A stretch of DNA of 64,000 bases, from contig CAKNHF010000006.1 in assembly GCA_930972465.1 (NCBI GenBank), positions 1-64,000 on the forward strand, read 5' to 3'. The position numbers were made by a program, and so were the translations under genes. Below, piece after piece: positions 1 to 64,000 of the stretch (its first letter is position 1; every line of letters starts with the position of its first letter). This stretch comes from an uncultured Lachnospiraceae bacterium (GTDB lineage Bacteria > Bacillota > Clostridia > Lachnospirales > Lachnospiraceae). The notes under the pieces are model-generated. The model did no database searches. It was given only the letters and a program-made list of their open reading frames with translations, and had not been told where the DNA came from.

Positions 1-20
1 GACCACGGACGAAAGGAAGT

Positions 21-1778
21 ATGGCGTGGCGTTTCCTACCTTATGAGCTGTATTCGGTACAGCGCTACCTGCAGTATGATGCGCTTTTACGGAATGGATT
101 GCAGCATTTTGACAGCTGGGCGTCCACCTTTGGTGAGACAGTCACTGCTCTGGAGCTGGCTCCGGAGGGAACCAATTACCGGGCGAAAACCCGTTTTGCC
201 AAGTTTTTCAACCTGCCGGAGCTGATGCTGATGTTTCGGGAAGTGGCGGATATTCAGACCGCCGATATGCTGAAGCTCCCTGTTCCGGCGGTCAAGTACC
301 ACAACATCAAGACCAAGCCAAGTGAAATCCAGACGGAACTGGTCGCTTCTCTTGCCAAACGAGCAGAAAAAGTCCGTGCAAGGCTTGTGGAGCCGAATGT
401 GGACAACATGCTCAAGATTACCAACGATGGTCGAAAACTTGCCCTTGACCAGAGGATGATCGACCCCATGCTGCCGGATGATCCCAACAGCAAGGTGAAT
501 GCCTGTGTGGACAACGTGTATCGTATCTGGGAAGAATATGCGGATACGAAAGCAACCCAGCTGGTGTTCTGCGACCTGTCTACCCCGAAAAATGACGGGA
601 CTTTTAATGTCTATGATGACATTCGGGAAAAGCTGATCGCCCGTGGTATACCTGCCGAACAGATACGGTTTATCCATGAAGCTACCAGTGATGCACAGAA
701 AAAGGAACTGTTTGCCAAAGTCAGAAACGGCGAAGTCCGTGTCCTGCTGGGTTCAACCCCTAAAATGGGTGCAGGTACCAACGTACAGGACAGACTTATT
801 GCCATTCATAATCTGGATTGCCCGTGGCGTCCATCCGATCTGGAACAGCGCCAGGGACGTATTGAGCGCCAGGGAAACAGGTTCCCGGAAGTTCAGGTTT
901 ACCGTTATGTGACGGAGCAGACCTTTGATGCCTATCTCTATCAGCTGGTGGAATCGAAGCAGAAATTCATCTCCCAGATCATGACCAGCAAAAGTCCTGT
1001 CCGCTCTGCGGAAGATGTGGATGAGGTGGCCCTTTCTTTTGCGGAAGTCAAAATGCTTGCTACAGGGGACGAGCGTTTCAAGGAAAAAATGGACTTAGAC
1101 ATTCAGGTTTCTAAGCTCAAAGTCCTGAAACAGAGCTATCTATCCGAGCATTACGACCTTGAGGACAGGATACTGAAATATTTCCCGCAGACCATTAAGG
1201 AGTGTGAACAGCGGATTGTCTGCTATGAAGCCGATGCTTCCCTTGCCCGGCAGCATCAGCCGCAGGGCGAAGAAAAGTTCTGTCCGATGACCTTAAAAGG
1301 GATCACTTATACAGAAAAAACAGCCGCAGGCGAGATGCTTCTTGCGGTCTGTAAAGAATATCCGATGGCCGAGCCTGCGGAAATCGGCAGCTATCGTGGG
1401 TTCAAACTGGAAGTTTTTTATGATACCTTCAATGCCTATTACTGTTTATATCTTTGCGGAAAGGCAAAGCACAAAGTAGATTTAGGTACTGATCCACTGG
1501 GTAACCTGACCCGAATTGAAAATGAGCTTGCGAAAATCCCTGTAAAACTGGAAGCCGCAAAAACAAAAAAAGCAGAAACGATGGAGCAGCTTGAAACCGC
1601 TAAGATTGAGGTGGAAAAGCCGTTTGCCTTTGAAGATGAGCTGAAAGAGAAATCAGAACGGCTCAACGCCCTCAACATCGAGCTGAATTTAGACCAGAAA
1701 GATCCCGCTGTGCTTGACGCAGAGCCTGAGCAAAGTGAGGAATCGCCCGAAAGAAAATGCGCAAGCCGGGAGAGATAA
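21..1778 (+). CDS. SNF2-type helicase protein of conjugative elements, C-terminal part (5' partial)
   Basis: This is the carboxy-terminal portion of the very large helicase/methylase-like protein carried by Tn1549-type elements. The conserved part starts at ELYSVQRYLQYD (about residues 9-20). The second helicase lobe follows, with a GSTPKMGAGTNVQDR segment, CPWRPSDLEQRQGR and IERQGN (motifs V and VI, residues about 245-290). A long coiled-coil-rich tail follows. In the family the residues just before ELYS normally read like a GTPxSNSM motif. Here they read MAWRFLPY, so the 5' end is either rearranged or a window-edge artefact. The frame is open to base 3. The ATG at 21 is probably not a native start. 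Its role in transfer is not experimentally clear. Confidence 0.8.
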   Translation: MAWRFLPYELYSVQRYLQYDALLRNGLQHFDSWASTFGETVTALELAPEGTNYRAKTRFAKFFNLPELMLMFREVADIQTADMLKLPVPAVKYHNIKTKPSEIQTELVASLAKRAEKVRARLVEPNVDNMLKITNDGRKLALDQRMIDPMLPDDPNSKVNACVDNVYRIWEEYADTKATQLVFCDLSTPKNDGTFNVYDDIREKLIARGIPAEQIRFIHEATSDAQKKELFAKVRNGEVRVLLGSTPKMGAGTNVQDRLIAIHNLDCPWRPSDLEQRQGRIERQGNRFPEVQVYRYVTEQTFDAYLYQLVESKQKFISQIMTSKSPVRSAEDVDEVALSFAEVKMLATGDERFKEKMDLDIQVSKLKVLKQSYLSEHYDLEDRILKYFPQTIKECEQRIVCYEADASLARQHQPQGEEKFCPMTLKGITYTEKTAAGEMLLAVCKEYPMAEPAEIGSYRGFKLEVFYDTFNAYYCLYLCGKAKHKVDLGTDPLGNLTRIENELAKIPVKLEAAKTKKAETMEQLETAKIEVEKPFAFEDELKEKSERLNALNIELNLDQKDPAVLDAEPEQSEESPERKCASRER

Positions 1779-1858
1779 ATTCTCTTTTTGCACATTTGTA
1801 TTACAGAAATATGGGCAGTATAATAAATATAGAATTGAAACTATCGGGGGTGAGAGCG

Positions 1859-2188
1859 GTGTCTGACGAGTTCAGATTTGAAACCTTTGTAGATGTCCAC
1901 AGCAATGTCTTTCGTGAATATCTAAGCTCCGTGATTGCGAAACTGCCGGAAAGCAATGAGGACTACCGTGCCATTCAGGAACAGATGGAAGCGATATTTC
2001 AACAATATCCCAAAGTGCTGGAGGCTGTTGATACCGAAAAAGCAGCGGAATTATCCCACCAGGAATGTGCGGCTCTGATCAAAGTCATGGAGCTTAGGAA
2101 CAATCTTACAGATATTGAAATGCAGACGGTTTACTTCCGTGGCTGCTATGATGGCGTTGGGTATCTGAAAAAAGCAGGAATTTTATAA
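1859..2188 (+). CDS. Small conserved ICE protein, function unknown
   Basis: A 109-residue acidic, soluble, helical protein of the kind that accompanies the helicase gene in Tn1549-like elements. I do not recognise a functional domain. An in-frame ATG exists at 1757, inside the helicase gene, but the GTG at 1859 has a GGGGGTG ribosome site 6-7 bases upstream, and the encoded N-terminus MSDEFRFETFVDVH looks like a normal protein start. I therefore place the start there. A strong terminator follows directly, so the helicase transcription unit probably ends with this gene. Confidence 0.7.
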   Translation: MSDEFRFETFVDVHSNVFREYLSSVIAKLPESNEDYRAIQEQMEAIFQQYPKVLEAVDTEKAAELSHQECAALIKVMELRNNLTDIEMQTVYFRGCYDGVGYLKKAGIL

Positions 2189-2193
2189 CCGAC

Positions 2194-2228
2194 AAAAGCG
2201 GCATTGGCGCGAAGCTGAGGCCGCTTTT
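2194..2228 (+). terminator. Rho-independent terminator after the helicase unit
   Basis: A perfect 9-bp stem AAAAGCGGC/GCCGCTTTT surrounds an 17-base loop and ends in a T-run followed by ATATAT. It separates the helicase unit from the TIR island. Confidence 0.75.
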
Positions 2229-2284
2229 ATATATATCAAAATACTAGATGCTGATTTTAGGTGGGGAGTAATACAAAATATAGA

Positions 2285-2353
2285 TTGACAAGCTATAATG
2301 AATAGTTTATTGTAAATAAAAGAACACATTTTCTAAAAGATATTAACGTTAAT
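2285..2353 (+). promoter_or_regulatory. Probable promoter and palindromic operator for the TIR gene
   Basis: TTGACA at 2285-2290 is followed after 17 bases by TATTGT at 2308-2313. A perfect 12-bp palindrome ATTAACGTTAAT lies at 2342-2353, downstream of the predicted start site and 65 bases before the TIR start codon. A repressor binding there is inference. An alternative -10 TATAAT at 2294 lacks a good -35. Confidence 0.45.
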
Positions 2354-2417
2354 GTTTTGAAAATAGCAATATATAAAAAAGTCAGATACATCTTTTGAAG
2401 ATAGGAGGAGTAAAATT

Positions 2418-3122
2418 ATGGCAAGATGTACAGCACCAATTAATGGTCATCGAACAGCAAGTGGAAGGGCAAACTGTCCAGTGTGTGGAAGAGGCGGAAT
2501 TTCACGTTATAATTTTTATTCCACATATACTCCATCATATTCTTCGGGAGCAAATAATTCCAAAAGCAGTAGTGGTAGTAGTGTACAAACTAAGAAGAAG
2601 GCACGTTGGGCTTCACCTGGTTCTACTATTTTGTATTCGCCCGCAGAAATTCGAACGCTTACGCCTGTTCGTGAAAATGTTGTAAAGCGTTCGAAATTAC
2701 CAGATTTACGAGATGTTTTTCTTTGCCATGCATGGGATGATCGTAAAGGTGCAGCCAAAGAATTGTATGACTTACTTGAAGCCAAAGGTGTGACGGTTTG
2801 GTTTAGTGAAAAAGATGTTCCTTTAGGCTCATCATTGCTTCGTGAAATTGATAAAGGTTTAGTAAAATCTCGTATCGGTATTGTATTGGTTACACCATCG
2901 TTCCTTAAACGTATTAAGGGAGAGGGCGTCGCAGATAAAGAACTTTCAGCTTTATTGGCTCGTGATTTGCTTGTACCTATTGTACATGATACAACTTTTG
3001 AAGATTTACGAGAAGTTAGTCCGTTGCTTGGTTCACGGAGTGGCTTAAGTACTATTGAGGAATCAATGGAAGATGTTGCAGCTAAAATAGCGGAATTAGT
3101 TACTTTAGAAACAGAAGAATAA
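2418..3122 (+). CDS. TIR-domain protein with N-terminal zinc-ribbon-like motif
   Basis: A 234-residue protein. Residues 4-23 hold three cysteines (C4, C20, C23), resembling part of a zinc ribbon. Residues 43-62 are a Ser/Gly/Lys-rich linker. From about 98 there is a TIR fold: DVFLCHAWDD, then VTVWFSEKDVPLGSS and IGIVLVTPSFL, with KELSALL containing E175, the position of the catalytic glutamate in NAD-cleaving TIR domains. Typical bacterial TIR proteins deplete or convert NAD in phage defence, or interfere with host signalling; which applies here is unknown. The start has an excellent AGGAGGAG site. It is AT-rich compared with the transfer genes on both sides and has its own promoter and terminator, so it is probably a transferred accessory gene. 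Confidence 0.8.
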   Translation: MARCTAPINGHRTASGRANCPVCGRGGISRYNFYSTYTPSYSSGANNSKSSSGSSVQTKKKARWASPGSTILYSPAEIRTLTPVRENVVKRSKLPDLRDVFLCHAWDDRKGAAKELYDLLEAKGVTVWFSEKDVPLGSSLLREIDKGLVKSRIGIVLVTPSFLKRIKGEGVADKELSALLARDLLVPIVHDTTFEDLREVSPLLGSRSGLSTIEESMEDVAAKIAELVTLETEE

Positions 3123-3159
3123 AATTATAATCTGTATCGCTATAAAATTTAATTCGTGA

Positions 3160-3411
3160 AATAGATTAGGGGAAATTAGAACGTATTGGCTTGCAGAGCA
3201 AGGGTTAGCATCAAAGAGAGCACTTCTTATTGTAATACCACTTATAACATTCTTTTTTCTGGAACATATGAAACACGTTTTTGAAGGAAAAGGAGATAAA
3301 AAGATGGGAAAGACAAAGAAGGCTTTTGAAGCACTAAATGTAACCTTAAATTGTATTATAAATTTAAGTGGTAATATAGCAAGTGGTGCTCTGCTAGCTA
3401 ATACGTTCTAG
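3160..3411 (+). pseudogene. Short open frame with one membrane segment, possible gene remnant
   Basis: The frame is open from 3160 to a stop at 3409-3411 and contains a hydrophobic stretch (ALLIVIPLITFFFLEHM, from 3232) followed by a basic section. No upstream ATG exists. Internal ATGs at 3268 and 3304 are possible; the latter has AAGGAGA eight bases ahead and would give a 35-residue peptide MGKTKKAFEALN... It could be a decayed small membrane protein, or a real short peptide partnered with the TIR protein. I do not recognise it. Confidence 0.3.
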
Positions 3412-3483
3412 TGGTTATTTTCTCTTTATAGAATTAAATGGTAGTATATTAGTGATATATTGAAATGTAATATGATATTACAT

Positions 3484-3523
3484 AGCCGAGAGGTTTTCAT
3501 TACGAAAATCCCTCGGCTTTTTC
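3484..3523 (+). terminator. Terminator or attenuator ahead of the primase gene
   Basis: Stem AGCCGAG/CTCGGCT followed by TTTTTC, ending seven bases before the ribosome site AGGAGGTG of the next gene. It closes the TIR island and could attenuate read-through into the mobilisation genes. Confidence 0.65.
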
Positions 3524-3547
3524 TATTTTAGGAGGTGATTGTATTGA

Positions 3548-4531
3548 ATGGGAAGGAACAGACACTATGTGCAGCTTGACCCTGACGTGATTGAGCAGGC
3601 ACGGCAGATGGACTTGCTTTCCTACTTGCAGAGGTATGAACCAGACAATCTGAAGCATGTGGCGAGGAATGTTTACTGCACCAGAGAACACGACAGTCTG
3701 AAGATTTCCAATGGCAAATGGTACTGGTGGTCAAGAGGTTTTGGCGGTGTTTCTGCCCTGGACTATCTGATCAAGGTTAAGGAATACAGCTTTGTAGAAG
3801 CCGTGGAAGCTCTGGCAGGTATTACCGCAGGTTGGAGTCCGCCGCCTGTTTCTGCACCCAAGGAGGAACCGAAAGTTCTTCTTCTGCCGCCCAGAAATAA
3901 AGACTGTGACCGGGTGACCCAGTATCTTTCCGGGCGTGGCATTGACTTTCAGATCATTCAGGAGTGCATTGCAGACGGTACGATTTATGAAAGTGCCAGG
4001 TATCACAACGTTGTTTTTATCGGCAAGGATGAAAGCGGAACCCCTAAGTATGCTGCCTATCGTGGTACGATGGCCAGCTCCTTTAAGGGCGATGCATCGG
4101 GAAGTGACAAGCGGTATTCCTTCCGCCTTCTGGCAAGAGAGCCTTGCCAGTCGGTGCATCTGTTTGAAGCAGCCATTGATTTGCTCTCTTATGCGACCCT
4201 GCTCAAATGTGAAGGTAAGGACTACAAAAAAGAAAATCTGCTTTCTCTTTCGGGTGTATATCAGCCAAAGAAAGAGATAAAGGACAGCAAAATCCCCATT
4301 GCCCTCTCCACTTTTTTGAAGGCAAATCCACAAGTAAAGACCATTTTTCTGCATCTGGACAATGACAAAACAGGCAGGCTCTGTACTGCCGCCTTAAAAG
4401 AATTGTTGCAGAAAGACTATCAGATCGTTGATGATCCACCGCCTGTCGGCAAGGATTTCAACGATTTTTTATTGTCCTATTTAGGAATTGCAAGGCCAAA
4501 TCGGAGCCATGAAAGGAGGGATGCCCGTTGA
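3548..4531 (+). CDS. DUF3991/TOPRIM-domain primase-like protein
   Basis: A 327-residue protein with an N-terminal DUF3991-type region (residues about 15-110), including YCTREHDSLKISNGKWYWW, a degenerate zinc-finger-like segment. A TOPRIM domain follows: the glutamate motif HLFEAAIDLLSYATL near 205 and the DxD motif FLHLDNDKTGR near 276. Such proteins are found in mobile elements of Firmicutes and are thought to prime complementary-strand synthesis after single-strand transfer. ATG at 3548 follows AGGAGGTG by ten bases. It starts the mobilisation block and overlaps nothing upstream. Confidence 0.85.
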   Translation: MGRNRHYVQLDPDVIEQARQMDLLSYLQRYEPDNLKHVARNVYCTREHDSLKISNGKWYWWSRGFGGVSALDYLIKVKEYSFVEAVEALAGITAGWSPPPVSAPKEEPKVLLLPPRNKDCDRVTQYLSGRGIDFQIIQECIADGTIYESARYHNVVFIGKDESGTPKYAAYRGTMASSFKGDASGSDKRYSFRLLAREPCQSVHLFEAAIDLLSYATLLKCEGKDYKKENLLSLSGVYQPKKEIKDSKIPIALSTFLKANPQVKTIFLHLDNDKTGRLCTAALKELLQKDYQIVDDPPPVGKDFNDFLLSYLGIARPNRSHERRDAR

Positions 4532-4604
4532 TTGCCCACTGTTTTTTAGCAAGAAACACCACGGTATCGAAATCAAATTGAACAAAGAAAGCGAGGAAAA
4601 TTCA

Positions 4605-4898
4605 TTGAAAAAATTTGAGGTTACTTTAACTGGACACTATCAAAAGACCATTTCCGTATATGCGGAAACCCCGGAACAGGCAAAAGAAAAGACAGAAACC
4701 ATCCTGTTTGACACTGACCTGATCGACTTTTCTGATGAGGATTTTATTGGCGGTGAAGCTGCAATCTCCGTAGGCTGCGAGGACGGTCTTGAAGAATTGG
4801 TCGAGGAAGAAACGGATGAGGACGACTGCTGTTCGGGCTGCCCGTACTTCTGTTCCGTTTGCGGAGAATGTGTGTATAAGGACGAGTGCGAGGAGTGA
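4605..4898 (+). CDS. Small acidic cysteine-rich ICE protein
   Basis: From the TTG at 4605 (GAGG eight bases upstream) this encodes 97 residues beginning MKKFEVTLTGHYQKTISV. A beta-rich N-terminal half (a pattern seen in small ICE proteins) is followed by a very acidic stretch and a C-terminal cysteine cluster CCSGCPYFCSVCGECVYKDEC that could bind metal. Longer in-frame starts exist (TTG 4488, ATG 4509, ATG 4521) but they overlap the primase gene and have poorly placed ribosome sites. Function unknown. Confidence 0.6.
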   Translation: MKKFEVTLTGHYQKTISVYAETPEQAKEKTETILFDTDLIDFSDEDFIGGEAAISVGCEDGLEELVEEETDEDDCCSGCPYFCSVCGECVYKDECEE

Positions 4899-4906
4899 TG
4901 TCTTAC

Positions 4907-4976
4907 CAAGCACTGAATTTGGTTATCCAGATAGCTTCTGGATAACCAAATTCGCTTGTTAGGGGGCATCCCCTAA
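4907..4976. other. Candidate origin of transfer (oriT)
   Basis: A perfect 17-bp inverted repeat (GAATTTGGTTATCCAGA at 4915-4931, complement at 4937-4953, loop TAGCT) extends outward through CAAGC/GCTTG. Immediately after it comes a second perfect hairpin, TTAGGGG/CCCCTAA at 4959-4976. Neither is followed by a T-run, so they are not terminators. The location, just before MobC and relaxase, is where MobP-type elements place oriT. Assignment is by position and structure only. Confidence 0.6.
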
Positions 4977-5004
4977 TACCCCAGTGAAGAAAAGGAGTTT
5001 AAGA

Positions 5005-5145
5005 ATGAGTGAATTTATTGCGTTTACCCTGGGCGGAATTTTCGGCGTTGTACTGATGTGCTGCCTGCAGATCAGCCGACTCTCCGCCAGAAAGGATGTG
5101 GAAAATGAGAAACCGAAGCGTACAGATCCTGTTTCGTCTGAATGA
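5005..5145 (+). CDS. DUF3789-family small membrane protein
   Basis: A 46-residue protein with a single membrane segment (FIAFTLGGIFGVVLMCCLQ, residues 4-22) and a charged tail. It matches the DUF3789 pattern of a Gly-rich helix followed by CLLQ-like residues seen beside mobC in many Firmicute ICEs. AAAGGAG lies eight bases before the ATG. Its 3' end overlaps the mobC start by 41 bases, so the two are probably translationally coupled. Role unknown. Confidence 0.75.
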   Translation: MSEFIAFTLGGIFGVVLMCCLQISRLSARKDVENEKPKRTDPVSSE

Positions 5146-5437
5146 GGAAGAAGCGCAGCATCTTTATGAGCTTGTAAAAAGATCGGGCCGCTCCAAAGAA
5201 GCATTCCTGCGGGAAATGGTCAGGGGCTACCGTCTTTGTGAAAAGCCCGATCCTGAATTTTATAAGATCATGCGGGAACTGTCTGCCATCGGCAACCGTA
5301 TCAACCAGCTTGCTGCCAAAGCCAACGCTCTTGGATTTGTGGACGCCCCCATGCTTTCACAGGAAGCAAAGAAGTGGCATGAGTTTCAGGTGGATGTCCG
5401 AAAAAAATATCTGCTTTCCCAAAGGCCATCGGGATAA
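5105..5437 (+). CDS. mobC: MobC-type mobilisation accessory protein
   Basis: A 110-residue protein with an N-terminal ribbon-helix-helix (RSVQILFRLNEEEAQHLYELVKRSG) and the MobC signature IMRELSAIGNRINQLAAKAN in the middle. MobC proteins bind oriT and help the relaxase melt it. ATG 5105 follows AAAGGA by nine bases; an ATG at 5096 would add three residues. The stop overlaps the relaxase start (TAATG), indicating tight coupling. Confidence 0.85.
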   Translation: MRNRSVQILFRLNEEEAQHLYELVKRSGRSKEAFLREMVRGYRLCEKPDPEFYKIMRELSAIGNRINQLAAKANALGFVDAPMLSQEAKKWHEFQVDVRKKYLLSQRPSG

Positions 5438-6846
5438 TGGCAGTCTGTGAGATCTGGGATGTACGAGGCAGGCTTGACCACCCGATTGACTATGCCGAAA
5501 ACCCGGAAAAGACTGCCAATCCCAATTATTCGGAAACAGACCTTCAGGCTTTGGTGGATGTGATGGAATATGCGACCAATCAGGATAAGACGGAGCAGCG
5601 GTTTTTTGTTACGGGTGTCAACTGTGACCCTGCCTCTGCCAGAGAGGAAATGATGATCGCTAAAGCACAGTGGAATGATGAAAGTGAGATCATCTGCTAT
5701 CACGGGTTCCAGAGTTTTAAATCGGGAGAGGTCACGCCCAAACAGGCACACGAAATCGGTGTCAGACTTGCCCAGCGGATGTGGAGCGACAGGTTTCAGG
5801 TAATCGTTGCTACTCATCTGAATACGGATTGTCTTCACAATCACTTTGTTGTGAACTCGGTTTCTTTTATGGACGGGAAACATTACCACGACAACAAAGC
5901 TAATCTTCGATTGCTTCGCCAGCGCTCCGATGAGCTGTGCCGGGAATATGCCCTTTCGGTCATAGAACATCCAAGCGGCAGAAAGAAACCCTATGCACTT
6001 TATCAGGCGGAAAAGAATGGGATGCCCACACGGGACAACGTGGCAAGGCAGGCAGTGGATGAAGCGATCAGCAAGTCTTTTACTCTGAAAGACTTTGACC
6101 GTCAGATGGCGGAAATGGGATACCATGTCCGGTTTGACCCGAACCGAAAATACTGGACGATCATGGGGAAAGGATGGAAGCGCCCCAAGCGGCTTTACAA
6201 GCTGGGAGAAAATTATACTAACGAGAGGATCATGGAGCGCATCCGGGAGAATTCCTATGCAGTGAAGTTTTCCCGGTTTGCCGGGCCGCAAAAGCCAATC
6301 CCGGTGTACCGCCTGAAAGGCACTCTGAATGGAGCAAAGAAAATCGGCGGGCTGCGGGGGCTGTATCTGCATTACTGCTACAGGCTCGGTATTCTTCCGA
6401 AAAACAGAAAACAGAATTATGCAAGGCTTCATTATCTTTTGAAGGATGACCTGATGAAGATGGAAGTTATATCGCAGGAAACAAGGCTGCTTTGCCGGAA
6501 TCGCATTGATACGGTAGAGCAGCTTTGTTCTTATAAGGAATCTTTGGAAACGGAAATGGCTGACCTGCTTCAAAAGCGCAAGGGGCTTTATTCCCAATCC
6601 CGTAAGATGGGCAGTGAAGAAAAGGAAGCGATACGGTCGCAGCTTTCCGATCTTTCCAAACGATTGCGAGTGATCCGAAAGGAGGTGAAACTGTGCGAGG
6701 GGATCGAGGCCCGTAACGATACCCTCAAGGAAAAGCTGAAAACCATACGGGCAGATGAAGAACAGCAAAGAAAGGAGCTGATGACAAATGAACACAAGCG
6801 GCGAAGCGGCAGAACAGATCGTCCGAATGAGCTTGGAGGGATTTGA
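5437..6846 (+). CDS. Relaxase/mobilisation nuclease (MobP-like)
   Basis: A 469-residue relaxase. The three-histidine metal motif is seen as HLNTDCLHNHFV (H127, H134, H136), with the conserved CYHGFQSF segment at 88-95 before it. The C-terminal half (about 340-440) is a charged coiled coil. It nicks oriT and stays bound to the 5' end during transfer. It is coupled to mobC by TAATG and overlaps pcfB by 59 bases. No Walker motifs are present, so it is a relaxase only and not a relaxase-helicase. Confidence 0.9.
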   Translation: MAVCEIWDVRGRLDHPIDYAENPEKTANPNYSETDLQALVDVMEYATNQDKTEQRFFVTGVNCDPASAREEMMIAKAQWNDESEIICYHGFQSFKSGEVTPKQAHEIGVRLAQRMWSDRFQVIVATHLNTDCLHNHFVVNSVSFMDGKHYHDNKANLRLLRQRSDELCREYALSVIEHPSGRKKPYALYQAEKNGMPTRDNVARQAVDEAISKSFTLKDFDRQMAEMGYHVRFDPNRKYWTIMGKGWKRPKRLYKLGENYTNERIMERIRENSYAVKFSRFAGPQKPIPVYRLKGTLNGAKKIGGLRGLYLHYCYRLGILPKNRKQNYARLHYLLKDDLMKMEVISQETRLLCRNRIDTVEQLCSYKESLETEMADLLQKRKGLYSQSRKMGSEEKEAIRSQLSDLSKRLRVIRKEVKLCEGIEARNDTLKEKLKTIRADEEQQRKELMTNEHKRRSGRTDRPNELGGI

Positions 6847-7603
6847 AGTCGCCGCCAGGATTACCGGTGCTGGTGCGAAAAACATTGCCATCCTCTTGTA
6901 TTCGATTCTCAAAGAAGAAAAGAAAACCAAAGGCAAGGCAAGGCTCACCAACATGCTGCGCTCTGGAAAGGAACTGAAAGTCTTTACCGTCAAAAATGGT
7001 GATTTGAAGAAATTCACACAGGAAGCCAAGAAATACGGTGTCCTCTACTGTGTGCTTGCTGACCGAAAAAACAAAGATCCCAATGCCGAGGTGGATGTGA
7101 TCGCCCGTGCGGAGGATGCATCTAAGATCAGCCGTATTGCGGAGCGCTTCAAACTGGCATCCGAAAGCACGGCGTCTATTGTGACGGAAACAGAAAAGTC
7201 CAAAGATACGAAGGACGGCCAGCCGGAGCCAGACATCGGAGTACAGGAAAAGGCAGAGAAAGATAAACTTCTTGACGCACTGATGGGTGCGCCGGTTCAG
7301 AAGGAGGAACATGCCCCGGAAAACCCCTCTGTGGCAAAGACCGAAAAATCCCCTCAGTCCGAGCCTATCTTAGAGCAGCCAAAGAAATCCGCAGAGGGGG
7401 CTACTATGACTAAGGAAAAACCTTCTGTCAGAGAGGAACTGCGGAAAATCAAAGAGAGCCGTAAGGAGCAGGAAGCGGAGGCTTCCCCTTCCCTGGACAA
7501 AAGCTCTGCTTCTGACAGAGCCAAGAAACCGCCAGCAGGAAAAACAGAGCATAAACAGCCGCCAAGGCGGAAAAAGAAACCAAAATCCAAAGAAACGAGG
7601 TAA
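6788..7603 (+). CDS. pcfB: PcfB/DUF3801 family transfer protein
   Basis: A 271-residue protein. The DUF3801 domain covers residues about 1-125 (AARITGAGAKNIAILLYSILKEEKK, then the conserved LKVFTVKNGDLKKFTQEAKKYG). The rest is a disordered Lys/Glu/Pro-rich tail. In pCF10 the related PcfB binds the relaxosome and coupling protein, recruiting DNA to the channel. The start overlaps the relaxase gene, and the stop is followed within six bases by the next gene, consistent with one operon. Confidence 0.85.
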   Translation: MNTSGEAAEQIVRMSLEGFEVAARITGAGAKNIAILLYSILKEEKKTKGKARLTNMLRSGKELKVFTVKNGDLKKFTQEAKKYGVLYCVLADRKNKDPNAEVDVIARAEDASKISRIAERFKLASESTASIVTETEKSKDTKDGQPEPDIGVQEKAEKDKLLDALMGAPVQKEEHAPENPSVAKTEKSPQSEPILEQPKKSAEGATMTKEKPSVREELRKIKESRKEQEAEASPSLDKSSASDRAKKPPAGKTEHKQPPRRKKKPKSKETR

Positions 7604-7609
7604 ATGATG

Positions 7610-8473
7610 ATGAGTATTTATGATGTATTTAACGGCGGCAGCAAACCGTTTGATAAAGCACAGTGGGCTGCCCAGAAGCAGGAACAGCGTAAGGAAGCCT
7701 ATGAGCTGATCGACAGTACCTGTGCGGAAATGATGACAAACGGCGACAGTTTCCGCCAGTACCTGGATGTACAGAGTCGTTTTGACCGTTACTCGGTTGC
7801 CAATGCCATTTTGGTATCTGCCCAGAAACCCGATGCAGTGCAGCTGAAAGATTACAGCACATGGAAGCAGAATCGGATCTATGTCAACAAGGATGCACAC
7901 AAGATCGTCATTCTTGAACCGGGGAAGGAATATACCCGTGAGGATGGTTCAAAGGCAGTCGGCTATAATGCGAAGATTGTCTATGACATTTCTGAAACCT
8001 CTGCGGCAGGAAAAGTGCAGGCACCGGAGAGAAAAAACATGCGGGAGCTTGTTTCTGCCCTGATCGATGCAAGCCCGGTTCCCTTTGTTCCGGTTGGCGA
8101 TCTGGAAATGCCTGCCTACTACGACAGTAAGCAGCAGACGATTTTTATTAAGACCGGTCTTTCCGAAGAACAGCTTTTTGTGAGCATGGCAAAGGAAGTT
8201 TCTGCAGCGGTCTTTGACTTCAAACACAATGAAAGCCGTGACGCTTCCGATTTCAAATCCTTCTGTGTCGCCTATATGGTCAGTGAGCGCTATGGCGTAG
8301 ATACCAGAGGGTTCAGTTTTGACCGGCTTCCGGGTGAATTTTCGGAACCGGATACGCAGGTGTTCAAAGGCGAGCTTAACTCCATGCGTGATGTTCTGGG
8401 AGAAATCCAGAGTGACATGTTTAAGAGCCTGGAAAAGAGCAGACCGCCTAAGAATAAGGAGCAGGAACGCTAA
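7610..8473 (+). CDS. ArdC-like ssDNA-binding protein, metallopeptidase part degenerate
   Basis: A 287-residue protein whose N-terminal 110 residues (RFDRYSVANAILVSAQKPDAV, YSTWKQ) fit the ArdC N-terminal ssDNA-binding type. The C-terminal half has the layout of a zincin-like metallopeptidase, but where HExxH is expected it reads MAKEVSAAVF, so catalysis is unlikely. ArdC proteins protect entering single-stranded DNA. Three consecutive ATGs are possible; the one at 7610 sits nine bases after GAGG. It lies between pcfB and virD4 in the transfer operon. Confidence 0.6.
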   Translation: MSIYDVFNGGSKPFDKAQWAAQKQEQRKEAYELIDSTCAEMMTNGDSFRQYLDVQSRFDRYSVANAILVSAQKPDAVQLKDYSTWKQNRIYVNKDAHKIVILEPGKEYTREDGSKAVGYNAKIVYDISETSAAGKVQAPERKNMRELVSALIDASPVPFVPVGDLEMPAYYDSKQQTIFIKTGLSEEQLFVSMAKEVSAAVFDFKHNESRDASDFKSFCVAYMVSERYGVDTRGFSFDRLPGEFSEPDTQVFKGELNSMRDVLGEIQSDMFKSLEKSRPPKNKEQER

Positions 8474-8488
8474 TCGGAGGTAGAGCCT

Positions 8489-8686
8489 ATGAAAGAAGAA
8501 CGATACCATATCGCACTGGATAGGTACGACAGGAATATCGTGATCAATGCCTTAAATACCTTGCGGACACGGCAGATACAGGAGGAACGCCCCACCGAGC
8601 CTGTGGATGAGCTGATCGACAAGGTAGCCAATGCCCCGACAAAGAAAGTCAGGGTGCTTCCCTGTAAGTGTCATGAGGAACGATAA
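8489..8686 (+). CDS. Small conserved ICE protein before virD4
   Basis: A 65-residue protein, MKEERYHIALDRYDRNIVINALNTLR..., of a type regularly found directly upstream of virD4 in Tn1549-like elements. A short helical protein with no recognised catalytic motif. The ATG follows GGAGG. Its last 14 bases overlap the start of virD4, so it probably drives translational coupling of the coupling protein. Confidence 0.7.
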   Translation: MKEERYHIALDRYDRNIVINALNTLRTRQIQEERPTEPVDELIDKVANAPTKKVRVLPCKCHEER

Positions 8687-10466
8687 CGACCAGAAAACGA
8701 GCATCATCCTTTCTGTCTGTGGGATTGTTCCCGTCGTATGGTTTGCCCTGCTGACAGCACCATATGTCAGTGGAGGCATGGTAGAGATCGTCAATGGATT
8801 ACCCGTGGCGATGAGCCACCCTTTTGCAATCAGGATGTGTGAGGACAGCTTAAAAACTGTCCTTCTTTTTTTGCTCGCTTATGCAATGGGGATCGGCATT
8901 TATTTCTCTACCCGCAGGAACTACCGCAGGCGGGAGGAGCATGGCTCAGCAAAATGGGGCAACACCGGGACTTTGAATAAAAAGTACCGGGATAAAGATC
9001 CGTCCGCAAATAAGCTGCTGACGCAGAATGTCCGTATTGGTCTGGATGGCAGAAAACACCGCAGGAATCTGAACATTTTAGTATGCGGCGGTTCCGGCGC
9101 AGGAAAAACAAGGTTTTTCTGTAAGCCCAATGCCATGCAGTGCAATACCTCTTTCGTGATCCTCGACCCGAAAGGAGAAATTGTCCGTGACATTGGCGGC
9201 CTGTTGGAAAAGAAAGGCTATGAAGTTGGAGTCCTTGATCTGATCAATATGCACCGAAGCCATTGTTACAATCCCTTTGTTTATCTTAGGAATGACAACG
9301 ATGTGCAAAGGCTGGTGACAAATCTCTTTAAGGCGACCACGCCCAAAGGCGCACAGTCACAAGATCCCTTCTGGGATACAGCGGCCAGTATGCTGCTTCT
9401 GGCACTGGTGTTTTATCTGAAATACGAAGCGCCGCCTGATGAACAGAACTTTCCAATGGTCATGGAGCTTTTACGGGCTGGTGAAGTCCGGGAGGATGAT
9501 GACAGTTATGTCAGTCCTCTGGATGAACTGTTTGACCGGCTGGAGCTGAAAAACCCGGAGCATATCGCCCTGAAGTATTACAGGGATTACCACTCTGGTT
9601 CGGCTAAGACCTTAAAGAGCATTCAGATCACCCTTGCCGCAAGGCTTGAAAAATTCAATCTGGAGAGCCTTGCCGGTTTGACAGCTACGGATGAGCTTGA
9701 CCTGCCCTCTTTGGGCGAAAAGAAAGTTGCTTTGTTTGCACTGATACCAGACAACGATACGAGTTTTAACTTCCTTGTCAGTATCCTCTATACGCAGCTT
9801 TTTCAGCAGCTCTTTTATCTTGCCGACCACAAGTACGGCGGCAGCCTGCCTGTCCACTGCCATTTCATCATGGACGAGTTTGCCAATGTGAGCCTGCCCG
9901 ATGATTTTGACAAGATCCTTTCTGTGATGCGCTCCCGTGGCGTATCCGTCAGCATTATTCTTCAGAATCTGGCACAGCTTAAGGCGCTCTTTGAAAAGCA
10001 ATGGGAAAGCATCGTCGGCAACTGCGATGAATTTTTGTATCTGGGCGGCAACGAACAGAGTACCCACAAATATGTGTCCGAGCTTTTAGGTAAGGAAACT
10101 ATTGATACGAACACCTATGGAAAAAGCTCCGGGCGCAGCGGAAACTATTCGACCAACTATCAGATTTCAGGACGTGAACTGATGACCCCGGATGAGGTGC
10201 GGATGCTGGATAACCGTTATGCACTGCTGTTTATCCGAGGGGAGCGTCCGGTTATGGATCTGAAGTACGACATCCTGAAGCACCCGAATGTGAAGCTGAC
10301 GGTGGATGGCGGTCAGCCGCCGTATATCCACGGAGAGCCGACACAGGCTGTCGCTACGCTCGTGTTTGACAGTGAAATTCCAGAGAATGCCGTAAGCATT
10401 GCATCTGTCAACACAACTTATGAACTTCTGTCCGATGAGGATTTGGAAGAAATGTTTAACATCTAA
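8673..10466 (+). CDS. virD4: VirD4/TraG-type coupling protein (T4CP)
   Basis: A 597-residue membrane ATPase. Two N-terminal membrane segments (about 10-30 and 61-79) precede a Walker A GGSGAGKT at 139-146, the conserved FVILDPKGEIVRD, and a Walker B in HCHFIMDEFANV. It links the relaxosome to the type IV channel. ATG 8673 lacks its own ribosome site but overlaps the preceding small gene; a start at 8631 would add residues that do not look like a membrane-protein N-terminus. Confidence 0.92.
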   Translation: MRNDNDQKTSIILSVCGIVPVVWFALLTAPYVSGGMVEIVNGLPVAMSHPFAIRMCEDSLKTVLLFLLAYAMGIGIYFSTRRNYRRREEHGSAKWGNTGTLNKKYRDKDPSANKLLTQNVRIGLDGRKHRRNLNILVCGGSGAGKTRFFCKPNAMQCNTSFVILDPKGEIVRDIGGLLEKKGYEVGVLDLINMHRSHCYNPFVYLRNDNDVQRLVTNLFKATTPKGAQSQDPFWDTAASMLLLALVFYLKYEAPPDEQNFPMVMELLRAGEVREDDDSYVSPLDELFDRLELKNPEHIALKYYRDYHSGSAKTLKSIQITLAARLEKFNLESLAGLTATDELDLPSLGEKKVALFALIPDNDTSFNFLVSILYTQLFQQLFYLADHKYGGSLPVHCHFIMDEFANVSLPDDFDKILSVMRSRGVSVSIILQNLAQLKALFEKQWESIVGNCDEFLYLGGNEQSTHKYVSELLGKETIDTNTYGKSSGRSGNYSTNYQISGRELMTPDEVRMLDNRYALLFIRGERPVMDLKYDILKHPNVKLTVDGGQPPYIHGEPTQAVATLVFDSEIPENAVSIASVNTTYELLSDEDLEEMFNI

Positions 10467-10480
10467 AGGAGGATTTATCT

Positions 10481-10834
10481 ATGAAATTTTTTAGCAAGAA
10501 GGATACCCAGAAGAAAGAAACCGTGAAGCTGCCGATGAGCAGAAAGACCAAAAGAGCGTTGATGGCGTATGCAGGCGCTGTGCTTTGTATGACCTGTTTT
10601 ACCACGACGGCATTTGCCGCCAACGATCCCATTACCGTAGTCAATAACCTCTCCGACTTCATTTTCGGACTGGTCAGGGCTGTGGGTATGATCATGCTCG
10701 GCTTTGGTATCGTGCAGATCGGTCTTTCCCTGAAATCCCATGATCCATCCCAGAGAGCGAATGGATTTCTGACGCTTGCGGGCGGCGTAGTCATTACCTT
10801 TGCAAAGGAGATCCTTACCCTGATTACAGGCTAA
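10481..10834 (+). CDS. Maff2-family VirB2/TrbC pilin-like membrane protein
   Basis: A 117-residue protein with a signal-like segment ending TTTAFA-A (residues about 25-47) and two further hydrophobic helices (FIFGLVRAVGMIMLGFGIVQIGL and LAGGVVITFAKEILTLITG). This is the Maff2 family, which occupies the VirB2/TrbC position in CD630-type elements. AAAGGAGG lies eight bases before the ATG. It is the last gene before the hairpin and methylase insertion that interrupts the usual VirD4-Maff2-VirB6 order. Confidence 0.85.
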   Translation: MKFFSKKDTQKKETVKLPMSRKTKRALMAYAGAVLCMTCFTTTAFAANDPITVVNNLSDFIFGLVRAVGMIMLGFGIVQIGLSLKSHDPSQRANGFLTLAGGVVITFAKEILTLITG

Positions 10835-10851
10835 GATAACGGACGAAACAA

Positions 10852-10900
10852 GACAATGGGAGCAGATCTGCTGCGGCAGAAATGCTCCCACTGTCTGTTT
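10852..10900 (+). terminator. Strong hairpin between pilin and methylase genes
   Basis: Outer stem GACA-A-TGGGAGCA / TGCTCCCA-C-TGTC (10852-10895) with an inner stem TCTGC/GCAGA, followed by TGTTTT. It should terminate or attenuate transcription before the methylase and virB6 genes. Confidence 0.7.
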
Positions 10901-10901
10901 T

Positions 10902-11507
10902 ATGACAAGAAAGGTGGTTGAATCTATCGAGAATATAAAAAAATATGGCATCATTTACGCCGATCCACCGTGGCACTACAACCAGAAAAATCTTTCTGGA
11001 GCAGCAGAACATCATTACCGCACCATGAGCATCGAAGAAATCTGTAAGCTGAAAGTTGCAGAAGTAGCCGATCAACATTGTGTCCTGTTTTTATGGGCGA
11101 CATTTCCTCAATTACCCGAAGCCTTAAAGGTAATAAAAGCATGGGGCTTTCAATATAAAACAGTTGCATTTGTTTGGCTAAAACAGAACAAAAGTGGAAA
11201 AGGATGGTTCTTCGGTCTTGGATTTTGTACAAGAGGAAATGCGGAAATCTGCCTGCTCGCCACAAAAGGAAAACCTCGCAGACAATCAAACCGTATCTAT
11301 CAGTTTATTATCAGCCCTTTGCGTGAGCATAGTCAGAAACCGGATGAAGTCCGAGAGAAAATCGTTGCGCTGATGGGCGACCTGCCGCGATTGGAATTGT
11401 TTGCCCGCCAAAAAACAGATGGTTGGGATGTGTGGGGCAACGAGGTTGTATGTGATGTTGAAATCAGCAGTTATGCAGAGAAAACAGGAGGTGATTTATG
11501 TGTCTGA
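10902..11507 (+). CDS. MT-A70 family adenine DNA methyltransferase
   Basis: A 201-residue protein with the MT-A70 catalytic motif DPPW (IIYADPPWHYNQ, residues about 17-28) and downstream LFLWATFPQLPEAL and AEICLLATKGKP segments. Members methylate adenine N6. No endonuclease gene is adjacent, so it is an orphan modification enzyme, perhaps for evading restriction in new hosts. The start is weakly supported (no clear ribosome site before ATG 10902; a GTG at 10914 is possible). Its end overlaps virB6 by eight bases, and the virB6 ribosome site lies inside it. Confidence 0.85.
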   Translation: MTRKVVESIENIKKYGIIYADPPWHYNQKNLSGAAEHHYRTMSIEEICKLKVAEVADQHCVLFLWATFPQLPEALKVIKAWGFQYKTVAFVWLKQNKSGKGWFFGLGFCTRGNAEICLLATKGKPRRQSNRIYQFIISPLREHSQKPDEVREKIVALMGDLPRLELFARQKTDGWDVWGNEVVCDVEISSYAEKTGGDLCV

Positions 11508-12336
11508 TAACTGGGTCGTACAGAATCTTGAAAATGCCCTGAACACCTGGAATGAAAAGCTGGCGGAGATATGGCAGCTCATTACCCAGTCACCGGAGCA
11601 GTTTAAAGGCGGTACGATATGGTCTGTTATCCTGAATATCCACGGCGCACTGCAGGCAATCGGGCTTGCCCTGCTGGTGCTGTTCTTTGTCGTTGGTGTC
11701 ATGCGTACCTGCGGCAATTTTGCCGAAGTCAAAAAGCCGGAACATGCTTTGAAGCTGTTTATTCGTTTTGCCCTTGCAAAAGGAGTCGTCACCTATGGCT
11801 TAGAGCTGATGATGGCTCTCTTTAATATCGTTCAGGGTGTGGTTTCCACGATCATGAATGCCGCTGGATTTGGCTCTGCCACACAAACGGTACTGCCGCA
11901 GGAAATCGTCACAGCCGTTGAGGACTGTGGCTTTTTTGAGAGCATTCCCCTCTGGGCAGTCACATTGATCGGCGGTCTGTTTATTACGATACTGTCGTTC
12001 ATTATGATTATGTCTGTCTATGGCAGATTTTTTAAACTGTATCTCTATACGGCGATTGCTCCCATCCCTCTTTCCACTTTTGCAGGGGAACCGAGTCAGA
12101 GTGTTGGCAAGAGCTTTATCAAAAGCTATGCCGCTGTCTGCCTGGAAGGTGCGATCATAGTGCTTGCCTGCATCATCTTTTCCCTGTTTGCAGCGGCTCC
12201 ACCGGCAGTCAACCCGGATGCGGCAGCGGTATCTATGGTGTGGAGCTACATCGGGGAACTGGTATTTAATATGCTCGTCTTAGTCGGTGCGGTCAAAATG
12301 GCTGACCGTGTTGTACGGGAAATGATGGGCTTATAA
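11500..12336 (+). CDS. virB6: VirB6/TrbL-like channel protein, CD1112 type
   Basis: A 278-residue polytopic membrane protein with about six hydrophobic helices, for example AIGLALLVLFFVVGVM, AVTLIGGLFITILSFIMIM and GAIIVLACIIFSLFAA. This is the VirB6/TrbL inner-membrane component of the type IV channel. GTG 11500 follows AGGAGGTG at a standard distance. A longer in-frame start at 11401 lies inside the methylase gene and would add a non-membrane segment, so it is rejected. Confidence 0.85.
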   Translation: MSDNWVVQNLENALNTWNEKLAEIWQLITQSPEQFKGGTIWSVILNIHGALQAIGLALLVLFFVVGVMRTCGNFAEVKKPEHALKLFIRFALAKGVVTYGLELMMALFNIVQGVVSTIMNAAGFGSATQTVLPQEIVTAVEDCGFFESIPLWAVTLIGGLFITILSFIMIMSVYGRFFKLYLYTAIAPIPLSTFAGEPSQSVGKSFIKSYAAVCLEGAIIVLACIIFSLFAAAPPAVNPDAAAVSMVWSYIGELVFNMLVLVGAVKMADRVVREMMGL

Positions 12337-12349
12337 AGGAGGTATCCAT

Positions 12350-12790
12350 TTGGAAGTAAAGATCAATAAAGAAATCCGTAACTATACGGAAAGTATGTTT
12401 TTCGGACTGTCATTAAGGCAGTTCATTTTTTCTGTCCTTGCCTGCGGTGTTGCGGTAGGCTTGTATTTCCTTCTCCGTCCGTACTTTGGTATGGAAACCC
12501 TTAGCTGGGTATGCATTTTAGGGGCATTCCCCTTTGCGGCGATGGGCTTTATCAAATATAACGGCATGACCGCAGAACAGTTTGTCTGGGCATGGTTTAA
12601 ATCCGAATTTCTGATGCCAAAGAAACTGATGTTCCGGCCAGACAATCTTTATTACGAAGCCATGAAGTCCAGCATCGAAGCAAGAGAAAAAGGACTTCCT
12701 GTCGTTCCCAAGAAACAGAGACGAAAAGAGCGAAAGGAGAAAAAACAGGATAAGAAGAAAACGAAAAAGAATAAAGGAGGCGCAGCATGA
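12350..12790 (+). CDS. prgI: PrgI/VirB3-like membrane protein
   Basis: A 146-residue protein with two membrane helices (FIFSVLACGVAVGLYFLL and a second around ILGAFPFAAMGFI) and a long lysine-rich cytoplasmic tail. This is the PrgI family, the VirB3 counterpart that docks the VirB4 ATPase. The TTG start is supported by AAAGGAGG eight bases ahead. It overlaps virB4 by four bases (GCATGA). Confidence 0.85.
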   Translation: MEVKINKEIRNYTESMFFGLSLRQFIFSVLACGVAVGLYFLLRPYFGMETLSWVCILGAFPFAAMGFIKYNGMTAEQFVWAWFKSEFLMPKKLMFRPDNLYYEAMKSSIEAREKGLPVVPKKQRRKERKEKKQDKKKTKKNKGGAA

Positions 12791-15120
12791 TTAAAACACT
12801 GAGAACCCTGTTTAAGCAGGATAAGGAAAAATTTGTGGTGCCAAAGTCAGTACAGAATGTCATTCCCATTTATACGATCTGGGAAGATGGCATTTTCCTT
12901 GTGGGCAGGAACAAATATGCAAAGACCTTTAAATTTGAGGACATCAATTATGCCGTGGCCAGCCGTGAGGACAAGGAAGCCATGTTTCTGGAATACTCTG
13001 AACTGCTCAATGCTTTTGACAGCGGCGCTACCACAAAGCTCACCATCAATAACCGCCGTCTGAACCGGGTGGATTTTGAGCAGACCATCCTGATCCCCAT
13101 GGCGGAGGACGGTCTGGATAAGTACCGTAAGGAGTACAACAAGATGCTGCTGGATAAGGCAACCGGAGCAAACTCTATCGTGCAGGACAAATATGTGACT
13201 ATTTCTGTGTGCAAAAAGAATATCGAAGAAGCACGGAACTATTTTGCCCGTGTGGGTGCCGACCTTGTCACTCATTTTTCCCGCCTGGGCGCACGATGCG
13301 TAGAACTGGAAGCGGAAGAAAAACTCCGTATCTTCCACGACTTCTACCGTACCGGCGAAGAAACCGCCTTTACCTTCGATATGGTACAGAGTATGCGCAA
13401 AGGCCACGATTTCAAAGACTTCATCTGCCCGGACACCTTTGAGTTTGAAAAGGACTGTTTCCGTATGGGAGATCGATACGGGCGTGTGATCTTCCTTAGA
13501 GAATACGCTGCCTATATCAAAGACAGCATGGTAGCGGAGCTTTGTGAGCTGAACCGCAACATGATGCTGTCCATTGATGTTGTCCCGGTTCCCACGGATG
13601 AAGCGGTACGGGAAGTGGAAAACCGGCTGCTCGGTGTCGAAACCAATATCACGAACTGGCAGAGAAAACAGAATCAGAATAATAATTTCTCGGCAGTTGT
13701 CCCTTATGACCTTGAGCAGCAGCGCAAGGAAAGCAAGGAATTTCTGGACGACCTGACAACCCGTGACCAGAGGATGATGTTTGCGGTGCTGACACTGGTG
13801 CATACCGCAGAAACCAAAGAGCAGCTGGACAGCGATACGGAAGCCCTGCTGACCACTGCCAGAAAGCATTTGTGTCAGTTTGCAGTGTTGAAATACCAGC
13901 AGATGGACGGACTGAACACGGCGCTGCCGTTTGGTGTGCGTAAGATCGATGCCCTGCGCACACTGACCACGGAAAGCCTTGCCGTATTTATCCCGTTCCG
14001 GGTGCAGGAGATTTACCACAAGGACGGTATATATTACGGGCAGAATGTAATCAGCAAGAACATGATTATTGCCAACCGCCGCCATCTGCTCAACGGCAAC
14101 TCGTTTATTCTCGGTGTGTCTGGTGCAGGTAAATCCTTTACGGCAAAAGAAGAAATGACCAATATCATCCTCACAGATCCCAATGCGGATGTCATTATTA
14201 TCGATCCTGAACGGGAATATTCCCCACTGGTCAAGGCCATGCAGGGCGAAGTCATCCACATTTCTGCGACCAGTGAAAACCACATCAATGCAATGGATAT
14301 GAACTCCGATTACGGTGACGGCGCAAACCCGGTCATTCTGAAATCGGAGTTTATTTTGTCTCTCTGTGAACAGCTCATTGGCGGTGCAAGTCTGGGGGCA
14401 AAACAGAAATCTATTATCGACCGCTGTACGGCCAGTGTTTACCGCCACTATCAGCAGGGCAATTATCAGGGTGTCCCGCCCACTTTGCAGGACTTCCGTG
14501 AAGAACTGCTCAAACAGAATGAGCCGGAGGCGCAGGAAATCGCCCTTGCCATTGAGCTGTTTACTGATGGCAGCCTGAACACCTTTGCCAAGAACACCAA
14601 TGTGGATACCCACAGCCGTCTGATCTGCTATGACATTCTGGATCTGGGCAAACAGTTACAGCCGATTGGTATGCTGGTTGTCCTTGACAGTATCTTAAAC
14701 CGCATTACGCAGAACAGAGCCAAGGGCAGGAACACATTCATTTTCATTGATGAAATCTATCTGCTGTTCCAGCATGAATACTCGGCAAACTTCCTCTTTA
14801 CCCTCTGGAAGCGTGTGCGTAAATATGGTGCATACTGTACCGGTATCACACAGAATGTAGATGACCTTTTGCAGAGCCATACCGCAAGGACAATGCTTGC
14901 TAACTCTGAATTTATCATCATGCTTAATCAGGCGTCTACGGACAGGATTGAGCTTGCCAAGCTTTTGAACATCTCTGACCTTCAGATGGGCTATATCACC
15001 AATGTCGGTGCAGGACAGGGACTTTTGAAGGTAGGCGGTTCCCTTGTGCCGTTTGTCAACAAATTCCCGCATAACACCGAACTGTATAAACTGATGACGA
15101 CCAAGTTTGGAGAGGTATAA
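12787..15120 (+). CDS. virB4: VirB4-type conjugative ATPase, CD1110 type
   Basis: A 777-residue ATPase that powers assembly of the transfer channel. Walker A is LGVSGAGKS near residue 443 and Walker B is FIFIDEIYLLF near 652. A C-terminal segment GYITNVGAGQGLLKVGGSLVPF is typical of the group. The start overlaps prgI by four bases and has AAAGGAGG upstream. The length matches the family, and no internal disruption was seen. Confidence 0.93.
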   Translation: MIKTLRTLFKQDKEKFVVPKSVQNVIPIYTIWEDGIFLVGRNKYAKTFKFEDINYAVASREDKEAMFLEYSELLNAFDSGATTKLTINNRRLNRVDFEQTILIPMAEDGLDKYRKEYNKMLLDKATGANSIVQDKYVTISVCKKNIEEARNYFARVGADLVTHFSRLGARCVELEAEEKLRIFHDFYRTGEETAFTFDMVQSMRKGHDFKDFICPDTFEFEKDCFRMGDRYGRVIFLREYAAYIKDSMVAELCELNRNMMLSIDVVPVPTDEAVREVENRLLGVETNITNWQRKQNQNNNFSAVVPYDLEQQRKESKEFLDDLTTRDQRMMFAVLTLVHTAETKEQLDSDTEALLTTARKHLCQFAVLKYQQMDGLNTALPFGVRKIDALRTLTTESLAVFIPFRVQEIYHKDGIYYGQNVISKNMIIANRRHLLNGNSFILGVSGAGKSFTAKEEMTNIILTDPNADVIIIDPEREYSPLVKAMQGEVIHISATSENHINAMDMNSDYGDGANPVILKSEFILSLCEQLIGGASLGAKQKSIIDRCTASVYRHYQQGNYQGVPPTLQDFREELLKQNEPEAQEIALAIELFTDGSLNTFAKNTNVDTHSRLICYDILDLGKQLQPIGMLVVLDSILNRITQNRAKGRNTFIFIDEIYLLFQHEYSANFLFTLWKRVRKYGAYCTGITQNVDDLLQSHTARTMLANSEFIIMLNQASTDRIELAKLLNISDLQMGYITNVGAGQGLLKVGGSLVPFVNKFPHNTELYKLMTTKFGEV

Positions 15121-15124
15121 GGAA

Positions 15125-15925
15125 GTGGGGAAGGAGACAGAGTGTTTAGATCTGCGCAATCAAATTTACTGTATGGATTGTATGGAACTGATGGCGCATA
15201 TCCCGGATAACTTTGTGTCACTTATCCTGACCGATCCGCCCTATGGCATCGCATACCAGAACCATTTTGCCAGACAGCCCCATGAAATATTGGATGGGGA
15301 TCACGGGATTGATTATGAACGCTTTGCGTGGGAAAGTTACCGCATTTTGCGGGACAATTCCCACGCTTATTTTTTTACCCGGTTTGACTGCTATTCTTTT
15401 CATTACGACTGTCTGCGAAAAGCAGGATTTACGGTAAAAAACTGTCTGGTGGTGGAGAAAGGGACATTGGGCGGCATCGGTGATCTGAAAGGCAGCTATG
15501 CCAATAATTCAGAATGGATTATTTTCTGTCAGAAAGGACGGCGATTGTTTCAGCAGACGCAATTACTGGAGAACCGTAAAAAAGAAGGCACATTGTTCCA
15601 GAAAGGCAGAGAACCAAGTAAGAAGTACAAGACGAGGTTCCCTGCCTGCTGGTTTGGAGAGGAATATCCCAAGGCAACCTACAATGCCACATGGCAGAAG
15701 AAACATGGCATTTACCATCCAACCGTAAAAAATGTGGAGTTTTTGTCGTGGCTGCTCCAGATTTCCAGTACCAGAAAGGAACTGGTCTTTGACGGTTTTA
15801 TGGGGACTGGAAGCACTGCTTTGGCTGCCTTGGCAAACGACAGGGATTATTTAGGTGCAGAGATCAATGAGGCATATTTTAAGATTGCGCAAAAACGGAT
15901 AAAGGAGGTATTTTCAAATGTCTAA
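15125..15925 (+). CDS. DNA methyltransferase of the DPPY (N4/N6) class
   Basis: A 266-residue protein with catalytic DPPY (LILTDPPYGIAYQN, near residue 33) and the AdoMet-binding FDGFMGTGSTALAA near 226, in the DPPY-first order of beta-class enzymes. NQIYCMDCMELM is the usual N-terminal beta strand. No restriction nuclease is adjacent. GTG 15125 follows GAGAGG and keeps the gene just clear of virB4; a TTG at 15107 overlaps virB4. It is the second modification enzyme within this transfer operon. Confidence 0.85.
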   Translation: MGKETECLDLRNQIYCMDCMELMAHIPDNFVSLILTDPPYGIAYQNHFARQPHEILDGDHGIDYERFAWESYRILRDNSHAYFFTRFDCYSFHYDCLRKAGFTVKNCLVVEKGTLGGIGDLKGSYANNSEWIIFCQKGRRLFQQTQLLENRKKEGTLFQKGREPSKKYKTRFPACWFGEEYPKATYNATWQKKHGIYHPTVKNVEFLSWLLQISSTRKELVFDGFMGTGSTALAALANDRDYLGAEINEAYFKIAQKRIKEVFSNV

Positions 15926-16322
15926 TATTCAATTTCGCTCCGCAGAGCATAGAGATTTCTTTCTGGAAAACATGAGTAAGTGCAGAGTCAACGACAGTTA
16001 TCACCGGGCGTTTTTCTATGTCATGGGGATTGCTTCGGAAACAAGGGCAAATATCAGCCAGATGTTTGACTTTAAGAATGACTGTATCGAGCCGGATGGG
16101 ATGCACGGCGGATGGCAGACCAGCGGAACGGTTAGGGTTTGCCGCCTTGCCTTTAACCTCTGGAATGGGTACACCGACATGGACAGCCCCCAGTCTTTTA
16201 CACCGGAAGATCTGTTCTGTTGTGAGTTTGCCCCCTACTTCATGGAGGGCATCAAGGTCAGGTATCCCGAATATTGCAGGGATCTTCCCGCACCCAGAAA
16301 ACAAAACGAATTGTCACGCTAA
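15918..16322 (+). CDS. DUF6075-family protein
   Basis: A 134-residue soluble protein. The pattern FRSAEHRDFFLENM, YHRAFFYVMGI, GGWQTSGTVRVCRLAFNLWNGY and LFCCEFAPYF matches the DUF6075 family of mobile elements. Function unknown. It overlaps the methylase gene by eight bases and is followed 14 bases later by the sortase, so it belongs to the same operon. Confidence 0.75.
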   Translation: MSNIQFRSAEHRDFFLENMSKCRVNDSYHRAFFYVMGIASETRANISQMFDFKNDCIEPDGMHGGWQTSGTVRVCRLAFNLWNGYTDMDSPQSFTPEDLFCCEFAPYFMEGIKVRYPEYCRDLPAPRKQNELSR

Positions 16323-16336
16323 GAAAGGAGAAACCC

Positions 16337-17110
16337 ATGAAAAAATATCAATCTATGATCTGTCTTGCTGCCGCCGTGTGCCTTTTAGGTATGGCGGCAT
16401 TTTCTGTTTATCACATCTATGATCATTACGCACAGCTGGACGAGCAGACGGAAGTATTTGACGAGATTGCAGAAGTGGTGGCACAGGCTCCCGATGAAGA
16501 ACCGGTTCCTGATGATGTTCCCGTCAGCGAGGGTGAAGATGTCCTGTCCAAATATAAGGAGCTGTATTTGCAGAATGAAGATATGGTGGGCTGGATTTCC
16601 ATTTCCGGCACATCCATTAACTACCCTGTTATGCAGACAAAGGATGAACCGAATTATTATCTTAAACACAATTTTGAGAAGCAGTACAGTGATTTAGGTA
16701 CTCCGTATATTCAGGAAAACTGTGACCTGCTTACCAGTGACAATCTCATTATTTACGGACACCACATCAGCGGCAACCGCATGTTTGGAGCTTTGGAGGA
16801 TTATAAATCCAAGAGCTTTTATGAGGAACACAAAACCTTTCAGTTTGATACCCTGACAGAACAGGCAGAGTATGAGATCGTTGCTGTATTCAAGACAGTC
16901 GCTTACAGTTCCAGCGGCTACCGCTATTATGATTTTGTAAATGCGGAAAATGAGGAAGAATTTAATGCCTATATCGAAACGTGTAAAGAGCTTGCCCTGT
17001 ATGATACGGGTGTTACGGCAGACTATGGCGACAGGCTGATTACCCTTTCTACCTGTGAATATTCGGCCACAAATGGAAGGCTTGTCGTGGTAGCAAAAAA
17101 GATGGCATGA
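16337..17110 (+). CDS. srtB: Class B sortase
   Basis: A 257-residue membrane-anchored transpeptidase with an N-terminal membrane segment (residues 7-28) and an acidic spacer. The catalytic core has the histidine in IIYGHHISGN, the cysteine in TLSTC and the arginine in TNGRLVV. Class B sortases in ICEs probably attach a surface component of the transfer machine. ATG 16337 has AAAGGAG at seven bases; the longer frame back to 16274 overlaps the DUF6075 gene and is rejected. No LPXTG-like substrate gene is seen in the window. Confidence 0.9.
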   Translation: MKKYQSMICLAAAVCLLGMAAFSVYHIYDHYAQLDEQTEVFDEIAEVVAQAPDEEPVPDDVPVSEGEDVLSKYKELYLQNEDMVGWISISGTSINYPVMQTKDEPNYYLKHNFEKQYSDLGTPYIQENCDLLTSDNLIIYGHHISGNRMFGALEDYKSKSFYEEHKTFQFDTLTEQAEYEIVAVFKTVAYSSSGYRYYDFVNAENEEEFNAYIETCKELALYDTGVTADYGDRLITLSTCEYSATNGRLVVVAKKMA

Positions 17111-17143
17111 GGAAAGGACAGCTTCTAAGAAAGGAGGGCTTCT

Positions 17144-18907
17144 ATGGCTGATATTAAAACCAGGGATGCAGTCAAAGGTACGATTAAGACCATAGATAAA
17201 GCCGCCGTTGCTTCAGAGCGTATGAAAGCTGCCTATGCAAAGACAAAGGAGAAAGCGGAAGAAGGGTATTATGCCAACGAAGGCTCTGCTACGGAATATG
17301 CTGCGGATAAGATCTCCCATGCTTCTGACCGGGTAAAAGATGAGGGTATCCACCAGTTCAATAAGCAAGGGCAAAAAGGCGTTAAGATCACCAAAGACAA
17401 TATCGTTAAGGCAAAGGACAAAATGGCTGATTTTAAGCAGAAGCGGGCTGCCAAAGCTGCTGAGCAGAGGTCAGCAAGGAATGTGTCTGGACAGAACGGC
17501 TTGCAGATCCATCGTGGAACTGCAGGCCGTTCTCCGGTTTCGGATGCTTCTGTCCAGACCATAAAAACAGCAACAGATACCAAAAGAACGATTAAGCAGT
17601 CGGCCAGAAGTGCAGGAAAAACCGTCAAGACAGCGGCAAAAGGCTCTGTAAAAACAACCGAAAGAAGCGTAAAAACAGCACAGGTGACTTCTAAAGCGGC
17701 CATAAAGACCACACAGCAGGTTGCCAAAACCGCACAGGCAGCGGCAAAGGCTTCTGCAAAAACCGCACAGAAAGCAGCGCAGGCGGCAAGAGCTTCCGCA
17801 AAGGCATCTGCAGCGGCGGCTAAAACAACCGTCAAGGCCACCATAGCGGCTGTCAAAGCGATCATTGCAGGTACAAAAGCATTGATAGCAGCGATTGTTG
17901 CAGGCGGCTGGATCGCAATAGTGATTATTCTGATCGTGGTATTGCTTGGTTGTGCGATCTCCCTGTTTGGCGGCGGCAGTGAAAGCACTTCCTATACTCC
18001 GGTCAGTGCCGAGGTAGAAGCCTATGAACCGCTGATCCAGAAATATGCAAAGCAGCATGGGATTCCTGAATATGTGGAACTTATCAAGGCGGTCATGATG
18101 CAGGAGTCTGGAGGACAGGGAAACGATCCCATGCAGGCGTCGGAATGTGGATATAACACACAGTACCCGAATACCCCCAATGGCATTACAGACCCGGAAT
18201 ATTCCATCAATGTCGGTATCCAGAATTTAGCTGCCTGTCTGAATGCCGCACAAGTGGAAAACCCCATTGACATGGATCGGATCAAACTGGCCTTGCAGGG
18301 ATATAACTTCGGAAATGGCTATATTTCATGGGCGCAGACCAATTACGGCGGCTACACTTATGCCAATGCGGTTGAGTTTTCCACGATACAGGCAGAACGA
18401 CTGGGATGGGACAGTTATGGCGATACCCAGTATGTTTCTCAGGTACTGCGCTATTATCCCTTTGGACGAGCATTTACCAGTGGCGGTAATCAGGCAATCG
18501 TAGAAGTTGCCCTGACGCAGCTTGGCAATGAGGGCGGACAGCCCTACTGGTCATGGTATGGTTTCAGCAGCCGGGAAGAATGGTGCGCCTGCTTTGTTTC
18601 GTGGTGTGCGGAGCAATGTGGCTATATCGAGGGCGGTTTTATCCCGAAGTTTGCAGGATGCGTCAGCGGTGCAAACTGGTTCAAGGAACGGAACCAATGG
18701 CAGGACAGAAACTATGAGCCTGCTGCGGGGGACATTATTTTCTTCGATTGGGAAGGCGATGGTTCAACCGACCATGTAGGTATTGTAGAGAAATGCGAAA
18801 ACGGAGTTGTCTACACCGTAGAAGGAAATTCCGGTGATGCGGTAAAACAAAGACAATATACAGTTGGAAGCAGCTCCATCTATGGATATGGTGTTCCAGC
18901 CTACTAA
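17144..18907 (+). CDS. Membrane-anchored lysozyme-like/C40 peptidase of conjugation (CD1108 type)
   Basis: A 587-residue protein. Residues 1-235 are Lys/Ala-rich and repetitive (many KTAxxxAK units), probably helical and cytoplasmic. A membrane segment follows at about 243-273. A lysozyme-like transglycosylase domain comes next, with the catalytic glutamate in MMQESGG, then a C40/CHAP-type domain with the cysteine in EWCACFVSWC and the histidine in DHVGIVEK. It opens peptidoglycan for the transfer channel. AAAGGAGG supports the start. In related elements DUF4366, DUF4315 and topoisomerase genes follow; here the operon ends. Confidence 0.9.
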   Translation: MADIKTRDAVKGTIKTIDKAAVASERMKAAYAKTKEKAEEGYYANEGSATEYAADKISHASDRVKDEGIHQFNKQGQKGVKITKDNIVKAKDKMADFKQKRAAKAAEQRSARNVSGQNGLQIHRGTAGRSPVSDASVQTIKTATDTKRTIKQSARSAGKTVKTAAKGSVKTTERSVKTAQVTSKAAIKTTQQVAKTAQAAAKASAKTAQKAAQAARASAKASAAAAKTTVKATIAAVKAIIAGTKALIAAIVAGGWIAIVIILIVVLLGCAISLFGGGSESTSYTPVSAEVEAYEPLIQKYAKQHGIPEYVELIKAVMMQESGGQGNDPMQASECGYNTQYPNTPNGITDPEYSINVGIQNLAACLNAAQVENPIDMDRIKLALQGYNFGNGYISWAQTNYGGYTYANAVEFSTIQAERLGWDSYGDTQYVSQVLRYYPFGRAFTSGGNQAIVEVALTQLGNEGGQPYWSWYGFSSREEWCACFVSWCAEQCGYIEGGFIPKFAGCVSGANWFKERNQWQDRNYEPAAGDIIFFDWEGDGSTDHVGIVEKCENGVVYTVEGNSGDAVKQRQYTVGSSSIYGYGVPAY

Positions 18908-18924
18908 AAATCAGCAAAAGAAAA

Positions 18925-18955
18925 CCAGAGGATTTTTTATTCCTCTGGCTCTTTT
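18925..18955. terminator. Bidirectional terminator between transfer operon and XRE regulator
   Basis: Stem CCAGAGGA/TCCTCTGG with an eight-base T-rich loop, followed by CTCTTTTG. It overlaps the stop end of the convergent regulator gene. Confidence 0.65.
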
Positions 18956-19296
18956 GCCATACATAGCCCGTTCACAGTTGCTTCTATGACGGACAACTCT
19001 CTATCGTTGAGTTTGTCGAGCTGTGCGTCTAAACGTCTGCGGACGGAACTTTTCTTTACTTCTTTTTCAGGAAATATGTATTCATCAACAGACACATCGA
19101 ACATGGTAATCAGCTGAATAAACAGCTCAATACTTGGATGTTGTCCTTCGTTCTCAATGGACTGAATGTGTCGTGGAGCATACCCAATGATCCCGGCAAG
19201 CTGCTCCCTTGTCATTCCTCTGGCTTCACGGGCTTTTTTGATCGCCTGTCCAATGGGCATAAAATCAAAGTCAAAATCGTTGTTTCTTTCGTCCAT
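18937..19296 (-). CDS. XRE-family transcriptional regulator
   Basis: A 119-residue protein with an N-terminal helix-turn-helix (IGQAIKKAREARGMTREQLAGIIGYAPRHIQSIENEGQHPS, residues about 15-55) and a helical C-terminal tail. The HTH matches cro/cI-type regulators of ICEs. The ATG at 19296 is preceded by GGTGGTGAG. It is transcribed against the transfer operon and faces the cargo zone, so it could control either. Its base composition is between that of backbone and cargo. Confidence 0.85.
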   Translation of the reverse strand: MDERNNDFDFDFMPIGQAIKKAREARGMTREQLAGIIGYAPRHIQSIENEGQHPSIELFIQLITMFDVSVDEYIFPEKEVKKSSVRRRLDAQLDKLNDRELSVIEATVNGLCMAKEPEE

Positions 19297-19510
19297 AAGC
19301 TCACCACCTTGTAGCAAAATAATGTTACTTTTCTATTGTACAGAGATAAGAGTTCTTATGAAACGATGTGAAATTTCTTGTAATGAGAGATTTTATATCT
19401 TATACATAGAAGTGTAAATTCATATTCTCTATTTGATACAGAAAACCTTCCAGCAGCTTCAAAATAAAATGTTGCTACACTTTATAATGCCTATTTGATA
19501 CTGTGTTAGG

Positions 19511-19559
19511 TTGACAAAACTTCTATCATAATATTATAATTGAGTTGACAAAATCAACA
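19511..19559 (+). promoter_or_regulatory. Promoter with palindromic operator for the GNAT/MarR pair
   Basis: TTGACA 19511-19516, 18 bases, TATAAT 19535-19540. Just downstream, GTTGA-CAAAA-TCAAC at 19544-19558 is an inverted repeat over the start region. It repeats the TTGACAAAA word of the -35. It is a candidate site for the MarR-type product encoded downstream. Confidence 0.6.
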
Positions 19560-19592
19560 CTTATTGCGGTGTGAAATATTATGGAGGGAAGT

Positions 19593-20087
19593 ATGGCAAT
19601 AGAATTAGTGGCCGGTTATGATTTTCCAAAAGAAGTTGGAGTGCTTTTTACAGAATATACAACAATGCTTACAAACAGCGATCCTGCTTTCAAAAAATAT
19701 CTCGACATACAAAACTATGATGACGAATTAGGTAATTTAAGCCATAAATACGGTTTACCAGATGGGCGGTTATACTTGGCTTATTATAATCACGATTTGG
19801 CTGGATGCATCGCCTTAAAAAAGATTGACAATGTTAAATGTGAAATGAAACGATTATATGTGCGCCCAGCATATCGTAAATTGCATATAGGAAGTGCCCT
19901 TGTTCATCAAATTATAAGCGACGCCAAATCAATCGGTTATAAATATATGTTTTTAGACACACTCCCATTTTTACAGGAAGCAATAAATATGTATAAAAAA
20001 GTAGGGTTCAAAGAAACTTCAAGCTATAATAATAGCCCTATGGAAACATCAATCTTTATGAGTTTAGATTTAAGTGAAAGGATATAA
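19593..20087 (+). CDS. GNAT-family N-acetyltransferase
   Basis: A 164-residue acetyltransferase. The acetyl-CoA loop is seen as RLYVRPAYRKLHIGSALVHQIISDA (residues about 86-110), followed by AINMYKKVGFKE near 133. Substrate unknown. ATG 19593 sits five bases after GGAGGG; the ATG at 19581 has no ribosome site. It overlaps or abuts a MarR-like gene. GNAT-MarR pairs commonly act on small toxic molecules, but no substrate can be read from sequence. The gene is AT-rich cargo. Confidence 0.8.
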   Translation: MAIELVAGYDFPKEVGVLFTEYTTMLTNSDPAFKKYLDIQNYDDELGNLSHKYGLPDGRLYLAYYNHDLAGCIALKKIDNVKCEMKRLYVRPAYRKLHIGSALVHQIISDAKSIGYKYMFLDTLPFLQEAINMYKKVGFKETSSYNNSPMETSIFMSLDLSERI

Positions 20088-20112
20088 TGCAGAGATTGGG
20101 GAGGGACGCATT

Positions 20113-20556
20113 TTGGATCATGAACTTGTAAAAAAAATACGAGAATTTAACCGATACTATACTGTATGGTTGAATGTGTTCACTAAGGGGTATTTAGGAA
20201 CTGATTTTTCGTGGCCAGAGTCACGAACCTTGTTTGAAATATGGCTTTTTCCAGGAATTAACGCTACGGAACTATGCGAACATCTTAATATGGACAAAAG
20301 TTACATCAGCAGAATTATTGCAAAATTGGAAAAAAACGGATTTATAACAAGAGAACTTGTTTTAGGAAGCAAAGGGATTAAAAAGCTATGGTTAACTGAT
20401 ATTGGAGTAGAAAAAGCAAGACAAATAGATACCAATGGTGATAATCAAATAATTGATAAGCTCAAAACCATGGATGTCGAAAAATGTCAAAAGCTTTGTG
20501 AGGCAATGCTATTTATCGAAAACACCTTGCGGGAGCATGAAAAATGTAAAAATTGA
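20113..20556 (+). CDS. MarR-family transcriptional regulator
   Basis: A 147-residue winged-helix protein starting MDHELVKKIREFNRYYTVWL. The HTH is INATELCEHLNMDKSYISRIIAKLEKNGFI (about 54-83) and the wing follows as RELVLGSKGIKKLWLT. TTG 20113 has GGGGAGGG upstream; an in-frame GTG at 20074 overlaps the GNAT gene and has no good site. It likely regulates itself and the GNAT gene through the operator upstream of 19593. Confidence 0.8.
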   Translation: MDHELVKKIREFNRYYTVWLNVFTKGYLGTDFSWPESRTLFEIWLFPGINATELCEHLNMDKSYISRIIAKLEKNGFITRELVLGSKGIKKLWLTDIGVEKARQIDTNGDNQIIDKLKTMDVEKCQKLCEAMLFIENTLREHEKCKN

Positions 20557-20696
20557 ATTATGCAGAAAGTACGATGGACTATGTCATCCCATCGACCATG
20601 CAGGGGAAAATCTTGATTTCTAAGGGATTTTGTACCCTAAATGTGTAGGCAGGAGAGAATTGCGTTATTATTATGTTCGCTCCTAAAAGCAATATC

Positions 20697-20725
20697 TTGA
20701 CAGGTTGCTTTCAAACAGCTAAAAT
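20697..20725 (+). promoter_or_regulatory. Promoter of the TetR-ilvBN unit
   Basis: TTGACA 20697-20702 and TAAAAT 20720-20725 with a 17-base spacer, 35 bases before the TetR-like start codon. The preceding 140 bases (20557-20696) hold no recognisable gene. Confidence 0.6.
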
Positions 20726-20759
20726 GAAAGTGACTACTTGCATAAATGGAGAGATAGAA

Positions 20760-21341
20760 ATGGATGATACCAGCCAAAAAATAATTGATGCTGCTATGTC
20801 CCTTGTAAGAGATAAAGGGTATGTAGCAACGACAACTAAAGATATTGCCAAATTAGCCGGTGTGAATGAATGCACTCTTTTTCGTAAGTTTCAGTCAAAA
20901 AAAGATATTGTGTTAAGTGGAATTGAACAGGAAAAATGGCGGGGAAATATAACAACGGATGTCTTCAAAAATCTTAAATGGGAACTAGCTCCTGATTTAG
21001 AGATGTTTATGATAGAGTACATGAAAAGAATTACACCTGATTTTGTTAAATTATCTATTGGACTTAGAGCGCCACAGCTTTATGAAGATTCAGCACCGCT
21101 CATTATGAAAGTTCCGAAAGATTTTCTATCTGCTTTGGTAGAGTATTTTAATGGAATGGAGCAACGAGGGAAACTTCCACATTTGAATTATGAGTGCTTA
21201 GCTATGGCATTCTTTTCAAGCACATTTGGTTATACGTTTTTAACCGCTTCTTTTGACAATGAACTATTACCTATCACACAGGAGCAGTTTATCAATCAAA
21301 CGGTTAAGACATTCATTGACGGAATCATGCATCAAAAATAA
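20760..21341 (+). CDS. TetR-family transcriptional regulator ahead of ilvBN
   Basis: A 193-residue protein with an N-terminal TetR HTH (IIDAAMSLVRDKGYVATTTKDIAKLAGVNECTLFRKFQSKKDIV, residues about 7-50) and a variable helical ligand domain. ATG 20760 follows GGAGAG. The frame runs on upstream to 20673, across the predicted promoter, so that start is rejected. Position suggests control of the acetolactate synthase genes 85 bases downstream. The ligand is unknown. Confidence 0.8.
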   Translation: MDDTSQKIIDAAMSLVRDKGYVATTTKDIAKLAGVNECTLFRKFQSKKDIVLSGIEQEKWRGNITTDVFKNLKWELAPDLEMFMIEYMKRITPDFVKLSIGLRAPQLYEDSAPLIMKVPKDFLSALVEYFNGMEQRGKLPHLNYECLAMAFFSSTFGYTFLTASFDNELLPITQEQFINQTVKTFIDGIMHQK

Positions 21342-21344
21342 AGA

Positions 21345-21372
21345 ATACGGCACCATTTCATTGGTGCCGTAT
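21345..21372. terminator. Hairpin between TetR gene and ilvB
   Basis: Perfect 11-bp stem ATACGGCACCA/TGGTGCCGTAT. It is followed by AAAAAA on the + strand, not by T, so it may act as an attenuator or RNA stabiliser more than as a classical terminator for the + strand. Confidence 0.5.
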
Positions 21373-21425
21373 AAAAAACAATTATATGCAAGCAAGTACA
21401 CGCATTCATCAAGGAGGCCCAACTA

Positions 21426-23168
21426 ATGCAAATTACAGGAGCAGAATTATTTGTAAAAGCATTGCTGGCTGAACAGGTTGACACTATATTTGCCTATCCT
21501 GGCGGTCAAGCAATCGATTTGTTTAATGCCCTCTATGGCGTAGAAGAAATTAAAGTTGTTCTCCCACGTCACGAACAGGGACTTGTCCATGCTGCCGACG
21601 GTTATGCACGTTCTACTGGTAAAGTGGGAGTTTGCCTTGTTACAAGCGGCCCCGGTGCAACCAATCTTGTAACAGGAATTGCAACCGCAAATTATGACAG
21701 CGTACCCCTTGTGTGTTTTACCGGGCAGGTTCCCACACATTTGATTGGAAACGATGCTTTCCAAGAAGTTGACATAGTGGGGATTACAAGGAGTATCTGT
21801 AAATATGCAATTACAGTTCGTAAAAGAGAAGATTTGGCGTCAATCATTAAAAAGGCTTTTTTTATTGCCCGTTCAGGTAAGCCGGGAGTTGTTGTTGTTG
21901 ATCTGCCAAAGGATATTCAGCAGGCATTAGGAAGTGACTGTTATCCAGATCAAGTAGAGGTTCGAGGATATAAGCCCAATGTCAATGTGCATATAGGACA
22001 GATAAAAAAGGCTCTCGCTCTCTTAAAAACTGCAAGGCAGCCTGTGTTTCTCATTGGCGGGGGCGTAAATATTGCTCACGCTCAACAAGAAATGACACAG
22101 CTTGCAGAAAAAACCGGCATCCCGGTGATTACTACCATTATGGGGAAAGGTGCCCTGCCAACGAATCATCCTTTATATGTTGGAAATTTGGGAATACACG
22201 GGAGTTACGCAGCGAATACGGCAATTAGTGAGTGCGATGTGCTATTCTCGATAGGTGTACGATTTAATGACCGTATTACTGGTAAGGTTACTGAATTTGC
22301 AAAAAAAGCTGCCATCATCCATGTAGATATTGATCCGGCTTCTATTTCAAGAAATATTGTTGTAGATATACCTATTGTTGCGGACGCTAAAAATACGATT
22401 GTTGCATTGCTGGAAAAAACCCCGAATTATGATTTTGCGGATTGGAAAAAGCAAATTGATAATTGGAAAACAAAATATCCGCTTGGGAATATTTATGGGG
22501 CCAAATCAAAAGTTACGCCATTTTCTATCGTTCGGGAAATAAATCGTGTATTTGAAGATGCAGTTATTACTACTGATGTAGGTCAAAATCAGTTATGGAC
22601 GACGCAATTCCTTGAACTGACAGAGAAAAAGCAGATGCTAACTTCCGGTGGGCTTGGCACAATGGGATATGGTTTGCCAGCTGCCATTGGTGCAAAAATA
22701 GGAAACCCGGATAGAGATGTGATAGCCATTTGTGGTGATGGCGGCATTCAGATGAACATTCAGGAGATGGCTACGGCGATTGTATATGAATTGCCGATTA
22801 TCATTTGTATCTTAAACAATGGATATTTAGGGAATGTACGTCAATGGCAAGAGATGTTTTACAAAAAACGATATTCCTGTACTTGTTTAAGGTATAGAAA
22901 GAGTTGTGCCACTTTCTGCAATACGCCATCCGCATCTTGCCCGGAATACATTCCAGATTTTGTTCGGTTGGCAGAGAGTTATGGTGCAAAAGCTTTTCGA
23001 GTTCAAAGACCAGAGGACATAAAAACGACATTGGAAAAAGCCAAAGGTACGAAAAAAGTTCCTACAGTGATTGAATTTATTATTGACCCGGAAGAAAATG
23101 TACTTCCTATTGTCCCACCAGGTAATTCATTGAGCGATATGATTATGGGAGGTGCAGGAAATGATTAA
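21426..23168 (+). CDS. ilvB: Acetolactate synthase, large subunit
   Basis: A 580-residue ThDP-dependent enzyme joining two pyruvates to acetolactate, or pyruvate and 2-oxobutyrate to acetohydroxybutyrate, for branched-chain amino acids. The N-terminal PYR domain has the catalytic glutamate region LPRHEQGLVHAADGYAR. The ThDP-Mg motif is CGDGGIQMNIQEMATA...LNNGYLGN near 436-470. A cysteine-containing insertion follows (CTCLRYRKSCATFCN). Length is normal and the frame is intact. AAGGAGG supports the start. It is AT-rich ICE cargo, so probably a second, acquired copy regulated by the TetR upstream. Confidence 0.93.
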   Translation: MQITGAELFVKALLAEQVDTIFAYPGGQAIDLFNALYGVEEIKVVLPRHEQGLVHAADGYARSTGKVGVCLVTSGPGATNLVTGIATANYDSVPLVCFTGQVPTHLIGNDAFQEVDIVGITRSICKYAITVRKREDLASIIKKAFFIARSGKPGVVVVDLPKDIQQALGSDCYPDQVEVRGYKPNVNVHIGQIKKALALLKTARQPVFLIGGGVNIAHAQQEMTQLAEKTGIPVITTIMGKGALPTNHPLYVGNLGIHGSYAANTAISECDVLFSIGVRFNDRITGKVTEFAKKAAIIHVDIDPASISRNIVVDIPIVADAKNTIVALLEKTPNYDFADWKKQIDNWKTKYPLGNIYGAKSKVTPFSIVREINRVFEDAVITTDVGQNQLWTTQFLELTEKKQMLTSGGLGTMGYGLPAAIGAKIGNPDRDVIAICGDGGIQMNIQEMATAIVYELPIIICILNNGYLGNVRQWQEMFYKKRYSCTCLRYRKSCATFCNTPSASCPEYIPDFVRLAESYGAKAFRVQRPEDIKTTLEKAKGTKKVPTVIEFIIDPEENVLPIVPPGNSLSDMIMGGAGND

Positions 23169-23664
23169 AAAGAGATGGATCAGTTTATTGGTAGAAAATG
23201 AAATTGGTGTACTTTCCCGCATTTCAGGATTGTTTTCTGGAAAATCATATAATCTAAATAGCTTAACTGTTGGTACTACGGAGGATACAACCATTTCGCG
23301 CATGACAATTAGTTTGACAAGCGACGATCAAACATTTGAGCAAATTAAAAAGCAACTGAACCGTAGCGTAGAAGTTATTAAGGTTATTGATTTTACTGAT
23401 ACGGCAATTCATATGAAAGAGCTGATGTTCGTTAGGGTTAATAATTGTTCAAACGAAGATATGGCTACGTTGACATATATGCGAGATGTTTTTAGCGCCA
23501 AGATGATTGATTATGATACCACAGCAGTTTTGTTTGAATGTGTTCAGACGGAAGATCGGAATAATGACTTTATTAGGTTAATGCAAAGCACTTTCCCCAA
23601 TCGTATAGAAATCGTTCGTGGCGGTAGTGTGGCAATCGAGGCCATAAGTATATCAAATAGATAA
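23161..23664 (+). CDS. ilvN: Acetolactate synthase, small regulatory subunit
   Basis: A 167-residue protein with an N-terminal ACT domain (WISLLVENEIGVLSRISGLFSGKSYNLNSL) and the usual C-terminal regulatory domain (RIEIVRGGSVAIEAISI). It activates IlvB and confers valine feedback. ATG 23161 is ten bases after GGGAGGTG and overlaps the ilvB stop by eight bases, a standard coupling for this pair. Confidence 0.92.
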   Translation: MIKKRWISLLVENEIGVLSRISGLFSGKSYNLNSLTVGTTEDTTISRMTISLTSDDQTFEQIKKQLNRSVEVIKVIDFTDTAIHMKELMFVRVNNCSNEDMATLTYMRDVFSAKMIDYDTTAVLFECVQTEDRNNDFIRLMQSTFPNRIEIVRGGSVAIEAISISNR

Positions 23665-23714
23665 TATAACGTGTAAATACTTAACTGCCATCCTTCTATG
23701 AATGTGATGATTAA

Positions 23715-23849
23715 ATTTTGCTCTACTTAGGGCAGCTCTACATCAATGATGAACGCTTTTCCAATTATATAAATGGGTTTAGTAACGGAAATTTGGCGTC
23801 TTTCTTCAGCGAAGCAATCAATATTTTTTGCGCAAAGAACAAAGAGTAA
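23715..23849 (+). pseudogene. Remnant of a MerR/TipAS-type regulator (C-terminal end only)
   Basis: An open stretch without a start codon encodes LLYLGQLYINDERFSNYING... ending NIFCAKNKE and a stop. This looks like the C-terminus of TipAS effector domains of MerR-type regulators (compare the family pattern LGEMYVADERFxxNIDKYGEG). No N-terminal part is present. It probably marks an older cargo gene deleted when ilvBN was acquired. The match is from memory of the family. Confidence 0.5.
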
Positions 23850-23866
23850 AGGAAACGGGGGATGAT

Positions 23867-24052
23867 ATGAATGCAGAATGGATATTGTGTCCTCTTTGTG
23901 GAGGTAAAACCCGTGATAAAATAAGAGAGGACACAGTTTTGGTTAATTATCCACTCTACTGCCCGAAATGTAAACATGAATGTTTAATCAAAGCAGAACA
24001 TTTACGCACTACTGTCATCAAAGAGCCAGCCGCAAAGACGCAGAGCCGATGA
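23867..24052 (+). CDS. Cysteine-rich KTR protein, copy 1
   Basis: A 61-residue protein, MNAEWILCPLCGGKTRDKI..., with two CxxC pairs (CPLC and CPKC) suggesting a zinc ribbon, the KTR triplet that names the family, and a conserved end VIKEPAAKTQSR. Such genes often end resistance or cargo units in Firmicute ICEs. Function unknown. The final 12 bases form the left arm of the terminator. Copies 2 (25582) and 3 (remnant, 26694) share the same tail. Confidence 0.8.
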   Translation: MNAEWILCPLCGGKTRDKIREDTVLVNYPLYCPKCKHECLIKAEHLRTTVIKEPAAKTQSR

Positions 24053-24087
24053 ACTTGTGAGCAATCACAGTCATCGGCTCTGTTTTG
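24041..24087 (+). terminator. KTR-linked terminator, copy 1
   Basis: Perfect 12-bp stem CAGAGCCGATGA/TCATCGGCTCTG followed by TTTTG. The left arm contains the KTR stop codon. Confidence 0.8.
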
Positions 24088-24141
24088 TATTATTACTACT
24101 TTGAATAATCCCAACTCTCCATATCGGATTTGCATAATTGC

Positions 24142-24193
24142 TTGACAAAGCGACACGAGTGTCGTATAATTTTATTAGCGACACATATGTCGC
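24142..24193 (+). promoter_or_regulatory. Consensus promoter with two TetR-type operators
   Basis: TTGACA 24142-24147, exactly 17 bases, TATAAT 24165-24170. The spacer contains the inverted repeat CGACAC-GA-GTGTCG (24151-24164) and a second, GCGACA-CATA-TGTCGC (24178-24193), lies at the start site. The product of the TetR gene at 24211 is the obvious ligand, giving tight autorepression. Confidence 0.8.
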
Positions 24194-24210
24194 AAAACGG
24201 AGATGAAGAT

Positions 24211-24789
24211 ATGGGAAAAAAAGGAGAAGATACGAAAAAGTTTATACGGGAAAAAGCTGCTTGTCTTTTTGCTCAAAAAGGGTACAAAAATGTAACAATG
24301 AAAGATATATGTGCTATTACAGGTCTAAGCAGAGGGGGATTATATAGGCATTATGATAGTACACAGCAGATTTTTTCTGAAATCGTGGATATGCTTATGA
24401 ACGCACAGGATAACGAATTGTCGGAGAAAATGGCTGCAGGACTTCCTGCCCGACAAATACTTGAGGAAATCTTAGAACGCTATCGCATGGAAATGTTGGA
24501 TAGCAGCGCATCATTAAGCGTAGCGATTTATGAGTTCTTTAGCGAGAACTTTTCAGACGGACAAGATAATTTGCTTTTGAGGCAATACCAATATTCTGTG
24601 GATATGTGGAGTGAATTTTTAGCCTATGGAATAAAACGAGGTGAATTTAAGCAAGTAGAGTGTAAAGAGATAATTGATATTATTATCTTTTCGTATCAGG
24701 GAGTGCGTATGTACAGCACGATTATTCCATTGGATGAAGAAATACCATTGAGGATTATCAATCATATTAAGAAAACATTATTGGTTTAG
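24211..24789 (+). CDS. TetR-family transcriptional regulator ahead of the nucleoside phosphorylase
   Basis: A 192-residue TetR protein. The HTH is EKAACLFAQKGYKNVTMKDICAITGLSRGGLYRHYDSTQQIF (about 13-54), with a helical ligand-binding remainder. ATG 24211 follows CGGAGATG at about nine bases and lies downstream of the double operator; the longer frame from 24130 would begin upstream of the promoter. It forms a two-gene unit with the phosphorylase ten bases downstream, which it probably represses until a ligand appears. Confidence 0.88.
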   Translation: MGKKGEDTKKFIREKAACLFAQKGYKNVTMKDICAITGLSRGGLYRHYDSTQQIFSEIVDMLMNAQDNELSEKMAAGLPARQILEEILERYRMEMLDSSASLSVAIYEFFSENFSDGQDNLLLRQYQYSVDMWSEFLAYGIKRGEFKQVECKEIIDIIIFSYQGVRMYSTIIPLDEEIPLRIINHIKKTLLV

Positions 24790-24799
24790 GAGGTGCATT

Positions 24800-25561
24800 A
24801 TGGGAACTGTTTTTCAAAAATATCCGAAAGAAAAAAGAGCATTTATTAACCCAGAGGATTTCACAAAACAAAATCCCCATTTTCCTGAACTTTGCGTTTC
24901 TACTTTTTCAAATGGAATCATTGATAAATTTGCTTCTTTAAATAATGTGAAAGTAATCGACCATTTATACACTGCAAATGGAAGTGTGCCAATTTATCAA
25001 ATTATTTATAAAAACACGCCGATTGCATTCTATTTATCACGAGTAGGTGCGCCTGCCTGTGTCGCAGGGATAGAAGAAGTCATTGCTTTAGGTGCGAAAA
25101 AAATAGTGTTGTTTGGGAGCTGCGGTATTTTAGAAGCCTCTGCCGATAATAAAATTATTGTTCCGACATCTGCTGTTCGTGATGAAGGTACAAGTTATCA
25201 TTATCTAAAAGCGGCTGATGAAATATCTGTTGATAAAAATACTATTCATAAAATTACGAAGTGTCTTGATAAGTGCGGATATTCATACATAACAGGAAAA
25301 ACTTGGACAACAGATGCAATATATCGGGAAACAGAGTCAGTGATCGCAGAGAGAAAAGAAGCAGGATGTCTTTGCGTAGAGATGGAATGTGCTGCCGCCT
25401 TAGCTGTAACAAAATTTCGTGGTATACCATTTGCGCAGTTTTTATATGGAGCAGATAATTTAGATAGCCTTGAATGGGAGCCTCGAGATCTCATAGAATA
25501 TGGATTATCAAATGCTGAAAAATATTTAGCACTGGCATTTGAATGTGTATTTGAACTGTAA
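24800..25561 (+). CDS. Nucleoside phosphorylase (PNP/UDP family)
   Basis: A 253-residue protein. It shows the family phosphate/nucleoside motif IVLFGSCGIL, the GAPACVAG loop and the purine/uridine-site CVEMECAAALAV near 200. It would split nucleosides or nucleoside-like compounds with phosphate. Uridine phosphorylase-like specificity is possible but not shown. Being under a dedicated TetR on an ICE suggests the substrate may be an imported or toxic nucleoside analogue (inference). AGGAGGTG supports the start. Confidence 0.82.
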   Translation: MGTVFQKYPKEKRAFINPEDFTKQNPHFPELCVSTFSNGIIDKFASLNNVKVIDHLYTANGSVPIYQIIYKNTPIAFYLSRVGAPACVAGIEEVIALGAKKIVLFGSCGILEASADNKIIVPTSAVRDEGTSYHYLKAADEISVDKNTIHKITKCLDKCGYSYITGKTWTTDAIYRETESVIAERKEAGCLCVEMECAAALAVTKFRGIPFAQFLYGADNLDSLEWEPRDLIEYGLSNAEKYLALAFECVFEL

Positions 25562-25581
25562 TAAAGTGAGGAAGGTAAGAA

Positions 25582-25767
25582 ATGGGTAAAGAATGGATAT
25601 TATGTCCTATATGCGGGAATAAGACTCGTTTGAAAATCAGGAATGATACAATTTTAAGGTATTTTCCTTTATACTGCCCAAAATGTAAGCAGGAAACCTT
25701 AATCAATGTTTGTAAACTAAAAATCACAATTATCAAAGAGCCAGACGCACAGACGCAGAGCCGATAA
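25582..25767 (+). CDS. Cysteine-rich KTR protein, copy 2
   Basis: A 61-residue paralogue of the protein at 23867, MGKEWILCPICGNKTRLKI..., with CPIC and CPKC pairs and the same tail IIKEPDAQTQSR. It has a GAGGAAG ribosome site and follows the phosphorylase by 20 bases, so it is co-transcribed with it. The stop lies within the left arm of a terminator. Function unknown; a zinc ribbon is inferred. Confidence 0.8.
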   Translation: MGKEWILCPICGNKTRLKIRNDTILRYFPLYCPKCKQETLINVCKLKITIIKEPDAQTQSR

Positions 25768-25801
25768 TGCAGCTATAGTTGTTGTTATCGGTTCTTTTTT
25801 A
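25757..25801 (+). terminator. KTR-linked terminator, copy 2
   Basis: Stem AGAGCCGATAA/TTATCGGTTCT followed directly by TTTTTT. Base changes relative to copy 1 (GATGA to GATAA and TCATC to TTATC) preserve pairing, which supports selection on the stem. Confidence 0.82.
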
Positions 25802-25857
25802 TTATTTATATTACTTTCATGTGTTCATGACAATTAGATTATGGAGGTATGATCAAA

Positions 25858-26682
25858 ATGAAACTACGGATAGTTGGAAGTGGAGGAATGTTTCAAATTC
25901 CTAATCCTTTTTGCAGGTGTCCAATTTGTGAGGAGGCCCGTTTAAAAAGAGGAAGATATGAACGATTGGGGCCGAGCATTTACATTGAAGATATACAAAT
26001 GCTTATTGACACCCCGGAGGATATTGGTGTGGCGTGCGATAGACAAGGTGTTTCCGAAATTAAATATCTTTCTATATCACATAAAGACCCAGACCATACG
26101 CGAGGTATGAGAATCGTGGAACCTTTAGGCTATGATTGCATAGCTAATAAAGGCACCCCCATACAGTTTATAGCGTTGCCGGAGGTGGTAAACGATATTA
26201 ATGCATGGAACGGAGATGGTTTGTATTACTATCAGGATATTCTTCACTGTATTTCGATCAACAGAACAGACTACATTAAAATTGGAAATATCCAAATTCA
26301 TTTAGTCAATAATAAAACACAACGTGGCAATATGACTTTTTACGTCATATCAGATAAGGATAAAAAAGTTATATATGCTTGTTGTGACGTGAAGCCTTTT
26401 GTTCATAATAAATTATATTTTGATGCAGATATTTTAATTGTTGGTCTTGTTTCTGATGATGGAGTTTTGAAAGGTGGAAATCTTCTCATAGATGCCCCTT
26501 TCAAAGATGATCTGTTTACTATAGATGAGATAATGACAATTAAGCATAAATATAGGATAAAGCAAATCATTGTTACACATATTGATGAATATTGGGGGAA
26601 ATCTTATGCTGACTATCAAAAGATAGAGAAAAAATTTGATAATATCTCTTTTGCCTATGATGGTATGGAGATTATTTTATAG
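25858..26682 (+). CDS. PhnP-like MBL-fold metallohydrolase
   Basis: A 274-residue metallo-beta-lactamase-fold protein. An N-terminal cluster CRCPICEEA (C19, C21, C24) fits the structural zinc site of PhnP-type phosphodiesterases. The metal motif reads SHKDPDHT (H75, D77, D79, H80), so the second histidine of HxHxDH is replaced by aspartate. TPED and a late THIDE complete the fold. Likely a hydrolase of a phosphodiester or a related small molecule; substrate unknown. GGAGG is ten bases before ATG 25858. It is followed by a KTR remnant and terminator. Confidence 0.75.
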   Translation: MKLRIVGSGGMFQIPNPFCRCPICEEARLKRGRYERLGPSIYIEDIQMLIDTPEDIGVACDRQGVSEIKYLSISHKDPDHTRGMRIVEPLGYDCIANKGTPIQFIALPEVVNDINAWNGDGLYYYQDILHCISINRTDYIKIGNIQIHLVNNKTQRGNMTFYVISDKDKKVIYACCDVKPFVHNKLYFDADILIVGLVSDDGVLKGGNLLIDAPFKDDLFTIDEIMTIKHKYRIKQIIVTHIDEYWGKSYADYQKIEKKFDNISFAYDGMEIIL

Positions 26683-26693
26683 TAACATACTCT

Positions 26694-26732
26694 ATAATCA
26701 AAGAGCCAGATGCTAAGACGCAGAGCCGATGA
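26694..26732 (+). pseudogene. KTR gene remnant, copy 3 (last 12 codons)
   Basis: The bases encode IIKEPDAKTQSR and a TGA stop in the same reading frame as the ends of the two complete KTR genes, but everything upstream is missing and the MBL gene ends only 12 bases before. The remaining DNA is nearly identical to the other copies from ATCAAAGAGCCAG onward. It looks like the leftover of a gene replaced by recombination near its 3' end. Confidence 0.8.
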
Positions 26733-26768
26733 ACTTGTAAGATCACAAGGTCATCGGCTCTTTCTTTT
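26721..26768 (+). terminator. KTR-linked terminator, copy 3
   Basis: Stem CAGAGCCGATGA/TCATCGGCTCT-T, followed by TTCTTTTT. The first arm overlaps the stop of the KTR remnant, as in copies 1 and 2. Confidence 0.8.
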
Positions 26769-27068
26769 TATACGAATTATACGAAAGAAGGATACAAACT
26801 CACCGATTAAAAAAAACGGTGTTTCGGTGGGCAGTTATCTCATGTCTATTTTCATTTTATCCCTCTGAACCCGTTTGAGGTTTGGAGGGATTTTTATGTG
26901 CTGGTCTGATATGACCATCATGCTGCTTATCCGAAGCAGCAATTATTTATATTTCTCTGTACAGGAATGAGGATAATCTGTTAAAAAAAGCTTCTGCAGT
27001 CATTGGCGTTCTTACGCCCCCAAGGTAGAAGTTTTATTTCTACATAATAGTTCTCATTTTTCTTATTG
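26763..27068. other. Non-coding stretch rich in short hairpins
   Basis: No gene was found. It contains a tandem 9-base repeat TTATACGAA (26768-26785) and hairpins CACCGA/TCGGTG (26801-26829), ATCCCTC/GAGGGAT followed by TTTTT (26859-26895, terminator-like), TGGTC/GACCA (26902-26917), GCTGCT/AGCAGC (26922-26940) and GTAGAA/TTCTAC (27025-27043). This may be a regulatory leader or the scar between cargo and the integration module. Confidence 0.5.
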
Positions 27069-27100
27069 CCGCAAAGGTTTGAGTGCCTTTGCGGTTTTTT
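27069..27100 (+). terminator. Rho-independent terminator before the sigma-like gene
   Basis: Perfect stem CCGCAAAGG/CCTTTGCGG with an 8-base loop, followed by TTTTTT. Confidence 0.85.
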
Positions 27101-27165
27101 GTTTGTCGGTATTTGTCGGGAAAAAGAATATGCCTTCTTCCGGTATCGGCTGCCGTTCTCCGCCC

Positions 27166-27202
27166 TTTCCAATCTGAATGTTCAAACAAATCAGATTGGA
27201 GG
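27166..27202 (+). promoter_or_regulatory. Hairpin masking the ribosome site of the sigma-like gene
   Basis: CCAATCTGA (27169-27177) pairs with TCAGATTGG (27191-27199), and flanking T bases can pair on through the GGAGG at 27198-27202. The Shine-Dalgarno sequence of the next gene would be closed in this fold, a typical translational switch design. Confidence 0.55.
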
Positions 27203-27210
27203 TAAGGAAA

Positions 27211-27636
27211 ATGGCATATAACCATGGAAAAGCAGAGCGCAAATGGAAGCTCTGGAAAGATAAAGAAGAAAAGATTTTAAGAGATAGTGGTGTTTCGGAA
27301 GATAAGATTGAAGAAATCCGTCTCTATGACCGTCAGGAATTTAATTCAGACAGACGATATTATGAGCGTGTGCAGGGAACAGGTACATACCTTGATACCA
27401 TAGCAGCATCCACAGATCAGCCAGAACCGAAAACAGTACAGGAATTCCTAGATCATATTGAGAATCAGGAATTGTATCATGTACTGATCACCGTGGACAG
27501 GCTTACCCTGCAGATCGTTCTGATGAAGATCCAGGGGTATAGCACTCATGAAATTGCCAGGTATCTGAAGATCACCGAAAAGGCGGTTTACAGGCGCATG
27601 GACAGACTGAAAGAAAAAATTGAAAAATTATTTTAA
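27211..27636 (+). CDS. Sigma-70 region 4-like protein of the ICE regulatory module
   Basis: A 141-residue protein. The C-terminal 60 residues (LTLQIVLMKIQGYSTHEIARYLKITEKAVYRRMDRLKEKI) form an HTH like sigma region 4. The N-terminal part is a charged helical region without region 2, so it cannot replace a complete sigma factor on its own. Tn916-type elements carry an equivalent small sigma-like gene in the same position. GGAGG lies nine bases before ATG 27211 but within a stem. Confidence 0.78.
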   Translation: MAYNHGKAERKWKLWKDKEEKILRDSGVSEDKIEEIRLYDRQEFNSDRRYYERVQGTGTYLDTIAASTDQPEPKTVQEFLDHIENQELYHVLITVDRLTLQIVLMKIQGYSTHEIARYLKITEKAVYRRMDRLKEKIEKLF

Positions 27637-27668
27637 TATGAGGGGAAATTGATAGTTCCCCATTGGCG

Positions 27669-27704
27669 ACAGGGTGAGAGGACGAAATCCTCCACCCTGT
27701 TTTC
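27669..27704 (+). terminator. Terminator after the sigma-like gene
   Basis: Stem ACAGGGTG-a-GAGGA / TCCTC-CACCCTGT with loop CGAAA, followed by TTTTCC. A smaller hairpin GGGGAA/TTCCCC lies just ahead at 27642-27661. Confidence 0.8.
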
Positions 27705-28106
27705 CTTTGTGTGGCGAAAACAGGATTGTTCCTTGACAACCGAATAGTCATTCGCCAAATACTTCCTCTTTGTGATTGTGATGAGCATAAGCGTGCGGAG
27801 CAGTACGCTAAGACCTGCCGACAAGCAAATAGCGATGAAAGGTGGTGAGCGAGCCTATACTGACTCCCAATATCGGTTAGCCCCCGGTTCCGCCATAACC
27901 CACAAAGAGCATAATGGTACTCCCGTCCAGTCACAGTCCGAGCGGTATCCAATCCGCCGCAGGCAATGAGGGCGGCTCTGGCAGACCGTCAGTTGGGGTG
28001 AAACTCCCGTGGAGTCAGTTCGCTGCTGACCGTTTGGCGACTTCCCTGCGCTTTTGCGCATTTGCATTTCGGGGTGTCGAGGACAAATAGAAATGCCATG
28101 ATCATA
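27705..28106 (+). ncRNA. Structured non-coding region, candidate RNA
   Basis: No convincing coding frame. The stretch is more GC-rich than the genes on either side and full of self-complementary pieces: AGCGT/ACGCT (27790-27809), CCGCC/GGCGG (about 27954-27975), GTCAG/CTGAC (28014-28030) and TGCGC-TTTT-GCGCA (28047-28060). A TTGACA at 27733 may start it, though its -10 is weak. It lies between the sigma-like gene and MazF. Strand and boundaries are uncertain. Confidence 0.35.
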
Positions 28107-28185
28107 AAGCCAGACACAGGGTTATCAATGAGAACAGAGCTTTGTTTTATGCGCTCCCGAACTCAAAACAACCTTTGTCTGGCTT
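28107..28185. repeat. Long-range 10-bp inverted repeat before mazF
   Basis: AAGCCAGACA at 28107-28116 and TGTCTGGCTT at 28176-28185 are perfectly complementary over a 59-base loop. No T-run follows. It lies 50 bases before the mazF start and could be a binding site pair or an RNA stem closing a leader. Confidence 0.55.
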
Positions 28186-28234
28186 CTTACATAGACAGAA
28201 ACCGTATGTCAAATTTAGATTGGAGGGCATTCAA

Positions 28235-28594
28235 ATGAAAAGAGCTGTCAGGCGTGGAGATATTTATTATGTGGATTTAAATCCCGTTATTGGGTCAGAA
28301 CAGGGTGGAAAAAGACCTGTACTTGTCATTTCTAATGATACTGGAAACAAACATAGTCCCACCGTTATCATTGCAGCGATTACCAGTCGAGTATATACAA
28401 AATCAAAATTACCAACACATGTGGCAATTAAGAACTTAGAAGGGCTGGATAAGAACTCTGTTGTTTTACTTGAGCAAATACGTACAATAGATAAACAGCG
28501 TTTACAAAAATTTATCGGAACAGTCAGTGACAAAATTCTTATGAACACTGACAAAGCATTAGCAATCAGTGTAGGGCTTTTAAAATTAAAATAG
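28235..28594 (+). CDS. mazF: MazF/PemK-type endoribonuclease toxin, no antitoxin gene seen
   Basis: A 119-residue protein with the MazF pattern [30 protein letters not shown], the T-S pair in [10 protein letters not shown], and [15 protein letters not shown]. MazF cuts single-stranded RNA at short motifs. Normally a mazE antitoxin precedes it; the 600 bases upstream contain no such frame. ATG 28235 follows GGAGGG. The longer frame to 28142 covers the inverted repeat and is rejected. It sits directly before xis, so it may stabilise the ICE or respond to excision. Confidence 0.88.
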
Positions 28595-28642
28595 ATATCC
28601 TTGAATGATTTTGGATTTATATTATGAGAAAGGACTATGTTT

Positions 28643-28849
28643 ATGAGCGAACAACCACAAGTTGAAATAAAAGATAAGTTTTGCCTTACAATAGAAGAAG
28701 CCGTTGCTTATTTCAATATAGGAGAAAAGAAATTGAGGAAGATTGTATCAGACAATATGGATACTGGAGTAATTATCCAGAATGGAGTTAAAATTCTGAT
28801 TAAAAGAAAGTTATTTGAAGATTATCTTAAAGATATAACAGCTATTTGA
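28643..28849 (+). CDS. xis: Excisionase, Tn916 Xis type
   Basis: A 68-residue protein with a winged-helix/MerR-like HTH (LTIEEAVAYFNIGEKKLRKIVSD) and the ending LIKRKLFEDYLKDI usual for Tn916-type Xis. It bends DNA at the element ends to favour excision by Int. GAAAGGA is nine bases before ATG 28643; an ATG two codons earlier is too close to it. It is followed by int after a hairpin. Confidence 0.9.
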   Translation: MSEQPQVEIKDKFCLTIEEAVAYFNIGEKKLRKIVSDNMDTGVIIQNGVKILIKRKLFEDYLKDITAI

Positions 28850-28890
28850 AGAGTTCCTGATTCATACTTTGCAATGAATTGCACAATAGA

Positions 28891-28940
28891 AAAAGAGTCT
28901 TGCCTATGATATACTAACAGTATCGTGGCGAGGCTCTTTT
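28891..28940 (+). terminator. Long hairpin between xis and int
   Basis: A 14-bp stem with G-T pairs joins AAAAGAGTCTTGCC (28891-28904) with GGCGAGGCTCTTTT (28927-28940), and an inner GATA/TATC extends it. The loop contains TGATATACT, resembling an extended -10. It may terminate xis transcription and provide a separate start for int. A smaller palindrome TGCAA/TTGCA lies at 28869-28882. Confidence 0.6.
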
Positions 28941-28960
28941 ATTATGAAAGGAGCATTTAA

Positions 28961-30157
28961 ATGAGCGAAAAAAGAAGAGATCGAAAAAATCGTATTCTTC
29001 GAAGTGGAGAGAGCCAACGCCGAGATGGGCGATACGTGTTCAAATACATGGATAAAACTGGAAAGCCACAATTTATATATAGCTGGAAACTTGAAAAGAC
29101 AGATAAAATACCTGATGGAAAACGGAATGATCTTTCGTTGAGAGAAAAAGAAAAGCTGATCATGAAAGACATTGCAGATGATATTGTTCCTCGTGGTGGA
29201 GAGATGACCGTACAGCAGCTGGTTGAAAAATATCTTTCCCAAAAAACAGGTGTCCGAGATAATACAGAAGCTAACTATAAATTTGTTCTGAATATTATCA
29301 AAAAAGAAGAGTTTGGTAAAAGAAGGATTGATAAAGTTAGATTATCGGATGCCAAGTGTTGGCTTATAAAATTACAGAAAGATGGTCGAGGATACAGTAC
29401 AATCCATTCCGTGCGAGGTGTGGTCAGGCCAGCTTTTCAAATGGCTGTAGATGATGACTTGCTGCGGAAGAATCCATTTGAGTTTCAGTTAGCAACTGTT
29501 GTTGTGAATGACAGTGTAACAAGGGAAGCAATCACAAGAAAACAGGAGAGAGCTTTTCTTGATTTTGTGGCAAAGGATAATCACTTTAAAAAGTATTATG
29601 AGGGAATTTACATTCTGTTTAAAACAGGGCTTCGAATTTCTGAGTTTGTTGGATTGACAATTTCAGATATTGATATGCAGGAGAGAACGATCAATGTAGA
29701 CCATCAATTACAAAGAAAGCGTAATATGGAATATATCATTGAAGAAACCAAGACATCCTGCGGAACAAGAAAAATACCGATGTCTGAAGATGTATATGAA
29801 TGTTTCAGCCGGATCATAGCAAATAGAAAGAAAGTAAAAAGCGAGCCAATGATAGACGGGAAATGTGGTTTTCTGTATCTGGACAAGAATAATATGCCAA
29901 TGGTAGCATTACATTGGGAAAAATATTTCCAGCATATCTGTCAAAAGTATAATCGGATTTACAAAATTCAAATGCCGAAAATAACACCTCATGTATGTCG
30001 TCACACCTATTGTTCCAACATGGCAAAAAGTGGTATGAACCCGAAAACTTTGCAGTATCTCATGGGACATGCTGACATAGGAGTAACCTTAAATACTTAT
30101 ACGCATATGGGATATGAGGATGCGAAAGAAGAGGTAAGAAAAATATGCAATCTCTGA
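28961..30157 (+). CDS. int: Tyrosine integrase, Tn916 family
   Basis: A 398-residue site-specific recombinase. The N-terminal arm-binding domain (residues 1-70, ending in the basic helix LREKEKLIMKDIADDI) is followed by a SAM-like core-binding domain (80-180). The catalytic residues are R225 (GLRISE), H344 and R347 (HVCRH), H370 (MGHAD) and Y380 (NTYTH). It catalyses excision and integration of the ICE. The ribosome site AAAGGAG is present. All catalytic residues are intact, so the element is probably still mobile. Confidence 0.95.
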   Translation: MSEKRRDRKNRILRSGESQRRDGRYVFKYMDKTGKPQFIYSWKLEKTDKIPDGKRNDLSLREKEKLIMKDIADDIVPRGGEMTVQQLVEKYLSQKTGVRDNTEANYKFVLNIIKKEEFGKRRIDKVRLSDAKCWLIKLQKDGRGYSTIHSVRGVVRPAFQMAVDDDLLRKNPFEFQLATVVVNDSVTREAITRKQERAFLDFVAKDNHFKKYYEGIYILFKTGLRISEFVGLTISDIDMQERTINVDHQLQRKRNMEYIIEETKTSCGTRKIPMSEDVYECFSRIIANRKKVKSEPMIDGKCGFLYLDKNNMPMVALHWEKYFQHICQKYNRIYKIQMPKITPHVCRHTYCSNMAKSGMNPKTLQYLMGHADIGVTLNTYTHMGYEDAKEEVRKICNL

Positions 30158-30169
30158 AGTATGAAAATG

Positions 30170-30221
30170 TACTACTGGAATTTACTACTTGCTGAGATCA
30201 ATTTACTACTTTTTTACTACT
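30170..30221 (+). repeat. Four TACTACT repeats, probable integrase arm sites
   Basis: TACTACT occurs at 30170, 30183, 30204 and 30215, three of them as TTTACTACTT. Tn916-type integrases bind short direct repeats near the element ends with the N-terminal domain. The placement 13-64 bases after int fits this role. Confidence 0.6.
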
Positions 30222-30300
30222 TTTGAGGTCAAAGATATGCAAAGATATGCTAAAATATGCCAGAAAAATAAAAAAACAAAAAAGCTGTAAATCCTTTAAA
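30222..30300. other. Probable right end of the ICE
   Basis: After the arm repeats come two tandem copies of AAAGATATGC (30231-30250) and a partial third, then a run of A-rich sequence (30255-30290). Tn916-type elements insert in A/T-rich targets of this kind. From 30339 genes are chromosomal in composition and function. The exact junction cannot be set without the left end. Confidence 0.5.
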
Positions 30301-30338
30301 AATCAAGGAAATACGCAGAAAATAAGGAGTTTTTGGAT

Positions 30339-30800
30339 ATGATAAAAATACTTTTTATCTGCCACGGCAATATATGCCGCAGCACAATGGCTCAATATGT
30401 TTTCCAGAACATGATCGACAAGGCCGGGCTTACCGACTCGTTCTATATTGATTCTGCGGCCACCAGCCGCGAGGAGATAGGGAATTCGGTCCACTACGGC
30501 ACAAGGCGGAAGCTGAAAGAGGCGGGCATTCCCTGTGGTGACCACAGAGCACGTCAGATGCGCCGGGACGAGTATGATCAGTTTGATTATATTATCGGGA
30601 TGGATTCCTGGAATATCAGGAACATGATGAGAATTCTCGGCAGTGATCCGGAAGGAAAGGTATCGAAGCTGCTTGATTTTACAGACAGAAGCGGGCAGGA
30701 TATTGCAGATCCCTGGTATACAGGAAATTTCGATGAGACTTACAGAGACGTAAAAGAGGGCTGTGAAGCCCTCATGCAGGACTGCCTCCTACGCCTTTAA
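30339..30800 (+). CDS. Low-molecular-weight protein tyrosine phosphatase
   Basis: A 153-residue phosphatase. The active-site loop is CHGNICRS (C8, R14) and the general acid is D124 in ADPWY. It removes phosphate from tyrosine in proteins; bacterial targets are often exopolysaccharide kinases or stress proteins. ATG 30339 follows AAGGAG. It is the first chromosomal gene beyond the ICE, so its native upstream region may have been displaced by the insertion. The 3' end overlaps the convergent J-domain gene by 12 bases. Confidence 0.92.
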   Translation: MIKILFICHGNICRSTMAQYVFQNMIDKAGLTDSFYIDSAATSREEIGNSVHYGTRRKLKEAGIPCGDHRARQMRRDEYDQFDYIIGMDSWNIRNMMRILGSDPEGKVSKLLDFTDRSGQDIADPWYTGNFDETYRDVKEGCEALMQDCLLRL

Positions 30801-31508
30801 GGTGTAGGAGAGCAGCTTTTTTAAATTGTGATGAAACTGCCTGTTCCGCGAGCGGAGTCTGATTTTTTCCGAACTCGATTTGTTCTGTTCCACATATGCC
30901 GCATAGCGGGAAAAGAGCACATGATAATCCATATCCTGTTTCTGCCCCCACCGTACCAGCACCCAGTTCATGGCCTCAGGATGCCAGTATTCCATTGGTA
31001 TTCCGGCCATTTTAAGAGTTGTAATGTACTGAACCGCCTGGAGAGAAAGCTGTGTGATCTGGCGGCTGCGGTATGTTTCCGTCCGCCTGTCTTCACTTTT
31101 CCCGATTTTTTTGAGAAAGCGCTGAGGCAGAGGTTTCCTGCTGTTCTCCTTTTCGATAAGGCGCATACTCCTGGCGATCGTTTCGTTAAGACGGCTGGCT
31201 GCATTCCAGTATGTAACGAATGACGGCGTCTCGTCTTTCTGGCCATCCTCAGGTCCGACCTTGAAGGTTCGAAATACTCTTGTTGTTTCTCCGAAAGTTT
31301 CCTGATTATAAGCTTTGCGTTTCTCAGGATCAGACAGAACCTGATAGGCTTCCAGTATTTCCTGCATAAAAGCAGTTGTATCTATATCTTTATGTACATT
31401 TGCATCGGGATGGTATACTTTTGCCAGTGCGTTCTTGGCATTTGTGATCTCTTCTAAAGTTGCATCTCTGGAAACACCTAAAATATCATAATAAGTGTTG
31501 GATTTCAT
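30789..31508 (-). CDS. J-domain protein
   Basis: A 239-residue protein with an N-terminal J domain (YYDILGVSRDATLEEITNAKNALAKVYHPDANVHK, HPD near 33-35). The rest is a basic helical region without the Gly/Phe or zinc-finger domains of DnaJ. It should stimulate a DnaK-type ATPase for a special client. Its start has AAGGAGG. It stands alone, convergent with the phosphatase gene. Confidence 0.85.
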   Translation of the reverse strand: MKSNTYYDILGVSRDATLEEITNAKNALAKVYHPDANVHKDIDTTAFMQEILEAYQVLSDPEKRKAYNQETFGETTRVFRTFKVGPEDGQKDETPSFVTYWNAASRLNETIARSMRLIEKENSRKPLPQRFLKKIGKSEDRRTETYRSRQITQLSLQAVQYITTLKMAGIPMEYWHPEAMNWVLVRWGQKQDMDYHVLFSRYAAYVEQNKSSSEKIRLRSRNRQFHHNLKKLLSYTLKA

Positions 31509-31757
31509 GCAGGACCTCCTTATTAATAATCAATCCATTTTCTCCCACGCAATAATATACGCCAGGTATTTTCAAAAGTCAATTGTGATTCTCATGAATT
31601 AGCCATGTAAAATTAAGTGGCAGTTCTGAAGGAACCGAAGGCCGCGGACAGTCATATATTACGAAAATGAATGAAAAGATCAGAAGCGGAAACAGGCATA
31701 TTTTCAGACGAAAGCAACTATACTGGTAACAGACGATAAAATCGGAGGAATTTATGG

Positions 31758-32957
31758 ATGAAAAGGTTTCTGGCGGCTGTCCTGGGGATCATTGTTGCAT
31801 TGCAGTGCATACAGATGACGCCTCCCGGAGAGGTTTATGCGGAAGAGGCAGAAGAGCAGACAGGTGAAAATAAGAAAGGGCCCGAGGTCAGCGCACCGTC
31901 AGCTGTTCTGATGGAGGCGTCCACAGGTACGATACTATATGAAAAAGATGCCGATACGGCAAGGCCGCCGGCCAGTGTGACAAAGGTTATGACAATGCTT
32001 CTGGTTTTTGACGCCATCGAAAGCGGAACAATCCGGCTGGAGGATGAAGTGACGACGTCCGAGTATGCGGCATCAATGGGAGGATCTCAGGTGTTTCTGG
32101 AACCGGGAGAAGTACAGACTGTTGAGACACTTCTGAAATGCATATCTGTTGCGAGTGCCAACGATGCCTGTGTAGCGATGGCAGAATACATATGTGGAAG
32201 TGAGGAAGAATTTGTCAGTCGGATGAATGAGAGAGCGCAGGAGCTGGGAATGGAGAATACCAGTTTTGTAAACTGCAACGGACTTGACGCTGAGGGACAT
32301 GTGACAAGTGCCAGGGATATTGCGCTTATGTCCAGAGAACTGATTACAAAATATCCCCAGATTCATGATTATTGTATGATCTGGATGGAAAACATCACTC
32401 ATACAACATCAAAGGGAACGAGCGAATTCGGGCTGACCAATACAAATAAGCTTGTCAGGCAGTATGAATATGCTACCGGGCTTAAGACAGGTTCTACGGG
32501 AGACGCCGGCTTCTGTGTGTCGGCGACAGCAGAAAAGAACGGGGTTGAACTGATAGCGGTCGTCATGGCCGCGGAAAATTCAAAAGCAAGATTTCAGGAT
32601 GCGGTGACTCTTCTGAATTATGGATTTGGAGTATGCCAGCTGTATGAAGATCAGAATATGGGACACCCGGAACCGGCAGAGGTAGAGAGCGGAGTGGAAG
32701 ACAGAGTGAAGACGGAATATTCCGGCACATTCAGTTATCTGGATACAGCGGGAGCGAATCTTAACCGGATAGAGAAGTCTGTGGAAATGGAGGAAAAGAT
32801 ATCAGCTCCTGTAAAGAAGGGAGATGTTGTAGGGCGGATCATATATTCGCTGGATGGAAAAGAGATCGGAAGTGTGAATATACTTGCTGCCGAAAGCGTG
32901 AAAAAGGCAGGATTTTCAGATTATCTTCAGCGTGCGGCCTCGATGCTTTGTCTCTGA
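31758..32957 (+). CDS. D-alanyl-D-alanine carboxypeptidase (PBP5 type), first copy
   Basis: A 399-residue secreted serine carboxypeptidase with a signal peptide at 1-29. The SxxK is S73-V-T-K76 (PPASVTK), the second motif is SVASANDACVAMAEY and the third is KTGSTGDAG. A PBP5 C-terminal beta domain follows at about 300-370, with a hydrophobic end (SDYLQRAASMLCL) that may anchor it. It trims stem pentapeptides. GGAGGA is eight bases before ATG 31758. A related gene lies at 38629. Confidence 0.92.
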   Translation: MKRFLAAVLGIIVALQCIQMTPPGEVYAEEAEEQTGENKKGPEVSAPSAVLMEASTGTILYEKDADTARPPASVTKVMTMLLVFDAIESGTIRLEDEVTTSEYAASMGGSQVFLEPGEVQTVETLLKCISVASANDACVAMAEYICGSEEEFVSRMNERAQELGMENTSFVNCNGLDAEGHVTSARDIALMSRELITKYPQIHDYCMIWMENITHTTSKGTSEFGLTNTNKLVRQYEYATGLKTGSTGDAGFCVSATAEKNGVELIAVVMAAENSKARFQDAVTLLNYGFGVCQLYEDQNMGHPEPAEVESGVEDRVKTEYSGTFSYLDTAGANLNRIEKSVEMEEKISAPVKKGDVVGRIIYSLDGKEIGSVNILAAESVKKAGFSDYLQRAASMLCL

Positions 32958-32967
32958 AATACAGCTA

Positions 32968-32996
32968 TTGACACCTGATATTTTTGATGATATCTT
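32968..32996 (+). promoter_or_regulatory. Promoter of the small membrane protein gene
   Basis: TTGACA 32968-32973, 17 bases, TATCTT 32991-32996, 33 bases before the ATG at 33029. Confidence 0.45.
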
Positions 32997-33028
32997 GTAG
33001 TTGACCGTGAGAGAAAGGAGACGCAAAG

Positions 33029-33442
33029 ATGGTACAAAAGCTGAGAGCTGTACTGACAGCCTCTACAGTAATATTTGTCAGCATTCTCCTGCTTTTCCGG
33101 CTTGATTCGGATGAGACGGAAAAGCATCTCCAGGATGAAGCCGGGCAGGAAATGCTGTGTGAGCAGTCTCTCACAGACTCTTTGAACATTCACACCCTCC
33201 TGGACAGATATATGCGTTCGAACAAGGAAAAGCAGCTGCCGACGCAGAAGACACAGGGGATGAAAAATATCGTAAAGATATCAGCAGCTATACTGATGAT
33301 CACGGCATTCTCCCTGTTTTTATATCGGAGGAGAATGCTTTTGTCATGTAACAGAGCAGACGTGTTTTCTCTGAGACGCTTTTTGAGCGAGTTGTCTGCA
33401 TGTCACGAAAAGGACGGCAAAAAAAGAAGCTGCGCTTTTTGA
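33029..33442 (+). CDS. Hypothetical two-helix membrane protein
   Basis: A 137-residue protein with a hydrophobic N-terminal helix (AVLTASTVIFVSILLLF, about 7-23), a polar outer section of about 55 residues, and a second helix (ISAAILMITAFSLFLYRR, about 83-101). The tail is basic with several cysteines. I recognise no family. AAAGGAG supports the start. It sits between a cell-wall carboxypeptidase and a potassium transporter, without a clear link to either. Confidence 0.6.
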   Translation: MVQKLRAVLTASTVIFVSILLLFRLDSDETEKHLQDEAGQEMLCEQSLTDSLNIHTLLDRYMRSNKEKQLPTQKTQGMKNIVKISAAILMITAFSLFLYRRRMLLSCNRADVFSLRRFLSELSACHEKDGKKRSCAF

Positions 33443-33471
33443 TATTCCGGGCAGAATAATCCGGGAAACAG

Positions 33472-34824
33472 ATGACAAAAAGGCTTGAAAAGGATGTAAT
33501 TGAGAAAATGAAAAATATAATCAGCAAAATTATCATGTTTTTAAAAAAGCAGCCCCCGGGACGACTGATTGCGCTTGGATTTGCGCTTGTCATCCTGTTT
33601 GGGACATGCCTCCTTCTTATGCCGTTTTCTGTGCGGAACGATGCAGAAGTTTCATTTGTCAATGCATTGTTTACATCGACCAGTGCCGTATGTGTTACGG
33701 GACTGATCGCCATTGATACTGCGGATCATTTCACACCATTCGGACAGGGGGTGGTGGCTGCGCTGATACAGGTCGGAGGCCTGGGCGTGACATCGATTGG
33801 CGTGGGACTCATGATCGCTGCAGGCAAGAGAGTCGGCCTGAAAAGCAGAAACCTTGTAAAAGAGGCACTAAACGTTGACAATTATCGTGGAATCGTAAGG
33901 CTGGTCAAATCAGTCCTTATACTGACTCTCTGCTTTGAGGCGGCAGGGGCTCTGCTGAGCTTTATCGTGTTCAGCAGGGATTATTCTCCGCTGCATGCGC
34001 TGGGAATCAGTGTTTTTCACTCCATTGCGGCGTTTAACAACTCAGGATTTGATATTCTGGGAGGGTTAAGGAATCTTATTCCCTATCAGACAGACATACT
34101 GTTGAATCTGACCACATGCTTCCTGATTATTTTCGGGGGCCTGGGTTTTCTGGTTATTCTGGATATATTGAAACAGCGCTCTTTCCGCAGGCTTTCTCTC
34201 CACTCCAAGGTGGTTATTACGACGAGTGCGGTACTGCTTATCGCAGGAACGCTTCTTCTGAAAGCGACAGAAGATATTTCGTGGCTTGGAGCGTTTTTTC
34301 ACAGCGTTTCGGCCAGAACTGCGGGATTTTCAACATATCCGATAGGAGAATTTACCAATGCCGGGCTCTTTGTCCTGTGCGTTCTTATGTTTATCGGAGC
34401 GTCACCGGGCTCTACGGGAGGCGGTATAAAGACGAGTACATTTTTTGTTATGTTTCAGGAAGCAAGAAGTATGTTTACCAAAACAACAGTGCATGCTTTC
34501 CGCAGAAGTATCTCAAAAGAAAATATTACAAAAGCGTTTATGATAACGATCCTTTCGGGAGCAGTCGTATGTATAGCTGTATTTCTGATGTGTGTGCTTG
34601 AACCGGAATACAGTTTCATCCAGCTGTTCTTCGAGGTGATCTCGGCGTTTGGTACAGTCGGACTTTCTACGGGAATCACCCCGGATCTGTGTTCGGCGGG
34701 CAAGATCGTGATCGTTCTGGTAATGTTTACCGGAAGGGTGGGAGCGTTTACGCTTCTGTCCATGTGGATCGATCATGCAGAGCCGAACGCAAGGTATTCA
34801 GAGGAGACTGTCGTGATCGGATAA
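33472..34824 (+). CDS. trkH: TrkH/KtrB-type potassium channel subunit
   Basis: A 450-residue membrane protein with the fourfold M1-P-M2 layout. Selectivity-loop segments are visible as TSTSAVCVTGL (near 73), HSIAAFNNSGFD (near 184), SVSARTAGFST (near 280) and SAFGTVGLSTG (near 392). It takes up K+ with the regulatory subunit encoded 60 bases downstream. The ATG at 33472 has a weak ribosome site; ATG 33508 would remove 12 polar residues and is also plausible. Confidence 0.9.
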   Translation: MTKRLEKDVIEKMKNIISKIIMFLKKQPPGRLIALGFALVILFGTCLLLMPFSVRNDAEVSFVNALFTSTSAVCVTGLIAIDTADHFTPFGQGVVAALIQVGGLGVTSIGVGLMIAAGKRVGLKSRNLVKEALNVDNYRGIVRLVKSVLILTLCFEAAGALLSFIVFSRDYSPLHALGISVFHSIAAFNNSGFDILGGLRNLIPYQTDILLNLTTCFLIIFGGLGFLVILDILKQRSFRRLSLHSKVVITTSAVLLIAGTLLLKATEDISWLGAFFHSVSARTAGFSTYPIGEFTNAGLFVLCVLMFIGASPGSTGGGIKTSTFFVMFQEARSMFTKTTVHAFRRSISKENITKAFMITILSGAVVCIAVFLMCVLEPEYSFIQLFFEVISAFGTVGLSTGITPDLCSAGKIVIVLVMFTGRVGAFTLLSMWIDHAEPNARYSEETVVIG

Positions 34825-34896
34825 ATGACAGTGGGCCATTTAAAATTGAAATAAAATAGGGTTAGGCCGTTTTACAGCGGCAGAATGGAGAATATG

Positions 34897-35559
34897 ATGA
34901 AGAAGAAACAGAATATCGCATATGGCGTGATCGGACTCGGGCGGTTCGGAATGGCGCTGGCTGTCATGCTTGCGGAATCGGGAAAAGAAGTTATTGTAAT
35001 CGACCGCGACGAGAATAAAATCAAGGAAATGCGTCAGTATACAGAGTATGCCTTTGTTGCTGACAATCTCAGCAGTGAGACACTCAGGGAGGTCGGCATT
35101 CAGAACTGTGATGTGGTCATTATCTGTATCGGTGAAAAAGTGGATGTGAGCATTCTTACAACAATGAGTGTGATCGAAATGGGAGTTCCGAGAGTTATTT
35201 CAAAAGCGCTCAGTGCGGAACAGGGCGCGGTTCTCAAGAAGCTTGGAGCCGAAGTTGTATATCCGGAGAGGGATATGGCGCTTCGTCTTGGAAAAAAACT
35301 CCTGTCAAGCAATTTCCTGGATTACGTTTCGCTCTGTAACAGTGTTGAGATACGTCAGATACAGGTGCCCGACAGCCTGATCGGCCGGAGTGTGGAAGAA
35401 ATCGAAATCCGCCAGAAATACCGTCTAAATATCATCGCCATAGAGAGCGGGGAGCAGACCAATATTGAAGTCAGCCCCGGATATTGTTTCCGTCGGGGAG
35501 ACATTATCGTGGTTATCGGAAAAGTTGACAATATAGATACATTTGAGAATACACTGTAG
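34897..35559 (+). CDS. trkA: TrkA/KtrA-type RCK regulatory subunit
   Basis: A 220-residue cytoplasmic protein. An N-terminal Rossmann fold with GLGRFG (residues 13-18) and an acidic IDRDE at the second strand binds nucleotide (NAD(H) or ATP). A C-terminal TrkA-C domain follows ([26 protein letters not shown]). It gates the TrkH subunit. GGAG precedes ATG 34897 by six bases; ATG 34885 lies before that site. Confidence 0.9.
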
Positions 35560-35597
35560 AAACTGAATATATTTGGAGAAAAGGAGAGGAATCCACA

Positions 35598-36266
35598 ATG
35601 GATTATGCAAAGATGATCGATCATACTTTATTAAAGCCGGAGGCAACGAAAGAACAGGTGAAAAATCTCTGTGAAGAAGCTGTACAATACGGATTCCATT
35701 CTGTCTGTGTGAATTCCAGTTTTGTATATTATTGTGCAGAGCTGCTGAAAGATTCTGATGTGAAAGTGTGTACGGTCATCGGATTTCCTCTGGGAGCAAT
35801 GTCCACGGCCGGGAAAGCGGCAGAGGCGCAGGCGGCTGTTGCCGACGGGGCCGAGGAACTTGATATGGTCATCCATGTGGGAATGATCAAGAGCGGTGAC
35901 TGGGATTATGTAAAGCAGGACATTGCTTCTGTTGTCGAGGCCGCAGGAGATAAAGCTGTTGTAAAGGTCATTCTGGAAACCTGTCTTCTGACAGATGAAG
36001 AGAAGAGGAAGGCCTGTATGATCTGTAAGGAGGCAGGAGCTTCTTTTGTAAAGACATCCACCGGTTTTTCGAATGGAGGGGCGACGGTGAAGGACGTGGC
36101 TCTGATGAGGGAAGCCGTGGGATCAGATATGGGAGTCAAAGCTTCCGGCGGAATTCGTTCTTTTCAGGATGCCAGAGCCATGGTGGAGGCCGGGGCTGAC
36201 CGCATTGGAGCAAGTTCGGGAATAGCGATAATACGCGAACAGAAAGAGGGGGAGCGGAAAGCATGA
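35598..36266 (+). CDS. deoC: Deoxyribose-phosphate aldolase
   Basis: A 222-residue class I aldolase that splits 2-deoxyribose-5-phosphate into glyceraldehyde-3-phosphate and acetaldehyde. The Schiff-base lysine is in [15 protein letters not shown] (near 150) and the second lysine in [10 protein letters not shown] (near 180). [12 protein letters not shown] is the family N-terminus. A good AAAGGAGAGG site is present. It overlaps the phosphoesterase gene by four bases (ATGA). Confidence 0.95.
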
Positions 36267-37153
36267 TGGGAATTCGTATCTTTCTCATCCTTGCGGCCGT
36301 TCTTCTTGTGGCGGTCTTTCTTGAGATCTACAGGGAAACGCACAGTTTCAGGGTGACCAGATATACTGTGAATTCCGGCAAGATGAAAGGATTCGGTGAT
36401 GAGATCCGGATCCTTTTCTTCAGTGATCTTCATAATATGGAATACGGAAAACATAATGAGCGGCTTTTCCGCGCTGCAGCCCGGGAGAATCCGGATCTGA
36501 TTCTGATCGGCGGTGATATGCTTGTGGGAAAACCGGATGTTTCCTATGATCCGGCTTTGAAATTTGTACAGAGACTGACAGAACTGTGTCCTGTATTCTA
36601 TGCCAACGGGAATCACGAACAGCGAATGAAAGAGGAGCCCTGGAAATATTCCTTTTCCTATGAAAGTTACAGAGAACAGCTGATCCGGAAAGGTACGGTG
36701 TTTCTTGAAAATGAGAGCCGGGAAATCACTATTCGCGGGAAAAAACTGGTGGTGAGCGGTCTTGAACTGCCGCTTGTTTCCTATGTGAAATTCAGAAAAG
36801 ACCGTATCAGCGGAAGTACAGTGTCGGAGAGTCTCGGCTTTACTCCGCCGCAGCAGAACCCGGACAGGGAAGCTTACTATATACTTCTTGCGCACAATCC
36901 CACGTATATGGACGCGTATAAGGAATGGGGCGCTGACCTGATCCTTTCCGGACATCTCCATGGCGGAATTGCAAGAATTCCCGGGATCGGAGGTGTCATC
37001 ACGCCCCAGGTCTTCCTGTTTCCAAAGTACTCCGGGGAGATGACTGTAGAGGGAGACCGGACAATTATTGTGAGCAAAGGTCTTGGCACGCATACTGTCA
37101 ATATCCGGTTTATGAATATGCCGGAGCTTGTGTCGGTAAGGATACATGGCTGA
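36263..37153 (+). CDS. Membrane-anchored metallophosphoesterase
   Basis: A 296-residue calcineurin-like enzyme. An N-terminal membrane helix (about 3-20) precedes the metal ligands: FSDLHN, GGDML, GNHEQR, LLAHNP and SGHLHGG. This is the YaeI/YkoQ-like group; such enzymes act on lipid-linked phosphodiesters in some bacteria, but the substrate here is unknown. It is coupled to deoC by ATGA, with no obvious functional link. Confidence 0.85.
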
Positions 37154-37240
37154 CAGAGCGTGCGTATAAAAAGTAATTGTAAAAAGCGGCGGATTCCCTT
37201 ATAATAGTAACATTGACATTCGAGATTCGAGGAGAGTTCT

Positions 37241-38020
37241 ATGGGAATACCGGTAAAGCTGGAGGTATTTGAAGGGCCGCTTGATCTGCTCCTTCATCTG
37301 ATCGATAAGAACAAGATCGATATCTATGATATACCTATCGTCGAGATTACAAACCAGTATATGGAATATATAAAGAATATGCAGAGAGAAGATCTCAATA
37401 TCATGAGCGAGTTCCTTGTCATGGCCGCGACTCTTCTTGATATCAAGTGCAGGATGCTCCTTCCGAAGGAAGTTACAGAAGAAGGAGAAGAAGAGGATCC
37501 CAGGGCGGAACTGGTTGAACAGCTTCTCCAGTACAAGATGTACAAATATATGGCATATGAGCTGAAAGACCGTCAGGTGGATTCGGATATGATAATGTAC
37601 AGAAGCCCTCATATTCCCGATGAGGTCAGGAGGTGTGAGGAGCCGGTCAACCTGGATCAGCTTCTGGATGGACTTACTCTGGGAAAACTCAGTGCAGTAT
37701 TTCAGGAAGTGCTTAAAAGGCAGCACGACAAGATCGATCCGGTGAGGAGCCGGTTTGGACGAATCGAAAAAGAGGAGGTTTCTCTGTCTGACAAATTTTC
37801 CTATATTCATCATTACATGAAGGACCACAGCAGATTCAGTTTCCGGCAGCTTCTGGAGGAGCAGCACAGCAAGATGCACGTGGTAGTCACATTTCTTGCC
37901 ATACTTGAGATGATGAAACTGGGAGAGATCCATGTGGAACAGGAAGAAAACTGCGGAGAGATTATGATTGAAAGGACTGGATTTATCAATGGAGATAGAG
38001 AAGCTTCAGGGGGCGATTGA
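37241..38020 (+). CDS. scpA: Segregation and condensation protein A
   Basis: A 259-residue kleisin. The N-terminal VKLEVFEGPLDLLLHLIDKNKIDIYDIPI is the family hallmark that binds the SMC neck, and the C-terminal winged helix around VTFLAILEMMKLGEIHVEQ binds the SMC head. With ScpB it forms the SMC condensin complex that organises the chromosome. The 3' end overlaps scpB by 32 bases. AGGAGAG precedes the ATG. Confidence 0.95.
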   Translation: MGIPVKLEVFEGPLDLLLHLIDKNKIDIYDIPIVEITNQYMEYIKNMQREDLNIMSEFLVMAATLLDIKCRMLLPKEVTEEGEEEDPRAELVEQLLQYKMYKYMAYELKDRQVDSDMIMYRSPHIPDEVRRCEEPVNLDQLLDGLTLGKLSAVFQEVLKRQHDKIDPVRSRFGRIEKEEVSLSDKFSYIHHYMKDHSRFSFRQLLEEQHSKMHVVVTFLAILEMMKLGEIHVEQEENCGEIMIERTGFINGDREASGGD

Positions 38021-38558
38021 GGCCATCCTTTTTACTATGGGCGACTCAGTCGAGCTGGAGAAGATTGCCGCCGCGATCGGTCATGACGAGAAGACGACGC
38101 GGAAACTGATCCATAATATGATGGACCGGTATGAGGATGAGGACAGAGGAGTGCGTATCATAGAGCTGGATAATGCTTTTCAGATGTGTACCAAGAAAGA
38201 AATGTATGAGTATCTCATTCGCGTAGCAAAGCAGCCGAAACGGTATGTGCTCACAGATGTCCTCCTGGAAACGTTGTCGATTATCGCCTACAGGCAGCCG
38301 GTGACCAAACTCGAGATTGAGAAGATCAGAGGCGTGAAGTCAGATCATGCGGTAAATAAGCTGGTGGAATATGGCCTTGTGGAAGAAACAGGAAGACTGG
38401 ATGCTCCGGGAAGACCGATTCTGTTTGGAACTACAGAAGAATTCCTGCGCCGATTCAGCGTTCATTCGCTTGATGAGCTGCCATCTCTTAAGCCGGAACA
38501 GATTGAACATTTTAAGGAAGAGGCGGAAGACGAAGCGCAGATGAAGCTGGATATCTAG
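37989..38558 (+). CDS. scpB: Segregation and condensation protein B
   Basis: A 189-residue protein of two winged helices. MEIEKLQGAIEAILFTMGDSVELEKIA and LETLSIIAYRQPVTKLEIEKIRGVKSDHAVNKLVEYGLVEE are typical. It dimerises on the ScpA linker. ATG 37989 has AAAGGA about 12 bases ahead; a TTG at 37968 is possible but adds residues not usual in ScpB. Translation is coupled to scpA. Confidence 0.95.
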   Translation: MEIEKLQGAIEAILFTMGDSVELEKIAAAIGHDEKTTRKLIHNMMDRYEDEDRGVRIIELDNAFQMCTKKEMYEYLIRVAKQPKRYVLTDVLLETLSIIAYRQPVTKLEIEKIRGVKSDHAVNKLVEYGLVEETGRLDAPGRPILFGTTEEFLRRFSVHSLDELPSLKPEQIEHFKEEAEDEAQMKLDI

Positions 38559-38628
38559 GAAAAGTCATATACGGGTAAAACGGTTCATAGACTGATGGTG
38601 AGATGATCCTGGCAGGAGATGAGCTGTC

Positions 38629-39873
38629 TTGAAAAAAACTGCGGAACAATGGATTAAGTCAAAGGCGATATGTACGGTTCTTGCCATTCTTTTTATCTTC
38701 ACGCTGCTCCCGGGCAGAATGTCTGAAGTGTCGGCAGAAGAAAATATGGACGAGATCACAGCTTCCGAGCTGTACGCCCGGTCAGCGGTCCTGATGGATG
38801 CTGACAGCGGGCGTATTTTGTTTGCCAAAAACGGGCAGGAGGAGCGGGCCATGGCAAGTACCACGAAAATAATGACGTGTATTCTTGCTCTGGAGAAGGG
38901 GAATCTTTCAGATAAGGTGACAGTAAGCGACAATGCTGCGGCCCAGCCGCGTGTCCATCTGGGAATGCAAAGCGGCCAGGCGTTTAAGCTGGAGGATCTT
39001 CTCTATTCTCTGATGCTGGAATCACACAACGATTCTGCGGTAGCCATCGCCGAGCATATCGGAGGAAGCGTGGAAGGATTCGCTTCTATGATGAATCAGA
39101 AGGCAATGGAACTGAAATGCACGGATACATATTTTATTACCCCGAACGGTCTGGATGCGGAAGATAAGACCGGAAAGCATCACACGACTGCGGTGGATCT
39201 GGCACGGATTATGAAATACTGCATTATGGATTCTGAGAAAAGTGAGCAGTTCCTGAAAATTACCCGGGCTGAGTCTCATGAATTCTCTGACTGTGAGGGA
39301 AGCGGATCATACAGCTGCAGAAATCATAATCTGTTCCTTCAGATGATGGAGGGGGCACTCTCGGGGAAGACGGGATTTACGGCAGAAGCAGGGTACTGCT
39401 ATGTTGGCGCACTCAGACAGGGAGACCGAACGTTTATCGTGGCGCTTCTTGCATGCGGCTGGCCAAATAACAAGGGATATAAATGGTCGGATACTCGCAG
39501 ACTCATGGAGTATGGTCTGGAGAATTTTCATTATCGTGTGATCGGCGCCGAACCTGAAAAAGTTACTGTGAAAGTGGAAGGGGGGACAGATGGAGAATTC
39601 CCGGATATGGATCCTGCTGAACTTGACCTGACAGTTGGTACAGAAGCTTTTTCTATTCTTCTGAAAGACAGCGAAGAGGTCAGCATTGATTACAGGATTC
39701 CGGATTCTGTAGCCGCTCCGGTAAAAGAAGGGGAGGTGCTGGGAGAGGTTGTGTACAGTCTGAACGGAGAAACTCTTCAGGAGTTTCCTGTGACGGCCTC
39801 TTCGTCTGTGGAAAAAAGAACATTTCGAACCTGTCTCTTTTATATCTGTGACAGCCTTATGATGAGATTATAA
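38629..39873 (+). CDS. dacF: D-alanyl-D-alanine carboxypeptidase (PBP5/DacF type), second copy
   Basis: A 414-residue secreted enzyme. The signal peptide ends near 33 (SEVSAEE). The active-site SxxK is in ASTTKIMT, the second motif is SHNDSAVAIAEH and the third is KTGFTAEAG. A C-terminal PBP5 domain and an amphipathic end (FRTCLFYICDSLMMRL) follow. The TTG start has AGGAG ten bases ahead. It differs clearly from the copy at 31758, so this is not a recent duplication. Confidence 0.9.
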   Translation: MKKTAEQWIKSKAICTVLAILFIFTLLPGRMSEVSAEENMDEITASELYARSAVLMDADSGRILFAKNGQEERAMASTTKIMTCILALEKGNLSDKVTVSDNAAAQPRVHLGMQSGQAFKLEDLLYSLMLESHNDSAVAIAEHIGGSVEGFASMMNQKAMELKCTDTYFITPNGLDAEDKTGKHHTTAVDLARIMKYCIMDSEKSEQFLKITRAESHEFSDCEGSGSYSCRNHNLFLQMMEGALSGKTGFTAEAGYCYVGALRQGDRTFIVALLACGWPNNKGYKWSDTRRLMEYGLENFHYRVIGAEPEKVTVKVEGGTDGEFPDMDPAELDLTVGTEAFSILLKDSEEVSIDYRIPDSVAAPVKEGEVLGEVVYSLNGETLQEFPVTASSSVEKRTFRTCLFYICDSLMMRL

Positions 39874-40031
39874 AAACAGAAACGTTTTACAGGCCGTTAT
39901 ATGCACGCAAGATTAAAATATATCAATATAAATGATTAATTTTGCCACTACCATAGTTCGTAAACCTGTGTTAGTATAAGTGAGGATAAAATAAAACAAC
40001 AAAATTGATTAAATATAAGGAGACGTATGAC

Positions 40032-42020
40032 ATGGAAAACTGGAAGAAATACGAAAAGACATATTTTATGCCGCCGGAGCCGTGCTATGACTGGGTGAAA
40101 AAAGACGCAATAGACAAACATCCGATCTGGTGCAGCGTTGACTTAAGAGACGGAAATCAGGCTTTGATCGAACCTATGAGTCTGGATGAGAAACTGGAGT
40201 TCTTTCAGCTTCTTCTGGACGTGGGCTTCAAAGTAATTGAAGTCGGATTCCCGGCAGCATCTGAGACAGAATATCAGTTTGTAAGAACGTTGATTGAACA
40301 GAATATGATTCCGGACGATGTCACGATCCAGGTGCTTACACAGGCAAGAGAGCACATTATCAGAAAAACATTTGAAGCGGTCAAGGGCGCTCCGCATGCT
40401 ATTATACATGTATACAATTCTACATCGGTAGCACAGAGAGAGCAGGTTTTCAAAAAAGACAAAGAGCAGATCAAGAAGATTGCCACAGACGGCGCGGAGC
40501 TTCTGAAAAAACTTGCGGATGAGACGAAAGGCAACTTTACATTTGAGTACAGTCCGGAGAGTTTCCAGGGAACGGAAGTGGACTATGCGCTTGAAGTCTG
40601 CAACGCGGTGCTTGATATCTGGAAGCCGACGCCGGATAACAAAGCGGTCATCAATCTTCCGACAACTGTTGAAAATGCAATGCCTCATGTGTTCGCAAGC
40701 CAGGTTGAGTATTTCAACAAACATCTGCTTCACAGGGACAGCGTAATCCTTTCTCTTCATCCGCACAATGACCGTGGTTCGGGTGTCAGTGATGCCGAGC
40801 TTGGAATTCTTGCGGGCGCTGACAGGATCGAGGGCACTTTGTTCGGCAATGGCGAGCGTACGGGCAACGTGGATATTATAACCGTAGCTATGAATATGTT
40901 TTCCCAGGGAGTGGATCCGGGACTGGATTTCTCTAATATGAGCGAGATATGTGAGGTCTACGAGCGTGTCACAAGGATGAAAGTCTCTCCGAGACAGCCC
41001 TATGCAGGAGAACTGGTCTTCACGGCCTTTTCCGGTTCTCATCAGGATGCGATCGCCAAAGGTATGGCCTGGAGAGAAGAGAAACATACGGAGAAATGGA
41101 GCGTTCCGTATCTTCCGATTGATCCAAAGGATGTTGGACGGCGATACGATTCCGATGTTATCCGGATCAACAGCCAGTCGGGAAAAGGCGGCGTAAACTA
41201 TATCCTGAAACAGAGTTTCGGGATCAGTCTCCCGGAAAAGATGAAAGAGGAAGTCGGCTATCTTGTGAAAGATGTATCCGACAAGGCTCACAAGGAACTT
41301 ACTCCGGACTGGGTATATCATATTTTCGAGGACAATTATATCAATGCGAAACCTGTATTTACGGTAGACGAATGCCACTTTAAGCAGGAAGACGGCATCG
41401 TTGCGGAGGCGACCATCCACCACAACGGAAATGACCTGAAAATTACAGGTGTCGGAAACGGGCGTCTTGACGCGGTGAGCAATGCAATCAAACATTATTT
41501 TGACGTGAGCTATGAGCTGGCGTTCTATGAAGAGCATTCACTTACAAAAGGATCTTCCTCAAGGGCTGTCGCGTATGTGGGCGTGATCTGCAATAAGAAG
41601 CTTTACTGGGGCGTGGGAATCGATCCGGATATTATCAAAGCTTCCATTGAGGCATTGGTTGTTGCGGTAAATAAGATCAAGGAGATTGTAGAGTCTGAGG
41701 TGAATAAAGATGAGAGACTCCTTGAGATAACGAACTATATTTATGCGAACTACAAGGATGTAACCCTGGATGACCTGGCAGAAAAATTTTTCCTCTCCAA
41801 GCCGTATCTCTCGAAATATATCAAGGAAAAGTCGGGTATGACTTTCGGCGATATTCTGAAAAAGGTGCGCATGAAGAAAGCGCGGGCCATGTTAAAGAGC
41901 AGCACTGCCACTGTTGAGAGCATTGCGGAGTCTGTGGGGTATCAGAATGTAGAACACTTTAACCGGGTTTTCAAGAAAATGTATAATATTACTCCTGTAC
42001 AGTACAGGAACAGACACTAG
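40032..42020 (+). CDS. leuA: 2-isopropylmalate synthase fused to an AraC-type DNA-binding domain
   Basis: A 662-residue protein. Residues about 1-557 are a complete long-type (LeuA2) isopropylmalate synthase: [12 protein letters not shown] near 34, [12 protein letters not shown] with the metal Hx[12 protein letters not shown], and the C-terminal LeuA dimer/regulatory domain with [11 protein letters not shown]. Residues 558-662 are a full AraC-type double [26 protein letters not shown] and [22 protein letters not shown], ending [11 protein letters not shown]. The joint is in one uninterrupted frame without a stop or frameshift. It condenses acetyl-CoA and 2-oxoisovalerate for leucine, and may also bind DNA. 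The ATG follows AAGGAGA. Downstream is a strong terminator, so it is monocistronic. Confidence 0.92.
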
Positions 42021-42107
42021 CTGATATTCTGATCTTTCCCATATGATTCTGCGCCGGGCAGGAACAGGAAAAGGGAAGATGAACAGAGCGGATTCAGGCT
42101 GAGGCAG

Positions 42108-42154
42108 GCCGTATAAAACGTGTTTCATGGGGAAACACATTTTATGCGGCTTTT
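42108..42154 (+). terminator. Terminator after leuA
   Basis: A nearly perfect stem of about 19 bp, GCCGTATAAAACGTGTTTC against GGAAACACATTTTATGCGGC, with loop ATGG, then TTTT. Confidence 0.85.
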
Positions 42155-42229
42155 CTGTCTCTATGAGACGATGGGGAGCGGCGGGAGCATCGGAGATCTG
42201 TCATCAAATTTGCAAACCTGAATTTCGAA

Positions 42230-42258
42230 TTGAAAATTGGAAATCGTTGTTATATACT
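42230..42258 (+). promoter_or_regulatory. Promoter of the decarboxylase operon
   Basis: TTGAAA 42230-42235, 17 bases, TATACT 42253-42258. The first ATG lies 59 bases downstream, after GGAGG. Confidence 0.65.
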
Positions 42259-42316
42259 AAAATTGGTGGAAATTTTGGTTTATTTTAAACAAATTTAATA
42301 AATGGAGGACTAGATT

Positions 42317-43756
42317 ATGAGCTACGACGCAACAGGAAACTCAGCGGGCAGACGAATCACGGCGCTGCTTGACGAGGGAAGCTTTGTTGAAATTGGCGGT
42401 GCGGTTACAGCGAGAAGCACGAATTTCAACCTGCAGGAAAAAGAAACTCCGTCTGACGGTGTTGTCACCGGATACGGAACGATCGATGGAAATCTTGTCT
42501 ATGTATACAGCCAGGATCCCTCAGTCCTTAACGGAACGATCGGAGAGATGCACGCAAAGAAAATTGTAAAAATGTACGATATGGCCATGAAGATGGGAGC
42601 CCCTGTGATCGGACTGATTGACTGTGCGGGGCTGAGACTTCAGGAAGCGACTGATGCGCTGGAGGCGTTCGGAAACCTGTATTATAAACAGTCCATGGCA
42701 TCCGGAGTGGTTCCTCAGATTGCGGCTGTTTTCGGCATGTGCGGAGGCGGTCTTGCAGTTGTTCCCGGGCTTGCTGATTTTACTTTTATGGAGAAAGAGA
42801 ACGGGAAGCTTTTCGTTAATGCTCCGAACGCGCTGGCCGGAAACGAGATTTCCAGGTGCAATACTTCAGACGCGCAATATCAGAGTACGGTAACAGGCCT
42901 TGTGGATGCTGTCGGAACGGAAGAGGAAATTCTGGGACAGATCCGTTCTCTTATATGTATGCTGCCGGCAAACTGTGAAGATGATCTTTCGTATGAACCA
43001 TGTGAAGATGATCTGAACCGGCTCTGCCCGGACCTGGCCGCTTCTGCGGAAGATGCCGTCCTGGCGCTGAGGCAGATTTCCGATAGCGGAATCTTTTTTG
43101 AGATAAAGAAGGATTATGCAAAGGAGATGGTCACAGGCTTTGTTCGTCTGAACGGTATGACGGTTGGTGCAGTTGCGAACCGTACGAAAGTGTATGGCGC
43201 AGACGGAGCGGAGGAAGCATCCTGCGACTGCGGGCTTACTGTGGACGGGTGCGGGAAGGCTGCTGACTTTGTCAATTTCTGTGATGCGTTTTCTGTTCCG
43301 GTTCTAACGCTTACTAATGTGTCAGGGTTCTCGGCTGCTGTTGAATCCGAGAAGAATATGGCACGCGCGGCGGCAAAACTGACTTATGCTTTTGCAAATG
43401 CGACTGTGCCCAAGGTGAATGTGATCGTCGGCAAGGCGTTCGGAAGCGCCTATGTGACGATGAACAGCCGTTCAATAGGAGCGGATATGGTATATGCATG
43501 GCCGACGGCTCAGATCGGAATGATGGATGCCGATATGGCGGCGCGGATCATGTATCCGGATGCAGGGACAGCCGAGCTCAGGGAAAAATCCGCCGAATAC
43601 CGTCTTCTTCAGTCCAGTCCGGAATCCGCGGCGGGAAGAGGTTACGTGGATGCGGTCATTGAACCGCAGGATACGAGAAAATACGTGATCGGAGCATTTG
43701 AGATGCTTTTTACAAAGAGAGAGGGACGTCCGGACAAAAAACACGGTACGGTTTAG
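42317..43756 (+). CDS. mmdA: Acyl-CoA carboxyltransferase, MmdA/12S-like
   Basis: A 479-residue carboxyltransferase of the crotonase-like fold with two halves. The N-terminal half has the CoA-site pattern GMCGGGLAVVPGLADF and the second half carries the IVGKAFGSAYVTMNSRSIGADMVYAWPTAQIGMM segment. Relatives are the alpha subunit of methylmalonyl-CoA decarboxylase, the 12S subunit of transcarboxylase and propionyl-CoA carboxylase beta. Substrate is uncertain, as the sequence is divergent and slightly short. It leads the operon with biotin carrier, pump and OadA-like genes. GGAGG precedes the ATG. Confidence 0.82.
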   Translation: MSYDATGNSAGRRITALLDEGSFVEIGGAVTARSTNFNLQEKETPSDGVVTGYGTIDGNLVYVYSQDPSVLNGTIGEMHAKKIVKMYDMAMKMGAPVIGLIDCAGLRLQEATDALEAFGNLYYKQSMASGVVPQIAAVFGMCGGGLAVVPGLADFTFMEKENGKLFVNAPNALAGNEISRCNTSDAQYQSTVTGLVDAVGTEEEILGQIRSLICMLPANCEDDLSYEPCEDDLNRLCPDLAASAEDAVLALRQISDSGIFFEIKKDYAKEMVTGFVRLNGMTVGAVANRTKVYGADGAEEASCDCGLTVDGCGKAADFVNFCDAFSVPVLTLTNVSGFSAAVESEKNMARAAAKLTYAFANATVPKVNVIVGKAFGSAYVTMNSRSIGADMVYAWPTAQIGMMDADMAARIMYPDAGTAELREKSAEYRLLQSSPESAAGRGYVDAVIEPQDTRKYVIGAFEMLFTKREGRPDKKHGTV

Positions 43757-43770
43757 TGAGGTGAGGCGAA

Positions 43771-44541
43771 GTGAAGAAGAAAATCAGTTTATTGGGACTT
43801 GTCCTCATCCTTGTTCTCGGATTTACAGGATGCAGCAGGTCCACGATGGAATATGATCAGACGGAACTTGAGCAGTATGCCAATTTTATCGTCCAGAACT
43901 TCAGCGGACTTCCCGATGAACAGCTGGACAGTTTTTCTGAAATATCTGAACTGGAGCTGGATCTGACACTGCTGAATGCAGGTGTGCCGATCTCGGGAGA
44001 AGATTTTCTGACCATGATTGATGCATGGCAGGCCGGAGAGGAAGAGTGCGGCGCATTTATCGGAATTGGAGAATATACTGCGGAGACGACAAATGACGGT
44101 GTGACACTTTCGGCGGAAGCTGAATATGAAGACAGAAACGCAACCATAGAATTCGCATTTGATGATGAAATGAATATGGAGAGCATCACCGTGAGTGCGG
44201 ATTATACGACCGGAGAGATACTTCAGAAAGCGGGCCTTAATACGATCCTCGGGATGGGAACCGTATTTGTCGTTCTGATATTCCTGTCTTTCGTCATCTG
44301 GCTCCTGAAATTTATTCCGGTTCTTGAAACAAGGTTCCGGAAAAGCGGAGATGCGGAAGATACGGCTCAGACACCGGACGAAGAACCGGAGCGGCTGCAG
44401 CCTGCCGCGGAGGAGATAAATCCTTCGGAAGATGAAGAGCTCGCTGCGGTGATAGCAGCGGCCATCGCGGCGGCGGAAGGGACTTCCACAGACGGATTTG
44501 TTGTAAGATCAATCAGAAGAAGAAAATCAAATAAATGGTAA
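43771..44541 (+). CDS. oadG: OadG-like gamma subunit with an extra N-terminal outer domain
   Basis: A 256-residue protein. Residues 1-21 look like a lipoprotein signal ending GFTGC; about 22-155 form an acidic domain outside the membrane. A single helix (158-180, GMGTVFVVLIFLSFVIWLL) is the OadG-like part, followed by a charged tail with Ala/Glu-rich AAIAAAEGTSTDGFVVRSI. Ordinary OadG proteins are about 80-120 residues and lack the front domain. It should hold the carboxyltransferase near the pump. GTG start with GAGGTGAGG upstream; the end overlaps bases before the biotin-carrier gene. Confidence 0.72.
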   Translation: MKKKISLLGLVLILVLGFTGCSRSTMEYDQTELEQYANFIVQNFSGLPDEQLDSFSEISELELDLTLLNAGVPISGEDFLTMIDAWQAGEEECGAFIGIGEYTAETTNDGVTLSAEAEYEDRNATIEFAFDDEMNMESITVSADYTTGEILQKAGLNTILGMGTVFVVLIFLSFVIWLLKFIPVLETRFRKSGDAEDTAQTPDEEPERLQPAAEEINPSEDEELAAVIAAAIAAAEGTSTDGFVVRSIRRRKSNKW

Positions 44542-44558
44542 AACAGGAGGACCAGAAA

Positions 44559-44936
44559 ATGAAAAGCTATACGATTACAGTGAACGGAAATGTATATGAT
44601 GTGACAGTGGAAGAGAAGAGTGCTTCTCAGACAGCGCCGGCCGCAGCTGCGCCTGCGGCGGTTCCGAAAATGCCGGCGGCGCAGCCACCGGTTCAGGCTC
44701 CGGCTCAGAAAGCAGCGGCGGGAAAGATTCAGGTAAAGGCGGGAGCGGCCGGGAAAGTGTACCAGATTCCGACGACTGTAGGGCAGAGTGTTCAGCCCGG
44801 GGATGCGGTTGTTATTATTGAGGCTATGAAAATGGAGATCCCGGTTGTTGCTCCGGAAGCCGGTACTGTTGCCAGCATCGATGTGGCAGTGGGAGATGCG
44901 GTAGAGGCAGGAGCGGTACTTGCTACATTAAATTAG
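44559..44936 (+). CDS. Biotin carrier protein of the decarboxylase
   Basis: A 125-residue protein. An N-terminal beta segment (SYTITVNGNVYDVTVEE) and an Ala/Pro-rich flexible linker (25-55) lead to a biotinyl domain with EAMKMEIP, K91 being the biotin site. It carries CO2 between carboxyltransferase and pump. ATG 44559 follows AGGAGG; the earlier in-frame ATG at 44535 lies before that site. Confidence 0.93.
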   Translation: MKSYTITVNGNVYDVTVEEKSASQTAPAAAAPAAVPKMPAAQPPVQAPAQKAAAGKIQVKAGAAGKVYQIPTTVGQSVQPGDAVVIIEAMKMEIPVVAPEAGTVASIDVAVGDAVEAGAVLATLN

Positions 44937-44957
44937 TTCTTCCGGGAGGTTTGACAG

Positions 44958-46109
44958 ATGGAATATATTTCAAATACACTGGGGAATCTTGTGGAGCAGA
45001 CTGCTTTCATGAATCTGACCTGGGGAAATCTGGTTATGATCGGCGTCGCCTGCATCTTTCTCTATCTTGCAATCAGGCACGGCTTTGAGCCGCTGCTGCT
45101 TGTTCCGATCGCCTTCGGCATGCTTCTGGTTAATATTTATCCGGATATTATGATCAGTCCCGAAGAGGCGTCTAATGGAACAGGAGGTCTGCTTTATTAT
45201 TTTTATGTACTTGACGAGTGGTCGATCCTTCCGTCTCTGATCTTCCTTGGAGTCGGCGCGATGACGGATTTCGGACCGTTGATCGCAAATCCGAAGAGCT
45301 TTCTTCTGGGAGCGGCCGCGCAGTTTGGAATTTTTGCGGCATATCTGGGCGCCATGGCAATGGGCTTTTCCGACAGAGCGGCGGCGGCGATTTCGATCAT
45401 AGGAGGAGCTGACGGTCCTACTTCCATTTTCCTTGCCGGAAAGCTGGAACAGACTGCGATTCTCGGGCCGATCGCAGTGGCGGCTTACTCGTATATGTCC
45501 CTGGTTCCGATAATCCAGCCGCCCATCATGAAACTGCTCACGACCGAAAAAGAGCGCAAGATTAAGATGGAGCAGCTTCGTCCCGTATCGAAACTGGAGA
45601 GAATTCTGTTTCCGGTTATCATCACGATTGTGGTCTGCGTGATCCTTCCGACAACGGCTCCGCTGGTCGGTATGCTCATGCTGGGCAACTTGTTTAAGGA
45701 GTCCGGAGTAGTCCGGCAGCTGACAGATACGGCGGCAAATGTACTGATGTATATCGTAGTTATTCTGCTGGGAACTTCGGTTGGCGCTACGACAAGTGCC
45801 GAGGCATTTCTGAACTGGGATACGATCAAGATTGTGATTCTGGGACTGATCGCTTTTGCGTTTGGAACTGCTGCCGGCGTTCTGTTCGGAAAACTGATGT
45901 GCTGGGCAACCAAGGGCAAGGTGAATCCGTTGATCGGCTCGGCAGGTGTATCGGCCGTTCCCATGGCTGCAAGAGTTTCTCAGAAGGTAGGTGCGGAGGC
46001 CGATCCTACCAACTTCCTTCTGATGCATGCAATGGGACCGAATGTTGCCGGCGTTATCGGTACTGCTGTGGTAGCGGGAACATTTATGGCAATCTTCGGC
46101 GTTAAGTAG
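44958..46109 (+). CDS. oadB: Na+-translocating decarboxylase beta subunit
   Basis: A 383-residue protein with about nine membrane helices. The key [15 protein letters not shown] segment, with the aspartate that binds Na+ in OadB/MmdB/GcdB, is near 150. It decarboxylates carboxybiotin and pumps Na+ outward. GGGAGG precedes the ATG. Length is normal. The subunit is common to oxaloacetate, methylmalonyl-CoA and glutaconyl-CoA decarboxylases, so it does not define the substrate. Confidence 0.95.
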
Positions 46110-46129
46110 TTATTATGGAGGAAAAATAA

Positions 46130-47545
46130 ATGGCAGAAATAGAAAAAAAACCGGTTAAGATTACAGAGACGATTCTTCGTGATGCACACCAGTCTCTGAT
46201 CGCCACAAGAATGACAACAGAACAGATGCTTCCGATTGTTGATAAGATGGACAAAGTAGGGTACCACGCGGTCGAATGCTGGGGCGGCGCAACATTTGAT
46301 GCATCTCTGCGTTTCCTTAAAGAGGATCCGTGGGAGAGGCTGAGAAAGTTCCGCGACGGATTCAAGCATACAAAGCTTCAGATGCTCTTCCGCGGACAGA
46401 ATATTCTCGGATATCGCCCCTATGCCGACGATGTGGTGGAATATTTTGTGCAGAAATCCGCCGCCAATGGAATTGATATCATACGTATCTTTGACTGCCT
46501 GAACGATATCCGGAATCTTCAGACAGCGGTTACGGCTGCGAATAAGGAGAAGGCTCATGCGCAGGTGGCAATGTCCTATACCCTGGGGGACGCCTATACT
46601 CTGGATTACTGGGTGGATCTTGCAAAGCGAATCGAAGACATGGGTGCCAACTCTATCTGTGTCAAAGATATGGCAGGACTTCTTTGTCCGTATCAGGCTA
46701 CTGAGCTGGTTACGGCTCTGAAAGGAGCGGTCAGCATCCCAATAGAAATGCACACACATTATACATCGGGAGTCGCCTCAATGACATATATGAAAGCTGT
46801 TGAGGCCGGGGCGGATATCATCGATACCGCAATTTCTCCGTTTGCACTGGGAACATCTCAGCCCGCGACGGAAGTTATGGTGGAGACCTTTAAAGGAACG
46901 CCTTGCGATACAGGTCTGGATCAGAATCTTCTGGCCGAGATTGCGGACTATTTCAGACCGATCAAGGATGAAGCGTTAAAGAGCGGGCTTCTTAATCCTA
47001 CAAATCTGGGTGTGAATATCAAGACGCTGCTTTATCAGGTGCCGGGAGGCATGCTCTCCAACCTTACTTCTCAGCTCAAGGAGCAGGGAGCAGAGGAGCG
47101 TTTCTACGATGTGCTTGAGGAAGTTCCCAGGGTCCGCAGAGATCTCGGCGAGCCGCCGCTTGTTACACCTTCTTCTCAGATTGTCGGCACACAGGCTGTG
47201 CTGAACGTTCTGATGGGGGAACGTTATAAAGTGGCGACAAAAGAGACAAAAGATATACTGGCAGGAAAATACGGCGCAACTGTGAAACCCGTCAATAAAG
47301 ATCTTCAGAAGAAAATCCTGGGCGAAGATGCTGAAATTATCACATGCCGTCCGGCTGATCTCATCCCGAACGAGCTCGATACACTTCGTAAAGAGTGCGA
47401 ACGCTGGATCCAGCAGGATGAAGATGTCCTAACGTATGCATTGTTCCCGCAGGTGGCGGTGGACTTCTTTAAATATCGAGAAGCACAGCAGACGAAAATT
47501 GATGAGACTGTTGCAGACACAGAGAATGGAGCATACCCTGTATAA
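46130..47545 (+). CDS. oadA: Oxaloacetate decarboxylase alpha/PycB-type carboxyltransferase
   Basis: A 471-residue enzyme of the DRE-TIM family. LRDAHQSLIATRM (about 16-28) holds the catalytic D-H-Q, the carbamylated lysine is in ICVKDMAGL near 184, and the metal histidines are in EMHTHYTSG near 209. Followed by the PYC_OADA domain (ADIIDTA, TNLGVNIKTLLYQVPGGMLSNL). It lacks its own biotin domain, so it must use the carrier encoded at 44559. It moves CO2 between pyruvate/oxaloacetate and biotin. AGGA precedes the ATG. Confidence 0.93.
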   Translation: MAEIEKKPVKITETILRDAHQSLIATRMTTEQMLPIVDKMDKVGYHAVECWGGATFDASLRFLKEDPWERLRKFRDGFKHTKLQMLFRGQNILGYRPYADDVVEYFVQKSAANGIDIIRIFDCLNDIRNLQTAVTAANKEKAHAQVAMSYTLGDAYTLDYWVDLAKRIEDMGANSICVKDMAGLLCPYQATELVTALKGAVSIPIEMHTHYTSGVASMTYMKAVEAGADIIDTAISPFALGTSQPATEVMVETFKGTPCDTGLDQNLLAEIADYFRPIKDEALKSGLLNPTNLGVNIKTLLYQVPGGMLSNLTSQLKEQGAEERFYDVLEEVPRVRRDLGEPPLVTPSSQIVGTQAVLNVLMGERYKVATKETKDILAGKYGATVKPVNKDLQKKILGEDAEIITCRPADLIPNELDTLRKECERWIQQDEDVLTYALFPQVAVDFFKYREAQQTKIDETVADTENGAYPV

Positions 47546-47604
47546 TTCCGGTCATTTCTGTTTAAAATTTAATAAGATTATCAGAGAAGTTCAGTGACAA
47601 AAGA

Positions 47605-47647
47605 TCAGAAAGCGGAGACTGCCTGAAAAGGCTGCTCCGCTTTCTGA
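47605..47647. terminator. Hairpin at the end of the decarboxylase operon
   Basis: Perfect 13-bp stem (TCAGAAAGCGGAG with its complement) around a 17-base loop. The following bases are ATATTC and not a T-run, so termination may be only partial. Confidence 0.6.
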
Positions 47648-47666
47648 ATATTCAGACAACGGTCGA

Positions 47667-47708
47667 CACAGGGGTCAGGCCCCTTTGCAAAGGGGCCTGA
47701 CCCCTGTG
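47667..47708. repeat. Perfect 42-bp palindrome of REP type
   Basis: Two 21-base arms beginning CACAGGGGTCAGGCCCC meet without a spacer. No T-run follows. The GGGGTCAGGCCCC core resembles palindromes spread by RAYT (IS200-like) transposases. It lies between convergent-free genes, in the intergenic gap. Confidence 0.7.
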
Positions 47709-47779
47709 AAAATTTATTGTTTTAGAAATATTTTAGTGTTATGATAGGAATGAATTTTGCTGACAGGAGGCTCTTTTGT

Positions 47780-49567
47780 ATGAAAATTTGTGAAAGGATA
47801 GATGCTCTTCGCCGCGAGATGGAGAGGGAAGGCATGGATATTTATATCGTTCCTACGGCGGATTATCATCACAGTGAATATGTGGGGGAATATTTTAAAG
47901 TCAGACAGTTTCTTACAGGCTTTACCGGATCGGCAGGTACTGCAGTGGTTACGAAAGACAAGGCCGGACTCTGGACGGACGGGAGATATTTTATCCAGGC
48001 AGACAGGCAGCTCAGGGGAAGCGGAATTGAACTTTACCGTATGGGAGAACCCGGAGTGGATACGATCGTGGAATTCGTCAGAAAGGAACTGCCTCGTGGA
48101 GGCGTGATCGGTTTTGACGGACGGACTGTGGGGCTTGCAGAGGGAAGAAAATACGAACGGATCGCGGAAGAGAATAACGGAAGTATGAACTACGGCCATG
48201 ATCTTGGAGGAAGGATCTGGGAAAACCGGCCCGAGATGTCAAAAGAAAAGGCGTTCCTGCTTGACGTCAGATACTCAGGTGAGACCGCAGGAGCCAAACT
48301 TGGACGAATTCGCGAAAAGATGACGGAATATGGTGCGGATGTTCACATTCTGTCCAGTCTGGATGATATTGCATGGACATTGAATATCCGGGGCGGAGAC
48401 GTCGCTTACTGCCCTCTGGTGCTTTCCTATGCCGTGATCTGTATGGATCACGTGGACCTGTATGCGGACAGCGGAAAGTTTTCGGAAGAGATCATGAGTA
48501 GTTTTGCAGAGAATGATATCCGCGTGTACCCTTATGAACAGATTTATGAAAATGTGAAAAATATAGAAGATGATGCTGCAATTCTGATTGACCCGGAGAG
48601 AACCAGTTACACCCTTTATAAAAATCTTCCGGAGCATGCAACGGTTATTGAAGCACAGAATCCGTCGGTTCTGATGAAATCCGCGAAAAATGATACAGAG
48701 GCAGAAAATATCAGGAAAGCGCATCTGAAAGACGGTATCGCCCATACACGGTTCATGTACTGGGTGAAGAAAAATATCGGGAAAATACCGATGACAGAGA
48801 TATCTGCATCTGATAAACTGGAAGAGTTCCGCTCAGAACAGGAAGGATATCTCGGGGCCAGCTTTGCTCCCATAAGCGCGTTTGCCGATCACGGAGCAGT
48901 CATTCATTACAGCGCGACCGAGGAGTCAAATGCAGAGCTGAAGGAAGGAAAACTGTTCCTTACAGACACCGGCGGGCACTACTGGGAGGGGTCTACCGAC
49001 ATTACCAGGACAATCGCGCTGGGGAAAGTCAGCCGCAGGGAGAAAGAACATTTTACTCTTGTGGCAAGAGCAATGCTGCGACTTGCGAATACTGTATTTC
49101 TTCACGGATGCACAGGGGCGAATCTTGACTGTATTGCAAGAGAGATTTTCTGGAAAGAAAGACTGAACTTCAACCATGGCACAGGACATGGAGTGGGCTA
49201 TCTGATGAATATCCATGAGGCGCCAGTCAATTTCCGGTGGAAGGAAGGAAACGTTCCGGCGCAGCCTCTTGAGAAGAATATGGTGATATCAGATGAACCG
49301 GGAATCTATATCGAGGATTCCCATGGGATACGTCTGGAAAATCTTCTCCTTGTACAGGAAGATGAGGAGAACGAGTATGGACAGTTTATGAAATTTGAGA
49401 TTTTGACCTATGTGCCGATCGATCTTGATGCCCTGATCCCGGAGCTGATGACGCAGGAAGAACGGGAAATGCTCAATGAGTATCACAGCAAAGTGTATGA
49501 GCTGATCGGTCCTCACCTCAATGAGGAGGAACGCACCTGGCTGAAAGAATATACACGACCGGTTTAA
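47780..49567 (+). CDS. pepP: M24-family Xaa-Pro aminopeptidase
   Basis: A 595-residue metallopeptidase of the three-domain type. Two creatinase-like N-terminal domains (for example TADYHHSEYVGEYF and FTGSAGTAVVT) precede the M24 core. The metal ligands are in LTDTGGHYWEGSTDITRT, NHGTGHGVGYLMNIHE, SDEPGIY and MKFEIL. It removes N-terminal residues before proline. ATG 47780 has AGGAGG at eight bases; a TTG-like start at 47741 is upstream of that site. Confidence 0.93.
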   Translation: MKICERIDALRREMEREGMDIYIVPTADYHHSEYVGEYFKVRQFLTGFTGSAGTAVVTKDKAGLWTDGRYFIQADRQLRGSGIELYRMGEPGVDTIVEFVRKELPRGGVIGFDGRTVGLAEGRKYERIAEENNGSMNYGHDLGGRIWENRPEMSKEKAFLLDVRYSGETAGAKLGRIREKMTEYGADVHILSSLDDIAWTLNIRGGDVAYCPLVLSYAVICMDHVDLYADSGKFSEEIMSSFAENDIRVYPYEQIYENVKNIEDDAAILIDPERTSYTLYKNLPEHATVIEAQNPSVLMKSAKNDTEAENIRKAHLKDGIAHTRFMYWVKKNIGKIPMTEISASDKLEEFRSEQEGYLGASFAPISAFADHGAVIHYSATEESNAELKEGKLFLTDTGGHYWEGSTDITRTIALGKVSRREKEHFTLVARAMLRLANTVFLHGCTGANLDCIAREIFWKERLNFNHGTGHGVGYLMNIHEAPVNFRWKEGNVPAQPLEKNMVISDEPGIYIEDSHGIRLENLLLVQEDEENEYGQFMKFEILTYVPIDLDALIPELMTQEEREMLNEYHSKVYELIGPHLNEEERTWLKEYTRPV

Positions 49568-49595
49568 ATGAGTTTATGACAAGGAAACATGGAGA

Positions 49596-50546
49596 ATGGA
49601 ACCAACAGAAAATACGACGAATGAACTGATCGTCAGAATTGAATCAAAATATTCAAAATTAAGCAAAGGACAGAAACGTCTTGCGGATTATGTGTGTAAA
49701 AATTATGACAAAGCAGTCTTTCTGACGGCGGCCCGTCTGGGAGAAATTGTCGGAGTCAGTGAATCCACCGTGGTACGTTTTGCCACCCAGCTTGGATATA
49801 AGGGATATCCCGGATTTCAGAAGGCGCTGGAGGAACTGGTGAGAAATAAACTGAATTCTATCCAGAGAATGGAAGTTACTTACGGAAGGATCACCCAGAG
49901 TGAGATCCTTGAAACCGTACTTCACTCGGATATAGAAAAGATCAAGCAGACACTATCGGCTATTGATCACAAGGCGTTTAATCTTGCCATTGATACAATA
50001 CTCGGAGCGGAAAAAATATATGTCATCGGGATAAGAAGCTGTGCTCCGCTTGCCTCTTTCCTCAGCTTTTATCTGAATCTGGTATGTGACGATGTGACGA
50101 CGGTGACAACAAACAGTTCGAGTGAAATATTCGAACAGCTGATCCGGATCAATGAAAAGGATGTCATCATCGGCATCAGTTTTCCGAGGTATTCCATGCG
50201 CACGCTGAAAGCCCTTGAATTTGCAAGCAACCGGAAAGCAAAAGTGATCACTCTGACGGACAGCATACATTCACCCATGAATCTGTATTCATCCTGCAAT
50301 CTGATTGCACGCAGTGATATGGCATCCATTGTCGACTCCCTTGTGGCGCCTCTGAGCGTGATCAATGCACTCATTGTTGCGCTCTGTATGAAAAAGCAGA
50401 AAGAAGTGGTGAGCACTCTGGAAACGCTGGAGGAAATCTGGGACGAGTATCAGGTGTACAGCGGGGATGAACTGAATCCGGTAAGCGGAACGGTTTCTGT
50501 AGAACAGGGGGAAGAAGACGCGGGAGGCAGTGAGAAAGATGAGTAG
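49596..50546 (+). CDS. MurR/RpiR-family transcriptional regulator
   Basis: A 316-residue regulator with an N-terminal HTH_6 domain (LSKGQKRLADYVCKNYDKAVFLTAARLGEIVGVSESTVVRFATQLGYKGYPGFQKAL) and a C-terminal SIS sugar-phosphate domain (IYVIGIRSCAPLASFLSFYL, VIGISFPRYS). The ligand is probably a sugar phosphate, unknown here. It follows the aminopeptidase by 28 bases and overlaps the next gene by eight bases, so the two are likely co-transcribed. Confidence 0.9.
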   Translation: MEPTENTTNELIVRIESKYSKLSKGQKRLADYVCKNYDKAVFLTAARLGEIVGVSESTVVRFATQLGYKGYPGFQKALEELVRNKLNSIQRMEVTYGRITQSEILETVLHSDIEKIKQTLSAIDHKAFNLAIDTILGAEKIYVIGIRSCAPLASFLSFYLNLVCDDVTTVTTNSSSEIFEQLIRINEKDVIIGISFPRYSMRTLKALEFASNRKAKVITLTDSIHSPMNLYSSCNLIARSDMASIVDSLVAPLSVINALIVALCMKKQKEVVSTLETLEEIWDEYQVYSGDELNPVSGTVSVEQGEEDAGGSEKDE

Positions 50547-51792
50547 GGTAATTGTGATAGGAGGGGGAGCCGCAGGGATGATGGCCGCTGCCGCTGCCGC
50601 TGCCGCCGGCTGCGGCTGTGATGTATGCCTTCTGGAGAAAAATGAAAAGCTTGGTAAAAAGCTGTTTATTACGGGGAAGGGACGCTGCAATCTGACGAAT
50701 GTTGCGGAGATTCAGGATTTTTTCCGTGCGGTAATCAGCAACCCGAAGTTTTTATACAGCAGTTTTTACAGCTTTACCAATGAACAGGCGATCGATTATT
50801 TTGAAAATCTCGGGGTGAAGACAAAGACTGAGCGGGGAGGACGGGTCTTTCCCCTCTCTGATCATTCGTCCGATGTCATCAGCGCCCTGAGCAGGGAACT
50901 GACCAGACTTAAGGCAGATGTACGTCTTCATGCCGAAGTAAAAGGACTGCTGACAGAAGAAGGGAAAGTAAAAGGCGTGCTTCTTGCGTCGGGAAAAAGG
51001 ATATATGCAGATGCGGTTATTGTCGCAACCGGAGGAATATCTTATCCGTCTACAGGTTCCACCGGGGACGGATATCGGTTTGCTCAGGAATGCGGGCATA
51101 AGGTGACAGAGCTGACCCCATCTCTTGTTCCAATGGAAGTGAAAGAAGAATATGCGGAAGAACTGATGGGACTGTCCCTGAGAAATATTGAGATCAGGAT
51201 CACCGACGGGAAAAAGAAGCTGTATGAGGAGTTCGGAGAAATGCTTTTTACGCATTACGGTGTCACCGGGCCGGTCATCTTAAGCGCCAGCAGTATTGTC
51301 GGAAGACGGCTGAAAGAGAAAGAACTGACCCTTCATATTGACCTGAAGCCGGCTCTCACCGAAGAACAATTGGACAAAAGAGTGCTGAGAGAGTTTGAGG
51401 CAAATCATAACCGGCAGTTCAAAAATTCTGTGGACAGTCTGTTCCCGTCCCGGCTCAGGCCTGTGATGGTGGAACTCTCAGGAATTCCCGGGGATAAGAA
51501 AGTTCATGAGATCACAAAAGAAGAACGCGGCCGTTTTGTCCGGCTCATCAAAGATTTCACGATGACTCTGACGAATCTCCGAGGATTCAATGAAGCGATT
51601 ATTACAAAGGGCGGTGTGTCCGTAAAAGAGATCGATCCGGGAACTATGGAGTCAAAAAAGATACAGGGACTTTATTTTGCCGGAGAAGTCCTGGATCTTG
51701 ACGCGCTGACCGGCGGGTATAATCTGCAGATTGCATGGTCTACAGGATATCTGGCGGGAATCAATGCTGCAGAGCATGTCTGCGTTTCCTGA
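50539..51792 (+). CDS. HI0933-family flavoprotein (BaiN-like)
   Basis: A 417-residue FAD protein. The dinucleotide site is VIVIGGGAAGMMAAAAAAAAGC (2-23), followed by GKKLFITGKGRCNLTN, ATGGISYPSTGSTGDGY, and GEVLDLDALTGGYNLQIAWSTG at the end. The family includes BaiN, implicated in bile-acid reduction, and proteins of unknown role. No bile-acid genes are nearby. ATG 50539 follows GGGAGG at ten bases. The N-terminal repeat of GCC/GCT codons (AAAAAAAA) is low-complexity. Confidence 0.88.
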   Translation: MSRVIVIGGGAAGMMAAAAAAAAGCGCDVCLLEKNEKLGKKLFITGKGRCNLTNVAEIQDFFRAVISNPKFLYSSFYSFTNEQAIDYFENLGVKTKTERGGRVFPLSDHSSDVISALSRELTRLKADVRLHAEVKGLLTEEGKVKGVLLASGKRIYADAVIVATGGISYPSTGSTGDGYRFAQECGHKVTELTPSLVPMEVKEEYAEELMGLSLRNIEIRITDGKKKLYEEFGEMLFTHYGVTGPVILSASSIVGRRLKEKELTLHIDLKPALTEEQLDKRVLREFEANHNRQFKNSVDSLFPSRLRPVMVELSGIPGDKKVHEITKEERGRFVRLIKDFTMTLTNLRGFNEAIITKGGVSVKEIDPGTMESKKIQGLYFAGEVLDLDALTGGYNLQIAWSTGYLAGINAAEHVCVS

Positions 51793-51913
51793 CAAAGGAG
51801 ATCCTGACAGGGAACAGACTGACAGACAACAGGCTGCAGAAACAGGGAAGAACGGTTTTTCAAAGACAGATTATATAAAGAAGACATATTATGCTTGATG
51901 TATGGAGGAAAAA

Positions 51914-52570
51914 ATGGGGTATAATGTAGCGATTGACGGGCCGGCAGGAGCCGGAAAAAGCACCATAGCAAAGCTGGTGGCAAAAGAAAAAGGATATATT
52001 TATGTAGATACGGGAGCAATGTACAGGGGACTTGCGATTCATTTTCTGAAAAAAGGGATTGATCCGGAAAATAAGGAAGCCGTTGCGAAGGCGTGTCAGG
52101 ATGCCGAAGTAACGATCGGGTATGAGAACGGCATTCAGCAGATTTATCTGAACGGAGAAAATGTGACGGAAATGCTGCGCACAGAGGAAGTTGGAAATAT
52201 GGCGTCCAAAACGTCTGCCATTCCTGAAGTCCGTGAGAAACTGCTTGACCTGCAGCGATCTCTGGCGCGGGAAAAAGATGTGATCATGGACGGAAGGGAT
52301 ATCGGAACCAACATTCTTCCGGATGCAGATGTAAAAATCTATCTGACCGCAAGTGTTGAGACAAGGGCGGAGCGCAGATACAAAGAACTGAAAGAAAAAG
52401 GAGAGAAATGCGATCTGGCGGAGATCAGCAGGGATATCAGGGAACGCGATGAGCGTGACATGACCAGGGAGATCGCTCCGCTTAAGAAGGCGGAAGATGC
52501 AGTCCTTGTGGACAGTTCAGATATGACGATAAAGGAAGTGGTTGACGAGATCTGCCGTCACTGCAGATAG
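51914..52570 (+). CDS. cmk: Cytidylate kinase
   Basis: A 218-residue kinase. MGYNVAIDGPAGAGKSTIAK holds the P-loop (GPAGAGKS), then DTGAMYRG and DGRDIGTNILPDADVKIYLTA. It phosphorylates CMP and dCMP. GGAGG is five bases before ATG 51914; the ATG at 51902 precedes the site. It is followed closely by ispH and rpsA, an arrangement common in Clostridia, where the three are often linked or fused. Confidence 0.95.
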   Translation: MGYNVAIDGPAGAGKSTIAKLVAKEKGYIYVDTGAMYRGLAIHFLKKGIDPENKEAVAKACQDAEVTIGYENGIQQIYLNGENVTEMLRTEEVGNMASKTSAIPEVREKLLDLQRSLAREKDVIMDGRDIGTNILPDADVKIYLTASVETRAERRYKELKEKGEKCDLAEISRDIRERDERDMTREIAPLKKAEDAVLVDSSDMTIKEVVDEICRHCR

Positions 52571-52595
52571 ATCACAGAAACGGGAGATGATGAAA

Positions 52596-53453
52596 ATGAA
52601 AGTGATAAAGGCGAAAACCGCAGGATTCTGCTTCGGAGTAAGACGGGCGGTAGATACGGTTTATAAACAGGTCAGCAGCAGGAAAGCGGGCGAGCAGATC
52701 TATACTTACGGTCCGATCATACACAACGAAGAGGTCATAAAGGACATGGAAGCAAAGGGAGTGAAAGTGCTCAGATCAGAAGAGGAGCTGAACTCTCTTA
52801 GCGGGGGCACTGTCATCATCCGCTCTCATGGCGTTGAAAAAAGAATTTATGATATCCTGGACGGAAAGAATGTGAAGATTGTGGATGCGACATGTCCGTT
52901 TGTTAAAAAAATTCATAACATTGTGCAGGAACAGAGCAGGAGCGGGAGACTCATTGTGATCATCGGGAATCCGGAGCATCCGGAGGTCCAGGGGATAAAG
53001 GGATGGGCCGGCAGCAAAGTGTGCGTGATACAGAACCGGGAAGACGCGGAAAACTTTTCTGCGAATCAAAATGAAAAAATCTGTATAGTTTCACAAACGA
53101 CATTTAATTACAATAAATTTAAAGATTTAGTTGAAATTATTTCTGAAAAGAGTTATGATGTAAGTGTTTTAAATACAATCTGCAATGCTACAAAGGAGCG
53201 TCAGACAGAAGCGGAAAGCATTGCAGAAACGGTGGATGCTATGATAGTTATTGGCGACAAACATAGTTCCAATACCCAGAAGTTATTTGAAATTTGCCGC
53301 ATGGCATGTAACAATACGTACTATATACAGACACTTGGCGATTTGGATTTGAATCAATTAGGGTCAGTGGAAACAGTAGGTATTACAGCAGGGGCATCCA
53401 CGCCCAACAATATAATTGAGGAGGTTCAAAATAATGTCAGAATTATCTTTTGA
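52596..53453 (+). CDS. ispH: 4-hydroxy-3-methylbut-2-enyl diphosphate reductase
   Basis: A 285-residue [4Fe-4S] enzyme, last step of the MEP isoprenoid pathway. The cluster cysteines are in AGFCFGVRRAV (C12), VDATCPFVKKIH and LNTICNATKERQ. IRSHGVEK and SSNTQKLFEIC also fit. From about 53060 the DNA becomes clearly more AT-rich than the first part. The stop lies 20 bases inside rpsA; in many Clostridia the two are one fused protein, here separate. ATG 52596 follows GGGAG at nine bases. Confidence 0.94.
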   Translation: MKVIKAKTAGFCFGVRRAVDTVYKQVSSRKAGEQIYTYGPIIHNEEVIKDMEAKGVKVLRSEEELNSLSGGTVIIRSHGVEKRIYDILDGKNVKIVDATCPFVKKIHNIVQEQSRSGRLIVIIGNPEHPEVQGIKGWAGSKVCVIQNREDAENFSANQNEKICIVSQTTFNYNKFKDLVEIISEKSYDVSVLNTICNATKERQTEAESIAETVDAMIVIGDKHSSNTQKLFEICRMACNNTYYIQTLGDLDLNQLGSVETVGITAGASTPNNIIEEVQNNVRIIF

Positions 53454-54516
53454 ACAGATGTTAGACGAATCATTTAAAACAATTCATAACGGTGAGGTAG
53501 TTGAGGGTACTGTTATCGATGTGAAACCGGATGAGATCATCCTGAATATCGGTTACAAAGCTGACGGCATCATCACGAAGAATGAGTATTCAAATGATCA
53601 GTCTCTCGATCTGACAACAGTTGTTTCTGTGGGAGATACGATGACTGTCAAGGTTCTGAAAGTGAATGATGGAGAGGGGCAGGTTCTTCTTACATACAAG
53701 AGACTTGCTGCCGAAAAAGGAAATGAACGTCTGCGTGAGGCATACGAGAATAAGGAAGTCCTTAAGGCTACGGTTACTCAGATCCTTGGCGGAGGTATCT
53801 GCGCGACAGTCGATGAGGTTCGTGTATTCATTCCGGCAAGCCTGGTATCAGATTCTTATGAGAAGGATCTCAGCAAATATGAAGGAAAAGAGATTGAGTT
53901 TGTCATCAGCGAATTCAATCCGAGGAGAAACCGTGTGATTGGTGACAGACGCCAGCTGCTTGTTGCTGAACGCGCAGAGAAACAGAAAGAACTGTTCACT
54001 AAACTGAAAGTCGGCGACAGAATTGAAGGAACTGTCAAGAATGTAACAGATTTCGGTGCCTTTGTAGATCTCGGCGGCGTAGACGGACTGCTTCATATTT
54101 CCGAGATGTCATGGGGCAGAGTTGATAATCCGAAGAAAGTCTTCCATGTCGGAGATCAGCTTACAGTTCTCGTAAAAGATATCCACGATACCAAGATTGC
54201 ACTCAGTCTGAAGTTCCCGGAGACGAATCCGTGGGCGAACGCAGCAGAAGATTTTGCAGTAGGGAAGGTTATTACAGGAAAAGTTGCACGTATGACAGAT
54301 TTCGGTGCTTTCGTAGAACTGGCACCGGGAGTCGATGCACTGCTTCATGTTTCTCAGATATCAAAAGCTCATGTTGACAAACCGTCTGATGTCCTTTCGA
54401 TCGGACAGGAGATCACGGCAAAGATTGTTGACCTCAATGAAGCTGAAAAGAAGATCAGCCTCAGCATGAAAGCTCTCGAGAATGAGAATCAGGCAGAAGA
54501 GGACAGCGAAGAATAA
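53434..54516 (+). CDS. rpsA: Ribosomal protein S1-like, four S1 domains
   Basis: A 360-residue RNA-binding protein with successive S1 motifs near 15, 105, 190 and 275. The third and fourth are the clearest (VGDRIEGTVKNVTDFGAFVDLGGVDGLLHIS and ITGKVARMTDFGAFVELAPG). It helps mRNA binding at the ribosome or acts as a general RNA chaperone; low-GC Gram-positives have shorter S1 proteins than the six-domain E. coli form. GAGGAGG is ten bases ahead. A terminator follows. Confidence 0.93.
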   Translation: MSELSFEQMLDESFKTIHNGEVVEGTVIDVKPDEIILNIGYKADGIITKNEYSNDQSLDLTTVVSVGDTMTVKVLKVNDGEGQVLLTYKRLAAEKGNERLREAYENKEVLKATVTQILGGGICATVDEVRVFIPASLVSDSYEKDLSKYEGKEIEFVISEFNPRRNRVIGDRRQLLVAERAEKQKELFTKLKVGDRIEGTVKNVTDFGAFVDLGGVDGLLHISEMSWGRVDNPKKVFHVGDQLTVLVKDIHDTKIALSLKFPETNPWANAAEDFAVGKVITGKVARMTDFGAFVELAPGVDALLHVSQISKAHVDKPSDVLSIGQEITAKIVDLNEAEKKISLSMKALENENQAEEDSEE

Positions 54517-54530
54517 GATGAAAAACAGAA

Positions 54531-54557
54531 ACAGCCGGTACAGCCGGCTGTTTTTTT
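54531..54557 (+). terminator. Terminator after rpsA
   Basis: ACAGCCGG-TACAG-CCGGCTGT followed by seven T residues. Confidence 0.93.
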
Positions 54558-54711
54558 GTTAAAAAAACGACGTGTTGTTTATGAAAATATACAATGTTTG
54601 CATCGAAATTTGTGGATTTTGGCTGTTGTTTTTAGTAAAATAGTATTATTGCGAAAATAAGTATGGTTTTTGCTGTGGTAAAAATCACTACGTAAAGAAA
54701 GGAAGAGTAAA

Positions 54712-56031
54712 ATGGGACTTTTGACATTCAAAGGCGGTATCCATCCGGATGATGGCAAACGTTTTTCGAAAGACCAGGCAGTTAAACCTCTTTTGCCGAA
54801 AGGAGACATGGTTTATCCGCTCTCTCAGCATATAGGGGCTCCGGCCAATCCTGTGGTGAAAAAAGGAGACCATGTCCTGAAGGGACAGATGATCGCCAGT
54901 GCGGGAGGATTTGTTTCTGCTCCGGTCTATTCTTCTGTATCCGGGGCTGTAAAAGGGCTGGAGCAGAGATTCAATCCGGCAGGCACAAAAGTAGAGTGTA
55001 TCGTGATTGAAAATGACGGTGAGTACAATGAAGTGGAGTACGATCCGGTGAAACCGCTCAGCGAGATGAGCAGGGAAGAGATACTGGATAAGATCGCAGA
55101 TGCCGGGATCGTAGGTATGGGCGGTGCGGGATTCCCGACAAGAGTAAAGCTCTCGCCGAAGGATCCGGATAAGATCGAATATATCATTGCCAACTGTGCT
55201 GAGTGTGAGCCATATATTACGGCAGACTACAGAAGAATGCTGGAAAATACGGAAGAACTGGTGAGCGGTATGCGGGTGGTTCTTTCCCTGTTTCCGAACG
55301 CAAAGGGAATCTTTGCTGTGGAGGATAATAAAAAAGACTGTATTGAAAAGCTGAATCAGGCCGTGGCGAATGAACCGGGGATGGACGTGAAGGCTTTAAT
55401 GACCAAGTATCCGCAGGGAGCCGAGCGCCAGCTCATCTATGCGGTGACAAAACGGGCCATCAATTCATCCATGCTTCCCGCAGATGCGGGCTGTATCGTA
55501 GATAATGTGGAAACTTTGATCGGCATTCACAATGCGGTTGTCAATGGCAGACCGCTTACAGAGCGTGTCGTCACAGTGAGCGGAGACGCAGTAGAATCTC
55601 CCGGCAACTTCCGGGTGCTTCTCGGGACGAACCACAGAGATCTGATCGAAGCCGCCGGGGGATTCAAGGCAGAGCCGGAAAAACTGATTTCAGGCGGACC
55701 GATGATGGGATTTGCCATGGTGACACTGGACGCGCCGGTTACCAAGACTTCTTCATCCATCCTCGCATTTAAAGAAGACGCAGTGTCAAAGAATCCGGAA
55801 ACTGCGTGCATCAACTGCGGAAGATGCGTCGAAGTCTGCCCAAGCAGAATTATTCCGTCCAGACTGGCCGATTATGCGAACCGACAGGATGAGGCGTCGT
55901 TTATAGCAATGAACGGTCTGGAATGTGTGGAGTGCGGATCCTGCAGTTATGTCTGTCCTGCAAAACGTCAGCTGAAACAGGCAATCGGAGGAATGAGAAA
56001 GATCGCACTTGCGAATAAAAGGAAAAAATAA
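54712..56031 (+). CDS. rnfC: Rnf complex subunit C
   Basis: A 439-residue peripheral subunit. GGIHPDDGKRFSKDQAV starts the family domain. The flavin/NADH-binding glycine-rich segment is VGMGGAGFPTRVKL (near 140), and two [4Fe-4S] motifs lie at the end (CINCGRCVEVCP and CVECGSCSYVCP). It takes electrons between NAD(H) and the membrane core. First gene of the rnfCDGEAB order; AAAGGAAG precedes the ATG. Confidence 0.96.
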   Translation: MGLLTFKGGIHPDDGKRFSKDQAVKPLLPKGDMVYPLSQHIGAPANPVVKKGDHVLKGQMIASAGGFVSAPVYSSVSGAVKGLEQRFNPAGTKVECIVIENDGEYNEVEYDPVKPLSEMSREEILDKIADAGIVGMGGAGFPTRVKLSPKDPDKIEYIIANCAECEPYITADYRRMLENTEELVSGMRVVLSLFPNAKGIFAVEDNKKDCIEKLNQAVANEPGMDVKALMTKYPQGAERQLIYAVTKRAINSSMLPADAGCIVDNVETLIGIHNAVVNGRPLTERVVTVSGDAVESPGNFRVLLGTNHRDLIEAAGGFKAEPEKLISGGPMMGFAMVTLDAPVTKTSSSILAFKEDAVSKNPETACINCGRCVEVCPSRIIPSRLADYANRQDEASFIAMNGLECVECGSCSYVCPAKRQLKQAIGGMRKIALANKRKK

Positions 56032-56047
56032 GAGAGGTGACTGAAAA

Positions 56048-56980
56048 GTGAATGAGAATTACAAAGTATCAGCTTCGCCGCATATCCGGGACAGGATAAA
56101 AAGCAGCAATATCATGCTTATGGTGGTCATCGCCCTCCTTCCGGCAACCATCTTCGGAATCTGGAATTTTCGACATGAGAATGCCTGGATCCTTGTGGTT
56201 GTGACAACGGCTTCCGCGGTGCTGGCTGAATACATATATGAAAAACTGATGCATAAACCGATTACGATCAATGATTTCAGCGCGGTCGTAACAGGACTTC
56301 TGCTTGCACTGAATCTTCCGCCCACACTGCCGTGGTGGATGGGTGTGCTGGGAGCTGTTTTTGCGATTGTAGTAGTAAAACAGCTTTTCGGAGGTCTGGG
56401 CCAGAATTTTATGAATCCGGCTCTGGCTGCAAGATGCTTCCTTCTGATATCATTTACAAGTGATATGACGTACTTTGTGTATGATGGAGTGACAGGAGCG
56501 ACACCTCTGGCAGAATTAAAAGCGGGCGAAGCAGTGAACACCATGGATATGCTGATCGGCAACATCCGCGGAACGATCGGAGAGACTTCTGTTGTAGCCA
56601 TCATGATCGGCGCAATGTTCCTGCTTCTGATGGGTGTGATCGATCTGACGATCCCGGCATCTTATCTGATTTCTTTTGTCGTATTCATTACAATTTTCGG
56701 CGGGCATGGACTGGACGCACAATACATTACCGCCCATCTGTGCGGAGGCGGACTGATGCTTGGAGCATGGTTTATGGCAACAGATTATGTGACGTCGCCG
56801 ATCACGACAAAAGGAAGGATCGTGTACGGTGTCTGCATAGGACTTCTCACAGGACTCTTCCGTCTCTTCGGCGGTTCTGCGGAAGGCGTGTCCTATGCAA
56901 TTATCATCAGTAATCTTCTGGTTCCTCTGATCGAGAAGGTTACTCTTCCGAAACCATTTGGCAAAGGAGGAGAGAAGTAA
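56048..56980 (+). CDS. rnfD: Rnf complex subunit D
   Basis: A 310-residue membrane protein with about nine helices. Conserved SPHIRDRIKSSNIML at the N-terminus and the flavinylation-type threonine in DGVTGATPLAEL (near 156), where FMN attaches by a phosphoester bond. It forms the ion path together with RnfA and RnfE. GTG start after GAGGTGA. It overlaps rnfG by one base (TAATG). Confidence 0.95.
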   Translation: MNENYKVSASPHIRDRIKSSNIMLMVVIALLPATIFGIWNFRHENAWILVVVTTASAVLAEYIYEKLMHKPITINDFSAVVTGLLLALNLPPTLPWWMGVLGAVFAIVVVKQLFGGLGQNFMNPALAARCFLLISFTSDMTYFVYDGVTGATPLAELKAGEAVNTMDMLIGNIRGTIGETSVVAIMIGAMFLLLMGVIDLTIPASYLISFVVFITIFGGHGLDAQYITAHLCGGGLMLGAWFMATDYVTSPITTKGRIVYGVCIGLLTGLFRLFGGSAEGVSYAIIISNLLVPLIEKVTLPKPFGKGGEK

Positions 56981-57594
56981 TGAACAATATTGTAAAGAAT
57001 ACACTGATTCTTACATCTATCACTGTGGTTTCAGGGCTTCTTCTCGGAGTTGTCTATGACATTACAAAGGAGCCTATTGCGGCTGCACAGGAGAATACAA
57101 AGCAGGAAGCATACCGTTCGGTGCTGGCAGAAGCCTCTTCTTTTGAGACAATGGAAGACTTTGATGCTTCAGATGCACTGGCCCTGCTTCAGGAGAATGG
57201 TTATGCGTCTGATGAGATTACAGAGGTGGCCGAGGGTGTTGATGAAAATGGTGAGACTGTGGGATATGTCATTAACGTGATGTCTCATGAAGCATATGAC
57301 GGTGACCTTGAGATTTCTGTCGGTATTGCAGATGACGGTACCGTAAAAGGGATCGAGATGCTCTCCATCAGCGAGACGGCTGGTCTTGGAATGAAGGCAG
57401 ATGAAGCCGACTTTAAGGACCAGTTCAAAGATAAAAAGGTAGAGCGCTTTTCTTATACAAAATCCGGTGAGAGCGGCGATGACAAGATTGATGCCATCAG
57501 CGGCGCTACAATTACGACCAACGCTGTAACAAATGCGGTGGATTCTGCGCTGGTATATTTTCAGAATGAGTTAGGAGGCGGTGTCAATGAATAA
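56980..57594 (+). CDS. rnfG: Rnf complex subunit G
   Basis: A 204-residue subunit with one N-terminal membrane helix (ITVVSGLLLGVVYDI) and an outer flavin domain. FMN attaches to the threonine in DAISGATITTNAV (near 177), the SGAT motif recognised by ApbE. It passes electrons between the other flavin subunits. The start is coupled to rnfD, and the end overlaps rnfE by eight bases. Confidence 0.95.
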   Translation: MNNIVKNTLILTSITVVSGLLLGVVYDITKEPIAAAQENTKQEAYRSVLAEASSFETMEDFDASDALALLQENGYASDEITEVAEGVDENGETVGYVINVMSHEAYDGDLEISVGIADDGTVKGIEMLSISETAGLGMKADEADFKDQFKDKKVERFSYTKSGESGDDKIDAISGATITTNAVTNAVDSALVYFQNELGGGVNE

Positions 57595-58303
57595 GTGTAC
57601 AGAGAGAATATTCAACGGCCTTGTTAAAGAGAACCCTACATTTGTTCTGATGCTCGGTATGTGTCCGACGCTTGCGGTCACAACTTCCGCAACTAACGGA
57701 ATCGGTATGGGCCTCTCCACCACGGCTGTGCTTGTAATGTCCAATATGCTGATCTCCATGCTGAGAAAGATCATCCCGGACTCAGTCAGAATGCCGGCCT
57801 TTATTGTAGTTGTAGCTTCTTTTGTGACCATTGTGGACTTCCTTCTGGAAGGGTTTGTCCCCGGACTCTATGATTCTCTGGGACTCTACATTCCACTGAT
57901 TGTTGTAAACTGTATTATTCTCGGAAGAGCAGAAAGTTACGCTTCGAAAAATCCTGTGCTTCCGTCTGTCTTTGACGGACTGGGAATGGGGCTTGGATTT
58001 ACCGTGGGTCTTACCTGCATCGGTATCGTACGTGAGCTTATCGGTTCCGGAATGATTTTCGGTCATCAGGTGCTTCCGGATTCTTATGTTCCGGTTACCA
58101 TCTTTATCCTTGCGCCCGGAGCTTTCTTCGTGCTGGCCTGTCTGGTCGCACTTCAGAACAAAATTAAAAATAATCTGGCCAGAAAAGGGAAAAAGGTTCC
58201 CGAGGCGGCAGGGTGCGGCGCGGGATGTGCAGCATGCGGGAACCGCGCGGCCTGCGGCGGGCATATGCTGACGTCCGAAACGGATAAAAAGGATAAAGAA
58301 TAG
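57587..58303 (+). CDS. rnfE: Rnf complex subunit E with a cysteine-rich tail
   Basis: A 238-residue protein with six membrane helices of the RnfA/RnfE type (NPTFVLMLGMCPTLAVT near the start, with a cluster-binding cysteine shared with RnfA). The last 35 residues add C210, C214, C217, C223 and H226 in a Gly/Ala-rich tail, not part of the core fold. AGGAGG lies eight bases before ATG 57587. It is the fourth gene of the operon. Confidence 0.94.
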   Translation: MNKCTERIFNGLVKENPTFVLMLGMCPTLAVTTSATNGIGMGLSTTAVLVMSNMLISMLRKIIPDSVRMPAFIVVVASFVTIVDFLLEGFVPGLYDSLGLYIPLIVVNCIILGRAESYASKNPVLPSVFDGLGMGLGFTVGLTCIGIVRELIGSGMIFGHQVLPDSYVPVTIFILAPGAFFVLACLVALQNKIKNNLARKGKKVPEAAGCGAGCAACGNRAACGGHMLTSETDKKDKE

Positions 58304-58315
58304 GAGGGGAACGAT

Positions 58316-58918
58316 ATGGGAGAACAAATACAGAATCTATTGTTGATCGCGGTCGGCTCCGCATTTGTGAACAATGTCGTGCTCAGTCAGTTCCTCGGGA
58401 TCTGTCCGTTCCTGGGAGTGTCCAAGAATGTGAAGACAGCTGCAGGAATGGGAAGCGCCGTGGTGTTTGTCATAACGATTGCGTCCTTTGTAACGGGGCT
58501 GATCTATAAATTCATACTTGGAAATCCGAATATTATGGGCGGCGAGCTGGAGTATCTGAATACGATCGTATTCATCCTTGTAATTGCCGCGCTGGTTCAG
58601 TTTGTGGAGATGGTCCTGAAGAAATCCATGCCTTCGCTCTACAATGCGCTGGGCGTTTATCTTCCTCTGATCACGACAAACTGCGCGGTGCTCGGCGTTG
58701 CTCTGACAAATGTCCAGGAGGGATATGACATTCTTACCGGAGTTGTAAACGGTTTTGCGACCGCGGCAGGATTCCTTGTATCTATCGTACTGATGGCAGG
58801 AATCCGTGAGAAGATCGAACACAATGATATTACAGAATCATTTCAGGGAACACCGATCGTACTTGTGACAGCCGGTCTGATGGCGATCGCGTTCTTCGGA
58901 TTTTCGGGACTGATATAG
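58316..58918 (+). CDS. rnfA: Rnf complex subunit A
   Basis: A 200-residue protein with six helices, VNNVVLSQFLGICPFLGVSK at the N-terminus and ITTNCAVLGVAL near 118 in antiparallel order; cysteines in these two places hold an intramembrane iron-sulfur cluster with RnfE. AGGAGGGG precedes the ATG by about eight bases. Confidence 0.96.
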   Translation: MGEQIQNLLLIAVGSAFVNNVVLSQFLGICPFLGVSKNVKTAAGMGSAVVFVITIASFVTGLIYKFILGNPNIMGGELEYLNTIVFILVIAALVQFVEMVLKKSMPSLYNALGVYLPLITTNCAVLGVALTNVQEGYDILTGVVNGFATAAGFLVSIVLMAGIREKIEHNDITESFQGTPIVLVTAGLMAIAFFGFSGLI

Positions 58919-58931
58919 GAGGGCTGAAGAT

Positions 58932-59726
58932 ATGGATATAGCTGGAATTATAATTGCTGCCGTTGTTGTCGGCGGTACGGGTTTATTTATCGGTGTCTTC
59001 CTTGGAATCGCGGGAAAGAAGTTTGCCGTTGAGGTTGATGAGAGAGAGGAAGCTATTCTGGAAGTGCTTCCGGGAAATAACTGCGGCGGCTGCGGATATG
59101 CGGGATGTTCCGGTCTTGCGGCTGCGATTGTCGCCGGTGATGCGGAAGTGAGCGGATGCCCGGTGGGCGGAGCACCTGTCGCGGAAAAAATCGGAAAGAT
59201 CATGGGAGTGGACGCCGGCGCGCAGGAAAGAAAAGTCGCATTTGTAAAATGCGGGGGAACCTGTGAGAAAGCAAAGAATGAATATGAATACTTTGGCATC
59301 AGGGACTGTGTCATGGCAAGCCAGATGCAGGACGGCGGAGCGAAGGGGTGTTCCTTCGGATGCCTCGGGTACGGATCCTGTGTGAAGGCATGTCCGTTTG
59401 ATGCAATACATATTGTGGACGGAATCGCGGTGGTTGATAAAGAAGCGTGCAAGGCCTGCGGGAAATGTGTCGCAGCATGTCCGAAGCATCTGATTGAGCT
59501 GATTCCCTACAAACAGCAGACATTTGTACAGTGTAATTCGAATGAAAAAGGAAAAGCCCTTATGTCAGTATGTGAGGTTGGGTGTATAGGCTGCCGTTTA
59601 TGTGAAAAAAGCTGTGAAGCAGGAGCTATCACTGTGAATAACTTTCTGGCGCATATTGACGCCGATAAGTGTACAAACTGTGGTTTATGCGCAGAGAAAT
59701 GTCCGAGAAAAATCATCAGGATTTAA
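58932..59726 (+). CDS. rnfB: Rnf complex subunit B (ferredoxin-oxidising)
   Basis: A 264-residue subunit. The N-terminal helix (IIIAAVVVGGTGLFIGVFLGIA) is followed by the four-cysteine cluster NNCGGCGYAGC (near 50-60), a second cysteine region (CGGTCEKAKN, CSFGCLGYGSC) and two ferredoxin-type [4Fe-4S] sets (CKACGKCVAACP and CTNCGLCAEKCP). It takes electrons from reduced ferredoxin. Last gene of the operon, AGGAGGG ahead; a hairpin follows. Confidence 0.95.
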   Translation: MDIAGIIIAAVVVGGTGLFIGVFLGIAGKKFAVEVDEREEAILEVLPGNNCGGCGYAGCSGLAAAIVAGDAEVSGCPVGGAPVAEKIGKIMGVDAGAQERKVAFVKCGGTCEKAKNEYEYFGIRDCVMASQMQDGGAKGCSFGCLGYGSCVKACPFDAIHIVDGIAVVDKEACKACGKCVAACPKHLIELIPYKQQTFVQCNSNEKGKALMSVCEVGCIGCRLCEKSCEAGAITVNNFLAHIDADKCTNCGLCAEKCPRKIIRI

Positions 59727-59742
59727 TTCCGCATATGAGGAA

Positions 59743-59785
59743 GAGCGCATTCGGTACGGAAATTATTCCGCCGGATGCGCTCCAT
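59743..59785 (+). terminator. Hairpin after rnfB
   Basis: GAGCGCAT-(T)CGG / CCG(G)-ATGCGCTC with an inner CGGAA/TTCCG stem. Only a short CATTTG follows, so it is a weak classical terminator. Confidence 0.6.
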
Positions 59786-59835
59786 TTGTGTCCGGATTCC
59801 TCTGAAAAGAAGGAGGAGCCTTCGGTATTAGAGAG

Positions 59836-60831
59836 TTACTGAGATATAGGAAGACTGTCACTGGATACGTGGAGTTCATAATCGCTTGTGACAAAGACTG
59901 CCTCCGCTCCGTCCAGACTGCGGATCAGTTCCATGCCTTCGGTGAGACCAAGTGCATAACACGTCGTGCTGAGGGCATCTCCATCCACGGAGCCGTCGGA
60001 CAGAATCGTTACCTGAAGGAGCTCGTTCTGGATGGGATAACCGGTCCGGGGATCCAGAATGTGGTGGTAGATGATTCCGTCTTTCTCAAAATATCGCTCA
60101 TAATTTCCGGAAGTAACAACAGACTGGTCTGTTACATCCATAACTGCAAGTGCCGTGCCGTCGGATTCAAACGGTTTCTGCAGTCCGATGCGGAACGGGG
60201 TCCCATCATATCTGCTCCCTACCGCGAGCATATTTCCGCCCAGGTTGATCAAAGCGTGTTCTACGTCCTGGCTGACCAGATATTCTTTCAGCCGGTCCGC
60301 AATGTATCCTTTTGCGATGCCGCCCAGATCGATCTTCGCTTCCGGATCGGCCAGAGTAACAGTATTTCCCTCGACTCGGACGTTACGATAATCAATGTGA
60401 GTAACGGCCTCGGAAAGAGCATCCGGATCCGGAAGCAATTTTTCATCGTTATCTGTAAAGTTCCACAATTCACTTGCGGAAGCGATCGTTATATCAAAAT
60501 ATCCGTTTGAAATACTGCCGTATTTCAGCCCTGTGCGGATCAGGTCTGCCGTCTCTTCAGATACAGTGACGGGACGTCCTCCGGAACGGTTGATTTCAGA
60601 CACTTCACTGTCAGGAAGAGTCCGGCTGAATAAGTGCTCATAATATTCGCAAAGCTCCCCGCAATGGTCCAGGACTTCTTTTTCAGCGCCCCAGGCTTCA
60701 ATTGTCACTACAGTATCAAAATATATTCCGGTTATACTGACGGACTCATTCTGAGGAGGAGAAGAGCATCCACAGAGTGATACACTGAGAAAAGCCGTCA
60801 TGAGGAATGCGGCACATTTTTTCAGATTCAT
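59836..60831 (-). CDS. apbE: FAD:protein FMN transferase (lipoprotein)
   Basis: A 331-residue lipoprotein with signal MNLKKCAAFLMTAFLSVSLCGC. Family features include IDLGGIAKGYIADRL, ALINLGGNMLAVG and TSGNYERYFEKDG, and the metal site in DGDALSTTCYALG. It transfers FMN from FAD to threonine in the SGAT-type motifs of RnfG and RnfD. It lies just beyond the rnf operon on the other strand. GGAG is six bases before the ATG at 60831; an ATG at 60843 precedes that site. Confidence 0.93.
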   Translation of the reverse strand: MNLKKCAAFLMTAFLSVSLCGCSSPPQNESVSITGIYFDTVVTIEAWGAEKEVLDHCGELCEYYEHLFSRTLPDSEVSEINRSGGRPVTVSEETADLIRTGLKYGSISNGYFDITIASASELWNFTDNDEKLLPDPDALSEAVTHIDYRNVRVEGNTVTLADPEAKIDLGGIAKGYIADRLKEYLVSQDVEHALINLGGNMLAVGSRYDGTPFRIGLQKPFESDGTALAVMDVTDQSVVTSGNYERYFEKDGIIYHHILDPRTGYPIQNELLQVTILSDGSVDGDALSTTCYALGLTEGMELIRSLDGAEAVFVTSDYELHVSSDSLPISQ

Positions 60832-60934
60832 AAAATTCTCCATTCTGCCGCCGGAAGGGCAGCATATTTATTATACTTTGACATCATGACGCTATTATAA
60901 CGGTTTTGTGCAGAATGTACAATCGAACGTTTGG

Positions 60935-60963
60935 TTGCATTCTGGGGGGCTGTGTGCTATGAT
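60935..60963 (+). promoter_or_regulatory. Promoter of the NusG-II gene
   Basis: TTGCAT 60935-60940, 17 bases, TATGAT 60958-60963, with the ATG 23 bases further on at 60986. Confidence 0.6.
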
Positions 60964-60985
60964 ATTGAACAAAAGGGGTATCGGT

Positions 60986-61342
60986 ATGAAAAAAAATGAC
61001 TGGATCCTTGCTGCATGTATTTTACTGGCTGCTGTTGCGATTCTTCTGTTTCAGTTTGTGAGAAGTGACAGCGGCGCCGGAAAGGTGTCGGTAACTGTAG
61101 ACGGGGAAATATTCGGAACATACAGTCTGGCAGAGGATCAGACTGTAGATATCGACGGTACGAACCGCCTTGTCATAGAAAACGGAACCGCAGAGATGGA
61201 ATGGGCTGACTGCCCGGATCAGATCTGCGTGAATCACAGGGCTGTATCCCGGGAAGGGGAGAGTATTATATGCCTTCCGAATCAGGTTGTCATCTCGGTG
61301 ACAGACGGAGAAGAAGCAGAACTGGACGGAATAGTTCAGTGA
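60986..61342 (+). CDS. NusG domain II-containing protein
   Basis: A 118-residue protein. An N-terminal membrane anchor (ILAACILLAAVAILLFQFV, about 7-25) is followed by an outer NusG-II-like beta domain with ADCPDQICVNHRAV and ESIICLPNQVVISV, three cysteines that may form a redox or metal site. It occurs widely in Clostridia next to Gx-transporter and rnf or apbE genes, so a role in flavin or cofactor export is possible. ATG 60986 follows AAAAGGGG. Confidence 0.85.
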   Translation: MKKNDWILAACILLAAVAILLFQFVRSDSGAGKVSVTVDGEIFGTYSLAEDQTVDIDGTNRLVIENGTAEMEWADCPDQICVNHRAVSREGESIICLPNQVVISVTDGEEAELDGIVQ

Positions 61343-61391
61343 GGATATCCGGGGAAGAAAACGGCAGTCGGCTGCGGGGAGAGGAGAAGAA

Positions 61392-61901
61392 TTGAAGAAC
61401 AGAGCGGCATATTTCGGCGTGTTTACGGCGCTGGCACTGATTTTAAGTTATGTGGAGATGCTGATTCCGGTCAGCTTTGGAATCCCCGGAGCGAAGCTGG
61501 GACTGGCGAATCTTATCATTGTAGTCATGCTCTACAAGACAGACTGGAAAGAGGCATTGCTCCTGTCTGTAGTCAGGATCGTGCTGGCAGGTTTTATTTT
61601 CGGCAATATGTTCAGCATCCTCTACAGTCTGGCCGGGGGCGTGCTCAGTCTTGCCGTTATGGCCGGACTGAAAAGAACGGGGAGTTTCGGTGTGGCCGGG
61701 GTAAGTGTTGCGGGAGGTGTAAGCCATAATGTGGGACAGCTCCTTGTTGCCATGATCGTGGTGGAGACGTATCAGGTGGGATATTACCTTCCGGTGCTGC
61801 TGATTGCAGGAGTCATAACCGGACTGCTGATCGGCATCATTTCAGGAGAAGTTCTGAAAAGAATCCGGCAGATAGATTTAACAGGAGAAAGAAGAAAATG
61901 A
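61392..61901 (+). CDS. Gx transporter family protein (HepS component I-like)
   Basis: A 169-residue membrane protein with five or six helices (AAYFGVFTALALILSYVEMLIP, GLANLIIVVMLY, AGFIFGNMFSILYSLAGGVLSLAVMAGL). It is often named heptaprenyl diphosphate synthase component I by history, but it looks like an ECF-type S component. Its genomic partners NusG-II and ApbE suggest transport of a flavin-related cofactor or precursor (inference). TTG start with GAGGAG; the end overlaps ruvA by four bases. Confidence 0.85.
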   Translation: MKNRAAYFGVFTALALILSYVEMLIPVSFGIPGAKLGLANLIIVVMLYKTDWKEALLLSVVRIVLAGFIFGNMFSILYSLAGGVLSLAVMAGLKRTGSFGVAGVSVAGGVSHNVGQLLVAMIVVETYQVGYYLPVLLIAGVITGLLIGIISGEVLKRIRQIDLTGERRK

Positions 61902-62509
61902 TATCATATGTACGCGGAGAGCTTGCCGCTGTGGAAGCAGATAAAGCGATTATAGATGTGGGTGGAGTCGGGTACGGCGTCTGTATGTCAGGACAGACTC
62001 TGAGCATGCTGCCTCAGCCCGGAAACGAAGTGAAGATCTATACATATCTCAATGTCAAAGAAGACGCAATGCAGCTGTTCGGTTTCCTGACCAGGGAGGA
62101 TCTGGAAGTGTTCAGGCTGGTGATCGGAGTGAGCGGAATCGGTCCGAAGGGAGGACTCAATATTCTTTCCTGCCTGTCGCCGGACGAACTGCGGTTTGCC
62201 GTAATGTCAGGTGATGTGAAGGCAATATCGGCGGCGCCCGGAATCGGAAAGAAGACGGCAGAGAAGCTTATATTGGAGCTGAAAGATAAGATGAAGATCG
62301 AGGATGTCCTGGAACACGCGGCACATGGAGGCGAGATGGAGAAAGCGGCGCCCGGAGCATCGGAGAGCGGGATGCAGGCTGAAGCCGTTCAGGCGCTTGT
62401 GGCTTTGGGATACGGCAGCGCTGAAAGCATGCGGGCCGTCAAGAAGACTTCCCCGGAGTGTGAGACAGTAGAAGATATTCTGAAAGAGGCCCTGAAATAT
62501 CTTTTTTAG
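61898..62509 (+). CDS. ruvA: Holliday junction helicase subunit RuvA
   Basis: A 203-residue protein. The OB domain MISYVRGELAAVEADKAIIDVGGVGYGV is followed by two helix-hairpin-helix motifs (LVIGVSGIGPKGGLNIL and ISAAPGIGKKTAEKLILEL) and a C-terminal UBA-like RuvB-binding domain (EAVQALVALGYG). It binds four-way junctions. It is coupled to the Gx gene by ATGA; ruvB follows 27 bases later. Confidence 0.96.
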   Translation: MISYVRGELAAVEADKAIIDVGGVGYGVCMSGQTLSMLPQPGNEVKIYTYLNVKEDAMQLFGFLTREDLEVFRLVIGVSGIGPKGGLNILSCLSPDELRFAVMSGDVKAISAAPGIGKKTAEKLILELKDKMKIEDVLEHAAHGGEMEKAAPGASESGMQAEAVQALVALGYGSAESMRAVKKTSPECETVEDILKEALKYLF

Positions 62510-62536
62510 ATTATACGAGAATAAGGACGGCGAAAG

Positions 62537-63553
62537 GTGAACAAGGTGGGAAAACGAATTATAACAACAGAGAACCTGGAAGAAGACATTAAGATCGAAG
62601 GACAGCTTCGCCCGCAGTATCTGGAGGACTACGTAGGACAGGAAAAGGCGAAAGAGACGCTGAAAATATATATCGAGGCGGCAAAGGCGCGCGGAGAAGC
62701 TCTGGATCATGTTCTGTTCTACGGACCTCCGGGACTGGGGAAGACAACCCTGGCCGGGATCATTGCAAATGAATTGGGCGTGAACCTGAAAGTGACCTCC
62801 GGTCCGGCGATTGAAAAACCGGGAGAAATCGCCGCGATTCTTAACAGCCTTCAGGAGAACGATGTGCTTTTTGTGGATGAGATACATCGGCTGAACCGAC
62901 AGGTGGAAGAAGTTCTCTATCCTGCCATGGAGGATTATGCGATTGACATTATGATCGGAAAAGGCTCCAGCGCAAGATCGATCCGCCTGAATCTTCCCAA
63001 ATTCACTCTGGTGGGAGCCACTACCCGGGTGGGGATGCTGACGGCTCCGCTGCGGGACAGATTCGGGGTGATCAACCGACTGGAGTTCTACACGAATGAG
63101 GAACTTAAGACGATTATTCTTCGTTCTGCCAGGGTGCTCGATGTGGAGATTGAAGAAGAAGGGGCGCTGGAGCTGGCAAGGCGTTCCCGCGGAACTCCAC
63201 GTCTGGCAAACCGTCTGCTGAAACGGGTCAGAGACTTTGCCCAGGTAAAATACGACGGGAAGATTACCAGGAAGGTGGCAGATTACGCGCTGGATCTGCT
63301 GGATGTGGACAAGTACGGACTGGACCACAATGACAGGATGATACTGCTGACCATGATCGAAAAGTTTCAGGGAGGTCCCGTTGGTCTGGATACTCTTGCG
63401 GCAGCCATATCTGAAGATGCGGGAACCCTGGAGGATGTTTATGAGCCCTATCTGCTTCAGAATGGATTCATTCAGAGAACTCCAAGGGGGCGGGTGGTAA
63501 CTGAACGGGCATACGGCCATCTTGAAATCCCTTCTCCTCTCCGAAATACATGA
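62537..63553 (+). CDS. ruvB: Holliday junction helicase subunit RuvB
   Basis: A 338-residue AAA+ motor. Walker A is [13 protein letters not shown] (near 56-68), Walker B is VLFVDEIHR, sensor 1 is TLVGATTR and the arginine finger is in the APLRDRFG segment. The C-terminal winged helix ends [21 protein letters not shown]. It drives branch migration with RuvA. GTG 62537 is used here; GTG 62546 with AAAGG eight bases ahead is equally possible. Confidence 0.96.
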
Positions 63554-63612
63554 ATCCCGGTTTGAAGAAGAGCGGGAAACCCGGATATACGGCCGGATTG
63601 CCTAAAAAACAG

Positions 63613-63641
63613 TTGGTTTTTACCGGTAAATAGTTTATAAT
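63613..63641 (+). promoter_or_regulatory. Promoter of zapA
   Basis: TTGGTT 63613-63618, 17 bases, TATAAT 63636-63641; start codon 28 bases downstream after GAGGAGG. Confidence 0.7.
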
Positions 63642-63669
63642 AGCTTTTAAGAAACGCGAGGAGGATGCT

Positions 63670-64000
63670 ATGAGTTCGGCAAAACATTTTACGGAAGTAT
63701 TAATCGGGGGAAAGGTTTATACTCTCAGCGGATTTGAAGGAGAAGAATATCTGCAGAAAGTATCTTCCTATCTGAACCATAAGATAACAGAGTGTGCGAA
63801 CAGCGAAGGGTACAGGAAGCAGAGCGCGGACACAAGAAATGTCCTTCTTGCCCTGAACATTGCAGATGACTATTTTAAGGCGAAGAAGCAGGGAGACTCC
63901 CTCGAGAATGATATTGAGATGAAAGACAAAGAGATGTATGATCTGAAGCATGAGCTGATTTCCGCCCAGATCAAACTTGAGAATGCGGAGAAGGAGCTGG
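63670..64000 (+). CDS. zapA: Cell-division protein ZapA (3' partial)
   Basis: At least 110 residues are visible before the window ends. MSSAKHFTEVLIGGKVYTLSGFEGEEYLQKVSSYLNHKI is the ZapA globular head; ALNIADDYFKA follows, and then a coiled coil (ENDIEMKDKEMYDLKHELISAQIKLENAEKEL) begins. ZapA bundles FtsZ at the division ring. GAGGAGG precedes the ATG. The coiled coil may be longer than in the short ZapA proteins, but the end is not seen. Confidence 0.9.
   Translation, partial: MSSAKHFTEVLIGGKVYTLSGFEGEEYLQKVSSYLNHKITECANSEGYRKQSADTRNVLLALNIADDYFKAKKQGDSLENDIEMKDKEMYDLKHELISAQIKLENAEKEL

Follow-up and report, generated by a model that had tools for sequence, protein, structure and literature searches.

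Can an enzyme of leucine biosynthesis also act as a transcription factor, and if so, for which genes? The question is raised by a leuA gene in the 64,000-nucleotide stretch of Lachnospiraceae DNA analysed here (the window), which continues into an AraC-type DNA-binding domain; its product is referred to as LeuA-HTH (Table 1). The initial annotation had read enzyme and AraC domain in a single frame, and this was confirmed: the frame is free of stops, and HMGL-like, IPMS_D2 and LeuA_dimer all exceed their curated Pfam cut-offs, as do HTH_18 (residues 582–661, 77.6 bits against a cut-off of 33.6) and HTH_AraC (residues 622–660, 47.4 bits against 26.6), the two motifs together identifying the domain as AraC-type. 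The NCBIfam model PRK03739.1 spans residues 5–548 (806 bits, cut-off 455), and the score for the equivalog model leuA_yeast (TIGR00970) lies just under its cut-off (672.6 against 697.4). In a sequence search of solved structures, the enzyme part matched 1sr9 (E 1.6e-155), which makes it a LeuA of the M. tuberculosis type, and the structures nearest to the HTH part were 6swi and YesN (3lsg).

An AlphaFold model of LeuA-HTH (mean pLDDT 77.6, pTM 0.58) places the last regulatory helix at residues 534–547, a short helix at 550–553 and then seven helices within 561–660, in agreement with the codons 41703–42017 first assigned to the HTH. The top Foldseek matches to the model were 3hpz, 3hps and 3fig, with AraC chains absent among the best 50 matches listed; the arrangement of the domains in the model is unreliable (rmsd 12–22 Å against whole LeuA chains). 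The LRDGNQ and SGSHQD motifs, both HPH histidines, and residues R39, D40, H243 and H245 are invariant in 159/159 aligned fused sequences. Taking as catalytic those residues that we presume to be so in 1SR9-type LeuA, the catalytic motifs are intact, and LeuA-HTH is predicted to be an active enzyme. It is also the sole close LeuA found in the 86%-complete genome to which the window belongs, where the only other LeuA-like match is partial, at 29% identity. Of the earlier proposal of one protein that makes the leucine precursor and reads the leucine level, a single intact chain with catalytic motifs and regulatory domain is supported; what this chain might control is taken up below.

Table 1. Features of the leuA-HTH locus, in window coordinates.
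Feature	Position	Strand	Basis
leuA-HTH fusion gene	40032..42020	+	662 aa, stop-free single frame; profile matches; full-length homologues
TIM-barrel catalytic domain (HMGL-like, residues 31–307)	40122..40952	+	Pfam; catalytic residues kept
IPMS post-catalytic domain (IPMS_D2, residues 327–393)	41010..41210	+	Pfam
LeuA_dimer leucine-regulatory domain (residues 422–549)	41295..41678	+	Pfam; aligns to M. tuberculosis LeuA including leucine-bound 3fig
AraC-type double-HTH domain (predicted helices 561–660)	41712..42011	+	Pfam, predicted helices, pN/pS 0.042
Candidate operator U	39912..39950, core 39922–39939	+	Upstream alignment, pattern and matrix scans
Candidate operator D	39985..40018, core 39995–40012	+	Second core copy, same orientation
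Extended -10 element (TGnTAnnnT form)	39969..39977	+	47 bp from U core start
Shine-Dalgarno-like AAGGAG	40017..40022	+	Read from sequence; at the end of D
Terminator-like hairpin after leuA-HTH	42120..42138	+	Weak evidence

A conserved non-coding element upstream of leuA emerged from the alignment of 92 upstream regions, and in the window it is present as two candidate operators, U and D, with cores 73 bp apart. The symmetry scores of U (4.82 for an inverted repeat against 1.42 for a direct repeat) suggest an imperfect palindrome as the better description of the family form, in keeping with recognition by a LeuA dimer of two-fold symmetry; it may instead consist of tandem half-sites in direct repeat, which scores weaker. 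Of 81 diverged loci, 65 have precisely 47 bp between the start of the U core and an extended -10 element, for which we assume the form TGnTAnnnT; the -10 motif itself occurs in 78/81, compared with 153/1620 shuffled tails. A promoter scan found neither a consensus -35 nor a -35/-10 pair at the window leuA promoter. D lies after the transcription start, which was predicted by eye at ~39984. In the 112 loci where two sites pass the threshold, the spacing is mostly 73–74 bp (79 loci); 9 loci have 58–59 bp, 2 (L048 and L144) have 63 bp, 12 others have 70–77 bp and the last 10 are scattered. Within 250 bp, D exceeds the threshold in 99/159 fused loci (13/71 of the more distant ones), and it is below threshold in many lineages that retain U.

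The leader of the window gene folds no better than shuffled sequence (z 0.38), which favours a DNA element; with no Rfam match there either, an RNA element in this leader was rejected. In seven loci (L047, L050, L059, L061, L062, L063 and L065), the operator by eye overlaps a terminator-like hairpin with a T run, and the same sequence may there be both the operator and the preceding gene's terminator. The hairpin that follows leuA-HTH in the window is weakly supported, since five terminator-like sites occur in the stretch against 2.0 expected by shuffling. Further downstream (42317–47545) are genes that by eye resemble a biotin-dependent sodium-pump decarboxylase: carboxyltransferase, small subunit, biotin carrier, membrane subunit and alpha subunit.

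The occurrence of the operator was compared with that of the HTH over 256 leuA loci, reduced to 223 by merging identical proteins; the HTH-less members were taken from the family matches listed, together with L225 from another family. For 222 leuA genes (one fused locus had too little upstream DNA), as much as 800 bp of upstream sequence was scanned with an operator matrix built from 50 close relatives, with the 99% quantile of 888 shuffles as threshold. The initial annotation had proposed counting promoter motifs among genomes with the fusion. The operator passes in 156/164 HTH-bearing loci, which include the training set and five short frames (two that run off a contig within the HTH and three that are broken at the joint), and in 1/58 HTH-less loci. 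Outside the training set, it is found in 106/114 HTH-bearing loci. The sole passing HTH-less locus, L222, scores 1.0 bit, about chance level. Among the eight misses, L308 (genome G369) has an operator further upstream, beyond the range of the scan, and in L307 the absence of the operator is accompanied by a diverged HTH, with 49–57% identity to four relatives that share 71–84% among themselves and with an ordinary barrel; L143, L267, L276, L314, L318 and L322 have neither a passing operator nor such an explanation. Four HTH-contrast pairs are available on supported tree branches, and eight on all branches. On the supported branches, the operator agrees with the HTH in 3.8 pairs and disagrees in 0.0 on average (200 pairings, one of which had one disagreement), and the test is not significant (median p 0.125); L308 was labelled by hand as operator-bearing, L222 as counted and L267 as lacking a T-box. 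The association of HTH and operator is strong by count and rests on few independent events.

The T-box leader (Rfam RF00230), an RNA element, precedes leuA in many HTH-less relatives. With a sequence signature that we take to represent the T-box, it was detected within 800 bp of leuA in 50/58 HTH-less loci compared with 16/164 HTH-bearing loci, and is thus mostly absent from the latter. Two sets of 20 loci were also searched with Rfam at the gathering threshold. In the first, 13 loci had a T-box, all among its 17 HTH-less members and none in the three HTH-bearing ones (L206, L212 and L224). The second, 20 of the 24 fused loci whose nearest 250 bp upstream contain no operator, had a T-box in 12. 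These 12 confirm the bulk of the 16 signature-positive HTH-bearing loci; L267, L307 and L310 fall below threshold, and L125 lies outside the set. Mutual exclusion of operator and T-box was considered and rejected as an artefact of the 250-bp window, as at 800 bp 13 loci carry both (11 with Rfam confirmation), the operator lying upstream of the leader. L308 is a further locus with this order. No T-box reaches the gathering threshold in the window, so that by this criterion its leuA is not T-box-controlled, and the leuC neighbourhood in the same genome is without an Rfam match. Other RNA matches were a Clostridiales-1 RNA between T-box leader and leuA in L208 and L218, a TwoAYGGAY RNA of 106.3 bits (L213:50–212) towards the end of the DNA examined, and a pemK RNA in the window (27911–28012, 43.1 bits).

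Judged from these comparisons, the fused HTH probably controls its own gene, leuA, be it by activation or by repression, and LeuA-HTH is best read as an autogenous trigger enzyme. The LeuA dimer would make 2-isopropylmalate and sense leucine through its C-terminal regulatory domain, and the AraC domain carried on that domain would bind U, which ends at the -35 position, in its own promoter and also, where present, D just past the transcription start. Leucine would be the natural signal, given that the HTH is attached to the leucine-regulatory domain. A site that ends at the -35 position at a mostly fixed distance, in a promoter with no -35 box, is the anatomy of an AraC-type activator, and candidate U, at a mostly fixed distance from the -10 and with no -35, is as expected of an activated promoter; by this analogy, leuA would be activated rather than repressed. 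Most likely, leucine-free LeuA-HTH at U would recruit RNA polymerase to the -35-less promoter, while leucine binding, or the simultaneous occupation of U and D across the promoter, would switch leuA off, with bound D, between start and ribosome binding site, limiting transcription. We hypothesize, with a probability of roughly 55%, that these parts form a one-gene closed circuit in which the enzyme is inhibited by leucine and the same leucine-bound state is read by the AraC domain for its own gene alone, replacing or stacked on a T-box leader in one family.

The autogenous core is shared by a second reading, possible rather than probable, in which leucine-bound LeuA-HTH would occupy U and D, turn leuA off by looping the promoter or blocking it, and never activate it. 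The position of D between the predicted start and the ribosome binding site would suit such an autorepressor, as would U–D spacings near whole helical turns, which are found at 73–74 bp and, in L048 and L144, at 63 bp. However, the 9/112 loci at 58–59 bp have non-integral turns, D falls below threshold in many lineages that keep U, and the mostly fixed distance from U to the extended -10, with no consensus -35 found, argues for activation.

To locate further targets, whole genomes were scanned for the operator. The exact U pattern gave 42 matches in 38/41 genomes of the genus, compared with 2 for a reversed control pattern; 34 sit 108–122 bp before leuA, 5 elsewhere and 3 in genomes without a located leuA. 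In the window's genome, the pattern relaxed to at most one mismatch gave 53 matches against 14 for the reversed control, and two of the four perfect matches are U and D. With a sequence-only model (R1), the top site was upstream of leuA in 22/24 genomes, the exceptions being G263 and G300, the genome of L307; in G065, a second site elsewhere (18.6 bits) nearly equals the leuA site (18.9 bits). Eight R1 sites away from leuA were inspected by eye from their reading frames and have no neighbour gene in common; one of them precedes a tuf-like gene. A wider regulon was rejected on the grounds that the inspected sites away from leuA are weaker and share no neighbour gene. With the best genome sites at leuA and nothing shared among the others, leuA is the only strong candidate target found for the HTH. 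This refines the suggestion of the initial annotation that the protein controls genes, perhaps itself: its own promoter, within the 39874–40031 region singled out there, does hold the best candidate operator found in the genome, but the target looks like leuA alone and not a wider gene set.

The same scans bear on the idea that the HTH acts on genes elsewhere and that the operator before leuA belongs to another regulator. AraC domains are plentiful in these genomes and weaker sites are present elsewhere, yet the operator tracks the HTH and is absent from L307, whose HTH has diverged, and the eight other sites offer no common neighbour by eye; we consider this idea unlikely.

A full-length fusion (residues 1–661 or 2–661, stop-free, at least 85% identity) is present in 35/37 genomes of the genus, including that of the window; only fragments were found in G010 (residues 1–159) and G023 (residues 615–661). 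The domain order, which the initial annotation had suggested looking for in other genomes, is indeed widespread. By an eye count, at least 89 of 397 family genomes have a stop-free match that reaches residue 659 or beyond (362/397 have a LeuA match of any kind), and an order-level search of 246 genomes found no fusion among the matches from other families. Among 80 named loci, 79 match to residue 659 or further, and L139 ends at residue 614, where its contig ends. Named carriers include [Ruminococcus] torques ATCC 27756, Mediterraneibacter massiliensis, Schaedlerella arabinosiphila, Lachnobacterium bovis and Agathobacter ruminis (L143, without a passing operator). An assembly error or pseudogene was rejected in view of full-length homologues across genomes together with the pN/pS values given below. 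Two genomes (G082 and G168) have a second, unfused LeuA at 49–51% identity beside the fused one, and in G644 and G487, where the long adjoining open frames were inspected by eye, an unfused leuA is followed by leuC.

A single open frame is retained across the joint in 159 aligned loci. The HTH as a separate frame, which would have spoken against the fusion, is exceptional: in L122 (one of the 79 named loci above, broken at about residue 556), L206 and L212, the joint is frame-broken and the HTH lies downstream in another frame; gene splitting, slippage and sequencing error are possible causes. A homopolymer run lies near the break in L212 and L122. In L139 and L224, a contig edge falls inside the HTH. 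It is improbable, given the 159 loci in one frame, that the real regulator is a free HTH fragment, arising from an internal start or by cleavage, with the enzyme part functionally unlinked, although L206 has an ATG after a purine-rich stretch in the HTH frame and the linker is the least conserved part of LeuA-HTH.

In a tree of the LeuA domain (181 sequences left after thinning close relatives), the fused set does not form a single clade, and 8 changes are required for the HTH. The history may be one of a single early fusion that was lost in several lineages, or one in which the HTH was gained or transferred more than once; the tree fits either.

Selection on the domains was compared over 51 loci at ≥88% identity (200 random pairs). 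The HTH had the lowest pN/pS (0.042), followed by the barrel (0.060), the regulatory domain (0.079) and the linker (0.23); with synonymous sites near saturation, these values are ratios of raw proportions. Conservation of the HTH is as tight as that of the catalytic barrel. Decay of key HTH positions, raised earlier as a possible objection, is not seen: E641 and R645 are each kept in 158/159 fused sequences. The contrast between fused (117) and unfused (58) enzymes is greatest in the regulatory domain (mean difference 0.347, compared with 0.122 for the barrel), and R478 in the GNGR loop of this domain is invariant in the 159 fused sequences, where M. tuberculosis has P. A passive fusion, in which the HTH regulates nothing and only helps to stabilise or localise the enzyme, would fit the 58 HTH-less leuA loci in or near the same family but is very improbable in view of the nearly invariant HTH residues, a pN/pS under that of the barrel and the presence of a matching operator.

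Several known systems resemble LeuA-HTH in part. LeuA of the M. tuberculosis type (1SR9, 3FIG; PRK03739) shares the enzyme subfamily, motifs and regulatory domain, but has no DNA-binding domain and ends about where the HTH of LeuA-HTH starts. AraC/XylS-type double-HTH regulators (6swi, YesN 3lsg) share HTH_18 and HTH_AraC and the seven predicted helices; their usual partners are sensor domains, whereas the partner here is a biosynthetic enzyme. Ada/AdaA likewise combines an enzyme with an AraC-type HTH and works at its own promoter, but the enzyme is a DNA-repair methyltransferase switched by methylation and not a metabolic feedback enzyme. The T-box leader shares the position before leuA, in many HTH-less relatives, but is an RNA element, mostly absent from HTH-bearing loci and combined with the operator in 13 of them. 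Trigger enzymes, defined as enzymes that control gene expression directly in response to their metabolites, include PutA and PdeL, both of which bind DNA at promoters; PdeL is an activator of its own expression, is affected negatively by c-di-GMP and binds an imperfect palindrome (PMC5052742). These are different enzymes with different DNA-binding domains, and LeuA-HTH, unlike them, has the pathway end product as its likely signal and its own gene as the only strong target found. No description of a LeuA–AraC fusion was found in the open literature searched, a scope outside which most subscription papers lie, and the passages of PMC5171806 consulted do not mention leuA. What is new here is the probable target of LeuA-HTH, the operator before its own gene.

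If this is true, allosteric and transcriptional feedback would reside in one polypeptide with one leucine site, and why cells keep two layers of end-product control would become testable by cutting one domain. Some lineages of this family have the fused HTH and its operator, some a T-box leader and some both, which would form a natural experiment on how protein and RNA control replace one another. The findings suggest that the 2-isopropylmalate synthases of common gut bacteria may double as regulators.
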